Source: Marinomonas sp. UCMA 3892 | GTDB lineage: Bacteria; Pseudomonadota; Gammaproteobacteria; Pseudomonadales; Marinomonadaceae | DNA length: 64,000 nucleotides | NCBI RefSeq assembly: GCF_012726345.1 | Contig: NZ_PTXN01000001.1 | Span: 1-64,000 of the forward strand | Reading direction: 5' to 3' | Shown here: positions 1 through 64,000 of the stretch, one piece after another | Numbering within the stretch: the first letter of the stretch is position 1 | Layout: every line of letters starts with the position of its first letter | Made by a program: the position numbers and the translations under genes | Notes under the pieces: model-generated | The model's database searches: none | What the model was told of the DNA's origin: nothing | Seen by the model: only the letters and a program-made list of their open reading frames with translations

Positions 1-297
1 TTATCAAAAAGAATTACAACGTAATAAAATACGACCGTCGATGACAGATGGCTATGACTGCTACCAAAATGCGTTAGCAGAAAGGGTGAATGGCATATTG
101 AAGCAAGAATTTTTGATTGGAAGATGCAGAACTTTTAAAGAGTTAGAAAGGCATATTAGTGAGTCTATTGATATTTATAATAGGTATCGACCTCACTTAA
201 GTCTAAATATGAAAACACCAGAAGAAGTGCATGAAAAAGCCAGTATGGAATCCATACTGGCTTAACAAAAATCGTCAACGTATTTTAGGACGAGACA
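1..297 (+). mobile_element. 3' end of an IS3-family insertion sequence, cut by the window edge
   Basis: The transposase C-terminus is followed after its stop at 265 by a terminal sequence ending in TTAGGACGAGACA at about 285-297, which resembles the right inverted repeat of IS3-group elements. The left end lies outside the window, so the inverted-repeat pair and the target duplication cannot be checked. The element sits about 11 bases from the stop codon of the neighbouring histidine kinase, which still has a normal C-terminus. The exact outer end (297) is inferred. Confidence 0.75.
2..265 (+). CDS. IS3-family transposase (integrase core, partial, C-terminal end)
   Basis: The reading frame is open from the window edge, so the 5' part is missing. 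Visible residues cover the last part of the DDE integrase core: the segment NALAERVNGILKQEFL carries the third catalytic acid of the IS3/IS150 OrfB family, followed by the usual end in which IYNRYRPH and a SLNMKTPEEVH motif are recognisable. It would catalyse strand transfer of the element. An internal ATG at 41 is not the true start, because upstream codons in the same frame still encode family-like sequence (YQKELQRNKIRPSM). The last codons (240-260) contain a perfect 10-bp inverted repeat. Confidence 0.85.
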   Translation, partial: YQKELQRNKIRPSMTDGYDCYQNALAERVNGILKQEFLIGRCRTFKELERHISESIDIYNRYRPHLSLNMKTPEEVHEKASMESILA

Positions 298-308
298 GGG
301 GGCTTAAA

Positions 309-1691
309 TTACCATGAAGTCGTTTTATTTGAACGAATTTTAATACAAGCACAGAGTCCAGGGTGTGTATTGCTTAAAACTAACTCACCATTATGCAAAG
401 AGACTATAGCTCGGATCAGAGTCAGTCCTAATCCGTGTCCGAATACGTCCTTTTTGGAAGAAAGCCTTTTGAATCTCTGAGTGACAAATTGCAGACTCTC
501 TTCTGGGATGCCTTTACCTTGATCTGAGACTCTTATAAAGGTATTTCCCAATGATGAATCTATTTTTAGAGTGATAGTTTCACTTTCTGGTGCGTATTTA
601 ATAGCGTTATCTAATAGGTTTGCAATAGCCTGAAAAATAAGGATTTTATCAGCACAAAAAACATGTTTTTTTTGTGCTTCGAGCTTTATGTTAATTCCAT
701 AGTTTTCTGCTAATGGCTGATAATACTCATAAACTTCATGCAATATGTCATAAGCATTAATGTGGTCTTTTTGGTGGCTAACTTGCCCTGTTTCGACTTC
801 AGAAAGTCGCATGATAGAGCGAAAAAGTATTTGTATCTGCTCGGTTTCTTTAATTGCTTGCTCTAGTTCGTTGAGCTCTTTTCCTCCTACGCGTTCTAAT
901 AAGTTGATCAACCTATGCTGCAGGCGAGTGAGTGGGGTTCTTAGTTCATGTGCAACATGGCTAGTAATGTCTCGAACTTCTCCCATTAGCCTCTGAGTGC
1001 GTTCAAGTACAATATTAATCTCTTGACTCAGTTGATCGAATTCATCTTTATTGTCGTTTGACTTAATTCTAACGTCGTGTTTGCCACTGGCATATTGCTC
1101 TAGAGTGTCAATGATGTGATTAACGCGGTAGAGATTGTGTCGACTAAAGCGTAGGCTAATGACTAAAATCATGAGTTGTATTGCCAGCAGCCCAGCACCA
1201 GTCATAAGAGAGATTATTTGAGTTTGTTGGTTCATTGGTTTTACGTTGTATGCGTTAAAATACATACCGCCATCATTTAAAGGTACTAATAGTCCCAATA
1301 ACTCGACATTATTATCTTTTAACGAAACAAAGTTTGGCGAATTTATATTGTGTTTTTGTAAGTATTGGATTTGACTATCTGATACGTTCTGCTTATTTCC
1401 TAATAAAACTTTTCCATAAGCGTCAAAAATAAAGGTGAAGTGATCTTTTCTGCTTTCTTTATAGTTTTCATTTTTTAATTGTATTGATAAATCATTGCTG
1501 CTGTTAAATTTATTATTTAATTTTTGATTATCTATATTTTCAAAAATCATATTTTTAACATGACTTTTCATGATGTTGTCTAAAATGTAGTCACAAATAA
1601 AAATAGAAGCAGAAGATATCAATAAGCAAATAAAGGCAATGATAGTAGCTTGCCTAAAGCTGCTACTATGGGACAACGATTTAATAAACAC
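309..1691 (-). CDS. Sensor histidine kinase of a two-component system
   Basis: A 460-residue inner-membrane kinase. TM1 is at about 14-35 and a periplasmic domain at 36-156, followed by TM2 at 157-180, a HAMP linker at 181-235, the phospho-acceptor motif AHELRTPL with His248, and an HATPase domain with N (NLLDNAIKYAP), G1 (DQGKGIPEE) and G2 (GHGLGLTL) boxes. It would autophosphorylate and signal to the response regulator encoded 4 bases upstream, with which it clearly forms an operon. The overall plan is like QseC/PmrB-type kinases, but the signal is unknown. The periplasmic domain is Asn/Lys-rich with no recognised fold. The IS3 end lies just past its stop codon. Confidence 0.9.
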   Translation of the reverse strand: MFIKSLSHSSSFRQATIIAFICLLISSASIFICDYILDNIMKSHVKNMIFENIDNQKLNNKFNSSNDLSIQLKNENYKESRKDHFTFIFDAYGKVLLGNKQNVSDSQIQYLQKHNINSPNFVSLKDNNVELLGLLVPLNDGGMYFNAYNVKPMNQQTQIISLMTGAGLLAIQLMILVISLRFSRHNLYRVNHIIDTLEQYASGKHDVRIKSNDNKDEFDQLSQEINIVLERTQRLMGEVRDITSHVAHELRTPLTRLQHRLINLLERVGGKELNELEQAIKETEQIQILFRSIMRLSEVETGQVSHQKDHINAYDILHEVYEYYQPLAENYGINIKLEAQKKHVFCADKILIFQAIANLLDNAIKYAPESETITLKIDSSLGNTFIRVSDQGKGIPEESLQFVTQRFKRLSSKKDVFGHGLGLTLIRAIVSLHNGELVLSNTHPGLCACIKIRSNKTTSW

Positions 1692-1695
1692 AGAA

Positions 1696-2361
1696 TCATC
1701 CTAAAGCATAACCAACTGAACGAATAGTTCGAATGATTGGATTTTTAGATCCACCATCTAGCTTATGTCTTAATTTGGAAAGGTGAACATCTAGGATGTT
1801 AGTTTGTGGGTCGAAGTGATATCCCCATGCTTTTTCTAACAACATGCTGCGAGTAACGGTTTGTCCTGGATGTTCGGCAAGTACATAGAGTAATTTGAAT
1901 TCTTTGTTGGTTAAGTCAATCTTTTGTCCTGAACGAGTTACTTCGTGTAATTCAAGATTTATCATCATATCTTTGATTTTTATAAGATTGCTTGAAGCTA
2001 CTTTTTTGGTACGGAAGTACAATCGTTCTAGGCGTAAAAGTAGCTCGGTAAAATCAAATGGTTTGCCTAGGTAGTCATCAGCACCTGCTCTGAGACCTTC
2101 TATTCGATCCGATATTTGATCGTTCGCCGACAGAATAAGTATAGGTGGGTGAGGAGTATCTCCTAGTAAACCGAGCAACTGGATACCGTCTAGTTTAGGA
2201 AGGACACGATCCAATAAAATGACATCAAAAACTTCTTTTTTTATCAAGCTTAATGCGTCTTCACCATTATCTACTAGCTTGCATATATGACCCGATACAT
2301 GCAGCTTGCTGCTAATCCAATGGCTAACGGAAGCATCATCTTCTACAACGAGAATTCGCAT
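1696..2361 (-). CDS. OmpR-family response regulator
   Basis: A 221-residue regulator. It has a receiver domain at 1-115, with acidic pocket EDD at 7-9, phospho-acceptor Asp51 in VILLDRVLP and the KPFDF lysine. A C-terminal winged-helix DNA-binding domain occupies about 125-221 (LTNKEFKLLYVLAEHPG and SNLRxK-type helix DVHLSKLRHKLD). It is the first gene of an operon with the sensor kinase. The start is supported by an AAGAAG-like ribosome site. A Fur-box-like sequence lies about 70 bases upstream in the divergent region, so iron control of this operon, of the facing ybaN-like/hemO genes, or of both is possible. The target genes cannot be told from sequence. Confidence 0.92.
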   Translation of the reverse strand: MRILVVEDDASVSHWISSKLHVSGHICKLVDNGEDALSLIKKEVFDVILLDRVLPKLDGIQLLGLLGDTPHPPILILSANDQISDRIEGLRAGADDYLGKPFDFTELLLRLERLYFRTKKVASSNLIKIKDMMINLELHEVTRSGQKIDLTNKEFKLLYVLAEHPGQTVTRSMLLEKAWGYHFDPQTNILDVHLSKLRHKLDGGSKNPIIRTIRSVGYALG

Positions 2362-2665
2362 ATCTTCTTATCTCTATAGAATAAAAGTGGTAATGAGTGT
2401 TCAAAAGAGCATCAACATACTAGCATCAGTTGATAATGGTTATCAATATCGTATGGTTTGTTTTTTTGCTTTCCTTCTTTCTTACAATCTTGGTTGTTTT
2501 TTCTGTAAAGATTGTCCATCCTAGCAATTGATTGGTAAAGAGCTAGCTTTTATTTATTAAGCATTCTTAATACATTAATGGTTGAGTTATTAGATAGAAT
2601 GAATGTTAATAATTGGTCTTGATATTTAATTTATTAATATTTGATAGATTAAATGTTAATAAATA
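2362..2665. other. Divergent AT-rich intergenic region with Fur box
   Basis: About 300 bases between the response regulator (minus) and the YbaN-like gene (plus). It contains a Fur-box match at 2432-2450 and then a very AT-rich stretch with repeated TTAATA/GTTAATAA words up to the start of the plus-strand gene. A short plus-strand reading frame (2390-2524) crosses the Fur box but shows no family signal and no convincing ribosome site. Promoters for both directions are expected here. Confidence 0.6.
2432..2450. promoter_or_regulatory. Putative Fur box
   Basis: The 19 bases GATAATGGTTATCAATATC match the classical Fur consensus (GATAATGATAATCATTATC) at 16 of 19 positions by eye. Location between a two-component operon and heme-oxygenase genes fits iron repression. 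Which promoter it covers is not resolved. Confidence 0.6.
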
Positions 2666-3079
2666 ATGTTTTCTGGAATTGAATGCATGTTTGTAAAAAA
2701 TAAAATTTTCATGTATCAAGTTATTTCTTTTCTTAGCTTGATTATGGCCTTCGTGGGAATTATGGTTCCTGGTATTCCAGCTACTGAGTTTATATTGCTT
2801 TGCGCTTGGTCGTCATCAAAGGGCTCCCCTAGGATTCATCGATTCTTAAATAATAATAGATTTACAGGGCCTACTTTATATAATTGGAATAACGGTAAGG
2901 TGATTTCTAGAAGTAATAAAGTGATATCGTCAATAAGCATGTTTTTATGCGCTTGTTTGCTAGTATATAGCGGAGTTAGTTCATACGTTTTGTTTTTTGC
3001 TTTATTAGGAATGCTTGTTGGTTTTTTATGGATGTGGTCTAGGCCAACAGAAGTTAAAAATAAAATAAAGAAATGTTAG
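2666..3079 (+). CDS. YbaN-family (DUF454) inner-membrane protein
   Basis: Up to 137 residues. The core from about residue 16 matches the DUF454/YbaN pattern: a hydrophobic segment (YQVISFLSLIMAFVGIMVPG), then the IPATEFILLCAWSSSKGSPR block in which small protein-family residues precede a polar loop, then a C-terminal pair of membrane helices at about 90-128. The function of the family is not established. The start is uncertain: in-frame ATGs at 2666, 2687 and 2711 all lack a strong ribosome site, and family alignment favours a start at 2687 or 2711. It lies about 80 bases upstream of the heme oxygenase on the same strand and downstream of the Fur box, suggesting an iron-responsive pair. Confidence 0.78.
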   Translation: MFSGIECMFVKNKIFMYQVISFLSLIMAFVGIMVPGIPATEFILLCAWSSSKGSPRIHRFLNNNRFTGPTLYNWNNGKVISRSNKVISSISMFLCACLLVYSGVSSYVLFFALLGMLVGFLWMWSRPTEVKNKIKKC

Positions 3080-3160
3080 CTTTTCTTAATATAAATGAAG
3101 TGGCTATTTGGTAAGTTAGTTTTTATGATTGTTTAAGATGGATTTTGAATGAGGTCACAT

Positions 3161-3751
3161 ATGAAAACTATAGATAAAGAGCAAGAAATAGTAACTTTTT
3201 CAAAGCGTTTAAAATATTCCACACGCACTAATCACGATAGTGTTGATTCACTGGTGATGCAGTCTGAGCCATTTGCAAACGAAGAAAATTACAGAAAATT
3301 TTTGCGTTTACAGCATATTTTTCACCTGTCGGTTGCTCCCTTATATCAGCATGATGATCTGCAGGCATTGTTTCCTGGATTAGCTGAATTACCTAGGTTG
3401 TCTGCTGTTGAATCGGATTTGAATGACTTGGGCTTAAAGGCGGATGTTGATGCATCTTTGTTAGCTACGCCAACAGATCTGTACCAAGCCATTGGCTGGC
3501 TTTATTGTAGTGAAGGGTCGAATATTGGTGCAGCATTTTTGTATAAAGAAACACAGAAATTGAGCTTTGATGCAGACCATGGCGCTAGGCATTTAGCAGC
3601 ACATCCTGAAGGACGAGCGCCGCATTGGCGTAAGTTTGTTGCTCAGTTAGATGCTTTGTCGCTAACGGAAGAGCAAGAAGCTCTGGCTATAAAAGGAGCG
3701 ATGGACGCTTTTGCTTTTTATAAAAAAACACTGGCGAGCTTGAATTCCTAA
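3161..3751 (+). CDS. hemO: Biliverdin-producing heme oxygenase, HemO type
   Basis: A 196-residue soluble enzyme that opens heme to biliverdin, CO and Fe(II), freeing iron from imported heme. The N-terminus FSKRLKYSTRTNHDSVDSL carries the proximal heme ligand (His25 in this numbering). The distal helix segment AIGWLYCSEGSNIGAAFL and the later HGARHLAAHPEGR block strongly resemble Neisseria-type HemO. The start at 3161 is preferred over 3149 because GAGG at 3151-3154 sits 6 bases before it. No heme receptor or heme ABC transporter gene is nearby, so uptake genes must lie elsewhere. A stem-loop terminator follows directly. Confidence 0.9.
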   Translation: MKTIDKEQEIVTFSKRLKYSTRTNHDSVDSLVMQSEPFANEENYRKFLRLQHIFHLSVAPLYQHDDLQALFPGLAELPRLSAVESDLNDLGLKADVDASLLATPTDLYQAIGWLYCSEGSNIGAAFLYKETQKLSFDADHGARHLAAHPEGRAPHWRKFVAQLDALSLTEEQEALAIKGAMDAFAFYKKTLASLNS

Positions 3752-3764
3752 GTGTTTCTCCGAG

Positions 3765-3798
3765 GCCAGATGAATATTATTTTTCATCTGGCTTTTTT
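3765..3798 (+). terminator. Rho-independent terminator after hemO
   Basis: A perfect 10-bp stem (GCCAGATGAA / TTCATCTGGC) with an 8-base loop is followed by six T. It overlaps the 3' end of the convergent anti-sigma-like gene. Confidence 0.85.
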
Positions 3799-3968
3799 GC
3801 TTTGGTATAGGATTTTGATAATTCGCGAATGGTCTCCATTTGTTTACCAAACTGACGACAAGGAGTGCAAATTGCAGTGTGCATTGCCAAGTTTATTTTT
3901 TCTTTGGCGGATAATGTTCGATCGAGTTTCTCCGAGAGCATTTGGGTCGCTTGTTTGCATTTTATCAT
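3777..3968 (-). CDS. Small zinc-finger protein, probable anti-sigma partner
   Basis: A 63-residue soluble protein with an Hx3Cx2C zinc-binding motif (HTAICTPC at about 30-37), as found in zf-HC2/ZAS-type anti-sigma domains, plus an N-terminal Cys4. Its ATG directly abuts the TAA of the ECF sigma gene (TAAATG), so the two are translationally coupled. By family logic it would hold the sigma factor inactive. It has no membrane segment and is much shorter than RseA/RsrA proteins, so sensing would be cytoplasmic, perhaps of redox state or metal. The partnership is inferred from coupling and domain type only. Confidence 0.75.
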   Translation of the reverse strand: MIKCKQATQMLSEKLDRTLSAKEKINLAMHTAICTPCRQFGKQMETIRELSKSYTKAKKPDEK

Positions 3969-4598
3969 TTACGACTTCTCCTTTTGAAACCAGTGATCTT
4001 CTAAACATTCCCGTAAACGTAGACGAGCACGATATAAAGTGACATTTAGGCTACTTACCGACACATCTTCGTTATGACAAATCTCAGGTGTATCCATTTC
4101 GAGAAATTCGCGCATCATAAATAATCGACCATATTTAGCTGGTAAAGCATCCAAACAAGCATCGAAAATACGCCAGAAGTGCTCGTTTTCAACACCATGC
4201 TCTGGCTGATCCCATTTTTTAGGGCGCTCGTCTTTTTGCCAATGGCCATTTTCCTCGAACAAGTGCTCGATTAATGCTTCACCGCTTAAATTGGGCCCCT
4301 CTTCGAGCTGACTGGCTGCCGTATGGCGTTTTTCCTTACGCAACAAATCTATGATCTTGTTTTTCAATATGGAAAATACCCAAGTCTTAAACGCCGCTTG
4401 TCGCGCAAAACGATCAATATTTTGATACGCAGAGAACATGGCTTCTTGTACTGCGGCTTCGGCTAATTGATTGTCTCGTACTTGAAGCTTGGCGAACTTC
4501 AGCATCTGCGTACGTAACTCTTCAATAAAAACAGCATCCTGAAAGACGTTAACTGCTGCTGAAGAGTCCATCTCAACAGAGAGGTTCGCATTGCTCAT
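3969..4598 (-). CDS. ECF-type RNA polymerase sigma factor
   Basis: A 209-residue sigma-70-family protein. Region 2 spans about 25-95, with the core-binding and -10-recognition segment (RQAAFKTWVFSILKNKIID). A variable acidic/Trp-containing linker covers about 95-140. Region 4 spans about 145-200 with a helix-turn-helix (LEMDTPEICHNEDVSVSSLN and RARLRLRECL). It would direct polymerase to a stress or envelope regulon, but the ECF group was not assigned. The longer-than-usual linker between regions 2 and 4 is notable. It is cotranscribed with the zinc-finger gene downstream. Confidence 0.88.
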   Translation of the reverse strand: MSNANLSVEMDSSAAVNVFQDAVFIEELRTQMLKFAKLQVRDNQLAEAAVQEAMFSAYQNIDRFARQAAFKTWVFSILKNKIIDLLRKEKRHTAASQLEEGPNLSGEALIEHLFEENGHWQKDERPKKWDQPEHGVENEHFWRIFDACLDALPAKYGRLFMMREFLEMDTPEICHNEDVSVSSLNVTLYRARLRLRECLEDHWFQKEKS

Positions 4599-4677
4599 TT
4601 AAGCCTCGGGTTGTTTGTCTATTGTTAGACGAGGTTAGTTGGGACTTTATTACCACTCAACCGTGATGTTTATTTGT

Positions 4678-5223
4678 CTATTTGCTCGTGGCTGCTTCTG
4701 CCAAATACTCATCTTTCAGTTTGACGTAGTTAAGCCCGGCATACTGAAAATATTCGATTTCTTTGTCGTTGAGTGGACGGATTTGTTTCACAGGAGAACC
4801 CATGTACATAAAGCCTGTTTCTAAACGCTTGCCAGGTGGCACCAAAGAGCCTGCGCCTATGATGACTTCGTCTTCAATTACCGCGCCATCAAGGATTGTG
4901 GTGCCCATGCCGACTAATACTCGGTTGCCAATGGTGCAGCCGTGTAGCATGGCCATGTGTCCAACTGTCACGTCGTCACCAATGTTCAAAGGGTAGCCTT
5001 CTGGCTTGTAAGTGCTGGCGTGAGTAATGTGTAGGCAGGAATTATCTTGGACGCTAGTGCGCGCTCCAATACGAATGCTGTGCATATCGCCACGAATAGC
5101 CACTAATGGCCACACAGAGCTGTCTTCACCTATGGTAACGTCGCCAATAATAACGGCACTGTCATCGACCCAAACACGATCGCCTAATTGTGGTGTTTTA
5201 CCACGGAAAGATTTCATCACCAT
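4678..5223 (-). CDS. Gamma-class carbonic anhydrase family protein (YrdA-like)
   Basis: A 181-residue left-handed beta-helix protein built from hexapeptide repeats (for example IGDVTIGEDSSVWPLVAIRGD). It contains the metal-site histidines of the gamma-carbonic-anhydrase fold, in CLHITHAS and GHMAMLHGCTIG, and ends in an alpha-helical tail. E. coli YrdA and CaiE-type homologues form trimers, and carbonic anhydrase activity is not proven for many of them. The ATG at 5223 has GAGGAT upstream. The gene is divergent from oligopeptidase A, so the two share the 5224-5381 intergenic region. Confidence 0.88.
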   Translation of the reverse strand: MVMKSFRGKTPQLGDRVWVDDSAVIIGDVTIGEDSSVWPLVAIRGDMHSIRIGARTSVQDNSCLHITHASTYKPEGYPLNIGDDVTVGHMAMLHGCTIGNRVLVGMGTTILDGAVIEDEVIIGAGSLVPPGKRLETGFMYMGSPVKQIRPLNDKEIEYFQYAGLNYVKLKDEYLAEAATSK

Positions 5224-5381
5224 AAATCCTCACTTAAAGGGGGTTTTGTTAAAACAAATGAAGGAACTATTAACACAATAGGCTTTTATGCATTGAAAAA
5301 GTGTTAAGACAACCTATCTTAGTAAGCATAGTATTGACCAATGCATTACAGCGTTCAATTAATATAAAAGGATATCACGAT

Positions 5382-7412
5382 ATGTCACAGTCTGTATGGG
5401 ACGCGACCAGCTTACCGAATTTTAATGATATCGATGTTGCGAACATCGAAGCGGATCTAGAAAAACTACTCAAGTATAACCAAGAAGCGATTGATGCCTG
5501 TGTGAGTGAAAATACCAATCCAACATGGGAAAGCCTTGTTTTACCTTTGGATCAGTTGCATGACGATTTGAATAACTTTTGGTCTCCAATTAGTCATTTG
5601 AACTCTGTAAAAAACACCCCAGATTTACGTACGGCCTACAATGCTTGCTTACCAAAATTAACGCAGTTTTATACAGATCTTGGGCAAAACAAAGCCTTGT
5701 ATCAAGCCTATAAAAACTTGGCGGAAAGTGAAGCTGCAAAAGATCTTAACCAAGCGCAAAGCGAAGCGCTTACACAAACCATCCGTGACTTTGAGTTATC
5801 TGGCGTTGGTTTGGAAGGCGAGGCGAAAAAGCGCTATGGTGAGATCAGTCAGCGTTTATCTGAATTAAGTAGCCAGTTTGGTGAAAATGTGTTGGATGCT
5901 ACTCAGGCTTGGAGCAAGCTTGTTACCGATGAAAATGAGTTGTCAGGTCTACCCGAATCTGCTCTGGCACAAGCGAAGCAAATGGCCGAAGCCAAAGAAA
6001 AAGACGGTTGGTTGTTCACCCTAGACTTCCCATCTTACATGCCAGTAATGAGTTATGCTGACAACGCGGCTTTACGCGAAGAAATGTATCGTGCTTTTGC
6101 TACTCGCGCTTCTGATCAAGGTGGTGATATCAAATTTAACAACGCACCTCTGATCGACGAAATTTTAGCATTGCGACATGAAATGGCACAGATTTTAGGC
6201 TTTGATAATTATGCTGAATTGTCGGTTGCTACTAAGATGGCGGACAACGGTCAGCAAGTTATCGACTTCCTAGAAGACTTGGCGGCTAAGTCAAAAAGCT
6301 CGGCAGAACAAGATCTTGCACAGTTAACTGCGTTCGCAAAAGATGAAAATGGCGTGGAAAAATTAAACGCGTGGGACATGACCTATTACGCTGAAAAACT
6401 GCGTCAGCATAAATACAGTATTTCCCAAGAAGAACTGCGTCCTTACTTCCCAATGAATAAGGTTTTGTCAGGATTGTTTCACGTGGCACAAACCTTATTT
6501 GGCGTCGATATTCGTGAAGAAAAAGAATTTGATAGCTATAACAAGAGCTTGCAACTGTTCACTATCAGCAAAGACGGCGAAGACGTTTCTCGCTTCTATC
6601 TAGATCCTTATGCTCGCGAAGCAAAACGCGGTGGCGCATGGATGGATTCTTGCCGTACTCGTCGTCGTTTGAGCGATAACCGCTTGCAGCTGCCGATTGC
6701 TTACCTTGTGTGTAATTTCACTCCGCCAATTGGCGACAAGCCAGCCTTGTTGACTCACGATGAAGTCACTACCTTATTTCACGAATTTGGTCATGGTTTA
6801 CATCACATGTTGACGCAAGTGGATGTTTCATCCGTATCCGGTATTAACGGTGTGGCATGGGATGCCGTCGAGTTGCCAAGTCAATTTATGGAAAATTGGT
6901 GTTACGAGCCAGAAGCGCTTGCCCACATTGCAGGTCATTACGAAACGGGCGAACCATTGCCTCAAGATTTGTTAGACAAGATGCTGGCAGCGAAGAACTT
7001 CCAATCTGGTATGCAGATGATGCGCCAGCTGGAGTTTTCTTTGTTCGACTTCCGTTTGCACATGGAATACCAAAAAGGCATTTCTGTTCAATCAGTTATC
7101 AACGACGTACGCAGCAAAGTAGCAGTAACGACGCCACCTGAATTTAACCGTTTCCAAACTAGCTTCTCGCATATTTTTGCAGGTGGTTACGCGGCGGGTT
7201 ACTACAGTTATAAATGGGCGGAAGTCTTGTCGGCTGATGCATTCTCGAAATTTGAAGAGGACGGCATCTTCAATAAAGATACCGGCGCACGCTTCCGTGA
7301 TACCATATTAGCCAATGGTGGTTCTCGTCCAGCTGCGGAGTTGTTCGCTGAATTCCGTGGTCGTGAACCAAGTACAGATGCCTTGTTAAGACACAGCGGT
7401 ATCGCAGCTTAA
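5382..7412 (+). CDS. prlC: Oligopeptidase A, M3-family zinc metallopeptidase
   Basis: A 676-residue cytosolic thimet-type peptidase that degrades short peptides, including cleaved signal peptides. The zinc-binding motif HEFGH, in LFHEFGHGLHHML at about residues 466-478, is followed by the third zinc ligand region (AVELPSQFMENW). The C-terminus (GYYSYKWAEVLSADAFSKFE) is typical of PrlC/OpdA. The start is at 5382 (MSQSVWD), with AAAAGGA upstream; a longer frame reaches 5301 but lacks family homology. It is followed by a strong terminator and then yheV, a neighbour pair common in gammaproteobacteria. Confidence 0.95.
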   Translation: MSQSVWDATSLPNFNDIDVANIEADLEKLLKYNQEAIDACVSENTNPTWESLVLPLDQLHDDLNNFWSPISHLNSVKNTPDLRTAYNACLPKLTQFYTDLGQNKALYQAYKNLAESEAAKDLNQAQSEALTQTIRDFELSGVGLEGEAKKRYGEISQRLSELSSQFGENVLDATQAWSKLVTDENELSGLPESALAQAKQMAEAKEKDGWLFTLDFPSYMPVMSYADNAALREEMYRAFATRASDQGGDIKFNNAPLIDEILALRHEMAQILGFDNYAELSVATKMADNGQQVIDFLEDLAAKSKSSAEQDLAQLTAFAKDENGVEKLNAWDMTYYAEKLRQHKYSISQEELRPYFPMNKVLSGLFHVAQTLFGVDIREEKEFDSYNKSLQLFTISKDGEDVSRFYLDPYAREAKRGGAWMDSCRTRRRLSDNRLQLPIAYLVCNFTPPIGDKPALLTHDEVTTLFHEFGHGLHHMLTQVDVSSVSGINGVAWDAVELPSQFMENWCYEPEALAHIAGHYETGEPLPQDLLDKMLAAKNFQSGMQMMRQLEFSLFDFRLHMEYQKGISVQSVINDVRSKVAVTTPPEFNRFQTSFSHIFAGGYAAGYYSYKWAEVLSADAFSKFEEDGIFNKDTGARFRDTILANGGSRPAAELFAEFRGREPSTDALLRHSGIAA

Positions 7413-7429
7413 GTTTTTATTCTGCAAGG

Positions 7430-7467
7430 AAGCAGCGTCTTATCTGATGATTAGACGCTGCTTTTTT
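7430..7467 (+). terminator. Rho-independent terminator after prlC
   Basis: An 11-bp perfect stem (AAGCAGCGTCT / AGACGCTGCTT) has a 12-base loop and a T-run. Confidence 0.9.
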
Positions 7468-7511
7468 ATAACGTCGTTCAGGGCGTTACTTTATTAAAGG
7501 TAGCTAGGGTT

Positions 7512-7772
7512 ATGACAGTAAAACGTTTTATCGCAGGGGCGGTGTGCCCTCGTTGTAGTGAGATGGATAAGATTCGTGCATGGCGTGATGATGACGCTGA
7601 AAAGCAATATCGTGAGTGCATTTCCTGTGGTTACACGGATGAGCAGTCTACGACGGTTCAAGCGCAACCAACTGAAATTCCAACGCGAGTGAATACGCCT
7701 CACAGCAGCGCTCCTCAAGCGGAAGAAATGGTGATTAATTTTATCCCGAATCCGGGTTCGACCAAGCACTAG
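7512..7772 (+). CDS. yheV: YheV-family zinc-ribbon protein
   Basis: An 86-residue small protein with two CxxC knuckles (CPRC at 16-19 and CISCGY at about 39-44) forming a zinc ribbon. The N-terminus MTVKRFIAGAVCPRCSEMD is the hallmark of the YheV family. The C-terminal half is Pro/Thr/Gln-rich and probably flexible. Its function is unknown. Its position just downstream of prlC is conserved in many gammaproteobacteria, as far as I recall. A TAGCTAGGGTT sequence precedes the ATG, a weak ribosome site. Confidence 0.9.
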   Translation: MTVKRFIAGAVCPRCSEMDKIRAWRDDDAEKQYRECISCGYTDEQSTTVQAQPTEIPTRVNTPHSSAPQAEEMVINFIPNPGSTKH

Positions 7773-7800
7773 ATTATTACAAGTTAGAGGGATCTTTATT

Positions 7801-8517
7801 GTGAAAATGATAGTGGAAGTGATTGGAAAGGTTGAGCAAGGTTATAGCAATCCATATGAGTGTCTAGATGAGGATGGGAATTCTTTTATTGTTAAAGGCT
7901 TGCCTCGCTCGAGTCAAATTAATGAGTGGATATGTGCTAATTTAGCATCGGCATTTGGTCTTCCTATTGCAGAATACGAGCTGGTTGAAATACCTGAAGA
8001 ACTCTATTTTGAATTAGATTTTGATACTCAGTTTGACCTAGGATGCGGCCCTATTTTTGGTTCGAAGAAGATCCAGTTGGCGCAGTGGTTTGAGCCTAAA
8101 ACGATGCAGCATATCGTCACTGAAGAGGAAAAGTTAAAGATTTTTCTTTTTGATTATTGGGTGAAAAACGCTGATAGAAATAGTGATAATACGAACCTTT
8201 TGGTTAGTGATAGGCGTATCCGAGTTATAGATCACAATAATGCTTTTGATAAAAAATACACTAGAGATGATGTTTTTGGTCATCTTTTTTATGATCAGAT
8301 TGACAGAAAATTGCTCAGCGATTTGGTTTTTAGAGCTGAGTTAAGTGGATAGATTGAAGATATTTTACTTAATTTAAATAACATTATTGGCTCTCTGCCA
8401 GAAGAATGGCAGTATAGTGATTCACCTATAAATACACTTAAAGCAGATGTTGATCTTGTTGCCATAGAGAACACTTTAAGCCGTTATACTGACGATGATT
8501 TTTGGTTTTTTGTATGA
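7801..8517 (+). pseudogene. HipA-like kinase-family gene interrupted by one in-frame TAG (intact ORF ends at 8352)
   Basis: The first 183 codons encode a HipA-like (HipA_2-type) protein: N-terminal beta-rich region with FIVKGLPRSSQINEWICANL, then kinase-like motifs NADRNSDNTN and VIDHNNAFD, the probable catalytic and metal-binding positions. A TAG at 8350-8352 stops it. The same frame then stays open for 54 more codons (IEDILLNLNN, SLPEEWQ, DDDFWFFV) and ends at 8515-8517 with a TGA overlapping the next gene's ATG as ATGA. The preserved frame and coupling show that the full gene was about 238 codons. It is either a recent nonsense mutation, amber readthrough, or a sequence error. Start GTG 7801 has AGAGGG upstream; ATG 7807 is an alternative. 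No HipB-like gene is adjacent. Confidence 0.8.
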
Positions 8518-9329
8518 AAAAATATGCTTGCAAATACGTTGTTCTACGCTTTGCTCCCTATAGTGAAACTGGTGAGTTTGCTAATGTGGGCGTACTTCTT
8601 TATTCAAAAAACCATAACTCCTTCGTATTCAAGTTAGATACTACTGATATTGGTGCTAGGGTCTCAAAATTTTTTCATATTGATGATAGGCAAGTGTTCA
8701 AATTTGCAATGACATCTTATCAAAAAGAGTTGGCTTTTGTTCAAGAACAAGTCGTTCATCATCACATGACTGCAGAAGAGGCATTTGATTTTTTGGTTAA
8801 ACCTCGTGCAACTTTGTTGCGTTTCAGTGAAGTTCGAACTGTTATAACGGACTCAATTGACGGAACACTTAATAGTGTATTTGCTCGTATGGTCAGTCAT
8901 AGCTCAGCCTCTCAGGTCAAAAGTAGGCTAAAACTAGCTGGTATCTTAAGATCTCAACTTGATTCGCTTTGTCTTGAATACCCTTTTAAACGGCATAAGT
9001 TTTCAAAAAGCGTCTTTGAAGTAACCTATGACTTTACTCAGTTAAGTGAGCAAGGTGAGCCATTGAAGTTGATACAGCCTATTGAAATAAACGACAAACT
9101 TACTGCAAAAGAAATTTTTGAGGTAGTAGGTAACAATGAAGTTCGTTTAAATCGTATGGCTAGCTTAGACTTACTTCCTAAGAAGGTTCTTCTTCCGTTT
9201 TCTTTGAGTGAAAATAGGACTAAAGAAGCAGATGAGGCTTGGTCTATTGTTAAAAGCGAGTTGATAAATATTGGTGAATTAGTCGACATTCATAATAAAT
9301 CTGCTATTGAGAAATTTGCAAAGCATTGA
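8514..9329 (+). CDS. DUF3037 domain-containing protein
   Basis: A 271-residue soluble protein. The N-terminus (CKYVVLRFAPYSETGEFANV, followed by GVLLY) matches the DUF3037 family, which is often encoded right after HipA-like kinase genes; its biochemical role is unknown. The ATG at 8514 overlaps the stop of the upstream HipA-like frame (ATGA), which decides this start over an upstream TTG at 8502. If the upstream TAG really terminates translation, coupling from that gene is lost and expression of this one may fall. Both genes are visibly richer in A/T codons than prlC or the amylosucrase gene around them, a hint of transfer. Confidence 0.85.
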   Translation: MKKYACKYVVLRFAPYSETGEFANVGVLLYSKNHNSFVFKLDTTDIGARVSKFFHIDDRQVFKFAMTSYQKELAFVQEQVVHHHMTAEEAFDFLVKPRATLLRFSEVRTVITDSIDGTLNSVFARMVSHSSASQVKSRLKLAGILRSQLDSLCLEYPFKRHKFSKSVFEVTYDFTQLSEQGEPLKLIQPIEINDKLTAKEIFEVVGNNEVRLNRMASLDLLPKKVLLPFSLSENRTKEADEAWSIVKSELINIGELVDIHNKSAIEKFAKH

Positions 9330-9347
9330 TTAGATGTAGTCGAACAT

Positions 9348-9386
9348 AAAAAAGCGGATCTACTTTATAGTAAGTCCGCTTTTTTG
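9348..9386. terminator. Bidirectional terminator between DUF3037 gene and amylosucrase gene
   Basis: The stem AAAAAAGCGGA / TCCGCTTTTTT has a 16-base loop, and A/T runs on both sides let it serve both convergent genes. Confidence 0.85.
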
Positions 9387-9403
9387 TATCCGTGAGAAAG
9401 CAC

Positions 9404-11329
9404 TTAGTTATTAACCAACCAAAGGATATCTAACGGTTGAATAAGGCTTAACGATGGCAAATCAATGAATTCCTTGTTTAACAAGTTCATTGCAGTGTCT
9501 TGTCCGATCAGTTCGCTTAGTGATTTCCCAAGTGGTAGATGTTCGAGCGGTACTAGGTGTTCGCTCATGTTGGCGATGACTAATAGTGTTTTGTCGTCCA
9601 TTTGTCGCCTAAAGGCGAATAGGTGTTCGCTGCCTAGGGAAACCAATTCAAATTCTTGCGCAGCGAAAAGTGGATTAGCTTTGCGGATCTGAATCATCTC
9701 TCGGATCATTTGAGCGATTTTACCCTGTGGTGCGCTAGTATCCTCTGCAAGGGTGAAGTCTTGCTTGGTGAGCTTCTTACGGTGCACCCAGCGGCTATCG
9801 TCTACTTTTGTCGGGTCGTTTAGGTAATCATCATTATTAAGCACGCCAAGATCGTCACCTTGATACAGCAATGGAATGCCCGGCATAGCGAAGTTGATAC
9901 CGTTGAGCACTCGTATGCGTCTGATAGCATGATCAAGCAACAATGGATCGTTTGCAGCGATGGCATTTTCCACGCCCGCAAGAGACGCCAAGGTACCACA
10001 AACACGGCAATCGCCATTCACTGGGTTCTCTTGAAACGGCACACCTGCAGCAAAAGAGCCTTCGAATTGGCCAGTATAGAATTGATTCAAGAAGCGACGA
10101 TGACCAATACCATCAATGCCAAGACGATCAGAAATGGCGTCATCCCATAACCAACCAATATCGTCATGACAGCGGATATAGTTGATCCAAGTCGTATGCT
10201 CTGGAATCGCGAAGCTGCGCTCAAGAGATTGGTACAACAAGTTGGTTTGGCGTGTCGCTAAACTTTCCCATAACAAGGCCATCATTAGTGGGTTGTAAGA
10301 CAGTGTGCACTCATCGGCGCCAATGTATTTATTGACTTCATCAGGGTGAACAATTGCTTCGGATTTAAAGACGACTTGTGGTGCTGCGATGTCCAAGCAG
10401 GCTTTGAAAGCTTTGATCAGGTTGTGAGCCTTAGGTAAGTTCTCACACACTGTTCCTTTTTCTTTCCAGACAAAGGCTAAGGCGTCGAGTCGTAAGACAT
10501 CACAACCGTTTAGAATGAGATGTAACATTTCTTCGACGACAGCGACAAACACCGCCGGATTGGAATAGTTTAAATCCCATTGGAACGAGTTAAAGGTGGT
10601 CCAAACATGGCGGTCTAATTCGGGCAAATAAGTGAAACTGCCGCGACGAATTTGAGGAAATATTTCGCGTACGGTTTGGTTGTATTCCATGGCGTCTTGC
10701 TCGCCCATGAAGTAGTAATAGCCTTGGAACTCTTGGTCACCTGATTTTGCTGCTTTGGCCCAACGATGTTCGTCTGATGTGTGATTAAACACAAAATCCA
10801 ACACCATGCGTATGCCTTTTTTATGCAGTGCGGAAGCAAGATCTTTTAGGTCTTTGTTGGTGCCCAAATTAGGTGACACGGTACGGTAATCCGAAATCGC
10901 ATAACCGCCGTCACTGTTGCCTTCTGGCGCTAAATAAAGCGGCATTAGATGAACATAGTTAATTCCTAAGGATTCAAAATAAGGGATCTTATCGATTAGA
11001 GAGCTGAGGTCGTCAGCTAATAAATCCACATATACGGCAATGCCGACATTTTGATTGGATTTGAACCAGAACTCTGATTTGTCTTTGATTTGGGCAGGGC
11101 GTTTTTTCTTATGAAAATCGATAAAGGATTGTAGCAACACCTTGAGATGATAATGAAGATCGAAGCACTGTCCATAAAGCGGGAAAAGCTGTTCGAAGAG
11201 TGGTGCAAAACCGTTCTCTAATCGCTTAACAAAGATCGCTTTTTGTTGAGAAGTCAGTTGGCTAAAATCTAATTCGGCTAACAAACGCTGTTGTGTTTTT
11301 TGTGCTTCAAAAGCGAAATTCATGACCAT
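9404..11329 (-). CDS. Amylosucrase / sucrose hydrolase (GH13 subfamily 4)
   Basis: A 641-residue glycoside hydrolase that would use sucrose as glucosyl donor, either building an alpha-1,4-glucan or hydrolysing it. Family residues are visible: nucleophile Asp282 in VLRLDALAF, acid/base Glu324 in KSEAIVHPDEV, and His388-Asp389 in RCHDDIGW. These are offset by four from the Neisseria amylosucrase residues D286, E328 and H392-D393. An N-terminal helical domain (1-90), (beta/alpha)8 barrel, B-domains and a C-terminal beta domain fit the usual length of about 630-640. It stands alone: no sucrose porin, transporter or LacI regulator is adjacent. Start 11329 has AAGG 7 bases upstream. Confidence 0.9.
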   Translation of the reverse strand: MVMNFAFEAQKTQQRLLAELDFSQLTSQQKAIFVKRLENGFAPLFEQLFPLYGQCFDLHYHLKVLLQSFIDFHKKKRPAQIKDKSEFWFKSNQNVGIAVYVDLLADDLSSLIDKIPYFESLGINYVHLMPLYLAPEGNSDGGYAISDYRTVSPNLGTNKDLKDLASALHKKGIRMVLDFVFNHTSDEHRWAKAAKSGDQEFQGYYYFMGEQDAMEYNQTVREIFPQIRRGSFTYLPELDRHVWTTFNSFQWDLNYSNPAVFVAVVEEMLHLILNGCDVLRLDALAFVWKEKGTVCENLPKAHNLIKAFKACLDIAAPQVVFKSEAIVHPDEVNKYIGADECTLSYNPLMMALLWESLATRQTNLLYQSLERSFAIPEHTTWINYIRCHDDIGWLWDDAISDRLGIDGIGHRRFLNQFYTGQFEGSFAAGVPFQENPVNGDCRVCGTLASLAGVENAIAANDPLLLDHAIRRIRVLNGINFAMPGIPLLYQGDDLGVLNNDDYLNDPTKVDDSRWVHRKKLTKQDFTLAEDTSAPQGKIAQMIREMIQIRKANPLFAAQEFELVSLGSEHLFAFRRQMDDKTLLVIANMSEHLVPLEHLPLGKSLSELIGQDTAMNLLNKEFIDLPSLSLIQPLDILWLVNN

Positions 11330-11550
11330 ATTTTTGCCTTGTAAGACGTGCTCGTGAAAAACGACGAGTTCGGATTATTGTTACCTAGGCTGGAACCTTA
11401 GGCTAAAAGTTTGGTTGGAGAGTTCGCTTTAACAACAAGATCAGCGCGCTTCGTTTTCCATGGAGAAAACGTAGCCTAAGGGGTATGGCGGGTCAATATG
11501 GCGGCTTTCTAAATACTGACTTAATTTCCGATAAGCTCGCCCCTCGGAAA

Positions 11551-12099
11551 TTAATCGTTAGGTTCGTTGTCAGCGTAACCGCTACCAATGGCATTAAAAG
11601 GCATATCAAGATTGAGTTCTGGGACCTGTAAGCCAATCCAGGTTGGGAAGGTGTTGCTGTTTGGACCAGGGAATACCGTGTATTCGTTTGCCCAAGGATA
11701 ACGTTTCACTGCTTCGTTGATTTTTGGAATCAATGCTTCCGCTTTTGGGCCAATAATTGAAAGAATTTTTTCTGGTTTTGCGCCAAACCAATAGCGATCT
11801 GGTGTTGTGGTTTTATATTCAGATAAGGCTGAAAGTCCTCTATCTACTCTCCAACCAACAACTTCATGAACAGTATAATCGGACGCGTTCTTCTCTTTGG
11901 TTGCCACCCAAGTATGGACTGCAAACCAACCGCGCCAGCTGAAAGCATCGGCGGCATAAAATTCTATAACAGCGTTTTTTTCTTCTTCTGGAGATGGGGC
12001 TATGCCTGCGGGTTCTCGGCTTGCAGTGCGCCAGCTATCGTTAGAAGAGCAAGCGCTTAACAAAAGGGTAATGAAGAAGGGGCCTAGATATTTCACCAT
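11551..12099 (-). CDS. DUF3750 family lipoprotein
   Basis: A 182-residue protein with a lipoprotein signal peptide (hydrophobic segment, then lipobox LLSAC with Cys17), so it is probably anchored in the outer or inner membrane. The body contains DUF3750-type segments: FSWRGWFAVHTWVATK, VVGWRVDRG, PDRYWFGAKP, and a PGPNSNTF motif. The conserved His/Asn/Ser residues and Trp-rich texture suggest an enzyme-like fold, but the function of the family is unknown. It is a monocistronic gene between the amylosucrase and nitroreductase genes on the same strand. Confidence 0.82.
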   Translation of the reverse strand: MVKYLGPFFITLLLSACSSNDSWRTASREPAGIAPSPEEEKNAVIEFYAADAFSWRGWFAVHTWVATKEKNASDYTVHEVVGWRVDRGLSALSEYKTTTPDRYWFGAKPEKILSIIGPKAEALIPKINEAVKRYPWANEYTVFPGPNSNTFPTWIGLQVPELNLDMPFNAIGSGYADNEPND

Positions 12100-12223
12100 G
12101 CTTTGTCCTTATGCTGTTGTTGAGTTGTATCCCTATAACATACGCAAGTTTTGGTGTGTTTGGTTCATCATTTTTTGTCTATTGAGTGAGTTTTCATGCT
12201 TTTGCTAAGTTCAAATAATAGAC

Positions 12224-12253
12224 AAAAAAAACGCCAGAAGACTGACGTTTTAG
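12224..12253 (-). terminator. Terminator after the nitroreductase gene
   Basis: Read on the minus strand, AAAACGTCAG / CTGGCGTTTT pairs with one G-T wobble around a short loop and runs into T's. Confidence 0.75.
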
Positions 12254-12279
12254 GTTTGTTGTTTCAACGAAACAGCAAA

Positions 12280-12918
12280 TTAGTTCATTTCAGTAATAAA
12301 GTCTTCTGCTGAACGACGTACTTTTTTCAGGCCTTTTAACCAGTCGCCTTCATCTGCGCGGTAGCCTAAAGGAAGTAGAATCACAGAGCGAAGTCCGCGT
12401 TCAGTTAGACCTAGAATTTCGTCTACTTTTGCAGGGTCAAAACCTTCCATTGGTGTGCTGTCTACGCCTTCTTCGGCGGCCGCGATTAGTGCTGTTCCAA
12501 GACCTATGTAAGCTTGACGAGCAGCGTGTTGGTAATTCACTTCGGCATCACGAGGAGGGTAAGCGCCTAAAATCATTTGACGGTAGTTTTCCCAGCCTTC
12601 GTTTTTAAAGCCACGTTCGTCGTTTACTAAATCGAACATCTTGTTGATGCGTTCTTCTGTGTAGTTATCCCACGCGGCAAAAACTAATAGATGAGAACCA
12701 TCAGTAATTTGCGCTTGGTTCCAAGCGTGAGGCACGATGGCTTCACGTAATGCTTTGTTTTTTACTACGATGACTTCATATGGCTGAAGCCCGCTAGATG
12801 TTGCTGTAAGACGAATCGCTTCTAGAATTCGGTCTACTTTTTCTTGCTCAACGGCTTTGCTTGAGTCCATTTTTTTAGTGGCATAGCGCCAGTTCAATTT
12901 ATCTAACAAATTCGACAT
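12280..12918 (-). CDS. NAD(P)H-dependent oxidoreductase, NfsB-like nitroreductase
   Basis: A 212-residue FMN-binding nitroreductase-fold enzyme. The start LDKLNWRYATKKMDSSK and the segment LTATSSGLQPYEVIVVKN, which carries FMN contacts, match NfsB/dihydropteridine-reductase-like proteins. The later segment ILLPLGYRADEGDWL completes the FMN pocket. It would reduce quinones, nitroaromatics or other electrophiles as a dimer. It is monocistronic, with its own terminator. The physiological substrate cannot be assigned. Confidence 0.88.
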   Translation of the reverse strand: MSNLLDKLNWRYATKKMDSSKAVEQEKVDRILEAIRLTATSSGLQPYEVIVVKNKALREAIVPHAWNQAQITDGSHLLVFAAWDNYTEERINKMFDLVNDERGFKNEGWENYRQMILGAYPPRDAEVNYQHAARQAYIGLGTALIAAAEEGVDSTPMEGFDPAKVDEILGLTERGLRSVILLPLGYRADEGDWLKGLKKVRRSAEDFITEMN

Positions 12919-13126
12919 TTCAATTCCTTAGTAAGGTTTTTATATGTAAGCAATATGGGTCTAATGTCAGTTAAGTACAAGTGTTGTTTTAAGTAGAAAA
13001 TGAGGAAGTTGAATGATCGGTTAAATGTCGAACTTGGTTGATATCGTGCAATAATTTCTCGAATAACGCCCTAAAATGGTTCATTTTTTTATCTAGATGC
13101 AGTAAGGTGCGATTCCGAAAACTTCA

Positions 13127-14362
13127 ATGGACCCCTTTATAATGACGTTAGATCATAAACCATCATTACTACAGCGTTATTTGCGCGGTAGCTTAGTACT
13201 ACAAATTGCTATCGGTATTATCTGTGGTGTCGTATTGGCATACATTTCACCTAACACCGCTCTATCGGCTAGTTTGCTTGGTGATTTTTTTGTTAAAGCG
13301 CTAAAAGCTATTGCTCCGATTTTGGTGTTTTTATTGGTAATGGCATCTATTGCTAATCATAAGCAGGCTCAACAAAGTCATATTCGTCCGGTACTTGTCC
13401 TTTATTTTTTTGGCACCTTTGTTGCGGCATTAACGGCGGTGGTATTTAGTTTTGTCTTTCCTACCCAGTTAAACCTAGTCTCACCAGATTTGAGCCAGAG
13501 CGCGCCTCAAGGCATTGGCGAAGTCTTGCATACATTAGTATTTAAAATGGTTGATAACCCCGTCAATGCCCTTGTTCAGGGAAATTATGTAGGCATATTG
13601 ACTTGGGCTATTGGCTTTGGATTGGGGTTGCGTCATGCCTCCGAAGCTACAAAAGCATTGCTGCAGCATTTGGCGACCAGTGTGACAAGTATTGTGTCGG
13701 TAATTATTCGCTTGGCGCCGTTTGGTATCTTTGGTTTGGTTGCCAGCACCATAGCTGCGACAGGTTTTGATGCCCTGTTTGGCTATTCACACCTGTTAGC
13801 TGTGTTGATTGGTGCTATGTTGTTTATTGCTTTTGTTACCAATCCATTATTGGTGTTCTGGAAGATTCGTCGTAACCCCTATCCATTGGTCTTTAAATGT
13901 TTAAAAGAGAGTGGCGTGACGGCATTTTTTACGCGTAGCTCTGCAGCTAACATTCCGGTCAACTTAGATCTGTGTAAGCGTTTAGACTTGGATGAAGATA
14001 CCTATTCTGTGTCTATTCCATTAGGCGCGACCATTAATATGGCTGGCGCTGCGATTACCATTACGGTTTTAACTTTAGCGGCTGTACATACCTTGGGTAT
14101 TTCATTGGATTTTGGTACAGCGTTATTGCTTAGTGTGATAGCGGCTGTGTCTGCATGTGGCGCATCGGGCGTGGCTGGAGGTTCATTATTATTGATCCCA
14201 TTGGCGTGTAGCTTATTTAATATTCCCAATGAGATTGCGATGCAGGTTGTTGCTGTCGGTTTCATTATCGGCGTATTGCAGGACTCCGCTGAGACTGCGC
14301 TGAATAGTTCGACGGATGTACTGTTTACCGCAGCTGCTTGTCTTTCGAATGACAAGAACTAG
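13127..14362 (+). CDS. sstT: Serine/threonine:sodium symporter SstT
   Basis: A 411-residue inner-membrane transporter of the DAACS (glutamate-transporter fold) family that takes up serine and threonine with Na+. Signatures include [20 protein letters not shown] near the N-terminus, [14 protein letters not shown] (the serine-rich HP1 hairpin), [16 protein letters not shown] (the NMxG unwound helix) and the HP2 region with [15 protein letters not shown]. About eight membrane segments plus two hairpins are visible. Start is uncertain: ATG 13127 and ATG 13142 both lack a clear ribosome site, and alignment with E. coli SstT slightly favours 13142. A strong terminator follows. Confidence 0.93.
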
Positions 14363-14392
14363 TCAGCTAAAGATAAGTATAAAGCAGTAATA

Positions 14393-14419
14393 GAAAGGGA
14401 GGCGGTTTGCCTCCCTTTC
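14393..14419. terminator. Bidirectional terminator between sstT and a chemoreceptor gene
   Basis: A perfect 11-bp stem (GAAAGGGAGGC / GCCTCCCTTTC) with a GGTTT loop lies between two convergent genes. The T-rich tail is modest. Confidence 0.8.
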
Positions 14420-14456
14420 TTATTTCTATGATTTTCTTGTCAATTAGCTGTTTGTT

Positions 14457-16106
14457 TTAAAGCTTAAACTGGGTAACCAATTTATCAAGTTGAACCGACA
14501 GTTTTTGCAAGTTAGTACTTGATGCTGTCAGTTCATCAGCTATCTCAGAAGTTTCTGTTGTTAGCAGGTTAATCTCTTCGACGTTTTTGCTCATGTCATT
14601 TACCACAAGCGATTGTTCTTCTGTGGCGGTAGCAACCTGTATGTTCATATCGCTAATCTGACCAATATGCTTGGTGATTTGTTCAAGCGAGCTGTTTGCT
14701 TCGTTTGCTTGATCAACTACTGTAGTGCTTTGGTCTTGTCCTGATTGAATGGTCGCGACAGTTTTTGCTGATTGCTCTTGTAGCTTATCGATCATTTTTT
14801 GAATTTCATCGGTGGAAGCGGCAGAGCGGCTTGCAAGGTTACGAACTTCATCGGCAACTACTGCAAATCCTCGACCTTGTTCGCCTGCACGAGCTGCTTC
14901 AATGGCTGCGTTTAAGGCTAACAAGTTAGTTTGTTCAGAGATACTACGAATAGTGTCTAGGATGCTACCAATCGAATCTGTCTGCGTTGCTAATGAACCG
15001 ATATCTGAACTGATGTGCTGTATTTCTGTAGATAACGTTGTCACGCCTTGGCGGGCACGTGCAACCAAACCTGCACCTTGATGAGCTTGTTTGTCGGCTT
15101 CTTGGGCAGCTCTTGCTGCTTGAGATGCATTTTCTGCGATATTTTCTACTGTAGCCCCCATTTCATGAATTGCCGTGGCAATCTGAGTAGTACGATCGCG
15201 CTCATTTAGACAATTTGTGTGTGTAGCCTTTGCTTTTGCTGCGACATCATTTGCGGTGTGAGCAAGCTGACGTGAGTTCTCGGCTACATTTTCGATGGCG
15301 GTACGTACTTTGGTAATAAACTGGTTAAAGTGCTGAGCAATGTCGCTCAGTTCATCTTTGCCATCTAGTTTCATTACGGTGCCAAGATCAAGTTTGTCAC
15401 TGGCACTTGAAATGTGTTGCTGAAGGTAAGAAACACGGCTATTAAGACGGCGTAATATGAGCCAAGCTAAGATAATGGAAGCCGATAATGCTATGATGAT
15501 TAAGGTAATCATGTTGTTGCGACTGTTTTCGTAATTGACTTGGCTTTGAGCATAGCCTTGCTGACCTTGTTCAAGTAAGTCATCAAGTATTTTATTGACG
15601 GCTTTACGCATTACACCATAGCTGTCCGCGTATTTTGTTTTGTATATTTCTTGAGCTGTGGTTAGGTCATTGTTTTCTATTGCCGTTAGCATTGGTGCTA
15701 GCTCATCACTTTTGACTTTAGTAAATATATCTATGACCTTTTGTACTTCTGCGCGCATTTTTGGGTTAACTTGAGAGTCCAGGGCTTGTTTGAGAGCCAT
15801 ATCCATCTCAGGAATATCCTCTGCGCGGGTTTCTTTTACGCGAGTGAGTGCGCCTCGTTTATCCTGCATGGCTGGGATTTCTTGCAGCAAAATAATATCG
15901 ATACCAACACGCATGCGTGGAATACGTGAAGCAACTTCCGCAAGGGATCTCATTGGTGCGCTGGTGTTTTGGGCAAGCTGTTTTGTTTGCTCTTGCACGC
16001 TAGAAAGGCCGCGTAACCCCGCCCAACTGACAAGCAAGAGTACAAGGCAGGGTAGTGCGATCACGGATATAAATTGTGTTTTTAGAGACATTTTGTTGAA
16101 GATCAC
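14457..16106 (-). CDS. Methyl-accepting chemotaxis protein (4HB-type sensor)
   Basis: A 549-residue transmembrane chemoreceptor. TM1 is at about 11-32, a mostly helical periplasmic domain (33-195) of four-helix-bundle type follows, then TM2 at about 197-217, HAMP at 218-272, and a long coiled-coil signalling domain. The hairpin tip reads [20 protein letters not shown], then [17 protein letters not shown], the CheA/CheW-binding signature. The ligand is unknown. The first ATG encodes MIFNKMSLK; Met6 is a possible alternative start. It is monocistronic and divergent from the MFS exporter gene. Confidence 0.93.
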
Positions 16107-16326
16107 GATGTATTACCTGCTGATTATTTTTTGAATGTGAAATTACTGTGAAACTTTAAATCTTCTGTCGTTTTACAGGATAGGATGTGCTTCGTTAATT
16201 GTACAAGAAAGTATCTTTAATAAATGTTTTTACTCTCTGTTATTAGTTTGTCTTATGTTATATCCAATAAATGACACTTTTTAAGTGATAAAAGGATATT
16301 TCGTTGAATAGTCAAAGGAGTTTGAA

Positions 16327-17565
16327 TTGAGCAGTACATTTCGGTCTCTATCCAATCCGAATTATCGGCTTTGGTTTGGTGGTGCGGCGATTTCGAATAT
16401 TGGTGCTTGGTTGCAACGTACTGCTCAGGACTGGATCGTCATTGCTGAGTTGTCGGATAAAAATGCTTCGGCGGTTGGTTTGGTGGTCTTTTTACAATTT
16501 GCCCCGCAAATTCTTTTATTGCCGCTTACTGGTTGGACGGCAGACCGTATGGATCGACGTAAGTTACTCTTTATTACTCAATCCTTAATGGCGCTATTGG
16601 CTTTAGTGCTGGGCGTGTTGGTTCTGAGTGGACAAGTGGTGTTGTGGCAAGTTTGTGTTTGTGCGTTTGCTTTGGGTTGTGTTGCTGCATTTGATGCGCC
16701 TGCGCGCCACGCCTTTGTGTCTGATATTGTCAGTGAAAAAGAATTATCAAACGCGGTGGGGTTAAACTCGGTGGCGTTTAACTCGGCTCGTTTGGTTGGG
16801 CCTGCGATTGCTGGGATATTGATCGCGTTGATCGGTAGCGGTTGGGTATTTATGATCAATGTGTTGTCTTTTATTCCGTTATTAATTGCCCTGCATAAAT
16901 TTAAAACACGCCTGCCAGCGGTTGTTGCTGATAACAGCAAAGCAGCGCCTGATATGGCGAAATTTTTTGATGGTTTTCGTTATATTTGGCAGCATCGAGA
17001 AATGGCTGTCATATTGGTAATGTCTTTCTTGATTTGTAGCTTAGGGATGAATTTCTCTGTGTATCTATCGGCGATGACGGTGCATGTATTTCAAGGCCAC
17101 GCGGATCAATATGGTTTCTTAATTTCAATGATGGCAATTGGTTCTATTTCTGGTGCCATGGTGACAGCGAGCCGTCGCTCTTCGCCGTCATTTCGCTTTA
17201 TGATTTATGTGGCAGCCATGTTCGCAGTTAGCTGCTTTTTGGTTGCTATTAGTACGTCGTTTTGGGCGTTTGCTGCGTTGCTTATTTTCCTTGGGCTCAG
17301 TTTGCAGTTGTTTACCACTTCTACTGCGTCTTATATGCAGGTTACAACGGAAAAACGTTATCGTGGCCGAGTAATGGCTGTGGTCTTAGCTACTGCATTG
17401 GGAAGTACCGCATTAGGTGCGCCTTTAGTTGGATGGATTGCAGACGTATTTGGTGCCCGATGGGCGATTGGCATGGGCAGTATTTCGGGTATTATCGCGG
17501 CCTCGTTAGGTTTTTGGTTTTTGCGTCGACAGGCTCAAACAGAGTTGAAAAACAAAATGCTTTAG
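16327..17565 (+). CDS. MFS transporter, EntS-like (MFS_3) exporter family
   Basis: A 412-residue inner-membrane protein with 12 predicted helices. The N-terminal FRSLSNPNYRLWFGGAAISN, followed by GAWLQRTAQDW, and the loop 2-3 motif GWTADRMDRRKLL are typical of the EntS/MFS_3 branch that exports siderophores or drugs. The start is a TTG at 16327, decided by AAGGAG at 16315-16320 six bases upstream; there is no ATG near the family start. No siderophore biosynthesis genes are nearby, so a siderophore role is not supported here and the substrate is unknown. Confidence 0.88.
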   Translation: MSSTFRSLSNPNYRLWFGGAAISNIGAWLQRTAQDWIVIAELSDKNASAVGLVVFLQFAPQILLLPLTGWTADRMDRRKLLFITQSLMALLALVLGVLVLSGQVVLWQVCVCAFALGCVAAFDAPARHAFVSDIVSEKELSNAVGLNSVAFNSARLVGPAIAGILIALIGSGWVFMINVLSFIPLLIALHKFKTRLPAVVADNSKAAPDMAKFFDGFRYIWQHREMAVILVMSFLICSLGMNFSVYLSAMTVHVFQGHADQYGFLISMMAIGSISGAMVTASRRSSPSFRFMIYVAAMFAVSCFLVAISTSFWAFAALLIFLGLSLQLFTTSTASYMQVTTEKRYRGRVMAVVLATALGSTALGAPLVGWIADVFGARWAIGMGSISGIIAASLGFWFLRRQAQTELKNKML

Positions 17566-17692
17566 TTCAGCGTGAATAACTTAAATAAATTGCAGTCGTC
17601 TATAGTGATTATTTAGTGTACTTTTTATGGATAGCATCGCATGAAGTGATTCACCCTTTTGCATAATTCTAAAAATATTGATGGAGAAAGCC

Positions 17693-18211
17693 ATGTCACA
17701 GCATCTTGTACTGAGTTTTATCGGAGACGACCGCCCAGGTCTTGTTGAAAGGTTATCCGATACTATCGCTCGCCATCATGGTAATTGGTTGGAAAGCCGT
17801 ATGGCGCATCTAGCCGATAAATTTGCCGGAATTTTGACTGTAACTGTTCCGTTGGAACATCAAGAAGCTCTAGTTAACGCATTACGTAATTTCGAACAAC
17901 TTGGTCTGCATGTCACGGTAGAAATGGCAAAACAGAGCATGATGGAAGGATCAACTTTGTCGTTGTCTGTTGTTGGCAATGATCGTCCCGGCATTGTCAA
18001 AGAAGTATCTCAAGTGTTGCATTCCTTGATGGTTAACGTCAAAGAACTCACTACCACTTGCGAACCTGCGCCGATGAGTTCCGATATGCTGTTTAAAACC
18101 GACATGGTGTTGGCTGTGCCGAAAGATCTACCTTTATCAGAATTGGAAGCTGCACTAGAAAAAATTAGTAGTGATTTAATGGTGGAACTATCCGTTAATC
18201 AGTTTGCCTAG
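17693..18211 (+). CDS. GcvR-like ACT-domain regulator
   Basis: A 172-residue protein with two ACT domains. The first (residues 3-75) has LSFIGDDRPGLVERLSDTIA. The second (about 88-165) has LSVVGNDRPGIVKEVSQVL. This matches the glycine cleavage system transcriptional repressor family, in which GcvR binds GcvA and glycine rather than DNA. The start at 17693 (MSQHLV) is chosen because GGAG lies 6 bases before it; the longer frame from 17678 merely reads through the ribosome site. No gcvA or gcvTHP gene is in the window, so the target is not confirmed. Confidence 0.82.
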   Translation: MSQHLVLSFIGDDRPGLVERLSDTIARHHGNWLESRMAHLADKFAGILTVTVPLEHQEALVNALRNFEQLGLHVTVEMAKQSMMEGSTLSLSVVGNDRPGIVKEVSQVLHSLMVNVKELTTTCEPAPMSSDMLFKTDMVLAVPKDLPLSELEAALEKISSDLMVELSVNQFA

Positions 18212-18240
18212 TAGCTTAATTTATATACATTTTCGTTGGT

Positions 18241-19140
18241 CTAGAGCGGTTTTTCGTTAAACCGCTTGATCATAAAGTCGATTAACAAGCGTAACCGAAA
18301 GGGCATGTTATCTCTGTCACGATAGAGCATTTGGCAACCGCGAGGTTGGTTGCTCCACTCAGGTAAAACTTGTTGAAGCTCTCCCGAATCGATCAATGGC
18401 TGCGCATGATAATCAGGCATAAAACCGATACCTAAGCCATCTTGTATGGCGCGCGTAAGTAAGCTGATGTCGTCTACTTTTAGGCGAATATTATGGTTTG
18501 GTTTATGGGTTTGCATCTCTCCAGAGATCGTGTGTTGCAGCTTCCAGGTGGACATGGGCGAGCACAAAACAGTAGGAAAACCTTCCAAATCACAAGGCGT
18601 TTTTAGGCTAGACATGTCTAAACGGACAGAACCACAAATAACAAAGCGAATGTTCGTTAAGTGCCTGCCAATCCAATGATCTGCATTATGGTCACCGACA
18701 CGAAACGCGATGTCGATGGCTTCTTCTTCAATATCAATGTTTTGATTGGAAAGTCGCAAATCCAAATGGATGTCAGGGTATTCGATCAAAAAAGCATTAA
18801 AATGCTGAGCTAAAACTTGCACGCCAAAATTCACCGGCGCAGAAATTCTAATCGTGCCTTTGGCTTGAGTTTTGTCCTGCAGAAGACAGACTGCCACGTC
18901 ATTTAATTCTTCAAATAGGGGTAAACTTCTTTCGTAATATCTTTGTCCTGTATGAGTTAGTTGGACTCTGTGGGCGTCACGGTTTAGCAATCGTATCGCC
19001 AAGTCCTCTTCTAATTTAGCGACTCGTCGACTCAATGTAGAAAGAGGAATCTCCAATGCCGTCGAAGCTTGTTTAAAACTGCCGTATTGGGCAACAGCAC
19101 AAAAACAACGCATATCATCTAGTGAATAGTTAAATTTCAT
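18241..19140 (-). CDS. LysR-family transcriptional regulator
   Basis: A 299-residue regulator. Its N-terminal winged helix-turn-helix (residues 5-65) contains FKQASTALEIPLSTLSRRVA, and a periplasmic-binding-like effector domain covers about 90-295 (GTIRISAPVNFGVQVLAQHF). It belongs to the CrgA/DsdC-like branch common in proteobacteria. It is divergent from an EamA permease gene whose start lies about 100 bases away, so it probably controls that transporter and itself. The effector is unknown. Confidence 0.9.
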   Translation of the reverse strand: MKFNYSLDDMRCFCAVAQYGSFKQASTALEIPLSTLSRRVAKLEEDLAIRLLNRDAHRVQLTHTGQRYYERSLPLFEELNDVAVCLLQDKTQAKGTIRISAPVNFGVQVLAQHFNAFLIEYPDIHLDLRLSNQNIDIEEEAIDIAFRVGDHNADHWIGRHLTNIRFVICGSVRLDMSSLKTPCDLEGFPTVLCSPMSTWKLQHTISGEMQTHKPNHNIRLKVDDISLLTRAIQDGLGIGFMPDYHAQPLIDSGELQQVLPEWSNQPRGCQMLYRDRDNMPFRLRLLIDFMIKRFNEKPL

Positions 19141-19238
19141 ATTTGGGATCTATTGTCTCAATTTTGTCTATTTATTCCGTATTTAAAATCTATACACTGC
19201 GCCTTATATTTTCAAGTTTTCTTTTAATGGAGAAAGAT

Positions 19239-20180
19239 ATGAACCGTTCGGCGAGTACTAATGCCGTATTACTATTGTTGCTATGCACGTTTTTCTGGGG
19301 AGCGTGTTTTCCTGTGGGTAAGCATGCGTTGGGAGAAGTGCACGCGCTGACTTTGGTCATTTGGCGTTTTGCCATTGCTGCTGTTTGTTTGTTTATTTAT
19401 GCCAAGTGGAAAAACATGCCAATGCCTAGCTTAACGGCAAAACAATGGGCGTGGGCTATTAGCGTTTCTATCATTGGTGTTGGTGGATTAAACCTGGGTT
19501 TGTTTACTGGTTTGGCGCAAACAGATGCCAGCAATGGCGCCTTGATCATGGCGCTTAGTCCATTGGCCACCTCTTTGATTGGCTCTTTGTTGCAACGTAA
19601 ACTGCCAGCTCGCGGCGCGGTTTTTAGTTTGGTGGTTTGTTTATCCGGTGTGTTGCTGGTGTTAACCAATGGCGAGCTAAAACGCTTGTTGGGTTTTGAG
19701 TTTAACCACGGCGATCAAATGATCTTTCTGGGTATGTTGTGCTGGAGCCTTTATACCTATTTAACACAAGGCGTGAGCCGCTGGATGCCGATGATTCCTT
19801 ATACTTTGGTAGGTATGCTCTCGGGGCTAGGAGTGATCTCTTTAGTCACGACGTTTAGTGCTGAGGTTCATCCCTTGCAAGAAAGTTTGGTGATCAGTGG
19901 TTATGTGTTGGGTGACTTATTATTCATCGGTGTGTTTGGTACAGTTGGTGGTTACTTGTTGTGGATTTCAGGTGTGAAGCAGCTTGGTGCCGCGAATGCT
20001 TCTTTGTTCTTCAATTTTGTGCCTGTTTTTGCGGCGTTGACGGCATTTGCGTACGGTCAAACCGTGACAAGCTTGCAACTGTTAGGCGTGGCGATTGTGA
20101 TTGCCGGTTTGTTGCTGCCAAGAATCGTAAAATGGCAGCAACAGCGTTTTAATCGACAAGAAGCTGCGTCGACTAATTAA
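19239..20180 (+). CDS. EamA/DMT-family transporter
   Basis: A 313-residue inner-membrane protein with ten predicted helices arranged as two EamA repeats (about 8-140 and 155-295). FFWGACFPVGKHAL near the N-terminus and GAANASLFFNFVPVFAAL in the second repeat are typical of the family. It probably exports a metabolite or amino acid. The start is placed at ATG 19239 with GGAGAAAGAT just upstream; the longer frame from 19143 would overlap the divergent LysR promoter. Neighbouring LysR suggests substrate-induced expression. Confidence 0.88.
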   Translation: MNRSASTNAVLLLLLCTFFWGACFPVGKHALGEVHALTLVIWRFAIAAVCLFIYAKWKNMPMPSLTAKQWAWAISVSIIGVGGLNLGLFTGLAQTDASNGALIMALSPLATSLIGSLLQRKLPARGAVFSLVVCLSGVLLVLTNGELKRLLGFEFNHGDQMIFLGMLCWSLYTYLTQGVSRWMPMIPYTLVGMLSGLGVISLVTTFSAEVHPLQESLVISGYVLGDLLFIGVFGTVGGYLLWISGVKQLGAANASLFFNFVPVFAALTAFAYGQTVTSLQLLGVAIVIAGLLLPRIVKWQQQRFNRQEAASTN

Positions 20181-20209
20181 ACGTCTAATCAGAAAGTAAA
20201 AAATAGAAA

Positions 20210-21772
20210 TTAGAGCGCTTCAATGTTTTCTAAACACCATTCAGCCCTTTCTAAGACGGCTCGCTTTTGCGCGTCGTCTTGTTTATCCCAGTTACCATAA
20301 ATCATGCCGATGCGATGATTCTTCGCAAGACGTTCTCGATGCTTTACCATAAAGTGCCAATATAGACTGTTTAGCGGGCAAGACTCCGCGCTGGTTTTCT
20401 CTTTTACCTTGTAATGGCAATCACCGCAGTAATCGCTCATTTTCTGCATATAGCTGCCGCTCGCCGCATAGGGTTTGGAGGCAATCCAGCCACCATCAGC
20501 AAATTGACTCATGCCTCGGGTATTGGGCAATTCCACCCATTCCAACGCATCCACGTAAATGCCTAAATACCATTTGTCGACTTGCTGCGGCTGGATTTCG
20601 GTTAACAAACAAAAGTTGCCTGTCACCATCAGACGTTGAATATGATGAGCATAAGCATAATCAAGAGATTGCCCAATGGCGCTAGCGATGCACTTCATTT
20701 TGGTTTGTCCATTCCAGAAATATCTGGGTAAAGCTCGTTCGGCGTTTAGGGCATTTTGTTGTTGATAATCCGGCATATTGATCCAATACATGCCGCGTAC
20801 ATATTCACGCCAGCCAAGTATCTGCCGCACGAAACCTTCGATTTGGGCGATGTCGATATTATCATTTTCTTGATAAGCCGAAACAGCGGCTTTTATCACA
20901 TGCTTTGGGCTGATCAATTTGGCGTTGAGTGCAAAAGACAAACGTGAATGGTACAAGCTCCAGCTGTGTGGTGTTTGGTTTGTCATCGCATCTTGGAAAC
21001 GGCCAAAATTTGGCAGCAAATGCTCGCAGAAAAAGGTGAGTAAATTCAGCGCATCTCGGCTGGTGACAGGCCAAAGTAAACTGGATTCTGCTTTGCCAAG
21101 GGAAGGAATATTGTGACGTTGGATGCGTTCAAGCAAATGCGTCACATCATGCTGAAAACACAAAGGTGTTGGTATATCTGCTAGATCTTGCGCTTTGAGC
21201 TTATTACGATTAGCTAGATCGTAGTTCCATTGACCACCTTCAGGTTCTCTTTCATCAGCCATCAATATATTAAACCGCTGGCGCATTTTACGGTAAAAAT
21301 GCTCCATACGAACGGTACTTTTGGCCTGAAAAAAGTTCGGGATTTCGTTAAAGGGTAGTAAGAAGTGCTCGCTATCGACCATGCTAAATTTCGGCTTTGA
21401 GTCACTAACGATCAACTGATGATATTGCTGTAAAATGCGGTATTCATCTGGACGTTGTAGTTCTACATGGTCAATATTATGTAGCTTGGTGAGGCTTAAA
21501 ATTACTTCTTCTAGGCTCTGATTGTGAGTGTCATCCAAAGTGAGGTAACACACGTCATGGCCGTTTTCTTTTAAGGCACTAGCAAAGCGTTCCATCGCGA
21601 GGAAAAACGCACAGAGCTTTTGAATGTGATGTGTGACATAAGTGGCTTCTGGGTGCAGTTCTGCGATCAGATACAGAACACCTTGATCTTGTGCTTTAAA
21701 CCAAGAGTGAGCGGCGTTTAATTGATCGCCAAGGACGACACGAAGTGTGTGATAAGTTTTGGTAATCGTCAT
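20210..21772 (-). CDS. FeS-type bacterial cryptochrome/(6-4) photolyase-related protein
   Basis: A 520-residue photolyase-superfamily protein of the iron-sulfur branch (PhrB/CryB-like). The N-terminus (LRVVLGDQLNAAHSWF) is the DPRP-type alpha/beta domain that binds a lumazine antenna in characterised members, and the C-terminal helical domain binds FAD. Four cysteines fit the [4Fe-4S] ligand set: one in TKMKCIASAIGQ, two in DYCGDCHY and one in SCPLNSLYWHF. Characterised relatives repair (6-4) photoproducts using blue light. It is encoded divergently from an Aer-like chemoreceptor and lies 4 kb from two further photolyase-family genes. Confidence 0.9.
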   Translation of the reverse strand: MTITKTYHTLRVVLGDQLNAAHSWFKAQDQGVLYLIAELHPEATYVTHHIQKLCAFFLAMERFASALKENGHDVCYLTLDDTHNQSLEEVILSLTKLHNIDHVELQRPDEYRILQQYHQLIVSDSKPKFSMVDSEHFLLPFNEIPNFFQAKSTVRMEHFYRKMRQRFNILMADEREPEGGQWNYDLANRNKLKAQDLADIPTPLCFQHDVTHLLERIQRHNIPSLGKAESSLLWPVTSRDALNLLTFFCEHLLPNFGRFQDAMTNQTPHSWSLYHSRLSFALNAKLISPKHVIKAAVSAYQENDNIDIAQIEGFVRQILGWREYVRGMYWINMPDYQQQNALNAERALPRYFWNGQTKMKCIASAIGQSLDYAYAHHIQRLMVTGNFCLLTEIQPQQVDKWYLGIYVDALEWVELPNTRGMSQFADGGWIASKPYAASGSYMQKMSDYCGDCHYKVKEKTSAESCPLNSLYWHFMVKHRERLAKNHRIGMIYGNWDKQDDAQKRAVLERAEWCLENIEAL

Positions 21773-22150
21773 TAGTCATTTCTTCTGCGTTGTTTTATTT
21801 ACGGTTATTACGTATGTGATTGCTGTTTGGTTTAGCGCTTTGCAGATCCTTCGCCATAGAAACCTTAGTCGATATTATGGTGCGCGTAACATTAAGCGTG
21901 AAATGTATCGATTTGTAATCAAACGATGCTCTTAAAATTGTTGTACATAAAACAACAATTAAAACAATGATAGTTGTTTGTATTTGTGTGTGATAAAAAA
22001 TGATCTATGTCAATAAAACGGATTTTTTCTTCTGATTTTCTTTGTTTTTTTGTTAATGACTATATAGTGCAACTTACTAATATAAGCCAGAATAATGACA
22101 CTATTTTGGCGAGGTTATAACTTAAAAATAAGCAAAATAGTTGAGAGAAA
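21773..22150. other. Divergent intergenic region, FeS photolyase / Aer-like receptor
   Basis: About 380 AT-rich bases. It contains a perfect 9-bp inverted repeat, AATTGTTGT / ACAACAATT, at 21936-21960 with a 7-base loop and further TTGTTT words. A CRP/FNR-like site is at 22000-22013. Both divergent promoters must be here. No coding frame with family signal is seen. Confidence 0.55.
22000..22013. promoter_or_regulatory. Possible FNR/CRP-type site
   Basis: ATGATCTATGTCAA matches the FNR consensus TTGAT-N4-ATCAA at 8 of 10 defined positions. The downstream product is an Aer-like redox receptor, so oxygen control is plausible but unproven. Single short sites like this often occur by chance. Confidence 0.3.
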
Positions 22151-23707
22151 ATGAGAAAAAACTTGCCTGTTACAAACACAGAAAGAACTTTTTCGGAAGG
22201 TGTGAAACTCATTTCCGTGACGGATATGAAAGGAAAAATAGTAGATTGTAATAGTGCTTTTGTTGAAATTAGTGGTTTCCGTAAAGACGAATTGGTTGGT
22301 CAACCTCATAACCTTGTTCGACATCCAGATATGCCTCCAGCAGCGTTTGCCGTAATGTGGGCCCAGCTGAGTGTAGGTTTGCCATGGATGGGCTTGGTAA
22401 AGAATCGTTGTAAAAATGGAGACTTTTATTGGGTAGACGCTTACGTCATGCCCATTACTGAAAATGGTAAAACGATAGGTTATGAATCCGTACGTACGTG
22501 CCCCAATCGAATAGATGTAAAACGAGCAGAATCGCTATATCGACGTATAAATGAAAATAAGTCGAGCCTCACTTCTGGAACAGTGTTCAATCTAGAAAAT
22601 GTCACGCTGCTTTTGGCGGGAATACTTATTGGTCTGACGTTGTTATTTTGCTCATTCGAATACGCAGTATTTTTATTTGCCGTTCTTATGTCCATTTATG
22701 TTGTGATATTAAAATGGCAGCAAGGAACATTCTTAAATTATTTACAGCATAAGCTTGGTAACGCTGCATTTAAACATCCCCTTGCAACGGCGACTTATAC
22801 AAGTCAAACCTCTTATATAGGCGATATTTCCGTAGGAATTAAAAGCTTACATTCTCGCTTAGGAACGATTTTAACTCTCATCGAAAACGGTGCTGCAGAT
22901 GTAGAAAAAGAAATGAATGCATCCCATAAATCTATTTCAAGCACCAAAGTAAAAATACTTAATCAGCAGTCAGAAACGGACTTAATTGCAACATCAATGA
23001 CAGAAATGTCTGCAACCATCCAGGAAGTTTCGCAGAACATTACTGAAACCGCAGATTTTGTGGGCAAAGTATCTGAGATCACCAAAAATGCAGCTTTCGC
23101 AGGTAATGAAGCTAAGTTATCAATCGAGAAGTTAAATGCAACAGTAGTGAGCATTGGAGAATCGGTAAACCGTGTATCCTCTCTGGCGGAAAAAATCTCG
23201 GTCTCGACCAATATGATCGATCAAATTGCCGAACAGACGAATTTGTTAGCACTAAATGCAACCATTGAAGCCGCAAGGGCGGGTGAACACGGTCGTGGTT
23301 TTGCCGTGGTTGCCGATGAGGTTCGTCACTTAGCATCAAAAACACAGACATTAACTCAAGAAATAGACAAAGCCATTGAAGGCTTATTGAATGGCGTAAA
23401 AGCCACCTCAAAGGTAGCCGAAGAGGGCGTTCTTCTCTCTCGCGAAAGCTTAAACAGAGTTGAATTTGAAGATAAGTTGGTGAAAGAAGTAAACCTTGTT
23501 GTCGGTGAAATTGCAGATCGCTCATTGCAAATGGCTGCAGTAACTCAGCAGCAGAGTATCGTGATTGAAGAAACAACTTATCAAGTATATAACATCGCAA
23601 AAATCGGACATGAAAATACACAAGAAATGGAAGTGACTGAAGCGTCTATTTCACGTTCTACCGAATCTACTAAAGCATTATACGAATTGGTTAAAAGGTT
23701 CAAATAA
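22151..23707 (+). CDS. Aer-like PAS-domain methyl-accepting chemotaxis protein
   Basis: A 518-residue receptor without a periplasmic domain. The N-terminal PAS (about 10-115) closely follows the FAD-binding Aer PAS pattern: [17 protein letters not shown], then a W-x-G-LVKNR-KNGD-YWV run. Two adjacent membrane segments form a hairpin at about 152-190. The signalling domain carries [20 protein letters not shown], then [17 protein letters not shown] at its tip. It should sense redox state or oxygen through FAD and steer motility. The PAS lacks the LOV cysteine motif, so direct flavin-cysteine photochemistry is not indicated. An EAL gene follows after 6 bases and is probably cotranscribed. Confidence 0.92.
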
Positions 23708-23713
23708 CACATT

Positions 23714-25744
23714 ATGGCTATCAACAAGGAAAGTTCTTTGTATAAAGCTCTGTTTGAAGCTGCGGCCGACGGGATCATTATTATTAATGCTCGAGGAATT
23801 ATTCAATCTTTTTCACCTTCAGCAGAGAGGTTATTCGGCTATTCAGAGATTGAGGTGTTTGGCAAGAATGTTTCGATTTTGATGCCGAAAAGTGAAGGAG
23901 ATAAACACGATGGCTATTTACGCCATTACTTAGATACTGGTAGCGCCTCTATTATTGGTAAAGGTCGAGAAGTGACTGCAATGAGAAAGAGTGGCCAACT
24001 TTTTCAAATGCATTTATCTATAGGACGTGCTGAGACAGCAGAAGGTGAGCCTTTTTTTGTGGGTATTTGCCATGACTTATCTATGTATCAAAACGTGGTG
24101 GAGCAATTGGAACGAGTCGATATTCGATATCGGAATGTCTTTGATTCAGAAGGCCTTTTTATTGTTCGTGTTACCCTAGATGGTGCCATTATTTTATCTA
24201 ATAAATCCTTCACGCAACAATTTCGCGACGCTACTATTACAGCTGATGACTTTATAGATAGTGTGGCTGGGTCTTCGGCTAAAGACGCTAAACTATTGTT
24301 CTCGTTGTCTGAAAGTGGCTTTAAAAATGAAATAAAAATGTCCCTGATGATGAAAGGTATATCGTCCCATATAGAAGTAGAATGGCGCTTTAAATTAGTA
24401 AAAGACAATATCGGTTGCCATATCCAAGGGGTGGGAATTGATGTGTCTGAAAAAGTCGTAGCCGCCAATGAAGCTTTTTTCCTAAGAAACTTCGACCCTA
24501 TTACTAAGCTCCCGCAACTAGACTATGTGAAACAGTTATTTGACGGCAATCAGGCTGAAAATACTCTGTTCTGTTTTATGACATTTGAACTGACGGACTT
24601 TGATCGAATTCGTAAGCTTAATGGTGAAGTGCTAGCCAATAAAATGCTGGAAGAGCTTGCTCGCTCACTAGAAACCAACATTGGCTACCTACATTGCGCT
24701 CGTCTTCAAGCTAGTCGCTTTCTGATGGTTTTTGATATTGATGTCGCTGGTAATATTGAACAACAGACAAAAGACAAAGCCATTGCGTTACAAGCAGAAC
24801 TGCAACGTACTATTGGTGAAATTAGTTCCGAAATTCGTATAGGCAGTGCTTATCACAACAGGGCAAAAAGCACTTTTAACGAAACTGTTGAATATGCATT
24901 GATGGCGATAGAGTACTCTCGTCAAAATATGCTCTTTGTATCCTGTTATAACGATTCAATTCATCAAGCAGCAGATCGTAAGAAAGGCCTACAAAAAGCG
25001 CTCATTGAAGCGATTAGAAATGCCGAAATAGATGTGTATTTCCAGCCGAAAATTGAGCTTAAACGAAATCGCGTTTTTGGATATGAAGCGTTAATGCGTT
25101 GGTTTAGTAGCGACTACGGTTTCGTTTCACCATGGGAAGTGATCGAAACTGCGCAAGAGTTGAATCTACCGCTCGAATTAGATAAATGTCTGATGGATAA
25201 AACCATGTCGATTGTTAAAGCCAATCCATCGATATTTAATACCGATACACCAGTGGCGATTAATATCTCTGCGAAAAGCTTTGGTGTGAAGCGAGTCATC
25301 GATGCTTTGATTGATAACATAAACTCTCAGAACATTGACCCTAGATCTATTGAGGTCGAGGTGACAGAAGATGCCTTGTTGACTATTGGTGATCAGGTGA
25401 AATCAAACGCCAATGCACTCAGAGCGGCGGGTGTGAAAATTTGCTTGGATGACTTTGGTACGGGCTATTCTGCTTTGAGTTATTTAGGGAAGTTACCATT
25501 AGATAACTTAAAAATCGACCGCAGTTTTGTGATCGAATCGAAAGAAAAAAGTGGACGATTAATGTTGGAAGCGATTGTATCCATTGCAAAGTCATTCCAT
25601 TTAACGGTCACGGCTGAAGGTATTGAAACGTCAGAACAGCAAGCATTTCTAGCAAAGATTGGTTGTGAATACGCTCAGGGCTTTTATTACTCAAAAGCCA
25701 TTCCGGTTCAGGACATTCCACAATGGATAGCGTCTTATCAATAA
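23714..25744 (+). CDS. PAS-PAS-degenerate GGDEF-EAL protein, probable c-di-GMP phosphodiesterase
   Basis: A 676-residue soluble protein. PAS1 (about 8-120) resembles the FixL PAS (LMPKSEGDKHDGYLRHYLDT, MHLSIGRAE), but the heme-ligand position reads SASIIG instead of PHIIG, so the proximal His is missing. A second PAS-like domain covers about 125-250. The GGDEF domain (255-415) is degenerate, with LQASRFLMVF where GGDEF should be. The EAL domain (425-670) keeps YEALMRW, ISAKSF, EVTEDAL, DDFGTGYSAL, LKID and AEGIET, so c-di-GMP hydrolysis is likely. It is cotranscribed with the Aer-like receptor, linking redox taxis to c-di-GMP. Confidence 0.92.
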   Translation: MAINKESSLYKALFEAAADGIIIINARGIIQSFSPSAERLFGYSEIEVFGKNVSILMPKSEGDKHDGYLRHYLDTGSASIIGKGREVTAMRKSGQLFQMHLSIGRAETAEGEPFFVGICHDLSMYQNVVEQLERVDIRYRNVFDSEGLFIVRVTLDGAIILSNKSFTQQFRDATITADDFIDSVAGSSAKDAKLLFSLSESGFKNEIKMSLMMKGISSHIEVEWRFKLVKDNIGCHIQGVGIDVSEKVVAANEAFFLRNFDPITKLPQLDYVKQLFDGNQAENTLFCFMTFELTDFDRIRKLNGEVLANKMLEELARSLETNIGYLHCARLQASRFLMVFDIDVAGNIEQQTKDKAIALQAELQRTIGEISSEIRIGSAYHNRAKSTFNETVEYALMAIEYSRQNMLFVSCYNDSIHQAADRKKGLQKALIEAIRNAEIDVYFQPKIELKRNRVFGYEALMRWFSSDYGFVSPWEVIETAQELNLPLELDKCLMDKTMSIVKANPSIFNTDTPVAINISAKSFGVKRVIDALIDNINSQNIDPRSIEVEVTEDALLTIGDQVKSNANALRAAGVKICLDDFGTGYSALSYLGKLPLDNLKIDRSFVIESKEKSGRLMLEAIVSIAKSFHLTVTAEGIETSEQQAFLAKIGCEYAQGFYYSKAIPVQDIPQWIASYQ

Positions 25745-25768
25745 ACGTAATTCATTTGGGTCAGTGCT

Positions 25769-27292
25769 TCATGAGGATTTCCTCGGTTTCGATTGTCTGG
25801 ATTTTCCCCGACTCTTCGAACGAACATGGGTTGCTAAAATACGGTGTTTTTCTTGTTGTACATTTGGCTGTTCGCGATATCCCCAAAGACGATCACGAGC
25901 AGCTTTTGCCGCCTCTTTCAGGCAGACAATGGGCGCAGGATAGTTTTCACCAATTTTGAATTGATATAAAGCCTCTTCCATTGGTGACATTTCCCAAGGG
26001 GAGTGTATTAGTGGAGCGGGTACTTCGGCCAATTCAGGTACCCAACGGCGAATAAACTCGCCATCTGGATCTTGGTCTTGCGCTTGCTTTACGGGGTTAT
26101 AAATTCGAATGGCATTTGAACCAATGACACCAGCTTGCATTTGAAATTGTGGGTAGTGAATTCCGGGTTCAAAGTCGAGAAATAGCCTTGCTAGATGGTG
26201 CACGCCTAAACGCCAATCGATATTTAAGTGATGACATAGAAAGCTGACGAGCATGGCTCGCATACGAAAATTTATGTAACCCGTTTTATGTAAGGCTCGC
26301 ATACAAGCATCAACGATAGGGTAGCCAGTGTGGCCTTGTTGCCAAGCGAGTAAATCTGCCTCGACTTGATTATCTTGCCGATAAGGAAAGTGCTCGTAAG
26401 CACGATTAACATGCTGAAATTCCATGCGGCATTCGCTTTCGAATTTTTGCATAAAATGGCAATGCCAATGTAATCGAGAGCTGAGTGCGATGAGGGTGCG
26501 TTTCCAGCCAACGGTTTTCCAGCGTGACAGCAGATCTTGGTAAACTTCTCTCATGCTGATATTTCCCCACGTTAAATAGGGCGAAAGCCGAGTGCAGGCC
26601 GATCGACTACTAAGAGGACTGGAAATAGATCGATAATAGTCTTTGCCGCGCCCTTCATAGAAGCTGTCTAAGGTTTTCCACGCCAATGTTGGACCGCCTG
26701 TTTGAATGCCTTTTTGCGGTGTTTGCCATGGGGCTGGAATCGTAAGCGTTGGCGTGTTTATCTCATACCAAGTTATCGCTTCAAGTTCGATGTTTGCCAA
26801 GGGCGCGCGCATGACTTTTTGCCAATCTTCATCCCAGTTTTTTCTGTTATCGAGTGGCCGTATCACCGCGCCAGTTGGAAATTCTTGCCAAGATATATTT
26901 CGTTGCTGACTCCAGGATTTAACCTCTATATCACGCTGAAAGGTGAGCCCAATGCCAATTTCTTCACTACTGAATAATGCATCAAACTGCGTAGTTACAT
27001 AGAGCGCTTCAAGAGCCGGCAAGGCTTCTTGCCAAACAATATGTATGTGACCGCCATATTCGGCCAGCTGGCGGTTCATATCTTCTAAAGACTGCCAGAC
27101 AAAGCGCCAGTGACGCTCACTATAATGTGGATCGACAATCAGGCTAGGCTCAAATATATATAACAGAATAATTGGTCTTTTTTGCTCTATCGCCGTGGCA
27201 AGTGGCAGATGATCGCTCAAGCGCAAGTCTCTTTTCAGCCAAACGACGACCGGTTTTACTGGCGTGTCGACAGTCATCTGATAGTCGTTCAT
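25769..27292 (-). CDS. Cryptochrome/deoxyribodipyrimidine photolyase family protein
   Basis: A 507-residue photolyase-superfamily protein. The N-terminal antenna-type domain ([20 protein letters not shown]) is followed by a FAD-binding helical domain with [16 protein letters not shown] and [16 protein letters not shown]. The region that reads WQW in E. coli photolyase (part of the electron-transfer Trp set) is here [10 protein letters not shown], typical of a less-studied branch. CPD repair or a sensory role cannot be decided from sequence. A basic tail ([16 protein letters not shown]) ends the protein and could contact DNA. Its ATG overlaps the stop of the CRY-DASH gene by 4 bases, so they are coupled. 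It converges with the EAL gene. Confidence 0.88.
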
Positions 27293-28608
27293 TGGGCTGG
27301 ATAAATCGGCCAGTCGGCAGCGTCGACCGAGTCCAATTGGGTATCAAATATTTGGCCTTGCCATTTATGAATAAAATGCAGGTTAGGGTCGTATTGTTCG
27401 GTTTGCTTTTGTAAATTGAAGTGACGACCGCCTCTTGGGTCAGCGCCAACGCCAGCTATGTATTGCCAATTACCCCAATTCGAACCGACGCTATAATCGA
27501 TCAGTTGTTCTTCAAAGTATGCCGCGCCATAGCGCCAATCGATGCCTAATTCATAGATCAAACAGCTGGCGACAATTTGGCGACCTCGGTTGCTCATAAA
27601 CCCCGTTTCATTGAGTTGTTTCATGCAGGCGTTCACTAATGGATAGGGTGTATTGCCTTGGCTCCACTTCCGAAAACGCTCGGCGTAATAACTGCCTTGA
27701 GTTTGTTTACCTGATAAACCTCCCGGCAAGAAAAGTTGTTTGCCGTAACAGGTTGCGTACCAATGAAAATACTCGCGCCACAACAGTTCGAAATAAATCC
27801 AATACGTCGATTCATTTGCACCATGATCGCGCTCGTAAACATCAATACTGGCTTTGATTTGCCTGACTGACAAACTACCTTGTGCTAACCAAGGAGAGAA
27901 CTTGGTTGAGTTTTCCCAACCGTCTAATTCATTACGCGTTTCTTTATAATGACTTGGTAGATTGGTCGAGAAGTAATCACTTAGTTGATCAACCGCAGCG
28001 CGTTCTCCACCTGTAAACATGCTATTGTCTTCTATTTGCTTAAGCTGCCATGGGCGAATACATTGGATATCGAAAGTCGGTGCAGGTGGCAGTTTTTGTA
28101 AGGCTGGCAAGGGGGGGAAAACGTCTAGGTTCTCGACTAAGCGACGGAATTTTGAAAAAGAATCCGGTAACTGCGCTATATCAAATGGCAGCTGGGATGG
28201 TGTAAATAAACTCAAACCATGGTCTAGGTGAATACGCACGTCAGAGTATCTGCTTTCGATGCGATTAAGAGTTTGCTGTTCGTCCCAACCTCCATGATGA
28301 TTGCGATAAAGGTGTGAGATTGGTATTTCGTTAAGAAGCAAATTTAAGCTGGTGGCCGCATCCATGGAACTTACGAACAAAGTTTGACCCAACGCTTGTA
28401 ATTGTAGAGCCAAGTCTTGAAGGCCTTGGTTTAAAAGTCGACGACGATTTGCTGACATGCCTTGAGTTGCATAACGGCTGGGGTGATTGTTATGAGGTTC
28501 ATCGCAATAAAGGCAGATAAGATAATCCACCTCCTGTACTGCTCTCCATAGCATGTTCTGATCTGCACAACGTAAATCATCCCCGAACCAAACCAATCCT
28601 AGTTTCAT
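27289..28608 (-). CDS. DASH-family cryptochrome
   Basis: A 439-residue photolyase-superfamily protein. The N-terminus [19 protein letters not shown] and the C-terminal block [20 protein letters not shown], followed by GRHFN, are diagnostic of [23 protein letters not shown] lies in the FAD domain. Characterised DASH proteins bind FAD and MTHF, repair CPDs in single-stranded DNA, and may also signal. AGGAG precedes ATG 28608. It is the first gene of a two-gene operon with the second photolyase-family gene (ATGA overlap). Confidence 0.92.
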
Positions 28609-28676
28609 ATAAGTACTCCTATTCCATCTTTATCATTTGAAGTCTAGTACGTTTTATTCAGGAATTTAGATTGGTT

Positions 28677-29579
28677 TCAGTCAAGTTCGTTAAACAGGTC
28701 CGAAAAGTTAAAGTGATCTAGCAAGGCTGTTACCTTTTGGGGAGAGTATTTTAACTTGCCTGAATACGCATAAAGGACGAGATCTTCCGGTGTCTTTTCA
28801 AGCTCGATAGCAACCAGTGTGCCTTGGTGTATTTCTTTTTGGCACGATGGTTCGGCTAAGATCGCCATGCCTAATCCCGCTATAGCGGCTTCTTTTGCCA
28901 TATTGGCGCTGTTGGCCCGATACTGTGATGTGACATGTACTTTAGTCGAATGTCGGCTGTCTTTGAATATCCATGGCGAACCTTGTAATGCACTGAGGGT
29001 CGTGATGCAAGGTAAGGAAGGTAAATTCTGAAATGACAAATGACTATGATGCCGCTCAACAAACTCAGGTGAGGCGACAATGACACTGGGCCAACGAATC
29101 AGTTCTTTTGCCACCCAGTCGGAATCCATTAACTCTCCGCGGCCAAACTGCATCACCAAATCGAAACCATCGAGTAAGCCTTGATGTGGAACTAGACCTG
29201 TTTCACAGCTTAACTTGAGCTTAGGGTAAAGCGCACAGAAATTAGCAATTTGCTGGGCGATAAAGGGTAAATCCGGCATTAATATACGTAAATGGCCAGA
29301 GACCTTGTCACTCTGATCGCTAATGGCTTCGAGCTGATCATCAAGAGAGCGAAGCAGCGGCAAGCTTTGCTCATACAGTGTTTGCCCTGCCTCAGTGGGC
29401 GACATTCGTCGAGTGGTGCGTTCTAATAAACGCACGTTTAGTGTCTCTTCAAGCTGGATGATATGGCGGCTGACGGTAGAAGAAGGCTGTCCTAGCTTCT
29501 CTGATGCCAGTTTAAAACTGCGCTCCTCAAATACTGTATGAAAGCTAAGTAGCCAAGAGAGTTCTATTTTTTCAATCAT
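28677..29579 (-). CDS. LysR-family transcriptional regulator
   Basis: A 300-residue regulator with an N-terminal helix-turn-helix (FKLASEKLGQPSSTVSRHII at about 22-41) and an effector-binding domain from about residue 90. It is divergent from an FAD monooxygenase gene, with about 100 bases between the starts, and an ATGGGA/TCCCAT inverted repeat lies in that gap. Control of the monooxygenase is the natural inference. The effector is unknown. Confidence 0.9.
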   Translation of the reverse strand: MIEKIELSWLLSFHTVFEERSFKLASEKLGQPSSTVSRHIIQLEETLNVRLLERTTRRMSPTEAGQTLYEQSLPLLRSLDDQLEAISDQSDKVSGHLRILMPDLPFIAQQIANFCALYPKLKLSCETGLVPHQGLLDGFDLVMQFGRGELMDSDWVAKELIRWPSVIVASPEFVERHHSHLSFQNLPSLPCITTLSALQGSPWIFKDSRHSTKVHVTSQYRANSANMAKEAAIAGLGMAILAEPSCQKEIHQGTLVAIELEKTPEDLVLYAYSGKLKYSPQKVTALLDHFNFSDLFNELD

Positions 29580-29593
29580 AATTATTGCTCTAA

Positions 29594-29620
29594 ATGGGAT
29601 AGTTAATCCAATAGTCCCAT
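29594..29620. promoter_or_regulatory. Inverted repeat in LysR/monooxygenase divergent promoter
   Basis: Arms ATGGGA (29594-29599) and TCCCAT (29615-29620) are separated by 15 bases. Position and symmetry suit a LysR-type operator. The arms are short, so chance is not excluded. Confidence 0.4.
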
Positions 29621-29681
29621 ATTTATCATTTTAAGATGCTGGTAGATACTGCAGATTCATTTTTATTATGGAGTGCTCAGT

Positions 29682-30854
29682 ATGTCGAAACGGATTGCCA
29701 TCGTAGGTGCGGGAGTGGCTGGTTTAGCCTTTGCTACGTTGGCGGCAAAGCAAGGTAATCAAGTCGATATATTTGAACGTCGCTCCCAAGTGGGCAGCGA
29801 CCTAGGGGCAGGTGTGACACTTTGGCCAAATGCCATTTTTGTTTTAACTCAAATGGGACTACTGAAGGCGATTCAAAAGGCATCTGGAGAGCCTATGACT
29901 ATGACCCGCTATGATCTAACTACCGGTGTGCAAGGTGATCTGTCGCTTCGTGGCCTGAACCAATCTGCGGGTTTTAACACACTCACCATATTGCGACGTG
30001 ATCTAATGGCAATATTGTTTGCCGGTGCTGATCAAGCGGGTGTGCAAATTCATTTTGGTGAAGCGATTAATCTAGACAAGTTGTCTGAATTGGAGAATCA
30101 ATACGACTGGGTGATTGGCGCTGATGGAAGGATGAATTCTACACTACGCAGGAAAATCAGTCCTGTCAGTCAGCCTGTTTATCAAGGATTTGTGAATGTC
30201 ATTGGTATATCGCATTCAAGCCCGACAAGACCATTTAATAACCAGTCAATTCAAGATTATTGGGGGGATGGGGAACGTTTTGGCATAGTGCCGATTGATG
30301 CATCGACATGCTTTTGGGCAGCAGGTTGGGCGGAAGTTGAGAAACAGCCAAATAGGATGTTCACGCTTTCAGAGCTAGGCGAGCGTTTCAGAGAATGGCC
30401 AAGCGAGGTGCTCGCTGTGTTACAGCAGGCAGAGCAAAGCAGCTTGCATACCGTTTATGTTCATGACCTTGATCCAATGACATCGTGGTATCGAGGTAAA
30501 TGCATGGTGATCGGCGATGCGGCTCATGCGGCATTGCCTACATCTGGGCAAGGTGCCTGCCAAGCTTTAGAAGATGCTTGGTGGCTAGCCAAACTTATGC
30601 AAGAGGAAGCCACCACAGACCGTCTGTTTGCTCGCTTTCAACAGCAACGTTTGGAGAAAACAGTTGCCATACAAATGACGGGAAGACATATTGCCCAAGC
30701 CATTTTTCATACCCCCGCCAACCAACGTCCTGCTCAAGGCAGTGTAACAGAAGCGTCACTTGATGCGATGGCTGCATTCTGGATGACAGGCTTGGTTAAT
30801 TTAGAACCGGTAACCAAGAGCAAGATGAGTCAGGATCAACAAGGCGGCGATTAA
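29682..30854 (+). CDS. FAD-dependent monooxygenase (aromatic hydroxylase family)
   Basis: A 390-residue flavoprotein of the PHBH-like group A family. The Rossmann dinucleotide motif IAIVGAGVAGLAFA is at 5-18, the DG motif in VIGADGRMNSTLRR, and the FAD-ribityl GD motif in MVIGDAAHAALPTSGQGACQ. It would hydroxylate an aromatic or similar substrate with NAD(P)H and oxygen. The start at 29682 has GGAG 8 bases upstream and is preferred to an in-frame GTG at 29673. Its last 54 bases overlap the convergent MAPEG gene. The facing LysR gene probably regulates it. Confidence 0.87.
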   Translation: MSKRIAIVGAGVAGLAFATLAAKQGNQVDIFERRSQVGSDLGAGVTLWPNAIFVLTQMGLLKAIQKASGEPMTMTRYDLTTGVQGDLSLRGLNQSAGFNTLTILRRDLMAILFAGADQAGVQIHFGEAINLDKLSELENQYDWVIGADGRMNSTLRRKISPVSQPVYQGFVNVIGISHSSPTRPFNNQSIQDYWGDGERFGIVPIDASTCFWAAGWAEVEKQPNRMFTLSELGERFREWPSEVLAVLQQAEQSSLHTVYVHDLDPMTSWYRGKCMVIGDAAHAALPTSGQGACQALEDAWWLAKLMQEEATTDRLFARFQQQRLEKTVAIQMTGRHIAQAIFHTPANQRPAQGSVTEASLDAMAAFWMTGLVNLEPVTKSKMSQDQQGGD

Positions 30855-31193
30855 CATTACTAAGAAGGTCATCACCATGCCGCTTTGTCGATAAATGAGC
30901 GGCTCTTTGGGCTGACTTACACCGTAGGCGTGGGACAAGCGACCAAGACACAGCAAAATGCCCATTATGTTTACTAACAATGTAGAGCCCCCCGTACTTT
31001 CGTACATCCAAACCAGCAATAAAGCATAGGGAACGTTTTCCGCGAAGTTGCCATGTACGCGAATCGCTCTGGTCAACATGGACTGATCGCCATCACCAAT
31101 GCCAACTTTGTACTTCATGCGCAATTTGATCACACGAAAACTCAAGAAAATGTAGAGAAAAACCAGTAACGCCGCGTAAATGGGAGTGATCAT
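30801..31193 (-). CDS. MAPEG family membrane protein
   Basis: A 130-residue inner-membrane protein with four predicted helices. The segment TRAIRVHGNFAENVPYALLL is the MAPEG signature (membrane-associated proteins in eicosanoid and glutathione metabolism); bacterial members are often glutathione-transferase-like. The C-terminus overlaps the end of the convergent FAD monooxygenase by 54 bases, and both frames look genuine over the overlap. Confidence 0.87.
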   Translation of the reverse strand: MITPIYAALLVFLYIFLSFRVIKLRMKYKVGIGDGDQSMLTRAIRVHGNFAENVPYALLLVWMYESTGGSTLLVNIMGILLCLGRLSHAYGVSQPKEPLIYRQSGMVMTFLVMLIAALLILTHLALGYRF

Positions 31194-31406
31194 TGAGAAT
31201 CCTTACCTTAACTGAAGGTCTGTTATTGTTGTGCACTCAGTGTTGAGAAAATCCTTAATTTTGTCTATGACTTTTTAAGGAAAAACATCTTTCCGATTAA
31301 GCCTAGTGATTAAATAGGATTTTTTTATTCGAGAACAAAAAACCATAGTGAAAATAGGGTTATAATAGGTCAAATTTTCCGTTTACGTTAGAAGGTAGTG
31401 ATAAAT

Positions 31407-31748
31407 ATGAGTCTTCCTAATTGTCCAAAATGCGATTCCGCTTACGTGTATGAAGATCAAGCTATGTTGATTTGCCCAGAGTGCGCGCACGAATGGAACC
31501 CCAATGAAGTGGTTGTAGACGAAGATGCGCTTATTATCAAAGACATGGGTGGCAACTTATTGCAAGAAGGCGATAAAGTTACTTTGGCGAAAGATCTAAA
31601 AGTAAAAGGTTCTTCTCAAGTGCTAAAAATTGGCACCAAAGCGACTATTAAGCGCCTTGTAGATGGCGACCACGACATCGATTGCAAATTGGATGGCGGC
31701 GGGGAAATGATGCTGAAATCTCAGTTTGTGAAAAAATCGAACATTTAA
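31407..31748 (+). CDS. PhnA/YjdM-family zinc-ribbon protein
   Basis: A 113-residue protein. The N-terminal zinc ribbon has two CxxC pairs (CPKC and CPECAHEWN), and the C-terminal beta domain contains [20 protein letters not shown] and GHDIDCK-type segments of the PhnA/YjdM family. Despite the name, E. coli YjdM is not required for phosphonate use, and its role is unclear. ATG 31407 lies 11 bases after GAAGG. A strong terminator follows, so it is monocistronic. Confidence 0.9.
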
Positions 31749-31798
31749 ACGACGAACAATCTGTTCGACGATCTAGATAATATATAGATAAGACAAAA

Positions 31799-31828
31799 AT
31801 GCCTTCTCAGTCAGAAGGCATTTTTTTT
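31799..31828 (+). terminator. Terminator after the PhnA/YjdM-like gene
   Basis: Stem ATGCCTTCT / AGAAGGCAT with a CAGTC loop is followed by seven or more T. Confidence 0.92.
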
Positions 31829-31962
31829 GTGTTTTTACACGTTTTTAGATTCTTTTTGTCTTCGCAATACATGGCTGGTTTTTATTTGCTTAGCGGTTTA
31901 TGCTGCCTGCCCTTGGTTGATGTTTAGTCAATCATGACTCTTTTTAAAAGGTGATGGATACT

Positions 31963-33597
31963 ATGTTTAGCCAACTTAAAATTTCTCAGCGTTTAGGGTT
32001 AGGGTTTGCTTTTATCTTTGCTCTACTGCTGCTGATTTCAGTGGTGGGCATGCAACGTGTTAACGTAATTGATAACACCTTGACGAGTGTGCGTGATGGC
32101 GCCACGTTAAAGCAGCGTTATGCCATTAACTTTCGTGGCAGCGTTCATGATAGAGCCATTGCGGTGCGTGATGTGGTGTTGGCATCGGATCCAGTGCGTT
32201 TAAATCAAGAGCTTGCATCAATTAAAAATTTAGATGTGTTTTATCAGCAATCGGCGAAATCCATGAGTCAACTCATGTTGTCTGATGCTTCCACAGCAGA
32301 GCGAACCTTGTTAAAAGCGATTCAAGACATCGAAGTAACCACACAGAAGTCGACGGCAGCACTGTTGGATTTGGCTCAACAAGGCAACACAAGTATTGCG
32401 ACTCAGCTTTTAATGCAAGAAGTTTCTCCTGGTTATACTGAATGGCTAAAACGCATTAACGCTTTTATTGATCATCAAGAAGAAGTCATTAATAAAGATA
32501 TTGGTATCGTAATGAAGGTTGCCAGCACCTTTGTTAATTTAATGCTTGTAGTGACTCTTATTGCGGCGGTTTTTAGTGTTTTTGTGGCGATTACTTTGAT
32601 TCGCAGTATACAGGCGCGAATTGGCGGAGAACCTGAAGACGTTGCCGCGTTGGTACAGCGAATTGCCGATGGCAACCTGAATGTCACAATAGAAACACAC
32701 TATCCGAATAGTATGATTGGCAGTGTACGGGCCATGGTCTCACGCTTGCAGCAAATCATCCTAGATGTGCGTAGTGCGGCTGATGAACTCAGCATTGCAT
32801 CGTCTGAACTGAATAGTACCGCAAGCGAAAACAACCGTCGTCTTCGTCAGCAATCTGCCGATACTACGCTGATGGCTGCTGCGATTAACGAAATGTCTGC
32901 CTCTGTTTCTGAGGTCGCCGGACATGCTGGGCACGCTGCCGAAGCCACACAAAAAGTAGATCGAGAAGTTGAAAGTGGTAATACAAAAGTTAATGCTACT
33001 GCAGAAGCCATCGTGCATTTGTCAGAAACGTTAGAGTTAGCGTCAAAAACGGTTGAGAAAGTATCTGTTGATAGCGGCAATATTGAAAAAATTACCGACG
33101 TTATCAGTGCCATCGCAGAACAGACGAATTTATTGGCGTTGAACGCAGCCATTGAAGCGGCGCGAGCCGGTGAACATGGTCGAGGCTTTGCGGTTGTGGC
33201 GGATGAAGTGCGTTCGTTGGCGACACGGACACAGCAGTCGACCAGCGAAATCAGCAACATGATTGTTCGTTTACAAGAAGGATCCAGCAAAGCCGCTGAG
33301 ATCATGAACACCAGCCGTGAGCGAGCACAAAAAACCGTTGAACAGACTCAAGAAGCTCGTGCTGCCTTGGCGAGCATTCGGACTGAGGTCATGGCAATCA
33401 ATGATATGAACACACAAATTGCTCAAACGTCCGCGGAGCAAGAGCGTGTGGCGGAAGACATGAACCTCAATATTACTCGCGTTCACGAAGCCACCATGGA
33501 AAGTGCTGCTGGTTCTGAACAAGTGGCTCAATCGAGTGAACGCCTTGCGCAATTATCGAAGAAACTGACCACAAAAGTCAGCTTTTTTAAAATGTAA
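31963..33597 (+). CDS. Methyl-accepting chemotaxis protein
   Basis: A 544-residue transmembrane chemoreceptor. TM1 at about 8-30 is followed by a helical periplasmic domain (31-185) of 4HB type, TM2 at about 187-212, HAMP (214-268; [19 protein letters not shown]) and the signalling domain. The tip reads [20 protein letters not shown], then [17 protein letters not shown]. The start at 31963 follows AAGGTG by 9 bases; upstream GTG/ATG codons at 31951 and 31954 overlap that site. The ligand is unknown. It is monocistronic, with a terminator downstream. Confidence 0.92.
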
Positions 33598-33619
33598 TAA
33601 CATTAGCGAAATATAACTG

Positions 33620-33652
33620 AAGGGCCTTTGAACTGTTAAGGCCCTTTTTTTT
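33620..33652 (+). terminator. Terminator after chemoreceptor gene
   Basis: Stem AAGGGCCTT / AAGGCCCTT with a 9-base loop is followed by a T-run. Confidence 0.9.
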
Positions 33653-33693
33653 AAGTGTACAAAGACTTTAATCTGACGTTGCAAAGAACACGA

Positions 33694-33972
33694 CTATTTG
33701 TATTTATTTAAGATCTTCGCTTTAAAGACATAACTACCAAATGGTACCAATGACGCAACAAATCCTATCAAGGCGTGTTTTGACGACACCCCATATCGAG
33801 ACACACTTAACATCAAAAGAATGTTAAACAAAATAAACAACCCACCATGAATCGGGCCAATAACGCTCACATACTCTGGCATGTCCATCAGGCGTTTTAA
33901 TGGCACAGCAATGAAGAGCAGCAATAGAAGCGATGTGCCTTCTAAAATGGAGATAAAACGTAACATTTTCAT
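33694..33972 (-). CDS. DUF3817 family membrane protein
   Basis: A 92-residue inner-membrane protein with three predicted helices. FISILEGTSLLLLLFIAVPL and IGPIHGGLFILFNI match DUF3817, a family of unknown function in which the Glu of the first helix and the His of the GP-HG motif are conserved. No obvious operon partner is present; the GNAT gene upstream on the same strand is about 160 bases away. Confidence 0.85.
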   Translation of the reverse strand: MKMLRFISILEGTSLLLLLFIAVPLKRLMDMPEYVSVIGPIHGGLFILFNILLMLSVSRYGVSSKHALIGFVASLVPFGSYVFKAKILNKYK

Positions 33973-34129
33973 ACTATGTCTCTTTTGTTGAAGTGTGTTG
34001 AAAGAATGTATTCAGCCCTAATAAGACCCCAGAATAGCATTTTAATTTCATCATAAGGTCGGTTATTTAAGGTGTGGAATAATGCTGGCAGAGTCATTAA
34101 GTGTGAGAATCTATACAGTATGTTTTTTT

Positions 34130-34597
34130 CTATCCAAGCCTTAGTGCCATCACTGCTTTTTCGACACCTTTGTCATTTATTCTGTGTATCACTTCAAAAT
34201 CATGCTTTAAATACAGATCGATATTGTGTTGTTCGCATTGCAGATAAAGGTCTGGAATACCTAGGTTTTTAGCATGATTGAGCGTGTGTTGAAGAATTAG
34301 GCAGGAATAACCTTGCCCACGTTTATCAGCTGGAACGAAAACACCACCGAGCCAATGCTTGTAATTGGGAAAATCAGGATGTTCATGGAACTTCAGTTCT
34401 GCCACCGCAAGCAGCTCGTCATGGTCATGCAAGACAAAAGAGATGGGGGGCGCGGCTCTACTTTTCGCCATCACCGTGACTTTTATTGCAATATCCTCTA
34501 GCGATCTGTTGGGCGTTAAACGTCCCCACTCATTGAAATACCACTGAGCAATGGTGGGAATGAAGTGTTTCTGGTCGGCGAGAAGTGAGACTTTCAT
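34130..34597 (-). CDS. GNAT-family N-acetyltransferase
   Basis: A 155-residue acetyltransferase. The acetyl-CoA-binding signature is in WLGGVFVPADKRGQGYSCLI (R/Q-x-x-G-x-G/A type motif A), followed by the C-terminal strand LYLQCEQHNIDLYLKHDFEV typical of the GNAT fold. The substrate is not predictable. The start is placed at the second Met of an ATGATG pair with AAGGA just upstream; an in-frame extension to 34651 has no ribosome site and would add an unrelated hydrophobic stretch. Confidence 0.85.
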   Translation of the reverse strand: MKVSLLADQKHFIPTIAQWYFNEWGRLTPNRSLEDIAIKVTVMAKSRAAPPISFVLHDHDELLAVAELKFHEHPDFPNYKHWLGGVFVPADKRGQGYSCLILQHTLNHAKNLGIPDLYLQCEQHNIDLYLKHDFEVIHRINDKGVEKAVMALRLG

Positions 34598-34731
34598 CAT
34601 TGTCCTTAAAAGAATAATGGTATTGAATGATATAAAGAGTATTACCATCAATCGTATAGATTAAATAATGTTCTGTACCTATTCATCTTTATTTAGCCCA
34701 ATCATTTATGGATTGCCGTAAATCAAAAACA

Positions 34732-34768
34732 AAAAACCGACTCTCAGTGTTACCTGATGTCGGTTTTA
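34732..34768 (-). terminator. Terminator after the DUF2892 gene
   Basis: AAAACCGAC / GTCGGTTTT form a stem. Read on the minus strand it runs into TTTTTTGTTTTTG. Confidence 0.85.
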
Positions 34769-34798
34769 GTCTTTATAGTGTTCGTTTTAAATTAGATG

Positions 34799-34987
34799 TT
34801 ATTTTTTGGTTTTACAAGTTGAAAAACCAAACGGTAGATAAGCTGGGCAGATGCTAAATACGCCTGTGGCAAGCAGCACAATGCCGATTACCCCCCACCA
34901 TGAATTGAAATATACACCGATTGCTATGACGACGGCGCCCATTGTGATTCTGACCACTCTATCTGTTGTACCTACGTTATAAATCAT
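34799..34987 (-). CDS. DUF2892 (YgaP-like membrane) small protein
   Basis: A 62-residue protein. NVGTTDRVVRITMGAVVIAI, two closely spaced hydrophobic helices (GVIGIVLLATGVFSI) and CPAYLPFGFSTCK are the classic DUF2892 pattern, also seen as the membrane part of YgaP-type rhodaneses. Two cysteines near the C-terminus are conserved in the family. ATG 34987 follows an AGGAGA site; the longer frame to 35137 is not supported. The function is unknown. Confidence 0.88.
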   Translation of the reverse strand: MIYNVGTTDRVVRITMGAVVIAIGVYFNSWWGVIGIVLLATGVFSICPAYLPFGFSTCKTKK

Positions 34988-35238
34988 CGTCTTCTCCTGT
35001 TTTTGTTGCCTTAAGTCGTGCGACGAAAAGCGGTATTGCTTATGCACTAGAGTGCAATCGGGAAGATTGGCGTTTTTTAAACGAGGTTTGCGGAGCGTGT
35101 TTGCCAATATCACCTTTCTTAGTGTTGCATCGACCATACGCCCTGTTGATGGTTTAAGCTAAGGCTTTAAAATTTGTTTGATTGTTTTTTGATCTGTGTG
35201 CTGATTTAGCAACAAATTCCATTATTGATATAAAACGG

Positions 35239-35562
35239 TCATTTCTTATTTTCAGCCCATTTAAGTAAGGCGTCTAAAGCAGGGCAAAGCTCCTGTCCCC
35301 AATCCGTTAAACTGTATTCTACTTTGGGCGGTACTTGATGATAGATAGTACGCTTTATTACCCCGTCTACTTCCATCTGACGAAGCTGTTGGATGAGCAT
35401 TTTTTGTGTGATTGCTGGAATGGCTTTCTCTAATTCAGAGAAGCGTTTTACTTGTCCGCCAAAGAGATGGAAGAGGATTAGCAACTTCCATTTTCCTTCT
35501 AGAATCTTTAGTACTTGCTCTACGCCATCGGCTGCAGAGGCTGGCGTCCATTTTTTTGTCAT
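35239..35562 (-). CDS. HxlR-family transcriptional regulator
   Basis: A 107-residue winged-helix protein. LEGKWKLLILFHLFGGQVKR and FSELEKAIPAITQKMLIQQL match the HxlR family, whose members often sense quinones, aldehydes or other electrophiles. The N-terminal Cys that many redox-sensing members carry before the GGKW motif is absent here; the only Cys is in QELCPALD. It is divergent from an NTF2-like/SDR operon, with a perfect ACTTACT/AGTAAGT palindrome between them, so it very probably represses that operon and itself. Confidence 0.9.
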   Translation of the reverse strand: MTKKWTPASAADGVEQVLKILEGKWKLLILFHLFGGQVKRFSELEKAIPAITQKMLIQQLRQMEVDGVIKRTIYHQVPPKVEYSLTDWGQELCPALDALLKWAENKK

Positions 35563-35596
35563 TTTTTTTATGGCCTTAGCCCTTATGAGATCAAAA

Positions 35597-35614
35597 ACTT
35601 ACTTCAGAGTAAGT
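35597..35614. promoter_or_regulatory. HxlR operator palindrome
   Basis: The perfect inverted repeat ACTTACT-TCAG-AGTAAGT lies 34 bases before the hxlR start and about 105 bases before the NTF2-like gene. ACTTACT-type half sites are typical of HxlR/YodB-family operators. Confidence 0.65.
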
Positions 35615-35719
35615 ACCCTACTTTTTTGTCGGTTCTTGTTTTCCAGATAGCTTAACGCCATTCTTTTCAGACAGCAATTTGGCGAGTTCTAAGAAAATGA
35701 TTTTAAGTAGAGGTGTTTT

Positions 35720-36049
35720 ATGATGACTATTGATCTTCCAAGACCAATCGCAAATTATTTTAAAGCAGATAAAGGGGATAGTGAGGCAATTGTTGCCTGT
35801 TTTTCCGATGAGGCAGTGGTAAAAGATGAAGGGCAGACTCATACGGGGCTGGACGCAATTAAACAGTGGAAAGCGAATGCATCGACGAAATATACCTATA
35901 CGGTTGAACCGCAGTCATTAAGCGAAAGCGCAGAGCAAACGATAGTCACGGGTTTAGTGACAGGGAACTTTCCTGGGAGCCCTGTGAATCTTCAATACGC
36001 TTTCACGCTGGATGGCGACAAAATCACGGCACTGGAGATCTCCTTATGA
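35720..36049 (+). CDS. NTF2-like/SnoaL-like fold protein
   Basis: A 109-residue single-domain protein. Its helical N-terminus (PIANYFKADKGDSEAIVACF) is followed by the cone-shaped NTF2 beta sheet (SDEAVVKDEGQTHTGLDAIK, YAFTLDGDKITALEIS). Such proteins are isomerase-like or ligand-binding and often accompany SDR enzymes. Start is ATG 35720 or 35723. Its stop overlaps the next gene's start as ATGA, so it is translationally coupled to the SDR gene and under the facing HxlR regulator. Confidence 0.87.
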   Translation: MMTIDLPRPIANYFKADKGDSEAIVACFSDEAVVKDEGQTHTGLDAIKQWKANASTKYTYTVEPQSLSESAEQTIVTGLVTGNFPGSPVNLQYAFTLDGDKITALEISL

Positions 36050-36828
36050 GTTTTGATCTTGAATTAAATGGGCGCATAGCTTTGGTTACTGGCGGAACTA
36101 AGGGCTTGGGAGCGGCGGTCGTTGAGTCGTTTCATGGCGCGGGAGTGCATGTGATTGCCGTGGCTCGTTCAGTGCCCAACGATGCGCCAGAAGGCATTTC
36201 ATATATAGAAGGGGATCTGCTGACGGCAGCGGGTTGTAGCGCACTAGTAAGCACCGTATTAGAGAAGTTTGGTGGTGTTGATATTGTTGTCAATGTGCTG
36301 GGCGGTTCAAGCGCTCCTAGTGGCGGTTTTGCGGCGCTTGATGAGCAAGAGTGGGAAAACGCATTGAGTCAAAATTTACTGTCTGCGGTACGCATTGATA
36401 GGGGGTTATTGTCATCAATGATAACAAAAGGCTTAGGTGTTATTGTCCATGTTACATCGATACAGAACAAACTTCCTTTGCCAGAGTCGACCACAGCCTA
36501 TGCCGCAGCGAAAGCGGCGTTATCCACTTACAGTAAAAGCTTATCGAAAGAAGTGGCGCCAAAAGGCATTCGTGTTGTGCGTGTTTCCCCCGGTTGGATA
36601 GAAACGGAAGCATCGGTTCGACTTGCTGAACGGCTTGCTGACCATGCTGGTACGGATTATGAAGGAGGTAAAAAGATTATTATGGATTCGCTTGGTGGCA
36701 TTCCTTTAGGACGTCCAGCTCAGCCTTCTGAAGTGGCTGACTTAATTACTTTCCTAGTGTCGGCGAGAGCGTCCTCTATCACAGGTACGGAATACATTAT
36801 TGATGGTGGTACCGTACCTACGGCCTAA
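36046..36828 (+). CDS. SDR-family oxidoreductase
   Basis: A 260-residue Rossmann-fold short-chain dehydrogenase/reductase. The cofactor motif LVTGGTKGLGAAV is at 11-23. NVLGGSS takes the place of the usual NNAG, and the catalytic Tyr-Lys pair is in TTAYAAAKAAL. The C-terminal segment SSITGTEYIIDGGTVPT is typical of classical SDRs. The substrate is unknown; the HxlR/NTF2 context suggests detoxification of a reactive carbonyl or quinone. It overlaps the upstream gene by 4 bases. Confidence 0.9.
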   Translation: MSFDLELNGRIALVTGGTKGLGAAVVESFHGAGVHVIAVARSVPNDAPEGISYIEGDLLTAAGCSALVSTVLEKFGGVDIVVNVLGGSSAPSGGFAALDEQEWENALSQNLLSAVRIDRGLLSSMITKGLGVIVHVTSIQNKLPLPESTTAYAAAKAALSTYSKSLSKEVAPKGIRVVRVSPGWIETEASVRLAERLADHAGTDYEGGKKIIMDSLGGIPLGRPAQPSEVADLITFLVSARASSITGTEYIIDGGTVPTA

Positions 36829-36847
36829 TTTAGTTAAGGCGAAACAA

Positions 36848-36882
36848 AAAACGCCCCTTTTGATCGATAGGGCGTTTTGTTT
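36848..36882. terminator. Terminator after the SDR gene
   Basis: AAAACGCCC / GGGCGTTTT stem with a 13-base loop and T-rich flanks on both strands. It also closes the decayed toxin region on the minus strand. Confidence 0.85.
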
Positions 36883-36908
36883 TCGGTCTTTTAACCGACT
36901 ATTATGAA

Positions 36909-36995
36909 TTAGTTGATGTGGTTGAGTGTTTTTTTGTCTTTCTGTTGCTAGTAAAGATAATCTTCCCAAGTTTGCTCAGCCCAATATAATATCAT
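36909..36995 (-). pseudogene. yoeB: Decayed YoeB-type toxin gene remnant
   Basis: Directly after yefM, with the ATGA overlap (ATG at 36995-36993) typical of yefM-yoeB, the minus strand encodes MILYWAEQTWEDYLY, a TAG stop, then QQKDKKTLNHIN and a TAA. This lines up with the YoeB N-terminus, as I recall it, around WSEESWDDYLYW and the following helix. The TAG replaces the conserved Trp (TGG) by one base. After the second stop the alignment seems to shift frame (LIHNSRLKDRK) and then ends at the SDR terminator. The catalytic C-terminal half is missing, so no active toxin is made. The assignment rests on a short segment recognised by eye. Confidence 0.7.
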
Positions 36996-37246
36996 TCCTC
37001 AATCTGTTCCCTTGTCTGTGTTCTGCCAGCTTCCATTTCGGCAATAGCAGCGTTTAAACGAGAAGCATTTTTCGGACTCGCCATTAAATAGGCTGTTTCT
37101 TTATAGGTCTGGAAATCTTCTAAGCTTATCAGCACAGCCGGCTTCCTGCCCTGACGAGTAATGAGGACAGGCTTATGATCGTCATTTACTTTATCAAACG
37201 TGCTAGCAAGATTTGCCTTAAAAGCTGAGTAACTTAACGTATCCAT
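36992..37246 (-). CDS. yefM: YefM/Phd-family antitoxin (orphan)
   Basis: An 84-residue protein. MDTLSYSAFKANLASTFDKV, VLITRQGRKPAVLISLEDF and YKETAYLMASPKNASRL are the YefM DNA-binding and dimer region, and the C-terminal acidic tail (EMEAGRTQTREQIEE) would neutralise YoeB. GGAG lies 6 bases before the ATG. The gene looks intact, but its partner toxin downstream is a remnant, so it is an orphan antitoxin. It could still autoregulate or counter related toxins. Confidence 0.9.
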   Translation of the reverse strand: MDTLSYSAFKANLASTFDKVNDDHKPVLITRQGRKPAVLISLEDFQTYKETAYLMASPKNASRLNAAIAEMEAGRTQTREQIEE

Positions 37247-37359
37247 ATTTTACTCCTGCAAGTCAGTGTTTAATTTTTTTCTGTAAGCAGAGATTTTAGC
37301 CTGTCTTAGTGGCCGTGAAGCACGAGTAACACTTAGCCATACTTAAAATGAAGAGAGTA

Positions 37360-37641
37360 TTAAACAAGCTCTAATTTGAGCTTTTTACCTAACGCTTTCG
37401 CGGCATTATCCAAGGTATGCAGCGTGACAGATGTGTTGTTTGGATCAAGTAGTCTATCCAATCCAGAGCGACTTGTTTTCATCAGCTGCGCCATTTTTGT
37501 CTTAGACAAATGTTCGTGTTCGATTTTCTGTTGAATCTGCCATGCTACCACTCGTTTTATAGCCACAGCGTTGGTTTCAGCTAAGATTCCTTCCTCTTCA
37601 AGGAAGTCATCAAAGGAAGAACCAATGTGTTTGTTAGTCAT
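37360..37641 (-). CDS. XRE-type helix-turn-helix antitoxin
   Basis: A 93-residue protein. Its DNA-binding core is in LSKTKMAQLMKTSRSGLDRL, followed by SVTLHTLDNAAKALGKKLKL, typical of HigA/XRE antitoxins encoded after the toxin. ATG 37641 overlaps the toxin's stop by 8 bases, and GAGG lies 6 bases upstream. It would bind the toxin and repress the operon, presumably at the palindrome upstream of the toxin gene. Confidence 0.9.
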   Translation of the reverse strand: MTNKHIGSSFDDFLEEEGILAETNAVAIKRVVAWQIQQKIEHEHLSKTKMAQLMKTSRSGLDRLLDPNNTSVTLHTLDNAAKALGKKLKLELV

Positions 37642-37990
37642 TTTCAGCCTCACGTTTTCGTTTTTTAGCCAAATCTAATTCAGACTTAGGTGTCTTTTGG
37701 GCTTTTTTCATAAAGCCATTCAGTAAAATTAATTCGTTGCTTTTAAAGAAAAATAACACCCTCGCAATACGGCCACCTTCTAAGTTAGTGCGTACTTCCC
37801 ACAGCCCATCTCCCATAGAGCGACATATGGGCATACCGACAGGCCAACCGTATGCTGCTGTTTTGATATCCTGTCCTATGGCACTTCTATCCTCTTTTGT
37901 AAGAGACAATAACCATTCCCTGACAGGTTCACCTCTCGACGCAGTTCGGAAAAAGTGAACAGACACTTTCTTGTGTTTTATGTTTTTCAC
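37634..37990 (-). CDS. RelE/HigB-like toxin (phage Gp49-like family)
   Basis: A 118-residue basic protein. VREWLLSLTKEDRSAIGQDI, CRSMGDGLWEVRTNLEGGRI and ARVLFFFKSNELILLNGFMK, ending in KKAQKTPKSELDLAKKR, match the Gp49-like HigB toxin family, whose members cleave mRNA at the ribosome. It starts at a GTG (37990); no ATG fits. It is the first gene of the operon, antitoxin second. The key Arg/Lys residues of the family (W-E-R-x-N region and C-terminal basic stretch) are present, so it may be active. Confidence 0.9.
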   Translation of the reverse strand: MKNIKHKKVSVHFFRTASRGEPVREWLLSLTKEDRSAIGQDIKTAAYGWPVGMPICRSMGDGLWEVRTNLEGGRIARVLFFFKSNELILLNGFMKKAQKTPKSELDLAKKRKREAEND

Positions 37991-37996
37991 AAGTTC

Positions 37997-38030
37997 ATTT
38001 GTACCATAAATGGTACAAATCTGTACAGAT
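37997..38030. promoter_or_regulatory. Operator palindromes of the toxin-antitoxin operon
   Basis: The 24-base inverted repeat ATTTGTACCAT-AA-ATGGTACAAAT (37997-38020) is perfect outside the two central bases. It overlaps a second perfect 12-base palindrome, ATCTGTACAGAT (38019-38030). Shared TGTAC half-sites suggest cooperative antitoxin binding just upstream of the toxin start. Confidence 0.75.
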
Positions 38031-38100
38031 ATTTTTAACTTTGTGGCTTAGACTGGCGAAACTCAGCTTGGAGCTTAAAACTTACCAGCAGAATTTTGAG

Positions 38101-38137
38101 ACAAAAACCGCCATCTCGCTAAGCCAGATGGCGGTTT
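38101..38137 (-). terminator. Terminator after ahpF
   Basis: A perfect 12-bp stem (AAACCGCCATCT / AGATGGCGGTTT) runs into TTTTTG on the minus strand. Confidence 0.88.
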
Positions 38138-38182
38138 GTGTGGTCGGTTCGGATGTTGCTGAAGACAGGCTCTCCCCGTTGC

Positions 38183-39730
38183 CTAGTTACGAATCAAGTA
38201 ATCAAATGCACCAAGAGCAGCGGTTGCGCCAGATCCCATGGAGATGATGATTTGCTTGTATGGTGTTGTGGTCACATCACCAGCGGCAAATACACCTGGG
38301 ATAGAGGTTTCGCCATGAGCATTAACGATGATCTCACCACGGTTGCTCAGTTCCAATGTATCCTTCAAGAACTCACTGTTTGGCACCAAACCAATCTGTA
38401 CGAAGATGCCCGCTACGTCGACAAGGTGAGATTCGTCGGTTAATCGGTCTGTGTATTTTAGGCCGATTACTCGTTGTCCATCTCCCATTACTTCTGTGGT
38501 CATCGCGTTTTTGATGATAGTCACATTCGGCAAAGAGTTGGCTTTTTTCACCAATACATCGTCGGCACGTAAGGTGTCACTAAATTCCAGTACGGTCACG
38601 TGCTCTGTGATGCCTGCAAGGTCGATTGCCGCTTCAATACCTGAGTTACCACCACCGATAACGGCTGTTTTTTTGCCTTTGAACAATGGACCATCACAGT
38701 GTGGGCAGTAAGCTACGCCCTTGTTACGGTATTCTTGTTCACCTGGCACATTCATTTCTCTCCAACGAGCGCCCGTTGCTAATACCACAGATTTACTTTG
38801 TAGAATGGCACCGTTTTCCAATTCCACTTCGATAAATTCTTTCTTTTCGAGGCGAACGGCTTTTTGCAATTTCATTAGATCAACATCGTAATCTAGTACG
38901 TGTTGTTCAAGACCTGCGACCAATTTTGGGCCGTCTGTGGCTTTGACCGAAATGAAGTTTTCAATGGCCATGGTATCACTGACTTGACCACCAAAGCGTT
39001 CTGCTACAACGCCTGTGCGGATGCCTTTACGAGCGGCGTAAATAGCGGCGGCTGCGCCAGCTGGACCACCACCAACAACGAGCATGTCGTAAGGGGCTTT
39101 TTCAGCCAATGCGGCGGCTTGTTTGTCAGCGGCGCCAGTGTCTACTTTGTTAACGATTTCCGCTAATGTCATGCGACCTTGGCCGAATAATTCGCCATTT
39201 AGGTACACAGAAGGTACGGCCATGATGTTGCGCTCGTTCACTTCGTCTTGGAACATGGAGCCATCTATCATGGTCGCGGTGATGTTAGGGTTTAGTACCG
39301 CCATCAAGTTGACGGCTTGCACCACGTCTGGACAGTTGTGGCATGAGAGGGAAATGTACACCTCAAAATTCAATTTTGTGTCCAGAGACTTAATTTGCTC
39401 TAGGGTTTCTTGCGCGGCTTTTGATGGGTGGCCGCCTGCTTGTAATAGTGCTAGCACAAGCGAAGTAAATTCGTGACCCATTGGAATGCCAGCAAAGCTC
39501 ACTCGTGGTGTTTCTCCCTTTGGCGCAATAGCCATCAAAGGTGCACGACCAGTCGAGTTTTCATTGACTGTTAATGTAATTTTGTCGCTTTTTAGCTCGG
39601 TGATCTCGCGAGCCAATTCAAGTAATTCGTTTGATTTTGCAGAACTGTTTGTGGACACAGTAATTTCAATCGGATTAACGATATTTTGCAGGTATGTGCC
39701 CAACTGCTGTTTTAAGTTTGCTTCTAACAT
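38183..39730 (-). CDS. ahpF: Alkyl hydroperoxide reductase subunit F
   Basis: A 515-residue flavoprotein that reduces AhpC with NAD(P)H. The N-terminal tandem thioredoxin-fold domain has the CxxC in [11 protein letters not shown]. The central and C-terminal domains are thioredoxin-reductase-like: FAD motif [19 protein letters not shown], active site [14 protein letters not shown](P)H motif [12 protein letters not shown], and ASGDVT-type end [14 protein letters not shown]. It follows ahpC with about 90 bases between, including a terminator-like hairpin that could lower ahpF relative to ahpC. Confidence 0.96.
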
Positions 39731-39776
39731 GATGATGAAACCTGTATTTGATTGAGTGATTTACTGTGCTGAGAGT

Positions 39777-39802
39777 AAAAAGGGGTCAGGTGTGACCCCT
39801 TT
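39777..39802 (-). terminator. Intercistronic terminator/attenuator between ahpC and ahpF
   Basis: A perfect 10-bp stem (AAAGGGGTCA / TGACCCCTTT) with a 4-base loop is followed by five T on the minus strand. Confidence 0.75.
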
Positions 39803-39822
39803 ATTGTTCTTTGTTCGACAGT

Positions 39823-40380
39823 TTAGATTTTGCCAACTAGGTCTAGAGAAGGCGTCAATGTTGCTTCACCTTCTTTCCATTTAGCTGGGCATACTTCACC
39901 TGGGTGAGCGGCAACGTATTGCGCTGCTTTTACTTTGCGAAGTAGGTCTTGAGCATCACGACCAATACCTTCTGCAGTGATTTCCATCGCTTGGATAGTA
40001 CCTTGTGGGTCGATCAAGAAAGTCGCGCGGTCTGCAAGACCTTGGCCTTCACGCATCACACCGAAGTTGTTAGTGATGTTGCCTGTTTGGTCGCCAACCA
40101 TGTAGTACTGGATTTTGCCGATTGTTTCAGAGCTTGCGTGCCATGCTTTGTGAGTGAAGTGAGTGTCTGTAGAAACAGAGAATACTTCTACGCCGCGAGA
40201 TTGTAGTTCAGCATAGTTGTCAGCAACATCGCCAAGTTCTGTTGGGCAAACGAAAGTGAAGTCAGCTGGGTAGAAGAAGAATACAGCCCATTTGCCTAGC
40301 ACGTCTTTTTCAGAAATCTCTACGAATTCGCCGTTTTTGAAAGCTGTTGCGTTGAATGGTTTGATTTGAGTGTTGATCAT
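39823..40380 (-). CDS. ahpC: Alkyl hydroperoxide reductase subunit C (peroxiredoxin)
   Basis: A 185-residue typical 2-Cys peroxiredoxin. The peroxidatic Cys45 is in [16 protein letters not shown], and the resolving Cys164 is in [11 protein letters not shown]. The GGLG-like and YF features of sensitive peroxiredoxins are partly masked ([16 protein letters not shown]). It decamerises in known members and removes H2O2 and alkyl peroxides, recycled by AhpF. AGGAG precedes the ATG. An OxyR site is expected upstream, but I could not identify one with confidence. Confidence 0.96.
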
Positions 40381-40487
40381 TGTGTTTCTCCTAATATGTG
40401 TTTGAGTGCGTTACCAACAGGACTCATATTAGGGAAAACGGAAATATAGTTAAAATTGTTAATAACTAAACAATCAATTGTTAAAAG

Positions 40488-41570
40488 CTATTTAGAGATT
40501 AAGTCTTTGTCACTATCTGGAAATTGCTGTCGAATCGACACAATTTGGGTTTGAAGGTTTTTAATGATGGGGACGAGATTGGGGTCAAAATGGCTGCCTG
40601 AGTTTTCTTCAATGTAAGCAAGCGACTTTTCTAGCGTCCACGGTTCTTTATAAGGGCGTTTAGACATTAGAGCGTCTAGCACGTCGGCGATAGCAACAAT
40701 ACGACCTTCTAATGGTATTTCTTCGCCTTTTAGACCTTTAGGGTAGCCACTACCATCCCATTTTTCGTGATGAGTGAGTGCGATGCTTCTGGCAAGCTTT
40801 AGCATAGGGTCGTCTTCCTCGGAAAAGATTTCACCGCCATATACCGTGTGAAGTTTCATTTTTTCCCATTCTTCTGGTGTCAGCTTTCCGGGTTTTAAAA
40901 GAATGGCATCGGATATGCCGATTTTGCCAACATCATGCATGGGGGCTGCTTGAAAGATTTGATTAACCCATTCGTCGTTGCCGCCATATTCTTGGGCAAT
41001 CATACGAGCATAGTGACTCATGCGAATAACATGGGCGCCAGTTTCATTGTCTTTAAACTCTACTGCACGACCAAGATGATGAATGATGCGAAGTTGGCTG
41101 GCTTGCAGCGCTTTGGTGCGTTCGTCGACTTTTTTCTGTAATTGTCTATTTTGATCGTATAGCGCAAGGTGGGTACGAACTCTGGCTCGAACAATTGGTG
41201 GACTAATAGGTTTGAGAATGTAATCCACAGCGCCAATAGAGAGTCCTTTCTCTTCATCTTTGATATCGTGTTTGGCCGTCACAAAAATGACTGGAATATT
41301 CGCTGTTGTTGGATTGTTTTTTAATTGATGACAGACATCGTAGCCATCCATTTCTGGCATCATCACGTCTAGCAATATGATGTCTGGACGTGGCGCTAAA
41401 GACGCAATAGACAAAGCTTTCATGCCATTTAATGCTACTTTTATGGTGTATTCATCTGACAGAGAGGCAACCAAAACATCGATATTTTCTGGCGTATCGT
41501 CAACGATTAAGATAGTCGGCTTATTTAACAGCTTTCCAGTTTTCGATTGTTCAATCGTCGTTTCTATCAT
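40488..41570 (-). CDS. HD-GYP response regulator, probable c-di-GMP phosphodiesterase
   Basis: A 360-residue protein. The receiver domain (about 18-135) has Asp68 in DIILLDVMMPEMDG, and a short coiled-coil linker follows. The HD-GYP domain (about 165-345) has the HD pair in APMHDVGKIGISD, HHEKWDGSGYPKGL and the later GRIVAIADVLDAL. HD-GYP enzymes hydrolyse c-di-GMP to pGpG/GMP. It is the last gene of an operon with the periplasmic binding protein and hybrid kinase, 5 bases from the kinase gene, and is the likely output of that system. Confidence 0.94.
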   Translation of the reverse strand: MIETTIEQSKTGKLLNKPTILIVDDTPENIDVLVASLSDEYTIKVALNGMKALSIASLAPRPDIILLDVMMPEMDGYDVCHQLKNNPTTANIPVIFVTAKHDIKDEEKGLSIGAVDYILKPISPPIVRARVRTHLALYDQNRQLQKKVDERTKALQASQLRIIHHLGRAVEFKDNETGAHVIRMSHYARMIAQEYGGNDEWVNQIFQAAPMHDVGKIGISDAILLKPGKLTPEEWEKMKLHTVYGGEIFSEEDDPMLKLARSIALTHHEKWDGSGYPKGLKGEEIPLEGRIVAIADVLDALMSKRPYKEPWTLEKSLAYIEENSGSHFDPNLVPIIKNLQTQIVSIRQQFPDSDKDLISK

Positions 41571-41575
41571 TGTGT

Positions 41576-44500
41576 CTACTGCTCAAAGTTTTCAAGATTA
41601 ATACTAAGACTTTTGAAGTGCTTCGCCGCCTGCTCAAAGTCATAAAGTTTTAGGGCCGAGATGACTTTCACCATACTTTTATTAGCATTTTTATCGGTGA
41701 TATTTGGAAGCAATTTTTGCGCGAGAGAAAGTGCTTCAACAACATTTTTATCGATATAAGTAGCTAATATTTCTATGTTATTTCTAAATTCATTTAGCTC
41801 CATCGGCGATGTAGTTAGGACATCTTTTGCTGAATTTACATTATTGACCGCATGCCACGCTCTAAGGTCGTTCAAGATGATATTCAAATCATGTTCCACG
41901 GATATCAGTATAGGCGCTATATTGATATTTTTTTCTTCGAAAGCTTTTTCTAGTCTGGCTGCTGATGCTGCTAGTTCAATCATGCCTAGTGTCGCTGCAG
42001 TTCCCTTTAATGTATGCGCCAGTCTATTTGCTAATACGAAATTGTTGGCTTTTATAGCTGTGTTACATTCATCGATGAAGGTCGTTTGCGTTTCCAAAAA
42101 GCGTTTTAATAATCGGCTGTAAAGTGGTTTTGTAAGTGTTCTCAACAAGCCTAATTCAGTATCAATATGGATGCTGTCTGGTAGCTCAATTCTATTTGTA
42201 TTATCTTGCAAGGCTGTGGTTAAAGTGGTGTTGCTATTGTCTTGCATGGCTGTAGTTAAAGTGCTGGTGCTATTGTTTACGCTGGTTTTGACCCAAGTAC
42301 GCAACGTATTAAACATGGTTTCAAAATGAATGGGTTTGGCGATGTGATCATTCATGCCAGATGCTTTTGCATATTTGATGTCTTCCGGCATGACATTGGC
42401 GGTCATGGCGATAATAGGAATATCTTTATATTGCGTCATGGTTCGTATTTTTTTGGTCGCAGTATAACCGTCCATTATCGGCATTTGGCAGTCCATTAAA
42501 ATACAATCAAAGTCATCAGATCCTAGTAAGCTTATTGCCTCTTGACCATTTGTCGCAGAGGTAAAAAGAATGCCACTGCGCGATAGTAATTCCTCGGCCA
42601 ATTCTCGATTGATTTCGTTGTCTTCAACCAATAAAACTTTTGCTCCTGCGAGCTCATAAGAGAATGAAATGTCATTGCCATTGCTCCTATGATCAATGAG
42701 AGAAACCGATTCAGGGCCACATAGCTGTATGATCTGATCGAACAAGCTTGATGTGGTGACGGGCTTGGTCAAATAGGCTGAAATAGGCAGACCATAGCCG
42801 GCTTTTCGAGCGTCATCTTGTCGATGAGCGGTTACCATGATAATGGTTAGAGGAGTATCGTCGCGGGTTTCAGCAAGGATGGCTTTACATGTGTCTATGC
42901 CATCAAGTTCAGGCATTTTCCAATCAATTAGCATCAGCGGGTAAGGCTGCGAGGTTGCTTTTAATGAAGCTATATATTGAATGGCTTCATGACCACTGCT
43001 GCAGGTATGGCAACTGAGCCCGAGAGCTTCTACGCTGGCTTTTAGTACCTCTCTTGCGCTGTTATTGTCATCAACGACCATGACTTGGCTCAAATTGGTA
43101 TGATTGTTTAAGGCGTATGGAGAAGGCACATTGCCGGCGGATTGAAGGTTTATCGTAAAGTGAAAGGTACTTCCTTTATTTTCTTCACTTTCTACCCAAA
43201 TATCCCCACCCATTAGCTGAATAAGTCGTTTAGATATAGCGAGCCCAAGACCTGTGCCACCGAAGCGTCGTGTGGTTGATGTATCCGCTTGAGAAAAAGA
43301 TTGGAAGAGGTTGTTTTGCTTGTCTTTACTGATGCCTATTCCAGTGTCTTGAACCGAGAAGTGGATAATATTGTCATCCTGATTGTTTTTTGAATGCGCG
43401 GCGCGGATGATAATTTCACCTTGTTGAGTGAACTTAACTGCATTATTGCCGAGATTAAGCAAGATCTGTCGTAGTCTAGTGGGATCTCCAACGACTTGCT
43501 GAGGCACTTCAGCATCAATATCTATAATGAGCTCTAAGCCTTTTTCTTCTATTTTTAGCTCCAGTACGTGCGCTACTTTGTGGATCAAGCTAGGTAGCAT
43601 GAAAGGCACGTTCTCAATGTCCATTTTGCGCGCTTCAATTTTTGAAAAGTCCAAAATGTCATTAATAATATTGAGAAGCGATTCGGCAGAATGACTGACT
43701 TTTTCGATATAACCACGTTGTTTATCATTTAACGGTGTTTGCAGTGCTAAAGACGACATACCAATAATGGAGTTCATTGGTGTGCGGATTTCATGACTCA
43801 TGTTGGCAAGGAATTCGCTTTTTGCTTGGTTGGCGTTTTCCGCCGCTTCTTTTGCCGTTTGAAGTTCTGTTGTTTGCAAGGCGATATCGTGCTCTAGCTT
43901 TTCCTTATATTGTGCGAGTGACTGCTGTGACATGACTCTTTCTGTCACATCTCGCCAGGAGATAATAGTGGCGGGATGGTTATTAAAAGCAATCGATAGA
44001 ATAGTCATATCAGCGTAGATCGGCTCGCCATCATAGCGCTGGAAAACCCATTCAGTTCTAGTGTTTCCACATAAGGTAACTTGTTCAAAGTGACTATTTA
44101 AACTTGATGATGAAAGCATTCCAGTGGTTTGTTTTTCTGGAGAAATATCACACATTTCTAGGCCTAATAAGGCTTCTTTTGCTGGGTAGTGAAGTGTGTT
44201 TATAGCGGCATTATTGCATTCCACTATTTTTTGATTCATCAGAATCCATACAGGGTCTGGTGTGATCTCAAACATGGAACGGAAGCGTTCTTCACTCTCT
44301 ATAAAACCAGAAAGTTGGCGAGTGACCTTACGAGAAATAGCCCAGGCTAATAGCAATAATATGGTGATAGATATGCCACTAATCCAAAGGATACGAGTTT
44401 TAACTGCCGTTAATTGATTTTCGATTTTTTGTTCTAAATTTTTTGAATTAAGTTGAACGAACTCACCAATTTGATCCATTAATCTCGGTAAGGGTAAAAA

Positions 44501-45472
44501 TGTTATTTCTAATAAGTTGATGAGATCAATTTTTTCTTCCTCAAGAGAAATGTGTTCTATGCGTTCTTCAAAAAGACCGCTTTTACCCAATTTTATGACC
44601 TGCTTCGTATTATCAAAAAAGTATCCTTCACCAAAAAGTGTATTACCTAAAGCATTTCTTTCTTGTTGTAATTTTTTGGCCGTTTCTGGATGGATTTTTG
44701 CTGACTCTGCAATGACGTAATCGAGGCGGTCTAGGGAAGACTTGATTTGATTATCTTTGAGGTCTGTAATCACACTCAATGAATTTGAGGCAATCATGAC
44801 ATTGAGCGCCACTTCAAGGGTACTGATGTCCTCCATCGCGGTATTTAATGCTGACTCAAGTCGTGACAAACGTAACTTCAAATACTCTCTCGCAAGAGCA
44901 TCTCTTTTGTCATAGGAAGAGGTATTGTATTGGTAGATGAGGAAGTTTTCTTGTAAACGATTTTTACCTGTTATGGCGTAAGTTAAACTTTTTAATTGGT
45001 TCAGATGATTTAAGGCTTTGTCTTTATAGTTGAGTTGTTCTTCTTCCGAATAATGATGAGATCGGCGCTTGTACCAGTCAGTAATTAGCTTTGTTGTGTC
45101 TAATATTGTTTGTCCGCGGTTTGCTAATTGCGAACTGATGATCTGCGTCTGGATGTCGTCAGATTCTGATTCAAGCGTAGCAATAGCTTGATAATAAAGG
45201 TTGATATTATATTTGTTATTTGCTGTGGGATCTGAGCCTTCGAACAATGCCTGGCGAAGTTGACTGCGGTAAGCTGGGACTATTTCTCTCAACTCTGCGG
45301 ACGCATTTAATAGTTCTGTTTGCTGTGTTTTTAGGCCTAATCTTTGTTTTGTGAGTTCTTGTACAGTAATAGTTAGTATCGTTGCGCCGATAATTGAGGA
45401 TATTAAGGCGACAAAGGCTAAGAGCCACACTAAAGGAGAGATGGATAAGTGATGCCTGTCTAATGTCATCAT
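41576..45472 (-). CDS. Hybrid sensor histidine kinase (PAS-HisKA-HATPase-REC-REC-Hpt)
   Basis: A 1298-residue membrane kinase. TM1 is at about 13-35, a large helical periplasmic domain at 36-358, TM2 at 359-379 and PAS at about 393-515. HisKA has His560 in [13 protein letters not shown]; HATPase (665-780) has DTGIGI and [12 protein letters not shown]1 has Asp850, REC2 has Asp994 in [13 protein letters not shown], and Hpt has His1153 in [13 protein letters not shown]. All phosphorelay residues are present, so a full relay to the adjacent HD-GYP regulator is plausible. The linker before Hpt contains a 36-bp tandem duplication. The upstream binding protein may present a ligand to the periplasmic domain. 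Confidence 0.94.
42200..42271. repeat. Two tandem 36-bp units inside the hybrid kinase gene
   Basis: Units at 42200-42235 and 42236-42271 differ at only a few positions and encode two copies of a Ser/Thr/Asn/Gln-rich 12-residue linker segment (TTAMQDNSN and TTALQDNTN are the matching parts) between REC2 and Hpt. Confidence 0.85.
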
Positions 45473-45508
45473 AATGTGAATCTACTAAGTTTCTCGTTTA
45501 ATAACTGG

Positions 45509-46702
45509 TTACTGCATATCAGCGTAAGAGAATTCTTGTAATGCGCCATTGATAATAAGCTGTACCCAAATATGTCGTTTTTTGATGTTTAAAACATACA
45601 GTTCGTTTTGTTCCTGAGAGTCATAATTATCCTTCGCGAGTTTTTTTAAGCTGTCTTCAATTTCTTTGCTTGTAGGAACGTCTTTTAATGGCAAAAGAGC
45701 TTGTCCAACAATGAGAGCATTGATGTAACCTTCCAGTTGCATTGTCGTTGGAGGAGCTAGGTCGCCAAAGCGTGCCATGTCTTCTTTCAGTTGTTTGATG
45801 ATTGGTGATTTCGAGTTATTTAGCGAAGGGGTTGTTTGAGTTATTAGCATTTTTGCCTTAGTGTCGCTAATTTGCGCTTGTAAGGCCTCAAGCCCAGTAA
45901 ATGAAAAGGCAGCAAACAGTGGTGAGATGTCAAAGACCTCAAGCTGCTTAATAAAGTTGGTGCTTGTGTCATAAGTACTGATCATAATAATGACTTTTGG
46001 TATCGGAAAAACACCCAATACATCGGCAACAGAATGGCTTATTTCGCTACTATTTCGCTGATGTCGAATCTGTAATATTGATGCGGGATCTTTTAGTCCA
46101 GCGCCCGTTAAAGCTTCTATTGTGCTGGCTAATCCTGCATCACCGTAGCTGTCCTTCTGTGCAAAAATCGCAATCTCATTCGGCTTTATACCTAAATTAT
46201 TTACCAGAATGTTGATTAAAAAATGGGCTTCTTCGGTGTAGCTTGCCCTAGTATTAAAAATGAAGGGTGACGACCTTTCGGCGCGAATAGATTGTGCTCC
46301 AGTGAAAGGCGATATAAGCGGTATCTTGTGTTTTGATAAAATACTAAGAGAGGCAAGGTTTGTTGGTGTTCCAACGCTGCCCAATATGGCTTTTATCCCA
46401 TAATCATTGATCAGAGTAGAGACTTGGGAAGGTGTTCGACTTGGCTCATAGCCGTCGTCTAAGGGAACTAATAAAAGTTGATAGTTGAGTTTCTTGCTGT
46501 CATTGATACGTTTAAAGCCTAACTCAATGCCGCGAACCACCTGAGTTCCCGTAAAGGCATTTGGACCTGTCAACGGGCCAGTAAAACCAAAACGTAACTC
46601 GGATGAATAGGCTTTTTCACCCAATAAAAAAAGCGACAGAGTTAGGCAAATAAGAACTCTTAATATCATAAACAGATTTAATCCCGCCGATACGATAAGC
46701 AA
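45509..46702 (-). CDS. ABC-type branched-chain amino acid (Peripla_BP_6) binding protein, receptor-linked
   Basis: A 397-residue exported protein with an N-terminal signal sequence (hydrophobic about 7-28, cleavage near AYSSE). Its two-lobed Leu/Ile/Val-binding fold shows ELRFGFTGPLTGPNAFTGTQ, GIKAILGSVGTPTNLASLSI and the hinge-region FAQKDSYGDAGLASTIEAL. No permease or ATPase gene accompanies it. Instead it is the first gene of an operon with a hybrid kinase and an HD-GYP regulator, so it probably serves as a ligand-sensing partner rather than a transporter subunit. The ligand is unknown. Confidence 0.9.
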   Translation of the reverse strand: MLIVSAGLNLFMILRVLICLTLSLFLLGEKAYSSELRFGFTGPLTGPNAFTGTQVVRGIELGFKRINDSKKLNYQLLLVPLDDGYEPSRTPSQVSTLINDYGIKAILGSVGTPTNLASLSILSKHKIPLISPFTGAQSIRAERSSPFIFNTRASYTEEAHFLINILVNNLGIKPNEIAIFAQKDSYGDAGLASTIEALTGAGLKDPASILQIRHQRNSSEISHSVADVLGVFPIPKVIIMISTYDTSTNFIKQLEVFDISPLFAAFSFTGLEALQAQISDTKAKMLITQTTPSLNNSKSPIIKQLKEDMARFGDLAPPTTMQLEGYINALIVGQALLPLKDVPTSKEIEDSLKKLAKDNYDSQEQNELYVLNIKKRHIWVQLIINGALQEFSYADMQ

Positions 46703-46764
46703 AGTAATGAATCATCAGTCTAAGACAAAAATGTAGGAATGAAATGAGAGTTTGGTAAGTAAAT

Positions 46765-46790
46765 GTCAAAGCTGGTTATCCAGCTTTGAC
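46765..46790 (-). terminator. Terminator after pxpC
   Basis: A perfect 11-bp hairpin (GTCAAAGCTGG / CCAGCTTTGAC) with a 4-base loop. The T-tail on the minus strand is weak (ATTTACTT). It separates the pxp operon from the binding-protein operon. Confidence 0.7.
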
Positions 46791-46804
46791 ATGATATGAA
46801 AATA

Positions 46805-47728
46805 TCAACGCCACTGCGCAAGTCGAGCCATTTGGAGATGGCGTTCTTGCTCGGCTTGATCGACAGTGATGGGAGTAAATTGGATTATATCGCCCGGTTT
46901 TTGTTGAGCAAGAATGCCGCCACCAACGTGGGTTACGCAACCCATTTTTGGGTAGCCACCGATGGTTTGTCTGTCTTGTAATAGGACAATAGGTTGGCCA
47001 TCTTTAGGGACTTGAATTGCGCCATAAGCAATACCTTCCGAAATAATGCCCTTTAGGTTACTGTGTACTTCTTTACCTTCTAATCGATAACCCATGCGAT
47101 CGGAGTTTGACGATACCTTGTAATCGCTAGAGAAGAAATTGGCTCGTTCCAAAGTTGAAAAAGATTGATATTGATAACCTAAAATGACCGGAATGTCTCG
47201 ATTACCATAATTTGGGATTGCTAAGCGAGGCACTGATCTTTTTTCATGGAGAGAGGTTGCTTGATAAGCTAACAAATCGCCTTTTTGCAGTTTGTCACCT
47301 TTGCCGGTGAGTCCACCGATTTTCTCACGCACTACCGTGGCAACACTGCCTAATGTCGGTTCGCAAATGAAACCGCCTTTAACCGCGAGATAAACACGTA
47401 AGCCCCAAACTGGCTGGTGGAAGGCTAATACATCGCCTTTTTTAATGGCATAGGTTTGCCAAGGAGTAATGCTTTTATCATTCAGAGTTGCCGCAAGATC
47501 TGCACCTGTGATCGCAATACTGGTATTGGCTTGCGCTTCCAAGGTGAACATACCAAAGGTGATTTCGATCTGTGCACTATTACTGTGGTTATCAAGTAGG
47601 GCATTGGCCCAACGAAAGGCGACTTCATCCATTGGGCCGCCAGTGGTTAGACCAATAGATTGATGACCATGACGTCCTAAATCTTGAATCAGTGCCAATA
47701 AACCGGGCTTGATTACTTTAAAAGCCAT
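46805..47728 (-). CDS. pxpC: 5-oxoprolinase subunit PxpC
   Basis: A 307-residue protein of the biotin-dependent carboxyltransferase/KipA family. FKVIKPGLLALIQDLGRHGH, followed by QSIGLTTGGPMDE, starts the domain. GEGIAYGAIQVPKDGQPIVL-like sequence (here ISEGIAYGAIQVP) and DRQTIGGYPKMGCV are also family marks. With PxpA and PxpB it forms the ATP-dependent prokaryotic 5-oxoprolinase that opens pyroglutamate to glutamate. Its start overlaps the pxpB end by 11 bases. Confidence 0.93.
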   Translation of the reverse strand: MAFKVIKPGLLALIQDLGRHGHQSIGLTTGGPMDEVAFRWANALLDNHSNSAQIEITFGMFTLEAQANTSIAITGADLAATLNDKSITPWQTYAIKKGDVLAFHQPVWGLRVYLAVKGGFICEPTLGSVATVVREKIGGLTGKGDKLQKGDLLAYQATSLHEKRSVPRLAIPNYGNRDIPVILGYQYQSFSTLERANFFSSDYKVSSNSDRMGYRLEGKEVHSNLKGIISEGIAYGAIQVPKDGQPIVLLQDRQTIGGYPKMGCVTHVGGGILAQQKPGDIIQFTPITVDQAEQERHLQMARLAQWR

Positions 47729-48422
47729 CGAGTTGACCTCCTTGCACTAAAAACTCATCCCGAGAAATAGGCTCGAATCGCACCGAATCTCCCATTGCTA
47801 TTAGTGCGAGATTCTTGCTGTCCCAATCAATCAAATTGACTGGTGTGCGACCAATAATTTGCCAGCCACCGGGAGTGACGCTGGGATAAACCGCAGTTTG
47901 ATTTTCTGCTAACGCCACGCTGCCTATCGGCACTTTTAAACGCGGTGTGGTTTTTCTTGGAACGTGTAGTTCATCGGGTGTATTACCCAAGAAAGCGAAC
48001 CCAGGGGTAAAACCAATGGCGTAGGCGCGATAGGTTGTTTCGCTGTGGCGTTGAATCACTTCGTCAATGCTCAACTTGCAATGTCTGGCAACGTCTTCGA
48101 TATCCGGTCCGACTTCCTTACCGTAATACACCGGGATCACCACTTCGCGCTGATCTTTGACCGAAAAGTCATTAGGGTCAATGGCTTTTATTGTCTGACG
48201 AATCGTTTTAAAAATAGCAAAGCGGTCATAATGGTCATCATCAAATACCACCAGAAGCGTGGTGTAAGATGGCACCAAATCAACAATACCCGTCAGTTTC
48301 ACCAAGTGTTGCGTGACTTGAGCAATGTAATTGGAGGTCGCTTCGCTAATCACCTGACTAAAGGTTAATAAGCAGGCCTGATTACTGACCATTTCTATGT
48401 TAGGGAACTCTTCACGGCTCAT
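47718..48422 (-). CDS. pxpB: 5-oxoprolinase subunit PxpB
   Basis: A 234-residue protein of the allophanate hydrolase subunit 1/KipI family. VIPVYYGKEVGPDIEDVARH, AYAIGFTPGFAFLGNTPDEL and PSVTPGGWQIIGRTPVNL are the family signatures. It pairs with PxpC. It lies 3 bases after pxpA and overlaps pxpC by 11, so the three are cotranscribed in the order A-B-C, unlike the B-C-A order of E. coli. Confidence 0.93.
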   Translation of the reverse strand: MSREEFPNIEMVSNQACLLTFSQVISEATSNYIAQVTQHLVKLTGIVDLVPSYTTLLVVFDDDHYDRFAIFKTIRQTIKAIDPNDFSVKDQREVVIPVYYGKEVGPDIEDVARHCKLSIDEVIQRHSETTYRAYAIGFTPGFAFLGNTPDELHVPRKTTPRLKVPIGSVALAENQTAVYPSVTPGGWQIIGRTPVNLIDWDSKNLALIAMGDSVRFEPISRDEFLVQGGQLDGF

Positions 48423-48425
48423 AAT

Positions 48426-49196
48426 TTATTTCGCGCTTTTCTTATTTGGTGGATTCAGATTTAGTCGATCAACCAGAGTCCTAATGCGTGTGACCGCGTC
48501 TACTGCATGAGCACCATCACCATGAACGCAAATAGTATCGGCATGGATCGCTAGCTGTTGACCTGAGGTCGTCGTTAATGTGCCTGTTTCACATAATTGC
48601 TCGACTTGTTTTTCGATCAAATCAAAACTGGCGTGAACCGCATTTGGCTCTTTGCGTGGCGTCAGGCGACCTTCGTCTGTGTATAAACGATCAGAAAAGG
48701 CTTCAAACCAAACGCGAATGCCATATTTTTTTGCCATTTTTTGGATTTCAGGCGCTTCTGGTACCGCCATCACCATCAATGGCATGGTCGCGTCTAGTTC
48801 GCTTATCGCTTGCATTACTGTTTCTAGCACAGAGAAATCCGCCATCATGGTATTGTACAAAGCACCATGTGGTTTGACGTAATCTACTTGGGTGTTTTGG
48901 CTTTCACAGATGCCTTTTAGAGCGCCGATTTGGTATTGAATTAGCGCTTTCAATTCAGCTGGCGCAATGTCCATGTTACGACGACCAAAACCGACTAAGT
49001 CTGGATAAGCTGGATGTGCGCCTATGGTTACATTGTGTTGTTTTGCCAAGGCAACAGTTTTTGCCATGGTGAGTGGATCAGAAGCATGGAAGCCGCAGGC
49101 GATGTTTGCCTGATCGACAAATGGCATGATTTGATCGTCTAACCCCATTTTCCAGGCGCCGAAAGCTTCGCCCATATCGCAATTTAATTTCATCAT
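48426..49196 (-). CDS. pxpA: 5-oxoprolinase subunit PxpA (LamB/YcsF family)
   Basis: A 256-residue protein. KLNCDMGEAFGAWKMGLDDQ at the N-terminus, ANIACGFHASDPLTM and VTIGAHPAYPDLVGFGRR are diagnostic, and the C-terminal CVHGDGAHAV completes the active-site set. It is the first gene of pxpABC. GGAAGGAAAC upstream of the ATG provides the ribosome site. The amidase gene on the other strand starts about 195 bases away, and the gap contains a GTATAC palindrome (49243-49248) of the kind bound by some GntR regulators. Confidence 0.94.
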   Translation of the reverse strand: MMKLNCDMGEAFGAWKMGLDDQIMPFVDQANIACGFHASDPLTMAKTVALAKQHNVTIGAHPAYPDLVGFGRRNMDIAPAELKALIQYQIGALKGICESQNTQVDYVKPHGALYNTMMADFSVLETVMQAISELDATMPLMVMAVPEAPEIQKMAKKYGIRVWFEAFSDRLYTDEGRLTPRKEPNAVHASFDLIEKQVEQLCETGTLTTTSGQQLAIHADTICVHGDGAHAVDAVTRIRTLVDRLNLNPPNKKSAK

Positions 49197-49391
49197 TGTT
49201 TCCTTCCCTTTTTAGTTCTGAGACATGGTCATTGGTAAATAGGTATACAAGATTTTTTAAAATGGCCGACTGTGATTATTCTCCCTTTGACGCAATGCTT
49301 CAAGCGGGGTAATTTTCTACGTCAAATTAAGGTGTTATCAAGCTGGTAATTTGTTCAATAAATATCCAAATATATAGTAGCGAGTAAATAT

Positions 49392-50663
49392 ATGACTCAA
49401 TCAACTACATCGACTTTTGCATGGCAGAATCGCGAACTGGTCACCCACTGGAAGAGCGCTTTAGATATTATTGAAACTAAAGGGCAAGCTGTTTTTACTG
49501 AACTTTTTGACTATGTTGAGCCTCAACAAGGTCCATTGAATGGGGCCATTATTTCGATTAAAGACCTATTTCAGGTTCAAGGCTATAAGACGCAAGCAGG
49601 GTCTGTTTTTCTTGATGGTAGCCTCGCTCAAGAAGATGCCGAGGCTGTGGTTGCCTTAAGAAAGGCTGGGGCGAGTTTGTTGGGTCACACTAATATGACT
49701 GAGTTGGCGTACTCAGGGCTAGGACTGAATCCCCATTATGGAACACCGGACAACCCGATAAATGCGGGGCGTATTACTGGCGGGTCGACCAGTGGTGGTG
49801 CTGCGTCAGTTGCCTTGGGTGTCGCTGATGCCACACTCGGTACAGACACGGGAGGCTCATTACGTATTCCGGCGGCATTTTGTGGCTTGACCGGCTTTAA
49901 GCCATCACAACAAACGGTTTCTAGAAAAGGCTGTTTGCCATTATCAAACTCGCTTGATTCAGTTGGCCCTATTGCCAAGACTGTAGAAGAGTGTGAGTTG
50001 CTGTGGCAGATATTGTCTGGAACAACGACTTCATCTGAGGCAGCAAAAAGCTCAGACGCTGATGAATTACGCATTGTCGTACCAACTAACTTTGGTATGA
50101 ATGATTTGGATCCCTTGGTAGAAGAAGGTTTTGTTGCGAAGCTGGCTCAGCTAGAAGCCGCTGGCATCACCATTGAGCATCGTTTTATTGAGGCTCTGGA
50201 GTCCTACAAGAACTTACCAGTTTGGCAATTTTCTGCTTTTGAATGTCATACTTTTTATGGCAAAAATTATGATCCAGATAACGCCGAGATTGATCCACGA
50301 GTCGCGTCGCGTATCGCCCGAGCAAAAACCATTAATGAAGAGGTGTTTCAGCAGACTCAAGCCGCTCGCCAAGCCTTTATTCAGCAAATGGCAAACGAAG
50401 AAGCTAATACGCTGATTTTATTGCCGACGGTGGCGGTTGCTGCTCCTAAATTCTCGGATTTGGAACAGGATGCCGACTATGACCGACTTAACTTATTGTG
50501 TTTGCGTAACACGTCGCTAGCCAATGTGTTAAACGGTTGCAGCATATCGTTGCCCTTTTCATTTAAACAAGAGCCGATGGGGCTGATGTTAACCGCAGCT
50601 AATGGTCAGGATCAGGCATTACTTAGTTTGGCGAAAAAATGGCAAGCCATTCTTAGTCGGTAG
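49392..50663 (+). CDS. Amidase (amidase-signature family)
   Basis: A 423-residue enzyme. The Ser-cisSer-Lys triad is recognisable: Lys in GAIISIKDLFQVQGYKT, cis-Ser in GRITGGSTSGGAAS and the nucleophile Ser in LGTDTGGSLRIPAAFCG, followed by GFKPS. It would hydrolyse an amide or ureide. Divergent pairing with the 5-oxoprolinase operon suggests a lactam or amide catabolic unit, perhaps feeding pyroglutamate or a related amide, but the substrate is an inference. Confidence 0.9.
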   Translation: MTQSTTSTFAWQNRELVTHWKSALDIIETKGQAVFTELFDYVEPQQGPLNGAIISIKDLFQVQGYKTQAGSVFLDGSLAQEDAEAVVALRKAGASLLGHTNMTELAYSGLGLNPHYGTPDNPINAGRITGGSTSGGAASVALGVADATLGTDTGGSLRIPAAFCGLTGFKPSQQTVSRKGCLPLSNSLDSVGPIAKTVEECELLWQILSGTTTSSEAAKSSDADELRIVVPTNFGMNDLDPLVEEGFVAKLAQLEAAGITIEHRFIEALESYKNLPVWQFSAFECHTFYGKNYDPDNAEIDPRVASRIARAKTINEEVFQQTQAARQAFIQQMANEEANTLILLPTVAVAAPKFSDLEQDADYDRLNLLCLRNTSLANVLNGCSISLPFSFKQEPMGLMLTAANGQDQALLSLAKKWQAILSR

Positions 50664-50919
50664 TTATTGAGCTTGCTTCTTGCTGTATTCCTATGTAGCG
50701 ATTACAGCGAGATCTGTGGCTACTTAAGTAAAGAGGCCTCTCTTTCGAAAGCTATTAAGCGTTACTCCTTATTTAGCCACTTTAATTAAGTAGAAATTGC
50801 GTAAGAAAGTATAAAGCGGACAGTGTTTCGGCAATCTTTTCGTTAAGTCATATCTGAGTAATAGGAGTGCCACACAGCTTGCGGTATGCTGTGAACAATT
50901 TTATAGGATCATTGTAAAC

Positions 50920-51501
50920 ATGAACAAATTGATTACGTTATTGCTTAAAGGGTTAGTGGCAGTTTTACCAATTGGTTTGACTGTGTATTTGATCTATTGG
51001 TTGTTGGCGACAGGTGAAGCTATTGCCCAGCCGTTGTTATTATTGCTGATTCCAGATGTTCTCTATTTTCCAGGATTAGGCTTAATTGCCAGTTTGGCGA
51101 TGTTGGTCTTGACTGGCTTTTTAGTGAATTTATATGGCTTTCGTTATTTGGTGAAGTTGAGCCATAATATTTTTGAGCGTATTCCGTTAGTGAAGTCCAT
51201 TTATGGTGCCATTAAAGACATGATGATGGTGTTTAATTTAGCGGAAAAAAAGGAAATGAAGAGCGTTGTGTCAATCGAATGGAATGGTGCTCAAGTGATA
51301 GGTTTTATTACCGGTGAACAGACCGGCCAGCAGTTGTTTGGCGAACAAGACCTTGTCGGTGTTTATGTTCCCCTGAGCTATCAAATTGGTGGCATGACAC
51401 TTTATATTTCCCGTGATCGTTTGACGGAATTGGACATTGGTGTAGAAGAAGCAATGCGCCTTGCTTTGACGGCTGGGGTGCAGAGTCGACCTAAGTCTTA
51501 A
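50920..51501 (+). CDS. DUF502 family membrane protein
   Basis: A 193-residue inner-membrane protein. It has two N-terminal helices (LLLKGLVAVLPIGLTVYLIY at 7-26; LGLIASLAMLVLTGFLVNLY at about 53-72), then the DUF502 core with ERIPLVKSIYGAIKDMMMVF and a cytoplasmic beta domain (TGEQTGQQLFGEQDLVGVYV). Such proteins are widespread and of unknown function. It is monocistronic. The preceding 256-base intergenic stretch shows no clear structure. Confidence 0.9.
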   Translation: MNKLITLLLKGLVAVLPIGLTVYLIYWLLATGEAIAQPLLLLLIPDVLYFPGLGLIASLAMLVLTGFLVNLYGFRYLVKLSHNIFERIPLVKSIYGAIKDMMMVFNLAEKKEMKSVVSIEWNGAQVIGFITGEQTGQQLFGEQDLVGVYVPLSYQIGGMTLYISRDRLTELDIGVEEAMRLALTAGVQSRPKS

Positions 51502-51605
51502 CTTTTTAATATGTGTTTTTTGCTAGAAATCATTGGGGCTTGAGTCAAAATTCTTTATCATGCACTTCTTTTTTTCAGTAACTCTTTGAAGTGATATTGG
51601 TGAGT

Positions 51606-52841
51606 ATGCAAGAAGCGGCGCAAACGCAAAAAACAGTCATTGTTGTTGGTGCTGGCCCTGCGGGCTTGATGGCAGCGGAAGGTATTTGTGCCTTAGGTCA
51701 TCAGGTTCATGTGTACGATGCCAAACCCAGCGCATGCCGTAAGTTTTTATTGGCAGGTGTGGGTGGTATGAATATTACCCATTCCGAAGCCTATCCAGAG
51801 TTTATCCAACGTTATTATGATAAAGCAGAGTGGCTGAATACGTCGATCAGTCAATTTGATGCCGATGCATTGTGTGAATGGATTCATAATTTAGGTATCG
51901 AGACATTTGTCGGCACGTCTGGCCGAGTTTTCCCCAAAGACATGAAAGCTGCGCCTTTATTGCGCAACTGGCTAAAGCGTTTACGTGAAGCGGGCGTACA
52001 ATTTCATATGCGCCACAAAATGGTTGGCTTGTCGGCCAATAAAGTGATGTTTGATCATGTAGGAGAAAGTGTCACGGCGCAGGCTGATGCGATTGTATTG
52101 GCTATGGGTGGTGCAAGCTGGCCGAAGCTAGGTTCGGATGGTGCGTGGCTGCCGATATTGGCTGAAAAAGGCATTGATGTGGCGCCTTTGCAAAGCGCTA
52201 ACTGTGGTTTTTATAGCGAATGGAGTGAGCACCTAAAAAACAAGTTTGCCGGTACTCCTCTTAAAGATGTGGCGTTTTCTTTTACCCTAAAAGACGGACA
52301 AGTGGTGACGAAAAAGGGTGAATGCATTGTCACACAAGATGGGATGGAGGGCAGTTTGATTTATGCTTTTTCTAAATACTTGCGAGATGGCATTAATGCG
52401 TCCGGTCAGTCGTCTTTGTTGATGGATTTTCTGCCTCTGCAAAGCGAAGCGCAAGTCATCAAAAAACTGCGCAACACCAAGCCAAAAGAATCCTTTAGTA
52501 AATACTTAAAACGTACGCTGAGTATCACTGGCGTGAAAGCTGTTTTGTTGCATGAATCCTTTCCTAAAGAAGCCTTTCAGACGCCAGAAAGTTTAGCTCG
52601 ATGTTTAAAAGCTGTGCCTGTTAGCTTTTACAAAACTAAGCCGATAGAGGAAGTTATTTCGAGCGCTGGTGGAGTATGTGAAAGCAGTGTTGATGACAAG
52701 CTGATGCTAAAAGCTATGTCTGGTGTTTTTTGTGCTGGTGAAATGCTGGATTGGGAAGCGCCAACTGGCGGATATTTGTTAACGGCTTGCTTTGCGACAG
52801 GTCATTTGGTCGCACAGGGTGTTGGTGAATACCTAGCGTGA
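51606..52841 (+). CDS. HI0933-type NAD(P)/FAD-dependent flavoprotein (TIGR03862-like)
   Basis: A 411-residue flavoprotein. The N-terminal dinucleotide motif VIVVGAGPAGLMAAEGI is followed by CRKFLLAGVGGMNITHSEAY, the hallmark loop of the HI0933/YhiN-like family. GRVFPKDMKAAPLLRNWLKR and LAMGGASWPKLGSDGAWLP follow, and a C-terminal FAD-contact segment FCAGEMLDWEAPTGGYLLTA ends the domain. The reaction is unknown. In-frame GTG codons at 51591 and 51600 are alternative starts; none has a strong ribosome site. Confidence 0.87.
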   Translation: MQEAAQTQKTVIVVGAGPAGLMAAEGICALGHQVHVYDAKPSACRKFLLAGVGGMNITHSEAYPEFIQRYYDKAEWLNTSISQFDADALCEWIHNLGIETFVGTSGRVFPKDMKAAPLLRNWLKRLREAGVQFHMRHKMVGLSANKVMFDHVGESVTAQADAIVLAMGGASWPKLGSDGAWLPILAEKGIDVAPLQSANCGFYSEWSEHLKNKFAGTPLKDVAFSFTLKDGQVVTKKGECIVTQDGMEGSLIYAFSKYLRDGINASGQSSLLMDFLPLQSEAQVIKKLRNTKPKESFSKYLKRTLSITGVKAVLLHESFPKEAFQTPESLARCLKAVPVSFYKTKPIEEVISSAGGVCESSVDDKLMLKAMSGVFCAGEMLDWEAPTGGYLLTACFATGHLVAQGVGEYLA

Positions 52842-52888
52842 AATGATACGCTTGAATCTTAGCTTGTTCGCATGAACATTACGCATGA

Positions 52889-52922
52889 AAAAAACGCCCA
52901 ATGTTGTCATTGAGCGTTTTTT
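52889..52922. terminator. Bidirectional terminator
   Basis: AAAAACGC-C-CAATG / CATTG-A-GCGTTTTT with a TTGT loop, one mismatch, and A/T runs on both sides. It serves the flavoprotein gene and the convergent outer-membrane protein gene. Confidence 0.85.
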
Positions 52923-53012
52923 ATTTAACTTTCTATTTCACTGTCTACTTCGGCAATAGAAGACATCAGAAGACATCCATGTCCGAGAATGATTTGATTA
53001 TCTTGCGGCTAA

Positions 53013-53558
53013 TTAATTAGACGCTTGTTGGTTTGGCATACCGAAATTGTACTGCACACCAACAGAGGTTACGTTATCTAAATGGCTGTCTTCAATATCT
53101 TTCACCAAGCGGAAATCTGCTCGAAGATCCACATCGCTGTTAATTGCATATTTCACACCGCCACCAGCGTTAACTAGTAGGTTGTTTGAGTCACCATCAA
53201 CATCTGTTACACCAACACCCGCTGCTACGTATGGTGTTAGGTTCACTGTGGTGAACTCAGGAAGGCTGTATAGGCCATCTACTCGATATTGGTCTAGGTC
53301 GTTATTGCGACCATGCTTACTGGCATTGGAATGTAGATAAACTGCCTCTAGAGCCAATGGACTGTTTGTTTGGTAACCTACACCGATAGAGTAAGACGTA
53401 TCATTGCCAGCTTGTCTATCGCTATCTGTGTTGTAGTAACCAATGCTTGGCGTGACAGTAAGGCCTTGTTTTGGTGTTTCAGCATATGCCATTGTAGCGA
53501 GAGATGAAGCAATTAGGACACCGCTAAAAAGAGTGCGTTTTTTAAATGATGTAGACAT
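53013..53558 (-). CDS. Outer-membrane beta-barrel protein (OmpA-barrel only)
   Basis: A 181-residue exported protein with a signal peptide (about 1-26, ending TMAYA-ET). An eight-strand-type barrel follows, with TVTPSIGYYNTDSDRQAGND, LALEAVYLHSNASKHGRNND, LTPYVAAGVGVTDVDGDSNN and DLRADFRLVKDIEDSHLDNV. It is clearly paralogous to the barrel half of the OmpA-type protein upstream, residue by residue, but lacks the peptidoglycan-binding domain. It probably arose by tandem duplication. Its upstream sequence also shares motifs with its paralogue. Confidence 0.88.
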   Translation of the reverse strand: MSTSFKKRTLFSGVLIASSLATMAYAETPKQGLTVTPSIGYYNTDSDRQAGNDTSYSIGVGYQTNSPLALEAVYLHSNASKHGRNNDLDQYRVDGLYSLPEFTTVNLTPYVAAGVGVTDVDGDSNNLLVNAGGGVKYAINSDVDLRADFRLVKDIEDSHLDNVTSVGVQYNFGMPNQQASN

Positions 53559-54013
53559 ATTAATTTCTCCTAATGAACATAATGTTTTGTTGTTCGCTAT
53601 CTAGGTTACGCGTTTTTTTTGCAGTGAAAAGCCCTCTCAAAATGCGTAAAAAATGGGACGTGAACCTCTGCTGCCCAATCATGACGCAAGCTTTACTGAA
53701 GTGGTGAGATTCAAGCAATTTGCTGATCAAAAAATGCTCTAAATGGTGTAGGAAATGCGCTGCTTATTACAGTAAGTTTTCACTTAAAAATGGCAAAAAG
53801 TAATTGTGACGAGACTAAGTACAATAAGGTCACAAAGTGCCAAATACTTAAACAAACGTCAGAGTAAGATTGTTGAGTTGCACTTAAGTGTTGTTATTCA
53901 GATAGTGAAAATAAAAAAACGCTCAATATAAAATATCGAGCGTTTTTTAAAGCATTAGGCTATTCAAGCGAATAAAAAATCATCACAAATAGGAGCCTAG
54001 ACGAGAGTCTTAT
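53559..54013. other. Intergenic region between two paralogous outer-membrane protein genes
   Basis: About 455 bases. It holds the promoter region of the smaller barrel gene and a terminator for the OmpA gene (53914-53948). Three words are shared with the region upstream of the OmpA gene: CAATCATGACGC at 53676-53687, GTAGGAAATG at 53748-53757 and TTTTCACT at 53777-53784. No coding frame with family signal is seen. Confidence 0.6.
53914..53948. terminator. Terminator after the OmpA-family gene
   Basis: Stem AAAAAACGCTC / GAGCGTTTTTT with a 13-base loop; T-run on the minus strand side. Confidence 0.88.
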
Positions 54014-55105
54014 TTATACTTCGCTGGTTGAGATAATAGCGACAACTCGGCGATTAGCTTCACGATGTGCTTCGGTATCATTTTCAACAAAAGGTCTTTC
54101 TTCACCGTAACCAATTGCCTCAACACGTGTTGCTGAGATCTCAAAGGTATTTGTTAACACTTCAGCGATGGCTTTAGCACGCTTTTCAGATAGCTTTTGG
54201 TTGTAGCTTGCGGCGCCCGAGTTATCTGTATGGCCTTCAATCATCACAGTGCTTCCAGGGTTTTCTTTAAGGAAGATGGCGATTTTTTCTATTTCTGGAT
54301 AAAACTTCTGCTCAACGTTGGTTTTGTTAAGGCCAAATTGAATATTAATTTTTCCTGGTGGTTCAGCAACTATCTCAGGCTGTTGGGTCGTTTCTTCCGC
54401 CATAGGTGATGCTGTAATAGGTTCTTCTTGAACCTGCTCCGCTGGTTCTGAACTAATTACTTCAGGTTGTACCGCTTGTTGTGGTTGTGCAGCTGGTTCA
54501 GGCTCTGGTTCAACTTGAGTATAAGATGTTTGCTCGACTGGTGTGTAGTCATCATCGTTAGATGTTGAGTTTCTTGACGATCCTCCGAAGGTCATTTGAA
54601 CACCAAGTGAGGTGACATTATCTAGGTGGTGATCTTCCACATCATTGACCAAACGAAAATCAGCACGTAAGGATACGGTGTCATTGAGTGCGTATTTTAA
54701 ACCACCACCAGCGTTTACTTGAACATTGTCATGGCCAGATGCATTACTAAAGTCCGTAGTACCAACACCTGCAGCCAAATAAGGCGTAAGGTTAACATTG
54801 CTTATGGTTGGTAAGTGGTAGAGACCATCTAAACGGTACTGATCTACATCAACGTTGTTTCCTGCTTGTTTGCTATCAGCGTTTAGGTAAACAAACTCGA
54901 CCGCCCATGGGTTGTTGAATTGGTAACCTAGACCTAAAGAGTAGGCCTTGTCATCCTTGATATCTCTATCACTATCCATGTTGTAGTAGCCAATGCTTGG
55001 CGTAATAGTAAATCCTTCCTGTTGTTGTGCAAGCGCTAATGTTGATACTGAAGACGCTGCAATAATACTGCTGAGAAGCGTGCGTTTTGCGATGTTAAAA
55101 GACAT
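54014..55105 (-). CDS. OmpA-family outer-membrane protein
   Basis: A 363-residue protein. It has a signal peptide (cleavage near LALAQQQ) and a beta-barrel at about 28-175 (FTITPSIGYYNMDSDRDIKD, YLAAGVGTTDFSNASGHDNV). A Pro/Glu/Gln-rich linker covers about 190-250 (VEPEPEPAAQPQQAVQPEV). A C-terminal OmpA/MotB peptidoglycan-binding domain follows, with IEGHTDNSGAASYNQKLSEK and RVEAIGYGEERPF. It anchors the outer membrane to peptidoglycan. It has its own terminator, and a barrel-only paralogue lies downstream on the same strand. Confidence 0.93.
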   Translation of the reverse strand: MSFNIAKRTLLSSIIAASSVSTLALAQQQEGFTITPSIGYYNMDSDRDIKDDKAYSLGLGYQFNNPWAVEFVYLNADSKQAGNNVDVDQYRLDGLYHLPTISNVNLTPYLAAGVGTTDFSNASGHDNVQVNAGGGLKYALNDTVSLRADFRLVNDVEDHHLDNVTSLGVQMTFGGSSRNSTSNDDDYTPVEQTSYTQVEPEPEPAAQPQQAVQPEVISSEPAEQVQEEPITASPMAEETTQQPEIVAEPPGKINIQFGLNKTNVEQKFYPEIEKIAIFLKENPGSTVMIEGHTDNSGAASYNQKLSEKRAKAIAEVLTNTFEISATRVEAIGYGEERPFVENDTEAHREANRRVVAIISTSEV

Positions 55106-55415
55106 GTTTTATCTCCTGATAAATATCTATGTTGGTTGTTCTTTTCATCATCATAACGCGATTTTTTATGCTTAAGAAATGACATGAAAAATGCCTATAT
55201 TGCTTATGTCATCTGATATTGCTCAATCATGACGCGGTGTTTACTTAACAGGCGTTATCAACACGCACAAAGTAGGAAATGGTTGGTTAAAAGCGTAGCA
55301 AAGGAGATATTCATTACACGAGATTTTCACTCTAGTATCTAATAAAAGAAGATAGGAATAGAAGAATTAAGCCAAGGTGGATATTTATAATCCACCTCTA
55401 AGATAAACCAAAGGT
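55106..55415. other. Intergenic region upstream of the OmpA-family gene
   Basis: About 310 bases with the OmpA gene promoter. Contains CAATCATGACGC (55224-55235), GTAGGAAATG (55272-55281) and TTTTCACT (55324-55331), in the same order as upstream of the barrel-only paralogue but with different spacing. The far end is the 3' side of the flavoprotein gene. Confidence 0.6.
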
Positions 55416-56312
55416 TTAATCGTGCATTAATGATTGATGAGCTCCGACTCCAGCCATTACGCCAGAAGCCGATGCTAAGGTGGCATTTTGCATTGGGTTG
55501 GATGCATCACCAGCAGCAAAAACGCCCTCCACAGAAGTCTGCTTAAATGGATCGGTTTTAATCACCAGACCTAGCGGACCTTCTTCAAATTCGCATCCAA
55601 GTTGTTCGGCAAATGGGCTTGCCATGTGAGTTTTTGGCCCTACAAATAGAGCCGCTAAACGAATCGTACGACCGTCTGCAAGATAGACCGATGATATTTC
55701 CGGTGCTCTTCCTAATACTTCTATGACAGGCGTGCTTTCAATGGTTACACCACGTTTTAGTAAAAAAGCACGTTGCTCTTCATCCGGTTCGTATAGGCCT
55801 TGAGTAAAGTAGGTTGTTGGCCCCCAATCCGGAATCATTCCAGCCTGATGGGTAGATAGCGGACTGGTTGCTATAACTCCAAGTGGCTGGTTACGTACTT
55901 CATAACCATGGCAGTAGGGGCAGTGAATCACTGTAGCCCCCCAGCGTTCTTTTAGACCAGGAATATTGGGCAATTCATCTCTTAATCCTGTGGCTAATAT
56001 GAGTTTTTTACTGTGAAGGCTTGTATTGTCTTCAAGCATTACATGGAATGCTGAAGGTTTTTTTTCGACCGCCACGGCTTTGCCTTTGACGATGTCCGCT
56101 GTGGGATATTTTAGTAGCTGACGATAGGCTTCTTGTTGAATGGCGAAAGGTGATACGCCGTCTAGTCCGAAAAATCCATGAGATTCATCAGAGAAACGAT
56201 TTCTCGGTTCTCCAGCATCAATTACAGTAACTTTTCTTTGTCCTCTTGCTAGCTGCATGGCGGCAGACAATCCAGCAAAGCTTCCACCAATTACGATAAC
56301 GTCAAGTTGCAT
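55416..56312 (-). CDS. Thioredoxin-reductase-like NAD(P)/FAD-dependent oxidoreductase
   Basis: A 298-residue flavoprotein. FAD motif VIVIGGSFAGLSAAMQLARG and a CxxC redox centre in HCPYCHGYEVRNQPLG resemble TrxB, as does the C-terminal FAAGDASNPMQNATLASASG. The NADPH-domain glycine motif is degenerate (GVIATSPLSTHQAG instead of GxGxxA), so cofactor use may differ from true TrxB. The start at 56312 has AGGAA upstream; 56327 and 56348 are alternatives. It is divergent from an Rrf2 regulator, with a long inverted repeat between them, a classic regulator-target pair. Confidence 0.88.
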   Translation of the reverse strand: MQLDVIVIGGSFAGLSAAMQLARGQRKVTVIDAGEPRNRFSDESHGFFGLDGVSPFAIQQEAYRQLLKYPTADIVKGKAVAVEKKPSAFHVMLEDNTSLHSKKLILATGLRDELPNIPGLKERWGATVIHCPYCHGYEVRNQPLGVIATSPLSTHQAGMIPDWGPTTYFTQGLYEPDEEQRAFLLKRGVTIESTPVIEVLGRAPEISSVYLADGRTIRLAALFVGPKTHMASPFAEQLGCEFEEGPLGLVIKTDPFKQTSVEGVFAAGDASNPMQNATLASASGVMAGVGAHQSLMHD

Positions 56313-56368
56313 TGAGTTATTCCTCATTCCTGTTAAACATAGAGACATTAAATAACATCATAAGTTAC

Positions 56369-56410
56369 ATGAAATATTAAAGTCAACTCACGACACTTTT
56401 AATGTTTCAT
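56369..56410. promoter_or_regulatory. Inverted repeat, probable Rrf2 operator
   Basis: ATGAAATATTAAAG (56369-56382) and TTTTAATGTTTCAT (56397-56410) are inverted copies matching at about 12 of 14 positions, separated by 14 bases, between the divergent flavoprotein and Rrf2 genes. Confidence 0.6.
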
Positions 56411-56459
56411 GATAATCTGAGTTAGAATATACATATTGTTATTCGCCATGAGATTCTTG

Positions 56460-56906
56460 ATGAGAAAAGACAGCCGTTTATCCCGCATGTTGCATGTACT
56501 GATTCACATGAATCAGCTGGATGCGCCTGCCACTTCCGAAAAAATTGCCAGTATGCTCAATACCAACCCTGTTGTAGTGCGTAGAACCATGGCTGGTTTG
56601 CGAGACAAAGGTTATGTCTCATCTGTTAAAGGTCATGGCGGCGGTTGGTCATTGGCCATATCCTTGTCTGATATCACCTTGTTAGATATCCATAATGCTA
56701 TTGGCGAAAGCTCAGTGTTTACCATTGGACTGTCTGATGAACATACGTCATGCCCGATTGAAATAGCCGTTAACCAAGCTATTAGTGATGTATTGATTGA
56801 AGCCGAAGCATTATTGCTAGAACGCTTTCGAGACGTAACATTAGATATGTTAGCCGTTGGCTTTGCGGATTATCCACTTAATCAGCAAGCCTCTAGCGGA
56901 GAGTAA
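56460..56906 (+). CDS. Rrf2-family transcriptional regulator
   Basis: A 148-residue winged-helix protein: DSRLSRMLHVLIHMNQLDAP, TSEKIASMLNTNPVVVRRTM and GHGGGWSLAISLSDITLLDI. It is of the YwnA-like branch and has one Cys (SCPIEIAVNQ) instead of the three Fe-S cysteines of IscR/NsrR, so Cys-based redox or electrophile sensing is more likely than Fe-S sensing. Upstream in-frame ATG 56448 and TTG 56436 are alternative starts. Four bases separate it from the WYL regulator gene downstream. Confidence 0.88.
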   Translation: MRKDSRLSRMLHVLIHMNQLDAPATSEKIASMLNTNPVVVRRTMAGLRDKGYVSSVKGHGGGWSLAISLSDITLLDIHNAIGESSVFTIGLSDEHTSCPIEIAVNQAISDVLIEAEALLLERFRDVTLDMLAVGFADYPLNQQASSGE

Positions 56907-56910
56907 CAAA

Positions 56911-57600
56911 GTGGTTCGTTCACAGCGTTTGCTTACTTTAATTGGTTTATTGCGTAGCCATCGATATCCGGTGTCTGGGAAAACGTTGGCTGAAAAACTC
57001 AATGTAAGTTTGCGGACTTTGTATCGAGACATTGCCTCCTTGCAAGAGCAAGGTGCGAATATTGAAGGCGAAGCGGGCGTGGGCTACGTGCTCAAGCCGG
57101 GTTTTCTGCTGCCACCCTTGATGTTCACCGAAGAAGAAATCGAAGCCTTGGTGCTTGGAGCCCGTTGGGTTACACAACGGACGGATAACCAATTAAGTAA
57201 TGGCGCGCAAAACGCCTTGAATAAAATTGCTTCGGTACTGCCCGCAGAATTAAAAGACATTTTAGATGATACCTCCTTGCTGATCGGTCCAGGCAAAGAG
57301 TCGGCCACAGATACGGTGGATATGGCCGAAGTTCGCCAAGCGATTCGAGATGAAAAGATTCTCTCCATTGAGTATCGAGATTTAAAAGGCAAGCAGTCTC
57401 AGCGTCGAATCTGGCCATTTGCCTTGGGTTATTTTGATGAGGTTCGGGTGTTAGTGGCTTGGTGTGAACTGCGCCAAGAAATTCGTAATTTTCGGACAGA
57501 TAGAATCTTATCTTGTGAGTTAATCAATACGCGTTACGCAACGCCTCGTCATGTATTGCTTAAACTATGGCGTGAGACATTGGGCAACAAACCTTCCTAA
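56911..57600 (+). CDS. HTH-WYL-domain transcriptional regulator (YafY-like)
   Basis: A 229-residue protein. The N-terminal HTH_11 domain has SGKTLAEKLNVSLRTLYRDI; the WYL domain from about 135 has LSIEYRDLKGKQSQRRIWPF and LVAWCELRQEIRNFRTDRIL. WYL domains bind ligands or nucleic acid. The start is a GTG at 56911, decided by GGAGAG seven bases upstream; the longer open frame from 56857 would overlap the Rrf2 gene. It probably forms an operon with rrf2, and with the VOC gene further downstream as a possible target. Confidence 0.88.
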   Translation: MVRSQRLLTLIGLLRSHRYPVSGKTLAEKLNVSLRTLYRDIASLQEQGANIEGEAGVGYVLKPGFLLPPLMFTEEEIEALVLGARWVTQRTDNQLSNGAQNALNKIASVLPAELKDILDDTSLLIGPGKESATDTVDMAEVRQAIRDEKILSIEYRDLKGKQSQRRIWPFALGYFDEVRVLVAWCELRQEIRNFRTDRILSCELINTRYATPRHVLLKLWRETLGNKPS

Positions 57601-57721
57601 TTCATTTACTACTGACAAGATCTGACACTCCGCTTGTTTATTCTCACTTTATCGGGCCAAAGCTTGATGAGAAGTACTAAACTTTTAACGTGAAATATAA
57701 ACAGCGAATAGGATTATCAGT

Positions 57722-58111
57722 ATGGATCTTTCAAATTTCACCATCTTATATGTCGACAATGTACAACGCAGCGTGAATTTTTATCGCCCTTTATTTGAGC
57801 GCGAACCGGTAGAAGCTACCGAAAGCTTTGCTTTGTTTGTTTCGGAAACGGGCGCGAAGTTTGGTCTGTGGGTACGAGAAGATGTTTTGCCAACCGCTAC
57901 GGATGTGCCCGCGGGCAGTATGGAAGTCGCGCTTTCTCTTGATAATTTAATTACTTTGCAAATTCACTATATCAAGTGGCGAGAGTTGGGCGTCGACATT
58001 ATTCAAGAGCCAACAGTGATGGATTTCGGGACGACTTTTACAGCGCTTGATCCAGATGGTCATCGATTACGTGTGTACACCTACGAAAAAGCCGAGCAAG
58101 AGAAAGTCTAA
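57722..58111 (+). CDS. VOC-superfamily (glyoxalase/bleomycin-resistance-like) protein
   Basis: A 129-residue protein with paired beta-alpha-beta-beta-beta modules. FTILYVDNVQRSVNFYRPLF starts the first, and DFGTTFTALDPDGHRLRVYT ends the second, with the usual DPDGHRLR metal-side motif. VOC proteins bind a metal and act as isomerases, dioxygenases or binding proteins. Its position after a YafY-type regulator gene is common for this family. The substrate is unknown. Confidence 0.87.
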   Translation: MDLSNFTILYVDNVQRSVNFYRPLFEREPVEATESFALFVSETGAKFGLWVREDVLPTATDVPAGSMEVALSLDNLITLQIHYIKWRELGVDIIQEPTVMDFGTTFTALDPDGHRLRVYTYEKAEQEKV

Positions 58112-58124
58112 TGGCTGAGAAGTT

Positions 58125-58161
58125 ACCTTCATAAATCAAATGATGAAGGTTTTCTTTTTTT
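58125..58161 (+). terminator. Terminator after the VOC gene
   Basis: ACCTTCAT / ATGAAGGT stem with a 10-base loop, then TTTCTTTTTTT. Confidence 0.8.
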
Positions 58162-58281
58162 AATCTAAAAGAAACTCAAATAGTCTTTTTTCTTGGATTA
58201 TTGATTAAAATGAAATGATGGGTTAACTGGATGCATATTGATCAAGTTGAGCTGCAACCCTAAACTGATCACATCAAATAA

Positions 58282-58309
58282 AGCCAATTCAGTTTTTAGC
58301 GAATTGGCT
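58282..58309. promoter_or_regulatory. Hairpin in the leader of the dioxygenase gene
   Basis: The perfect 9-bp inverted repeat AGCCAATTC / GAATTGGCT has a 10-base spacer and starts 57 bases before the dioxygenase ATG. It has no T-run, so it looks more like an operator or leader structure than a terminator. Confidence 0.4.
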
Positions 58310-58338
58310 AATTATTCTAGTTTTAGAGGTGAACAACT

Positions 58339-59130
58339 ATGTTACCCACGTATTTTATTTCCCACGGTGGCGGCCCTTGGCCTTATATCCCAGACATGCG
58401 AGCCATGTTTTCTAATCTTGAAGCGTCTTTGGTTCGCATGACGGAAGAATTGCCTGAAAAACCAAAAGCGATTTTGATGATTTCAGGTCACTGGGAGCGC
58501 AAAACCTTTGGTGTTCAGTCTAACTCTGCACCGGGCATGGAATACGACTATTACGGTTTTCCGGCTCATACCTATGAAGTGAAATATCAAGCACCTGGTG
58601 CTCCAGACGTGGCCGCTCGCGTAGCTGAACTGATTAAAGGGGCCGGTTTTCCAGTAGATTTGGATGATAAAAAGGGCTTCGACCATGGTGCCTTTGCGCC
58701 AATGGCCGTGATGTACCCAGAAGAAGACATGCCGCTGATTCAGTTGTCCCTTAAATCGAACCTAGATCCAGAAGAACACCTAGCATTAGGGCGAGCATTG
58801 GCTCCATTGCGTGAAGAGGGTGTGCTGATTGTGGGGAGTGGTTTGAGTTTTCATAACCTTGGGTTAAGAGGCCCACAAGCCATCAAACCTTCTAATGCCT
58901 TTGATGCTTGGTTACAGGAAACCTTATTAGAAACGGCTCCGACAGAACGCAGTGCAAATTTGGTTGAGTGGGACAAAGCGCCGTATGCGCGAATTTGTCA
59001 TCCAAGAGAAGATCATCTAATCCCTCTCATGGTGGCTCTTGGTGCCGCCGAAGATGGCAAAGCCACCTGTGTTTATCATGACGAAGGATTGTTTGGTGGT
59101 TGGACGGCCTCTAGTTTTCGTTTTGATTAA
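58339..59130 (+). CDS. LigB/DODA-type extradiol ring-cleavage dioxygenase (YgiD-like)
   Basis: A 263-residue metal-dependent enzyme. The metal-ligand histidines sit in YFISHGGGPWPYIPD, MISGHWERKTFG and HPREDHLIPLMVALG, and the FDHGAFAPMAVMYPE segment carries the catalytic His. E. coli YgiD-type members open DOPA at the 4,5 bond, and others act on other catechols. The gene is probably monocistronic, behind its own leader. Its stop overlaps that of the convergent small-protein gene by 4 bases. Confidence 0.9.
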   Translation: MLPTYFISHGGGPWPYIPDMRAMFSNLEASLVRMTEELPEKPKAILMISGHWERKTFGVQSNSAPGMEYDYYGFPAHTYEVKYQAPGAPDVAARVAELIKGAGFPVDLDDKKGFDHGAFAPMAVMYPEEDMPLIQLSLKSNLDPEEHLALGRALAPLREEGVLIVGSGLSFHNLGLRGPQAIKPSNAFDAWLQETLLETAPTERSANLVEWDKAPYARICHPREDHLIPLMVALGAAEDGKATCVYHDEGLFGGWTASSFRFD

Positions 59131-59462
59131 ACGCTCTTAGGCTTTTTAGTCGCGTATTTTTTGGTGGCTCTGGATCGAAAGCCTGATCTAGCGCCAACCT
59201 GTTTGATTCGACCTTTCATCTCCAGCATGGCGATTTTGACTTTTTTGTTCGAAGCCGCCAGCCCCTTTAATTGCTCAATTTCTTTTAATGCCTCGGCAAA
59301 TTGTTTCTGCTTCAGCAAGATGTCCACAATGGCCTGCATGTGACTGACTACTTCAGTGTGATCTTGTTCAAAGGTAGATAAGCTGACGGCAAATGCCTTT
59401 CGATTTTGTTCTAAGGATTCTGTGGGTTGCTCTAATGGATCTGTCTGTGTGAATGTGGCCAT
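59127..59462 (-). CDS. Hypothetical protein, helical with basic C-terminus
   Basis: A 111-residue protein that I do not recognise. The N-terminal half is acidic and Gln/Thr-rich, the middle (about 45-80) is a strongly amphipathic helix with TPR-like spacing (ILLKQKQFAEALKEIEQLKG), and the C-terminus is rich in Arg/Lys/Ala (FRSRATKKYATKKPKSV), suggesting nucleic-acid binding. It has no signal peptide or membrane segment. The frame reads cleanly between the convergent dioxygenase gene and the next minus-strand gene, and its length and codon use are compatible with a real gene. Confidence 0.6.
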   Translation of the reverse strand: MATFTQTDPLEQPTESLEQNRKAFAVSLSTFEQDHTEVVSHMQAIVDILLKQKQFAEALKEIEQLKGLAASNKKVKIAMLEMKGRIKQVGARSGFRSRATKKYATKKPKSV

Positions 59463-59582
59463 GAATACCTTACAAATAGTGAGTTGCGTCAGCCTTGTAT
59501 TTTACTGAGAAATTCTAGCGAGTGCCTTTGTTATTCTTTGTTTGAGTCAAAAAGACTCGCTAGATGTTGATGGTGGCCGATA

Positions 59583-60464
59583 TCATTGGCGTCTAAAATC
59601 GATCCGTAATAATTGTCGAGGAAGGCCAGAAACATTGGCGGAAAAAGTGTGAAGACAGCGTGGATCAAACACAATAATGTCGCCAGCGACGCCGGTTAAG
59701 GTGACCGCTTTTTGTTCAATATCATCCAGTGTACTGCCTTCTTTCATGAAGCGCTGGATGCGTTTATCAGCAGAGTCTTCCTTTAGCAGTGCCTGAAACC
59801 AAGGATCTTGTTGAATAAGAGGTTCTAACACCTGATCCATAGGTAAGAGTTTTACGTCTTTTGGGCTTTCAAAGAGTCCGCTATTAACAGATTTAAACGC
59901 GTCTATGAGCGCCTCGTTATGGCATGTTCCAAGTGTGTTTGCGAGGGAGGCTATACGGCGATGGGAGCCAGAAACGACGCTTGTTGCGCCCATTTCTGTT
60001 CTCACCTCATCGAGAAATACAAAGACAAACAGGCTCCAAGGATCGGCATCTCCGACAACCGTTGGTTCATCATTATGCCAAGATTTATGAGGCACATTCC
60101 AAGCCGATTCTGAGCCCGGAAAGCTCAATAAAGAATACCAAAGGTCGAGTGGTTGCCAAGATTGAGCGCCGAATACCTGATCAATAGCCGATTGAATTTC
60201 GCCTTCAATCTCATCTAATTTACCTGAGGCTTTGAGGTCTCGCATAATCGACCCCATTCCGTTTAGGCGCTTTGCACGAGCGTCTCCGATAGGATTGCTT
60301 GGGTTGGCAAACCATGTACTGGGTTCGTCGATATCAATGTTAAATTTGTGTTTTACTTCTTGCCAAAGAGAGCTTTGCACTTCGACAATTTTTTCCATAT
60401 CGATGACATTGGAAAGCTTAAGAACACCCTTGTTCCGGAAGTCTTCTCGTTTAGATAATATCAT
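59583..60464 (-). CDS. Phytanoyl-CoA dioxygenase (PhyH) family protein
   Basis: A 293-residue Fe(II)/2-oxoglutarate-dependent oxygenase-fold protein. The HxD iron motif is in HKSWHNDEP, followed by FVFVFLDEVRTEMGATSVVS, then GSHRR. The distal His is in FDPRCLHTFSANVSGLPRQ, with a 2OG-binding Arg in LLRIDFRRQ. It would hydroxylate an unknown small molecule or amino acid derivative. It is monocistronic; no biosynthetic partner is adjacent. Confidence 0.85.
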   Translation of the reverse strand: MILSKREDFRNKGVLKLSNVIDMEKIVEVQSSLWQEVKHKFNIDIDEPSTWFANPSNPIGDARAKRLNGMGSIMRDLKASGKLDEIEGEIQSAIDQVFGAQSWQPLDLWYSLLSFPGSESAWNVPHKSWHNDEPTVVGDADPWSLFVFVFLDEVRTEMGATSVVSGSHRRIASLANTLGTCHNEALIDAFKSVNSGLFESPKDVKLLPMDQVLEPLIQQDPWFQALLKEDSADKRIQRFMKEGSTLDDIEQKAVTLTGVAGDIIVFDPRCLHTFSANVSGLPRQLLRIDFRRQ

Positions 60465-60581
60465 CGAATTGATATCCCTTTCAGTGTTAGTGTCTTAGTG
60501 ATTTTTATCTTAGACACATAATACCATTAGCCTTTGTTGAAAGAAGTCCTGTCATTAGAAAAAGCATGTTTCACAAAAGCA

Positions 60582-61235
60582 TTAAACCGCTTCGCCTGTT
60601 TCAGCTTGAGAGACTATTTCCACTTCTGCCACAGAATCTTTAAACCAAGCTTGCATATCTGGGTGCGCTAGCATGGTTTTGCAGTAGGCGCTGGCGGCGT
60701 CTGACAGTGTGATTCCGTAGGTTGAAAAACGAAAGACAACAGGAGCAAAGAATACGTCAGCTAAGCTAAAAGTACCGAATAAGTAGTCGCCATTTTGGGC
60801 GTGTTTGCTGCGTAAATCGGACCAGAGGGCGTCTAGGTTAGCGACTTCCTTTTGCGCATTATTACTGAGCTCAACACGACGTTTCGCACGACAATTCATT
60901 GGCATTTCGTTACGAATACCAAATAATCCAGAGTGCATGTCGGCCACAATAGAACGTGCTATGGCACGGCTATTTTTGTCTTCGGGCCACCCTGTACCAT
61001 CCAAATAGTTTTCATTGATGTATTCGCAAATGGCGAGAGAATCCCACACGCTCAGATCGTCATCCACTAAAACTGGCACTTTACCGGCGGGTGAATATTT
61101 GGCAAGTTCGCTATGAAACTCCTCACTAAACAGGCTGAGCTTTATTTCTTCAAATGGAATGTTAAAAGCTTTTAACGCCAACCAACCCCGTAACGACCAA
61201 GATGAGTAATTTTTATTTCCTATGATCAGTTTCAT
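60582..61235 (-). CDS. Glutathione S-transferase family protein
   Basis: A 217-residue protein. The N-terminal thioredoxin fold starts MKLIIGNKNYSSWSLRGWLA (Ser/Trp-type start seen in several bacterial GSTs) with the cis-Pro in GKVPVLVDDDLSVWDSLAIC. The C-terminal all-helical domain contains NGDYLFGTFSLADVFFAPVV, with the conserved Asp capping box. It would conjugate or reduce with glutathione. It is monocistronic. Confidence 0.9.
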   Translation of the reverse strand: MKLIIGNKNYSSWSLRGWLALKAFNIPFEEIKLSLFSEEFHSELAKYSPAGKVPVLVDDDLSVWDSLAICEYINENYLDGTGWPEDKNSRAIARSIVADMHSGLFGIRNEMPMNCRAKRRVELSNNAQKEVANLDALWSDLRSKHAQNGDYLFGTFSLADVFFAPVVFRFSTYGITLSDAASAYCKTMLAHPDMQAWFKDSVAEVEIVSQAETGEAV

Positions 61236-61468
61236 TATGCAAGGCTCCTTATTGGTGTCTGGTTCAATGTCTCTTTTTTTATAGCGCTCATTGTTGCAGT
61301 TTGTTTTTGTAATGACTAACGAATAGTTGAGCTGATTAATATTTTTTCTGAAAAGATAAGGTTAGTGATCTTTGAATAGTGAAAATCACCGTCATGATTT
61401 TGTAAGGCTGGGGGTTGAGTGAAAAGTACTTTGTTATGCTTGCCCATTCGAAGAATGAGGAGCTAAAA

Positions 61469-61651
61469 ATGAGAGCCACTTTACTGATTATTGCCGTCAG
61501 CTTGGTATCGTTAACTGGTTGCGAGATAAACCGAGTAGGCGGAAAATTTGCTGGTATTGATATTGAAGCCAAAAGTGAAGGTGCGCATCAAGATGGCGGT
61601 AAAAACGGAGCATTTTGTCCGCCTGGTCAAGCTAAAAAAGGCAGTTGTTAG
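61469..61651 (+). CDS. Small predicted lipoprotein
   Basis: A 60-residue protein with a lipoprotein signal peptide (LLIIAVSLVSLTGC; lipobox LTGC, Cys18). The mature part is about 43 residues, polar, with two more cysteines (FCPPGQAKKGSC) that could form a disulfide. GAGGAG lies 6-7 bases before the ATG, a strong ribosome site that supports a real gene despite its size. The function is unknown, although the CPPGQAKKG ending recurs in small marine proteobacterial lipoproteins, as far as I recall. Confidence 0.78.
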   Translation: MRATLLIIAVSLVSLTGCEINRVGGKFAGIDIEAKSEGAHQDGGKNGAFCPPGQAKKGSC

Positions 61652-61688
61652 TTTTCTATTACGCCAGATAAGCATTTCAACTCATGCA

Positions 61689-62606
61689 CTAATCAAATTT
61701 GAGTCTTTGCGAAAGGGCCTCCCAGATGCTGCTGGAGGCGCGACTGCGGTAGTTTTTTCCTAGACAAACAAGGTTGATTGGTTGGTTATCTGGATGTTGC
61801 CATTCGGTTAAGATTGGCACCAATTGTCGACTTTCGATTTCCGCTTTGATCAACAGAGGGTCGATCATAATAATGCCCAAACCAAGTCGTGCCATTTCCA
61901 CTAAAGCGCGGCTGTCATCAGTACTTAGTTCAGTGTTTACAGGGATGCTTTTAATCTTGTTATCTGTTTGGCGAAAAGGCCAATGATCTAGGGTGATATT
62001 ATTGTTTTTAAAGACAATACATTGATGTTCAGTAAGTTCATCTGGGTGTAGAGGAATGCCCTGCTTTTGGAGATAGTCTGGGCTTGCATACCAGCCCCAG
62101 CGCTTTTCTCCTATCTTTCTTGCGACTAAAGATGAATCTGGTAAATGGCCGATACGGATGGCAATGTCGATCTCTTGTTCTATCAAATCTACATACTCAT
62201 CGCTCAGGCAAAGTTCCAATGAAATAGCTGGATAGGCGTTTCGCAGAGTGCTGATTAAGGGTAAGAGAAAATGCTGACCAATCAATGATGAACAGCTGAT
62301 TTTGACTTTACCAGAAGGTTTAGTTTCATGTTCATCTATGACTCGTTGAGAATCTTCTAGTAATTTATTTAATGGGGCTGATGCGACTAATAAAGCGCGC
62401 CCTGCCTCGGTGAGACTCAGTTGACGTGTACTTCTTTGAATCAGGCGTTGGCCAATTTTATCTTCAAGTTGTTGGATCTTTTTACTCACCGAAGATCGCG
62501 GTAAACCATATTTTGTCGCCGCGGCTTGAAAGCTGCCCAGACGAGCCACGTTTTGGAACAAATACAAATGTGAAAGATGGTTATGCAGAGCGTCCATTGT
62601 GTTCAC
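61689..62606 (-). CDS. LysR-family transcriptional regulator
   Basis: A 305-residue regulator. The N-terminal helix-turn-helix is in FQAAATKYGLPRSSVSKKIQ and the effector domain starts at about residue 92 (GKVKISCSSLIGQHFLLPLI). It belongs to the CrgA-like branch. It is divergent from an SDR gene with 173 bases between them. That gap contains a perfect 17-base palindrome and a second related inverted repeat, so it very probably controls the SDR gene. Confidence 0.9.
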   Translation of the reverse strand: MNTMDALHNHLSHLYLFQNVARLGSFQAAATKYGLPRSSVSKKIQQLEDKIGQRLIQRSTRQLSLTEAGRALLVASAPLNKLLEDSQRVIDEHETKPSGKVKISCSSLIGQHFLLPLISTLRNAYPAISLELCLSDEYVDLIEQEIDIAIRIGHLPDSSLVARKIGEKRWGWYASPDYLQKQGIPLHPDELTEHQCIVFKNNNITLDHWPFRQTDNKIKSIPVNTELSTDDSRALVEMARLGLGIIMIDPLLIKAEIESRQLVPILTEWQHPDNQPINLVCLGKNYRSRASSSIWEALSQRLKFD

Positions 62607-62654
62607 CGTACAGTCAAAAGCGAAAGAGTATAAGACAAAATAACACGAATAATT

Positions 62655-62705
62655 GTTTCTATAATAGAAACCAATTGTTTATTTTTTGGTATCTAATAAG
62701 AAACC
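62655..62705. promoter_or_regulatory. Tandem inverted repeats, probable LysR operators
   Basis: Site 1, GTTTCTAT-A-ATAGAAAC (62655-62671), is a perfect palindrome. Site 2, GGTATCT-AATA-AGAAACC (62688-62705), is a related repeat with one mismatch. Both share the AGAAACC half-site and lie 16 bases apart. Confidence 0.65.
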
Positions 62706-62779
62706 ATAGAGGGTAATAAGATGTTTGCATACTAAATCCTGTTCATCCTATCGGAGAGCACATCATTGGAGTAGATAAC

Positions 62780-63508
62780 ATGCAATCAAAAACCATCTTA
62801 ATTACCGGCGCAACTTCTGGAATTGGTTTAGCCTTAGCAAAGAAGTGCGTAGCCTTGGGGAATCAAGTCATTATCACGGGACGAAATCAAACTAAGTTAG
62901 ATCAGGTAGCATCGCAACTAGGGGTGAAAGCCTACTTGGCCGATAGTGCGGATTTGGCACAATTGGTATTACTAGGGGAAGCTTTGCAACAAGACGGTAT
63001 TGTTTTGGATGGGGTAGTCCTTAATGCGGGGGTCTTTTATCCCAGTTCTTTTGTGGAAACCACAGCTGCAAATTTTGATGAAACGATAGGCATTAATACC
63101 AAGGGACCATTTTTTACCTTGCAGGCACTTTTGCCAAGCTTAGCGCAGCCTGCAAGTGTGGTGTTTATTTCTAGTATTGTTGTGACTAAAGGTTTTGCAG
63201 GCTGTTCAACGTATGCAGCCAGCAAAGCCGCATTTGAGGCGACAATCCGAGTGTTGAACATTGAATTAGCGGATCGTGGTATTCGCATAAACTCTATTCG
63301 CCCTGGTATTACGGCAACTGATATTCAGGCTAAAGCTGGAATGACGAAAGAGCAGGAAATGGCGTTATTTGAGAGTTTAAAGGCCACGCCAGTTGGTCGT
63401 GAATTAAACGCAGATGATCACCTTGGTGCTGCGTTATACCTTCTTGATGATGCGTCTCTTGCTTTGCGTAATGCCGTGATTGAAGTGGATGGTGGTTATA
63501 CCCTGTAA
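62780..63508 (+). CDS. SDR-family oxidoreductase
   Basis: A 242-residue classical short-chain dehydrogenase. Cofactor motif ILITGATSGIGLALAKK is at 6-22, VVLNAGVFYPSSF holds the NAG motif, and the catalytic Tyr-Lys is in CSTYAASKAAFEATI. The protein ends with LALRNAVIEVDGGYTL. The substrate is unknown. It is likely induced through the divergent LysR regulator. A terminator follows after 21 bases, so it is monocistronic. Confidence 0.9.
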   Translation: MQSKTILITGATSGIGLALAKKCVALGNQVIITGRNQTKLDQVASQLGVKAYLADSADLAQLVLLGEALQQDGIVLDGVVLNAGVFYPSSFVETTAANFDETIGINTKGPFFTLQALLPSLAQPASVVFISSIVVTKGFAGCSTYAASKAAFEATIRVLNIELADRGIRINSIRPGITATDIQAKAGMTKEQEMALFESLKATPVGRELNADDHLGAALYLLDDASLALRNAVIEVDGGYTL

Positions 63509-63830
63509 TAGAAAGTGGTTAATGTTATAAAAAACGAAAGCCATGATTAGCTTTCGTTTTTTATTTTGTTAGTCCATCCCATTGAAAAACATAGAATTTT
63601 ATTGATGCCATCAAAGGCAATACTTAGAACAAGAGGATAAAAGCCTAACGATCTCATTTGCGTAGAGTAAACAAAGTGTAGGTGCTGTCTTCGCTGTATA
63701 AGGATGGTGAAACAACGGCTCCATTGATGATTGCTTCAATTTTTTACATAACTTTTCTTATTTATGACAGAGTAATTAGGAAAAGTTGTCTATGGTTAGA
63801 GGTCACCATGCATCTATGGAGAGAACCCGC
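63509..63830 (+). other. Intergenic region before the right-edge gene
   Basis: About 320 bases. Contains the SDR terminator (63530-63561), then AT-rich sequence with a probable promoter for the right-edge gene. No other structure or coding signal is visible. Confidence 0.5.
63530..63561 (+). terminator. Terminator after the SDR gene
   Basis: Stem AAAAACGAAAGC / GCTTTCGTTTTT with an 8-base loop, followed by more T. Confidence 0.9.
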
Positions 63831-64000
63831 ATGAACAGAAAAGATGAGCGCATACAGCATTTAGTTAGTTTGCTCGAAAACTTAGAAAAAGTTTCGCTTC
63901 AGGATATTGCGCAAATACCACCGTCACAGCAGCATATATTGGCTGAAAAAATTGAAAGCTTACAGGATGAGTTAAAAGCCTTGATGTCGGACGATGAACC
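63831..64000 (+). CDS. Hypothetical protein, cut by the right window edge
   Basis: The first 56 codons of an open frame, strongly hydrophilic and helical with Leu heptad-like spacing (IQHLVSLLENLEKVSLQDIA), suggesting a coiled coil. ATG 63831 follows GGAGAG by 7 bases; in-frame ATGs at 63792 and 63816 are alternatives. I do not recognise the family from this fragment. Confidence 0.6.
   Translation, partial: MNRKDERIQHLVSLLENLEKVSLQDIAQIPPSQQHILAEKIESLQDELKALMSDDE

What the first reader, a model, noticed from the sequence alone, without database searches (positions are those of the whole stretch)
7801..8517. HipA-like kinase gene split by a single amber codon with its frame fully preserved
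The TAG at 8350-8352 is followed in the same frame by 54 family-like codons and then a stop that overlaps the DUF3037 start as ATGA. A decayed gene usually gathers several lesions; here there is only one. This means a very recent nonsense mutation, suppression or readthrough of TAG, or a base-call error. The HipA-like/DUF3037 pair itself has no known function, and a switchable kinase would be interesting.
Basis: partly seen in the sequence, partly recalled or inferred. Interest (0 to 1): 0.62.

Follow-up and report, generated by a model that had tools for sequence, protein, structure and literature searches.

The report
Phage-defence toxin gene with recent stop
A marine bacterium carries a known two-gene phage-defence (toxin-antitoxin) module whose toxin kinase has recently been broken by one stop codon, which looks like an ordinary loss of function rather than a new kind of gene switch.

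Summary
Pfam HipA_2 runs through both halves. Five other Marinomonas species align without gaps over all 238 codons and have a sense codon at 184 (CAG three times, CAA, CAT). The TAG is therefore a lesion of this genome, not conserved recoding. Few changes have gathered on either side of it, so it is probably young. I found no amber-suppressor tRNA (75 tRNAs, not the full set) and no PylS over cut-off; 13 of 50 long ORFs in the window end in TAG. Most likely reading: toxin inactivation with the antitoxin frame kept. M. rhizomae has an independent nonsense codon at 92 of the same gene. Across my samples I met eight further kinase lesions or losses against two in HipD, a weak excess. Ordinary to mildly interesting.

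The parts
7787..7791 (+). Shine-Dalgarno-like GAGGG before the kinase GTG
   Evidence: read from the sequence; inference
7801..8349 (+). HipA-like kinase (HipA of HipAD), residues 1-183 before the stop; holds the catalytic-type motifs (F117 D118 N123 D125 R126 N130 N132 and I143 D144 H145 N146 invariant in A3)
   Evidence: PF20613 E 1.7e-55; PDC-M66A 1.5e-16; alignment A3
8350..8352 (+). in-frame TAG at codon 184, a lesion of this genome; sense codon in the five other Marinomonas copies
8353..8514 (+). remaining 54 kinase codons, frame kept; hold invariant P200 and W203; in the model they form the end of helix 175-189 and four further helices
   Evidence: PF20613 E 1.3e-9; A3; model pLDDT 86.7
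8514..9329 (+). HipD (DUF3037), 271 aa, intact; antitoxin/neutraliser by homology
   Evidence: PF11236 E 2.4e-21; PDC-M66B 5.4e-17; single copy in the genome; 271 aa in all six Marinomonas loci
9348..9385 (.). terminator-like inverted repeat with T run; in four empty-site relatives examined it lies close behind yheV
7773..9347 (+). extent of the hipA-hipD cassette between the yheV stop and the terminator
   Evidence: 5 of 48 Marinomonas genomes match the cassette interior; empty sites
7512..7772 (+). yheV-type zinc-ribbon gene (DUF2387/TIGR02443), left neighbour

Best explanation
This is a chromosomal HipAD (PDC-M66 / DS-6) phage-defence module of the toxin-antitoxin type. Its toxin, the HipA-like kinase, has been inactivated by one recent nonsense mutation at codon 184, while the antitoxin gene hipD stays open. 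In an intact module the kinase would block growth of infected cells and HipD would hold it in check (shown in print for homologues, inferred here). The stop cuts a helix in half and removes the C-terminal helices with an invariant Pro and Trp, so the 183-residue product is probably unfolded or inactive (inferred from alignment and model). HipD has no clear ribosome-binding site and starts at the ATGA overlap, so its translation is probably lowered as well (inferred). The module is likely silent in this strain.
For: Family and pair identity. Function of homologues: passages of PMC12548924 (deleting the kinase abolishes defence, deleting DUF3037 is toxic) and PMC13092281 (a predicted catalytic residue of DS-6A is needed). 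Sense codon in 5 of 5 Marinomonas relatives and no other lesion. Youth: differences private to the window are 6 synonymous and 2 non-synonymous before the stop, 1 and 0 after it; pairwise dN/dS is 0.09-0.16. Independent parallel loss in M. rhizomae, TAA at codon 92. C-terminal invariants P200 and W203; helix 175-189 interrupted. Lesions elsewhere: G708 TAG and G440 frameshift, Salmonella phage SW-37 frameshift, IS3 insertion in E. coli 1335KP, IMG/VR 2880324937 insertion and 2895828830 frameshift, and kinase deleted beside a kept hipD in 3300026276.
Against: No reads and no second strain of this species, so an assembly error is not excluded. No expression or activity data; a truncated kinase could keep some activity, because the catalytic motifs lie before the stop. 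HipD itself is broken in 2 of 93 IMG/VR contigs (2627853678, 3300005086), so lesions are not confined to the toxin. Too few private changes (7 synonymous in the kinase) to date the lesion well.
Confidence: 0.85

Rival explanations
1. Base-call or assembly error: the gene is intact in the living strain.
For: A single change in an otherwise clean frame with low dN/dS is what an error would look like.
Against: The assembly is of good quality by completeness and contamination; the same gene has an independent nonsense codon in M. rhizomae and lesions elsewhere, so real lesions occur in this gene.
Confidence: 0.07
2. Amber suppression or programmed readthrough yields some full-length kinase, making it a low-level or switchable product.
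For: The frame after the stop is kept and is near-unchanged (1 private synonymous difference, 0 non-synonymous in 54 codons).
Against: Sense codon in 5 of 5 relatives; no CTA anticodon among 75 tRNAs (Ile-GAT, Ala-TGC and Ser-GGA tRNAs were not among them, so the set is incomplete); no PylS over cut-off; 13 of 50 long ORFs in the window end in TAG; no notable RNA fold after the stop. A recent mutation explains the kept frame equally well.
Confidence: 0.03
3. The 183-residue kinase is a working short form that co-operates with HipD.
For: The catalytic-type motifs lie before the stop.
Against: Intact relatives keep the C-terminal part; P200 and W203 are invariant in 26 of 26 aligned rows, and P219, W222, L236 and W245 (numbering of L088) in 18 of 18 rows of A1; the model shows the stop inside a helix.
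Confidence: 0.05

Closest known systems
HipAD / DS-6 / PADLOC PDC-M66 phage-defence module
   Same: HipA-like kinase gene followed by a DUF3037 gene with overlapping stop and start; both proteins match the PDC-M66A/B profiles
   Different: The kinase frame here has a TAG at codon 184. DS-6B is described with DUF3037 and DUF1829; only DUF3037 was found over cut-off in this HipD
Retron-Sda1 HipA-DUF3037 pair (PMC12548924, passages)
   Same: same two domains; kinase as toxin, DUF3037 as neutraliser
   Different: no retron reverse transcriptase was looked for beside this cassette; the neighbours are yheV and a glycoside-hydrolase-like gene
HipBA and HipBST toxin-antitoxin kinases
   Same: HipA-type kinase fold; HipT, HipA and related kinases are among the structure matches, below PI4K type II and CtkA in rank
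   Different: sequence similarity to solved HipT/HipA-type kinases is not significant (best E 0.26); the partner is DUF3037, not HipB

Membership tests
HipAD / PDC-M66 | HipA_2-type kinase | tested here: met
   PF20613 240 bits on the read-through frame, cut-off 27; PDC-M66A E 1.5e-16 on residues 1-183
HipAD / PDC-M66 | adjacent DUF3037 gene | tested here: met
   PF11236 76.6 bits, cut-off 22.6; PDC-M66B E 5.4e-17; ATGA overlap
HipAD / PDC-M66 | complete kinase reading frame | tested here: not met
   TAG at codon 184: this is a broken member; the intact relatives are full members
HipAD / PDC-M66 | kinase toxic, relieved by HipD; defends against phage | not testable with these tools
   known for homologues from passages of PMC12548924 and PMC13092281
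Amber-recoded gene (suppressor tRNA or pyrrolysine) | TAG conserved at the site in relatives | tested here: not met
   sense codon in 5 of 5 Marinomonas
Amber-recoded gene (suppressor tRNA or pyrrolysine) | CTA-anticodon tRNA or PylS in the genome | tested here: inconclusive
   none among 75 tRNAs, set incomplete; four PylS matches, none over cut-off

The most novel reading that the evidence does not exclude
Toxin-dead HipAD loci are a recurrent and selected state: the kinase is lost by many independent lesions while hipD is kept, so that HipD acts as an anti-addiction or immunity factor against HipA kinases brought in by prophages and plasmids. The window and M. rhizomae would be two independent cases within one genus.
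Probability: 0.1. Interest if true: 0.55.

Novelty: new member of a known kind. Interest (0 to 1): 0.25.

Why it matters
As a single locus it matters little: one more defence toxin gene knocked out in one strain. It gives a caution for annotation, since genome pipelines will list a short kinase or a pseudogene next to an intact antitoxin. If the excess of kinase lesions over HipD lesions holds in larger samples, it would be genomic evidence that the kinase carries a cost and that HipD is retained for its own sake, and the two Marinomonas lesions give a natural pair for testing it.

Tried and rejected
Readthrough or recoding was tested and not supported. 'Homologues end at residue 183' was tested and rejected. 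A Klebsiella phage hit that seemed to end at residue 187 is a full-length frame with a weak C-terminal alignment. L227, whose stated match holds a stop, is an intact frame with the stop before its start, on a contig that ends behind the kinase; it was not counted as a lesion.

A strict rule 'only the kinase breaks' was rejected: HipD is broken in two IMG/VR contigs. Leaving the window out, kinase against HipD is 8 to 2, one-sided p 0.037 for the length share 243/516; without the E. coli insertion and the orphan HipD it is 6 to 2, p 0.11; within whole genomes alone it is 3 of 19 against 0 of 19, p 0.23. These are samples of convenience and I looked for kinase lesions first. The IMG/VR lists were capped (80 kept of 203 kinase relatives, 80 of 108 HipD relatives), and each scan needs one conserved motif, so lesions that remove the motif are missed. 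In E. coli, 283 of 5,426 genomes carry the pair, nearly all at 99% identity or more; I saw feature names for 60 best and 60 spread rows of the 283, among which only 1335KP shows a split kinase. Genome G233 (L018) was set aside because it is partly masked and both genes look damaged. G338 has an intact kinase, and its HipD matches only positions 2-161 of 273 in a 235-aa frame; I count it as a shorter variant, which is a choice. Nine of the 22 plasmid records were fetched.

A paper search for broken toxins in toxin-antitoxin systems gave nothing of use. A search for the name HipAD found only PMC13092281 on this subject among 13 papers.

Full report
What is there. The frame at 7801-8514 is a HipA-like kinase gene interrupted by a single TAG at 8350-8352, followed by 54 codons and a TGA that overlaps the start of a DUF3037 gene as ATGA. 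PF20613 (HipA_2) matches residues 4-181 before the stop at E 1.7e-55 and residues 2-52 of the downstream 54 at E 1.3e-9, contiguous in the profile (1-184, then 189-238 of 240). The DUF3037 protein is complete (271 aa) and is the only PF11236 match of the genome.

What the relatives show. Five Marinomonas species (arctica, rhodophyticola, rhizomae, hwangdonensis, spartinae) hold the pair at the same place, with no gap over 238 codons. Codon 184 is CAG in three, CAA in one and CAT in one. M. rhizomae has its own nonsense codon, TAA at codon 92, where three of the others have CAG, as does the window, and M. spartinae has CCA. HipD is 271 aa in all six. Pairwise dN/dS of the kinase is 0.09-0.16. 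Differences private to the window are 6 synonymous and 2 non-synonymous before the stop, 1 and 0 after it. The gene was therefore under constraint until recently, though so few changes do not date the event well.

Cassette. The pair matched in 5 of 48 Marinomonas genomes by DNA and in 5 of 35 by profile. In four genomes whose sites I read in detail, yheV is followed within about 25 bases by the terminator that lies behind hipD in the window. So this is a patchily distributed insert between yheV and its terminator. Plasmid and phage relatives exist: 22 plasmid records and 3 phage records. One lambdoid phage carries the pair annotated as HipA toxin and HipD antitoxin between cI and kil.

What it is. 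Both proteins match PADLOC PDC-M66A/B. I read passages of two papers. In PMC12548924 the HipA-DUF3037 pair of the Retron-Sda1 operon defends against phage Bas51; deleting the kinase ends defence, and deleting DUF3037 is toxic. In PMC13092281 DS-6, renamed HipAD, needs a predicted catalytic residue of its kinase, and AlphaFold3 predicts that the two proteins bind. The term DUF3037 occurs in 3 papers of the library.

Mechanism proposed. Shown: one nonsense codon, intact hipD, sense codon in relatives. Inferred: the 183-residue product is inactive, because the stop lies inside helix 175-189 of a good model (mean pLDDT 86.7, pTM 0.87) and removes the four helices behind it, and because P200 and W203 are invariant in 26 rows. 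Also inferred: hipD translation is lowered, because it starts at the overlap without a clear ribosome-binding site. The module is then silent, which costs the cell a defence but spares it a toxin.

Is it recoding? No support. Besides the sense codons in relatives, none of 75 tRNAs found by ARAGORN in 20 stretches has a CTA anticodon. The set is incomplete: the profile search scored 150 of 319 candidates, and Ile-GAT, Ala-TGC and Ser-GGA are missing from it. PylS has four weak matches, none over its cut-off; of the 14 control genomes, 13 ring and one is over the cut-off. In the window 13 of 50 ORFs of 150 aa or more end in TAG, this one included (a mechanical list that may hold false ORFs). The RNA after the stop folds no better than shuffles (z -0.90).

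How common are such lesions? With profiles of intact kinases and HipD proteins I judged frames. Whole genomes gave 20 pairs. The kinase frame is broken in 4 of 20: window, M. rhizomae, G708 with TAG at the place of the invariant Trp, and G440 with a frameshift. HipD has no frame break in 20, one being short (G338). G233 was set aside. Twelve plasmid and phage records gave 1 broken kinase (phage SW-37) and no broken HipD, one HipD being cut by the record end. IMG/VR gave 93 contigs, 91 with both genes in 47 clusters at 95% identity: 2 broken kinases, 1 further contig with the kinase deleted beside an intact HipD, and 2 broken HipD genes (tolerance checked). E. coli: 283 of 5,426 genomes, one IS3 insertion in the kinase among the rows seen. 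Leaving out the window this is 8 to 2, p 0.037 one-sided; stricter counts give p 0.11 and 0.23. The excess is suggestive, not established.

Family placing. By structure the best matches are type II PI 4-kinases, then CtkA and HipA/HipT-type kinases, all with modest TM-scores; by sequence no solved structure is a significant match (best E 0.26). The protein is a HipA_2 kinase, not a close relative of HipA of HipBA.

Verdict. Confirmed observation; ordinary explanation: a recent nonsense mutation in the toxin of a known defence module, with an assembly error as the only practical rival.

Noticed in passing
7801-9329: The pair is a mosaic: the window kinase is 94% identical in DNA to M. rhodophyticola (93-94% to the arctica group) and 89% to M. 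rhizomae, whereas its hipD is 94% identical to M. rhizomae and 84% to the arctica group; flanking prlC is 85-86% in these. Alleles seem to be exchanged within the cassette.
   Followed up: partly
codons 155-185 (8263-8355): Amino-acid differences among the six Marinomonas kinases cluster here, just before the TAG.
   Followed up: no
L010:4001-5698: M. rhizomae has further genes between prlC and yheV: a 153-aa frame with a weak, below-cut-off HipA_C match (E 6.1e-6) and a HIRAN-domain frame, with a 168-aa frame without Pfam match before them. A second kinase-type cassette a short way upstream of the first.
   Followed up: partly
L146 (E. coli 1335KP): An IS3 element splits the HipAD kinase; hipD is intact.
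   Followed up: partly
L018 (G233): The kinase frame is lost near profile position 190 and a piece of the DUF3037 start appears twice; the locus is partly masked, so it may be an assembly fault.
   Followed up: partly
L088 (Escherichia phage PhiR5_1): HipAD sits between cI and kil of a lambdoid phage and is annotated HipA toxin and HipD antitoxin.
   Followed up: no
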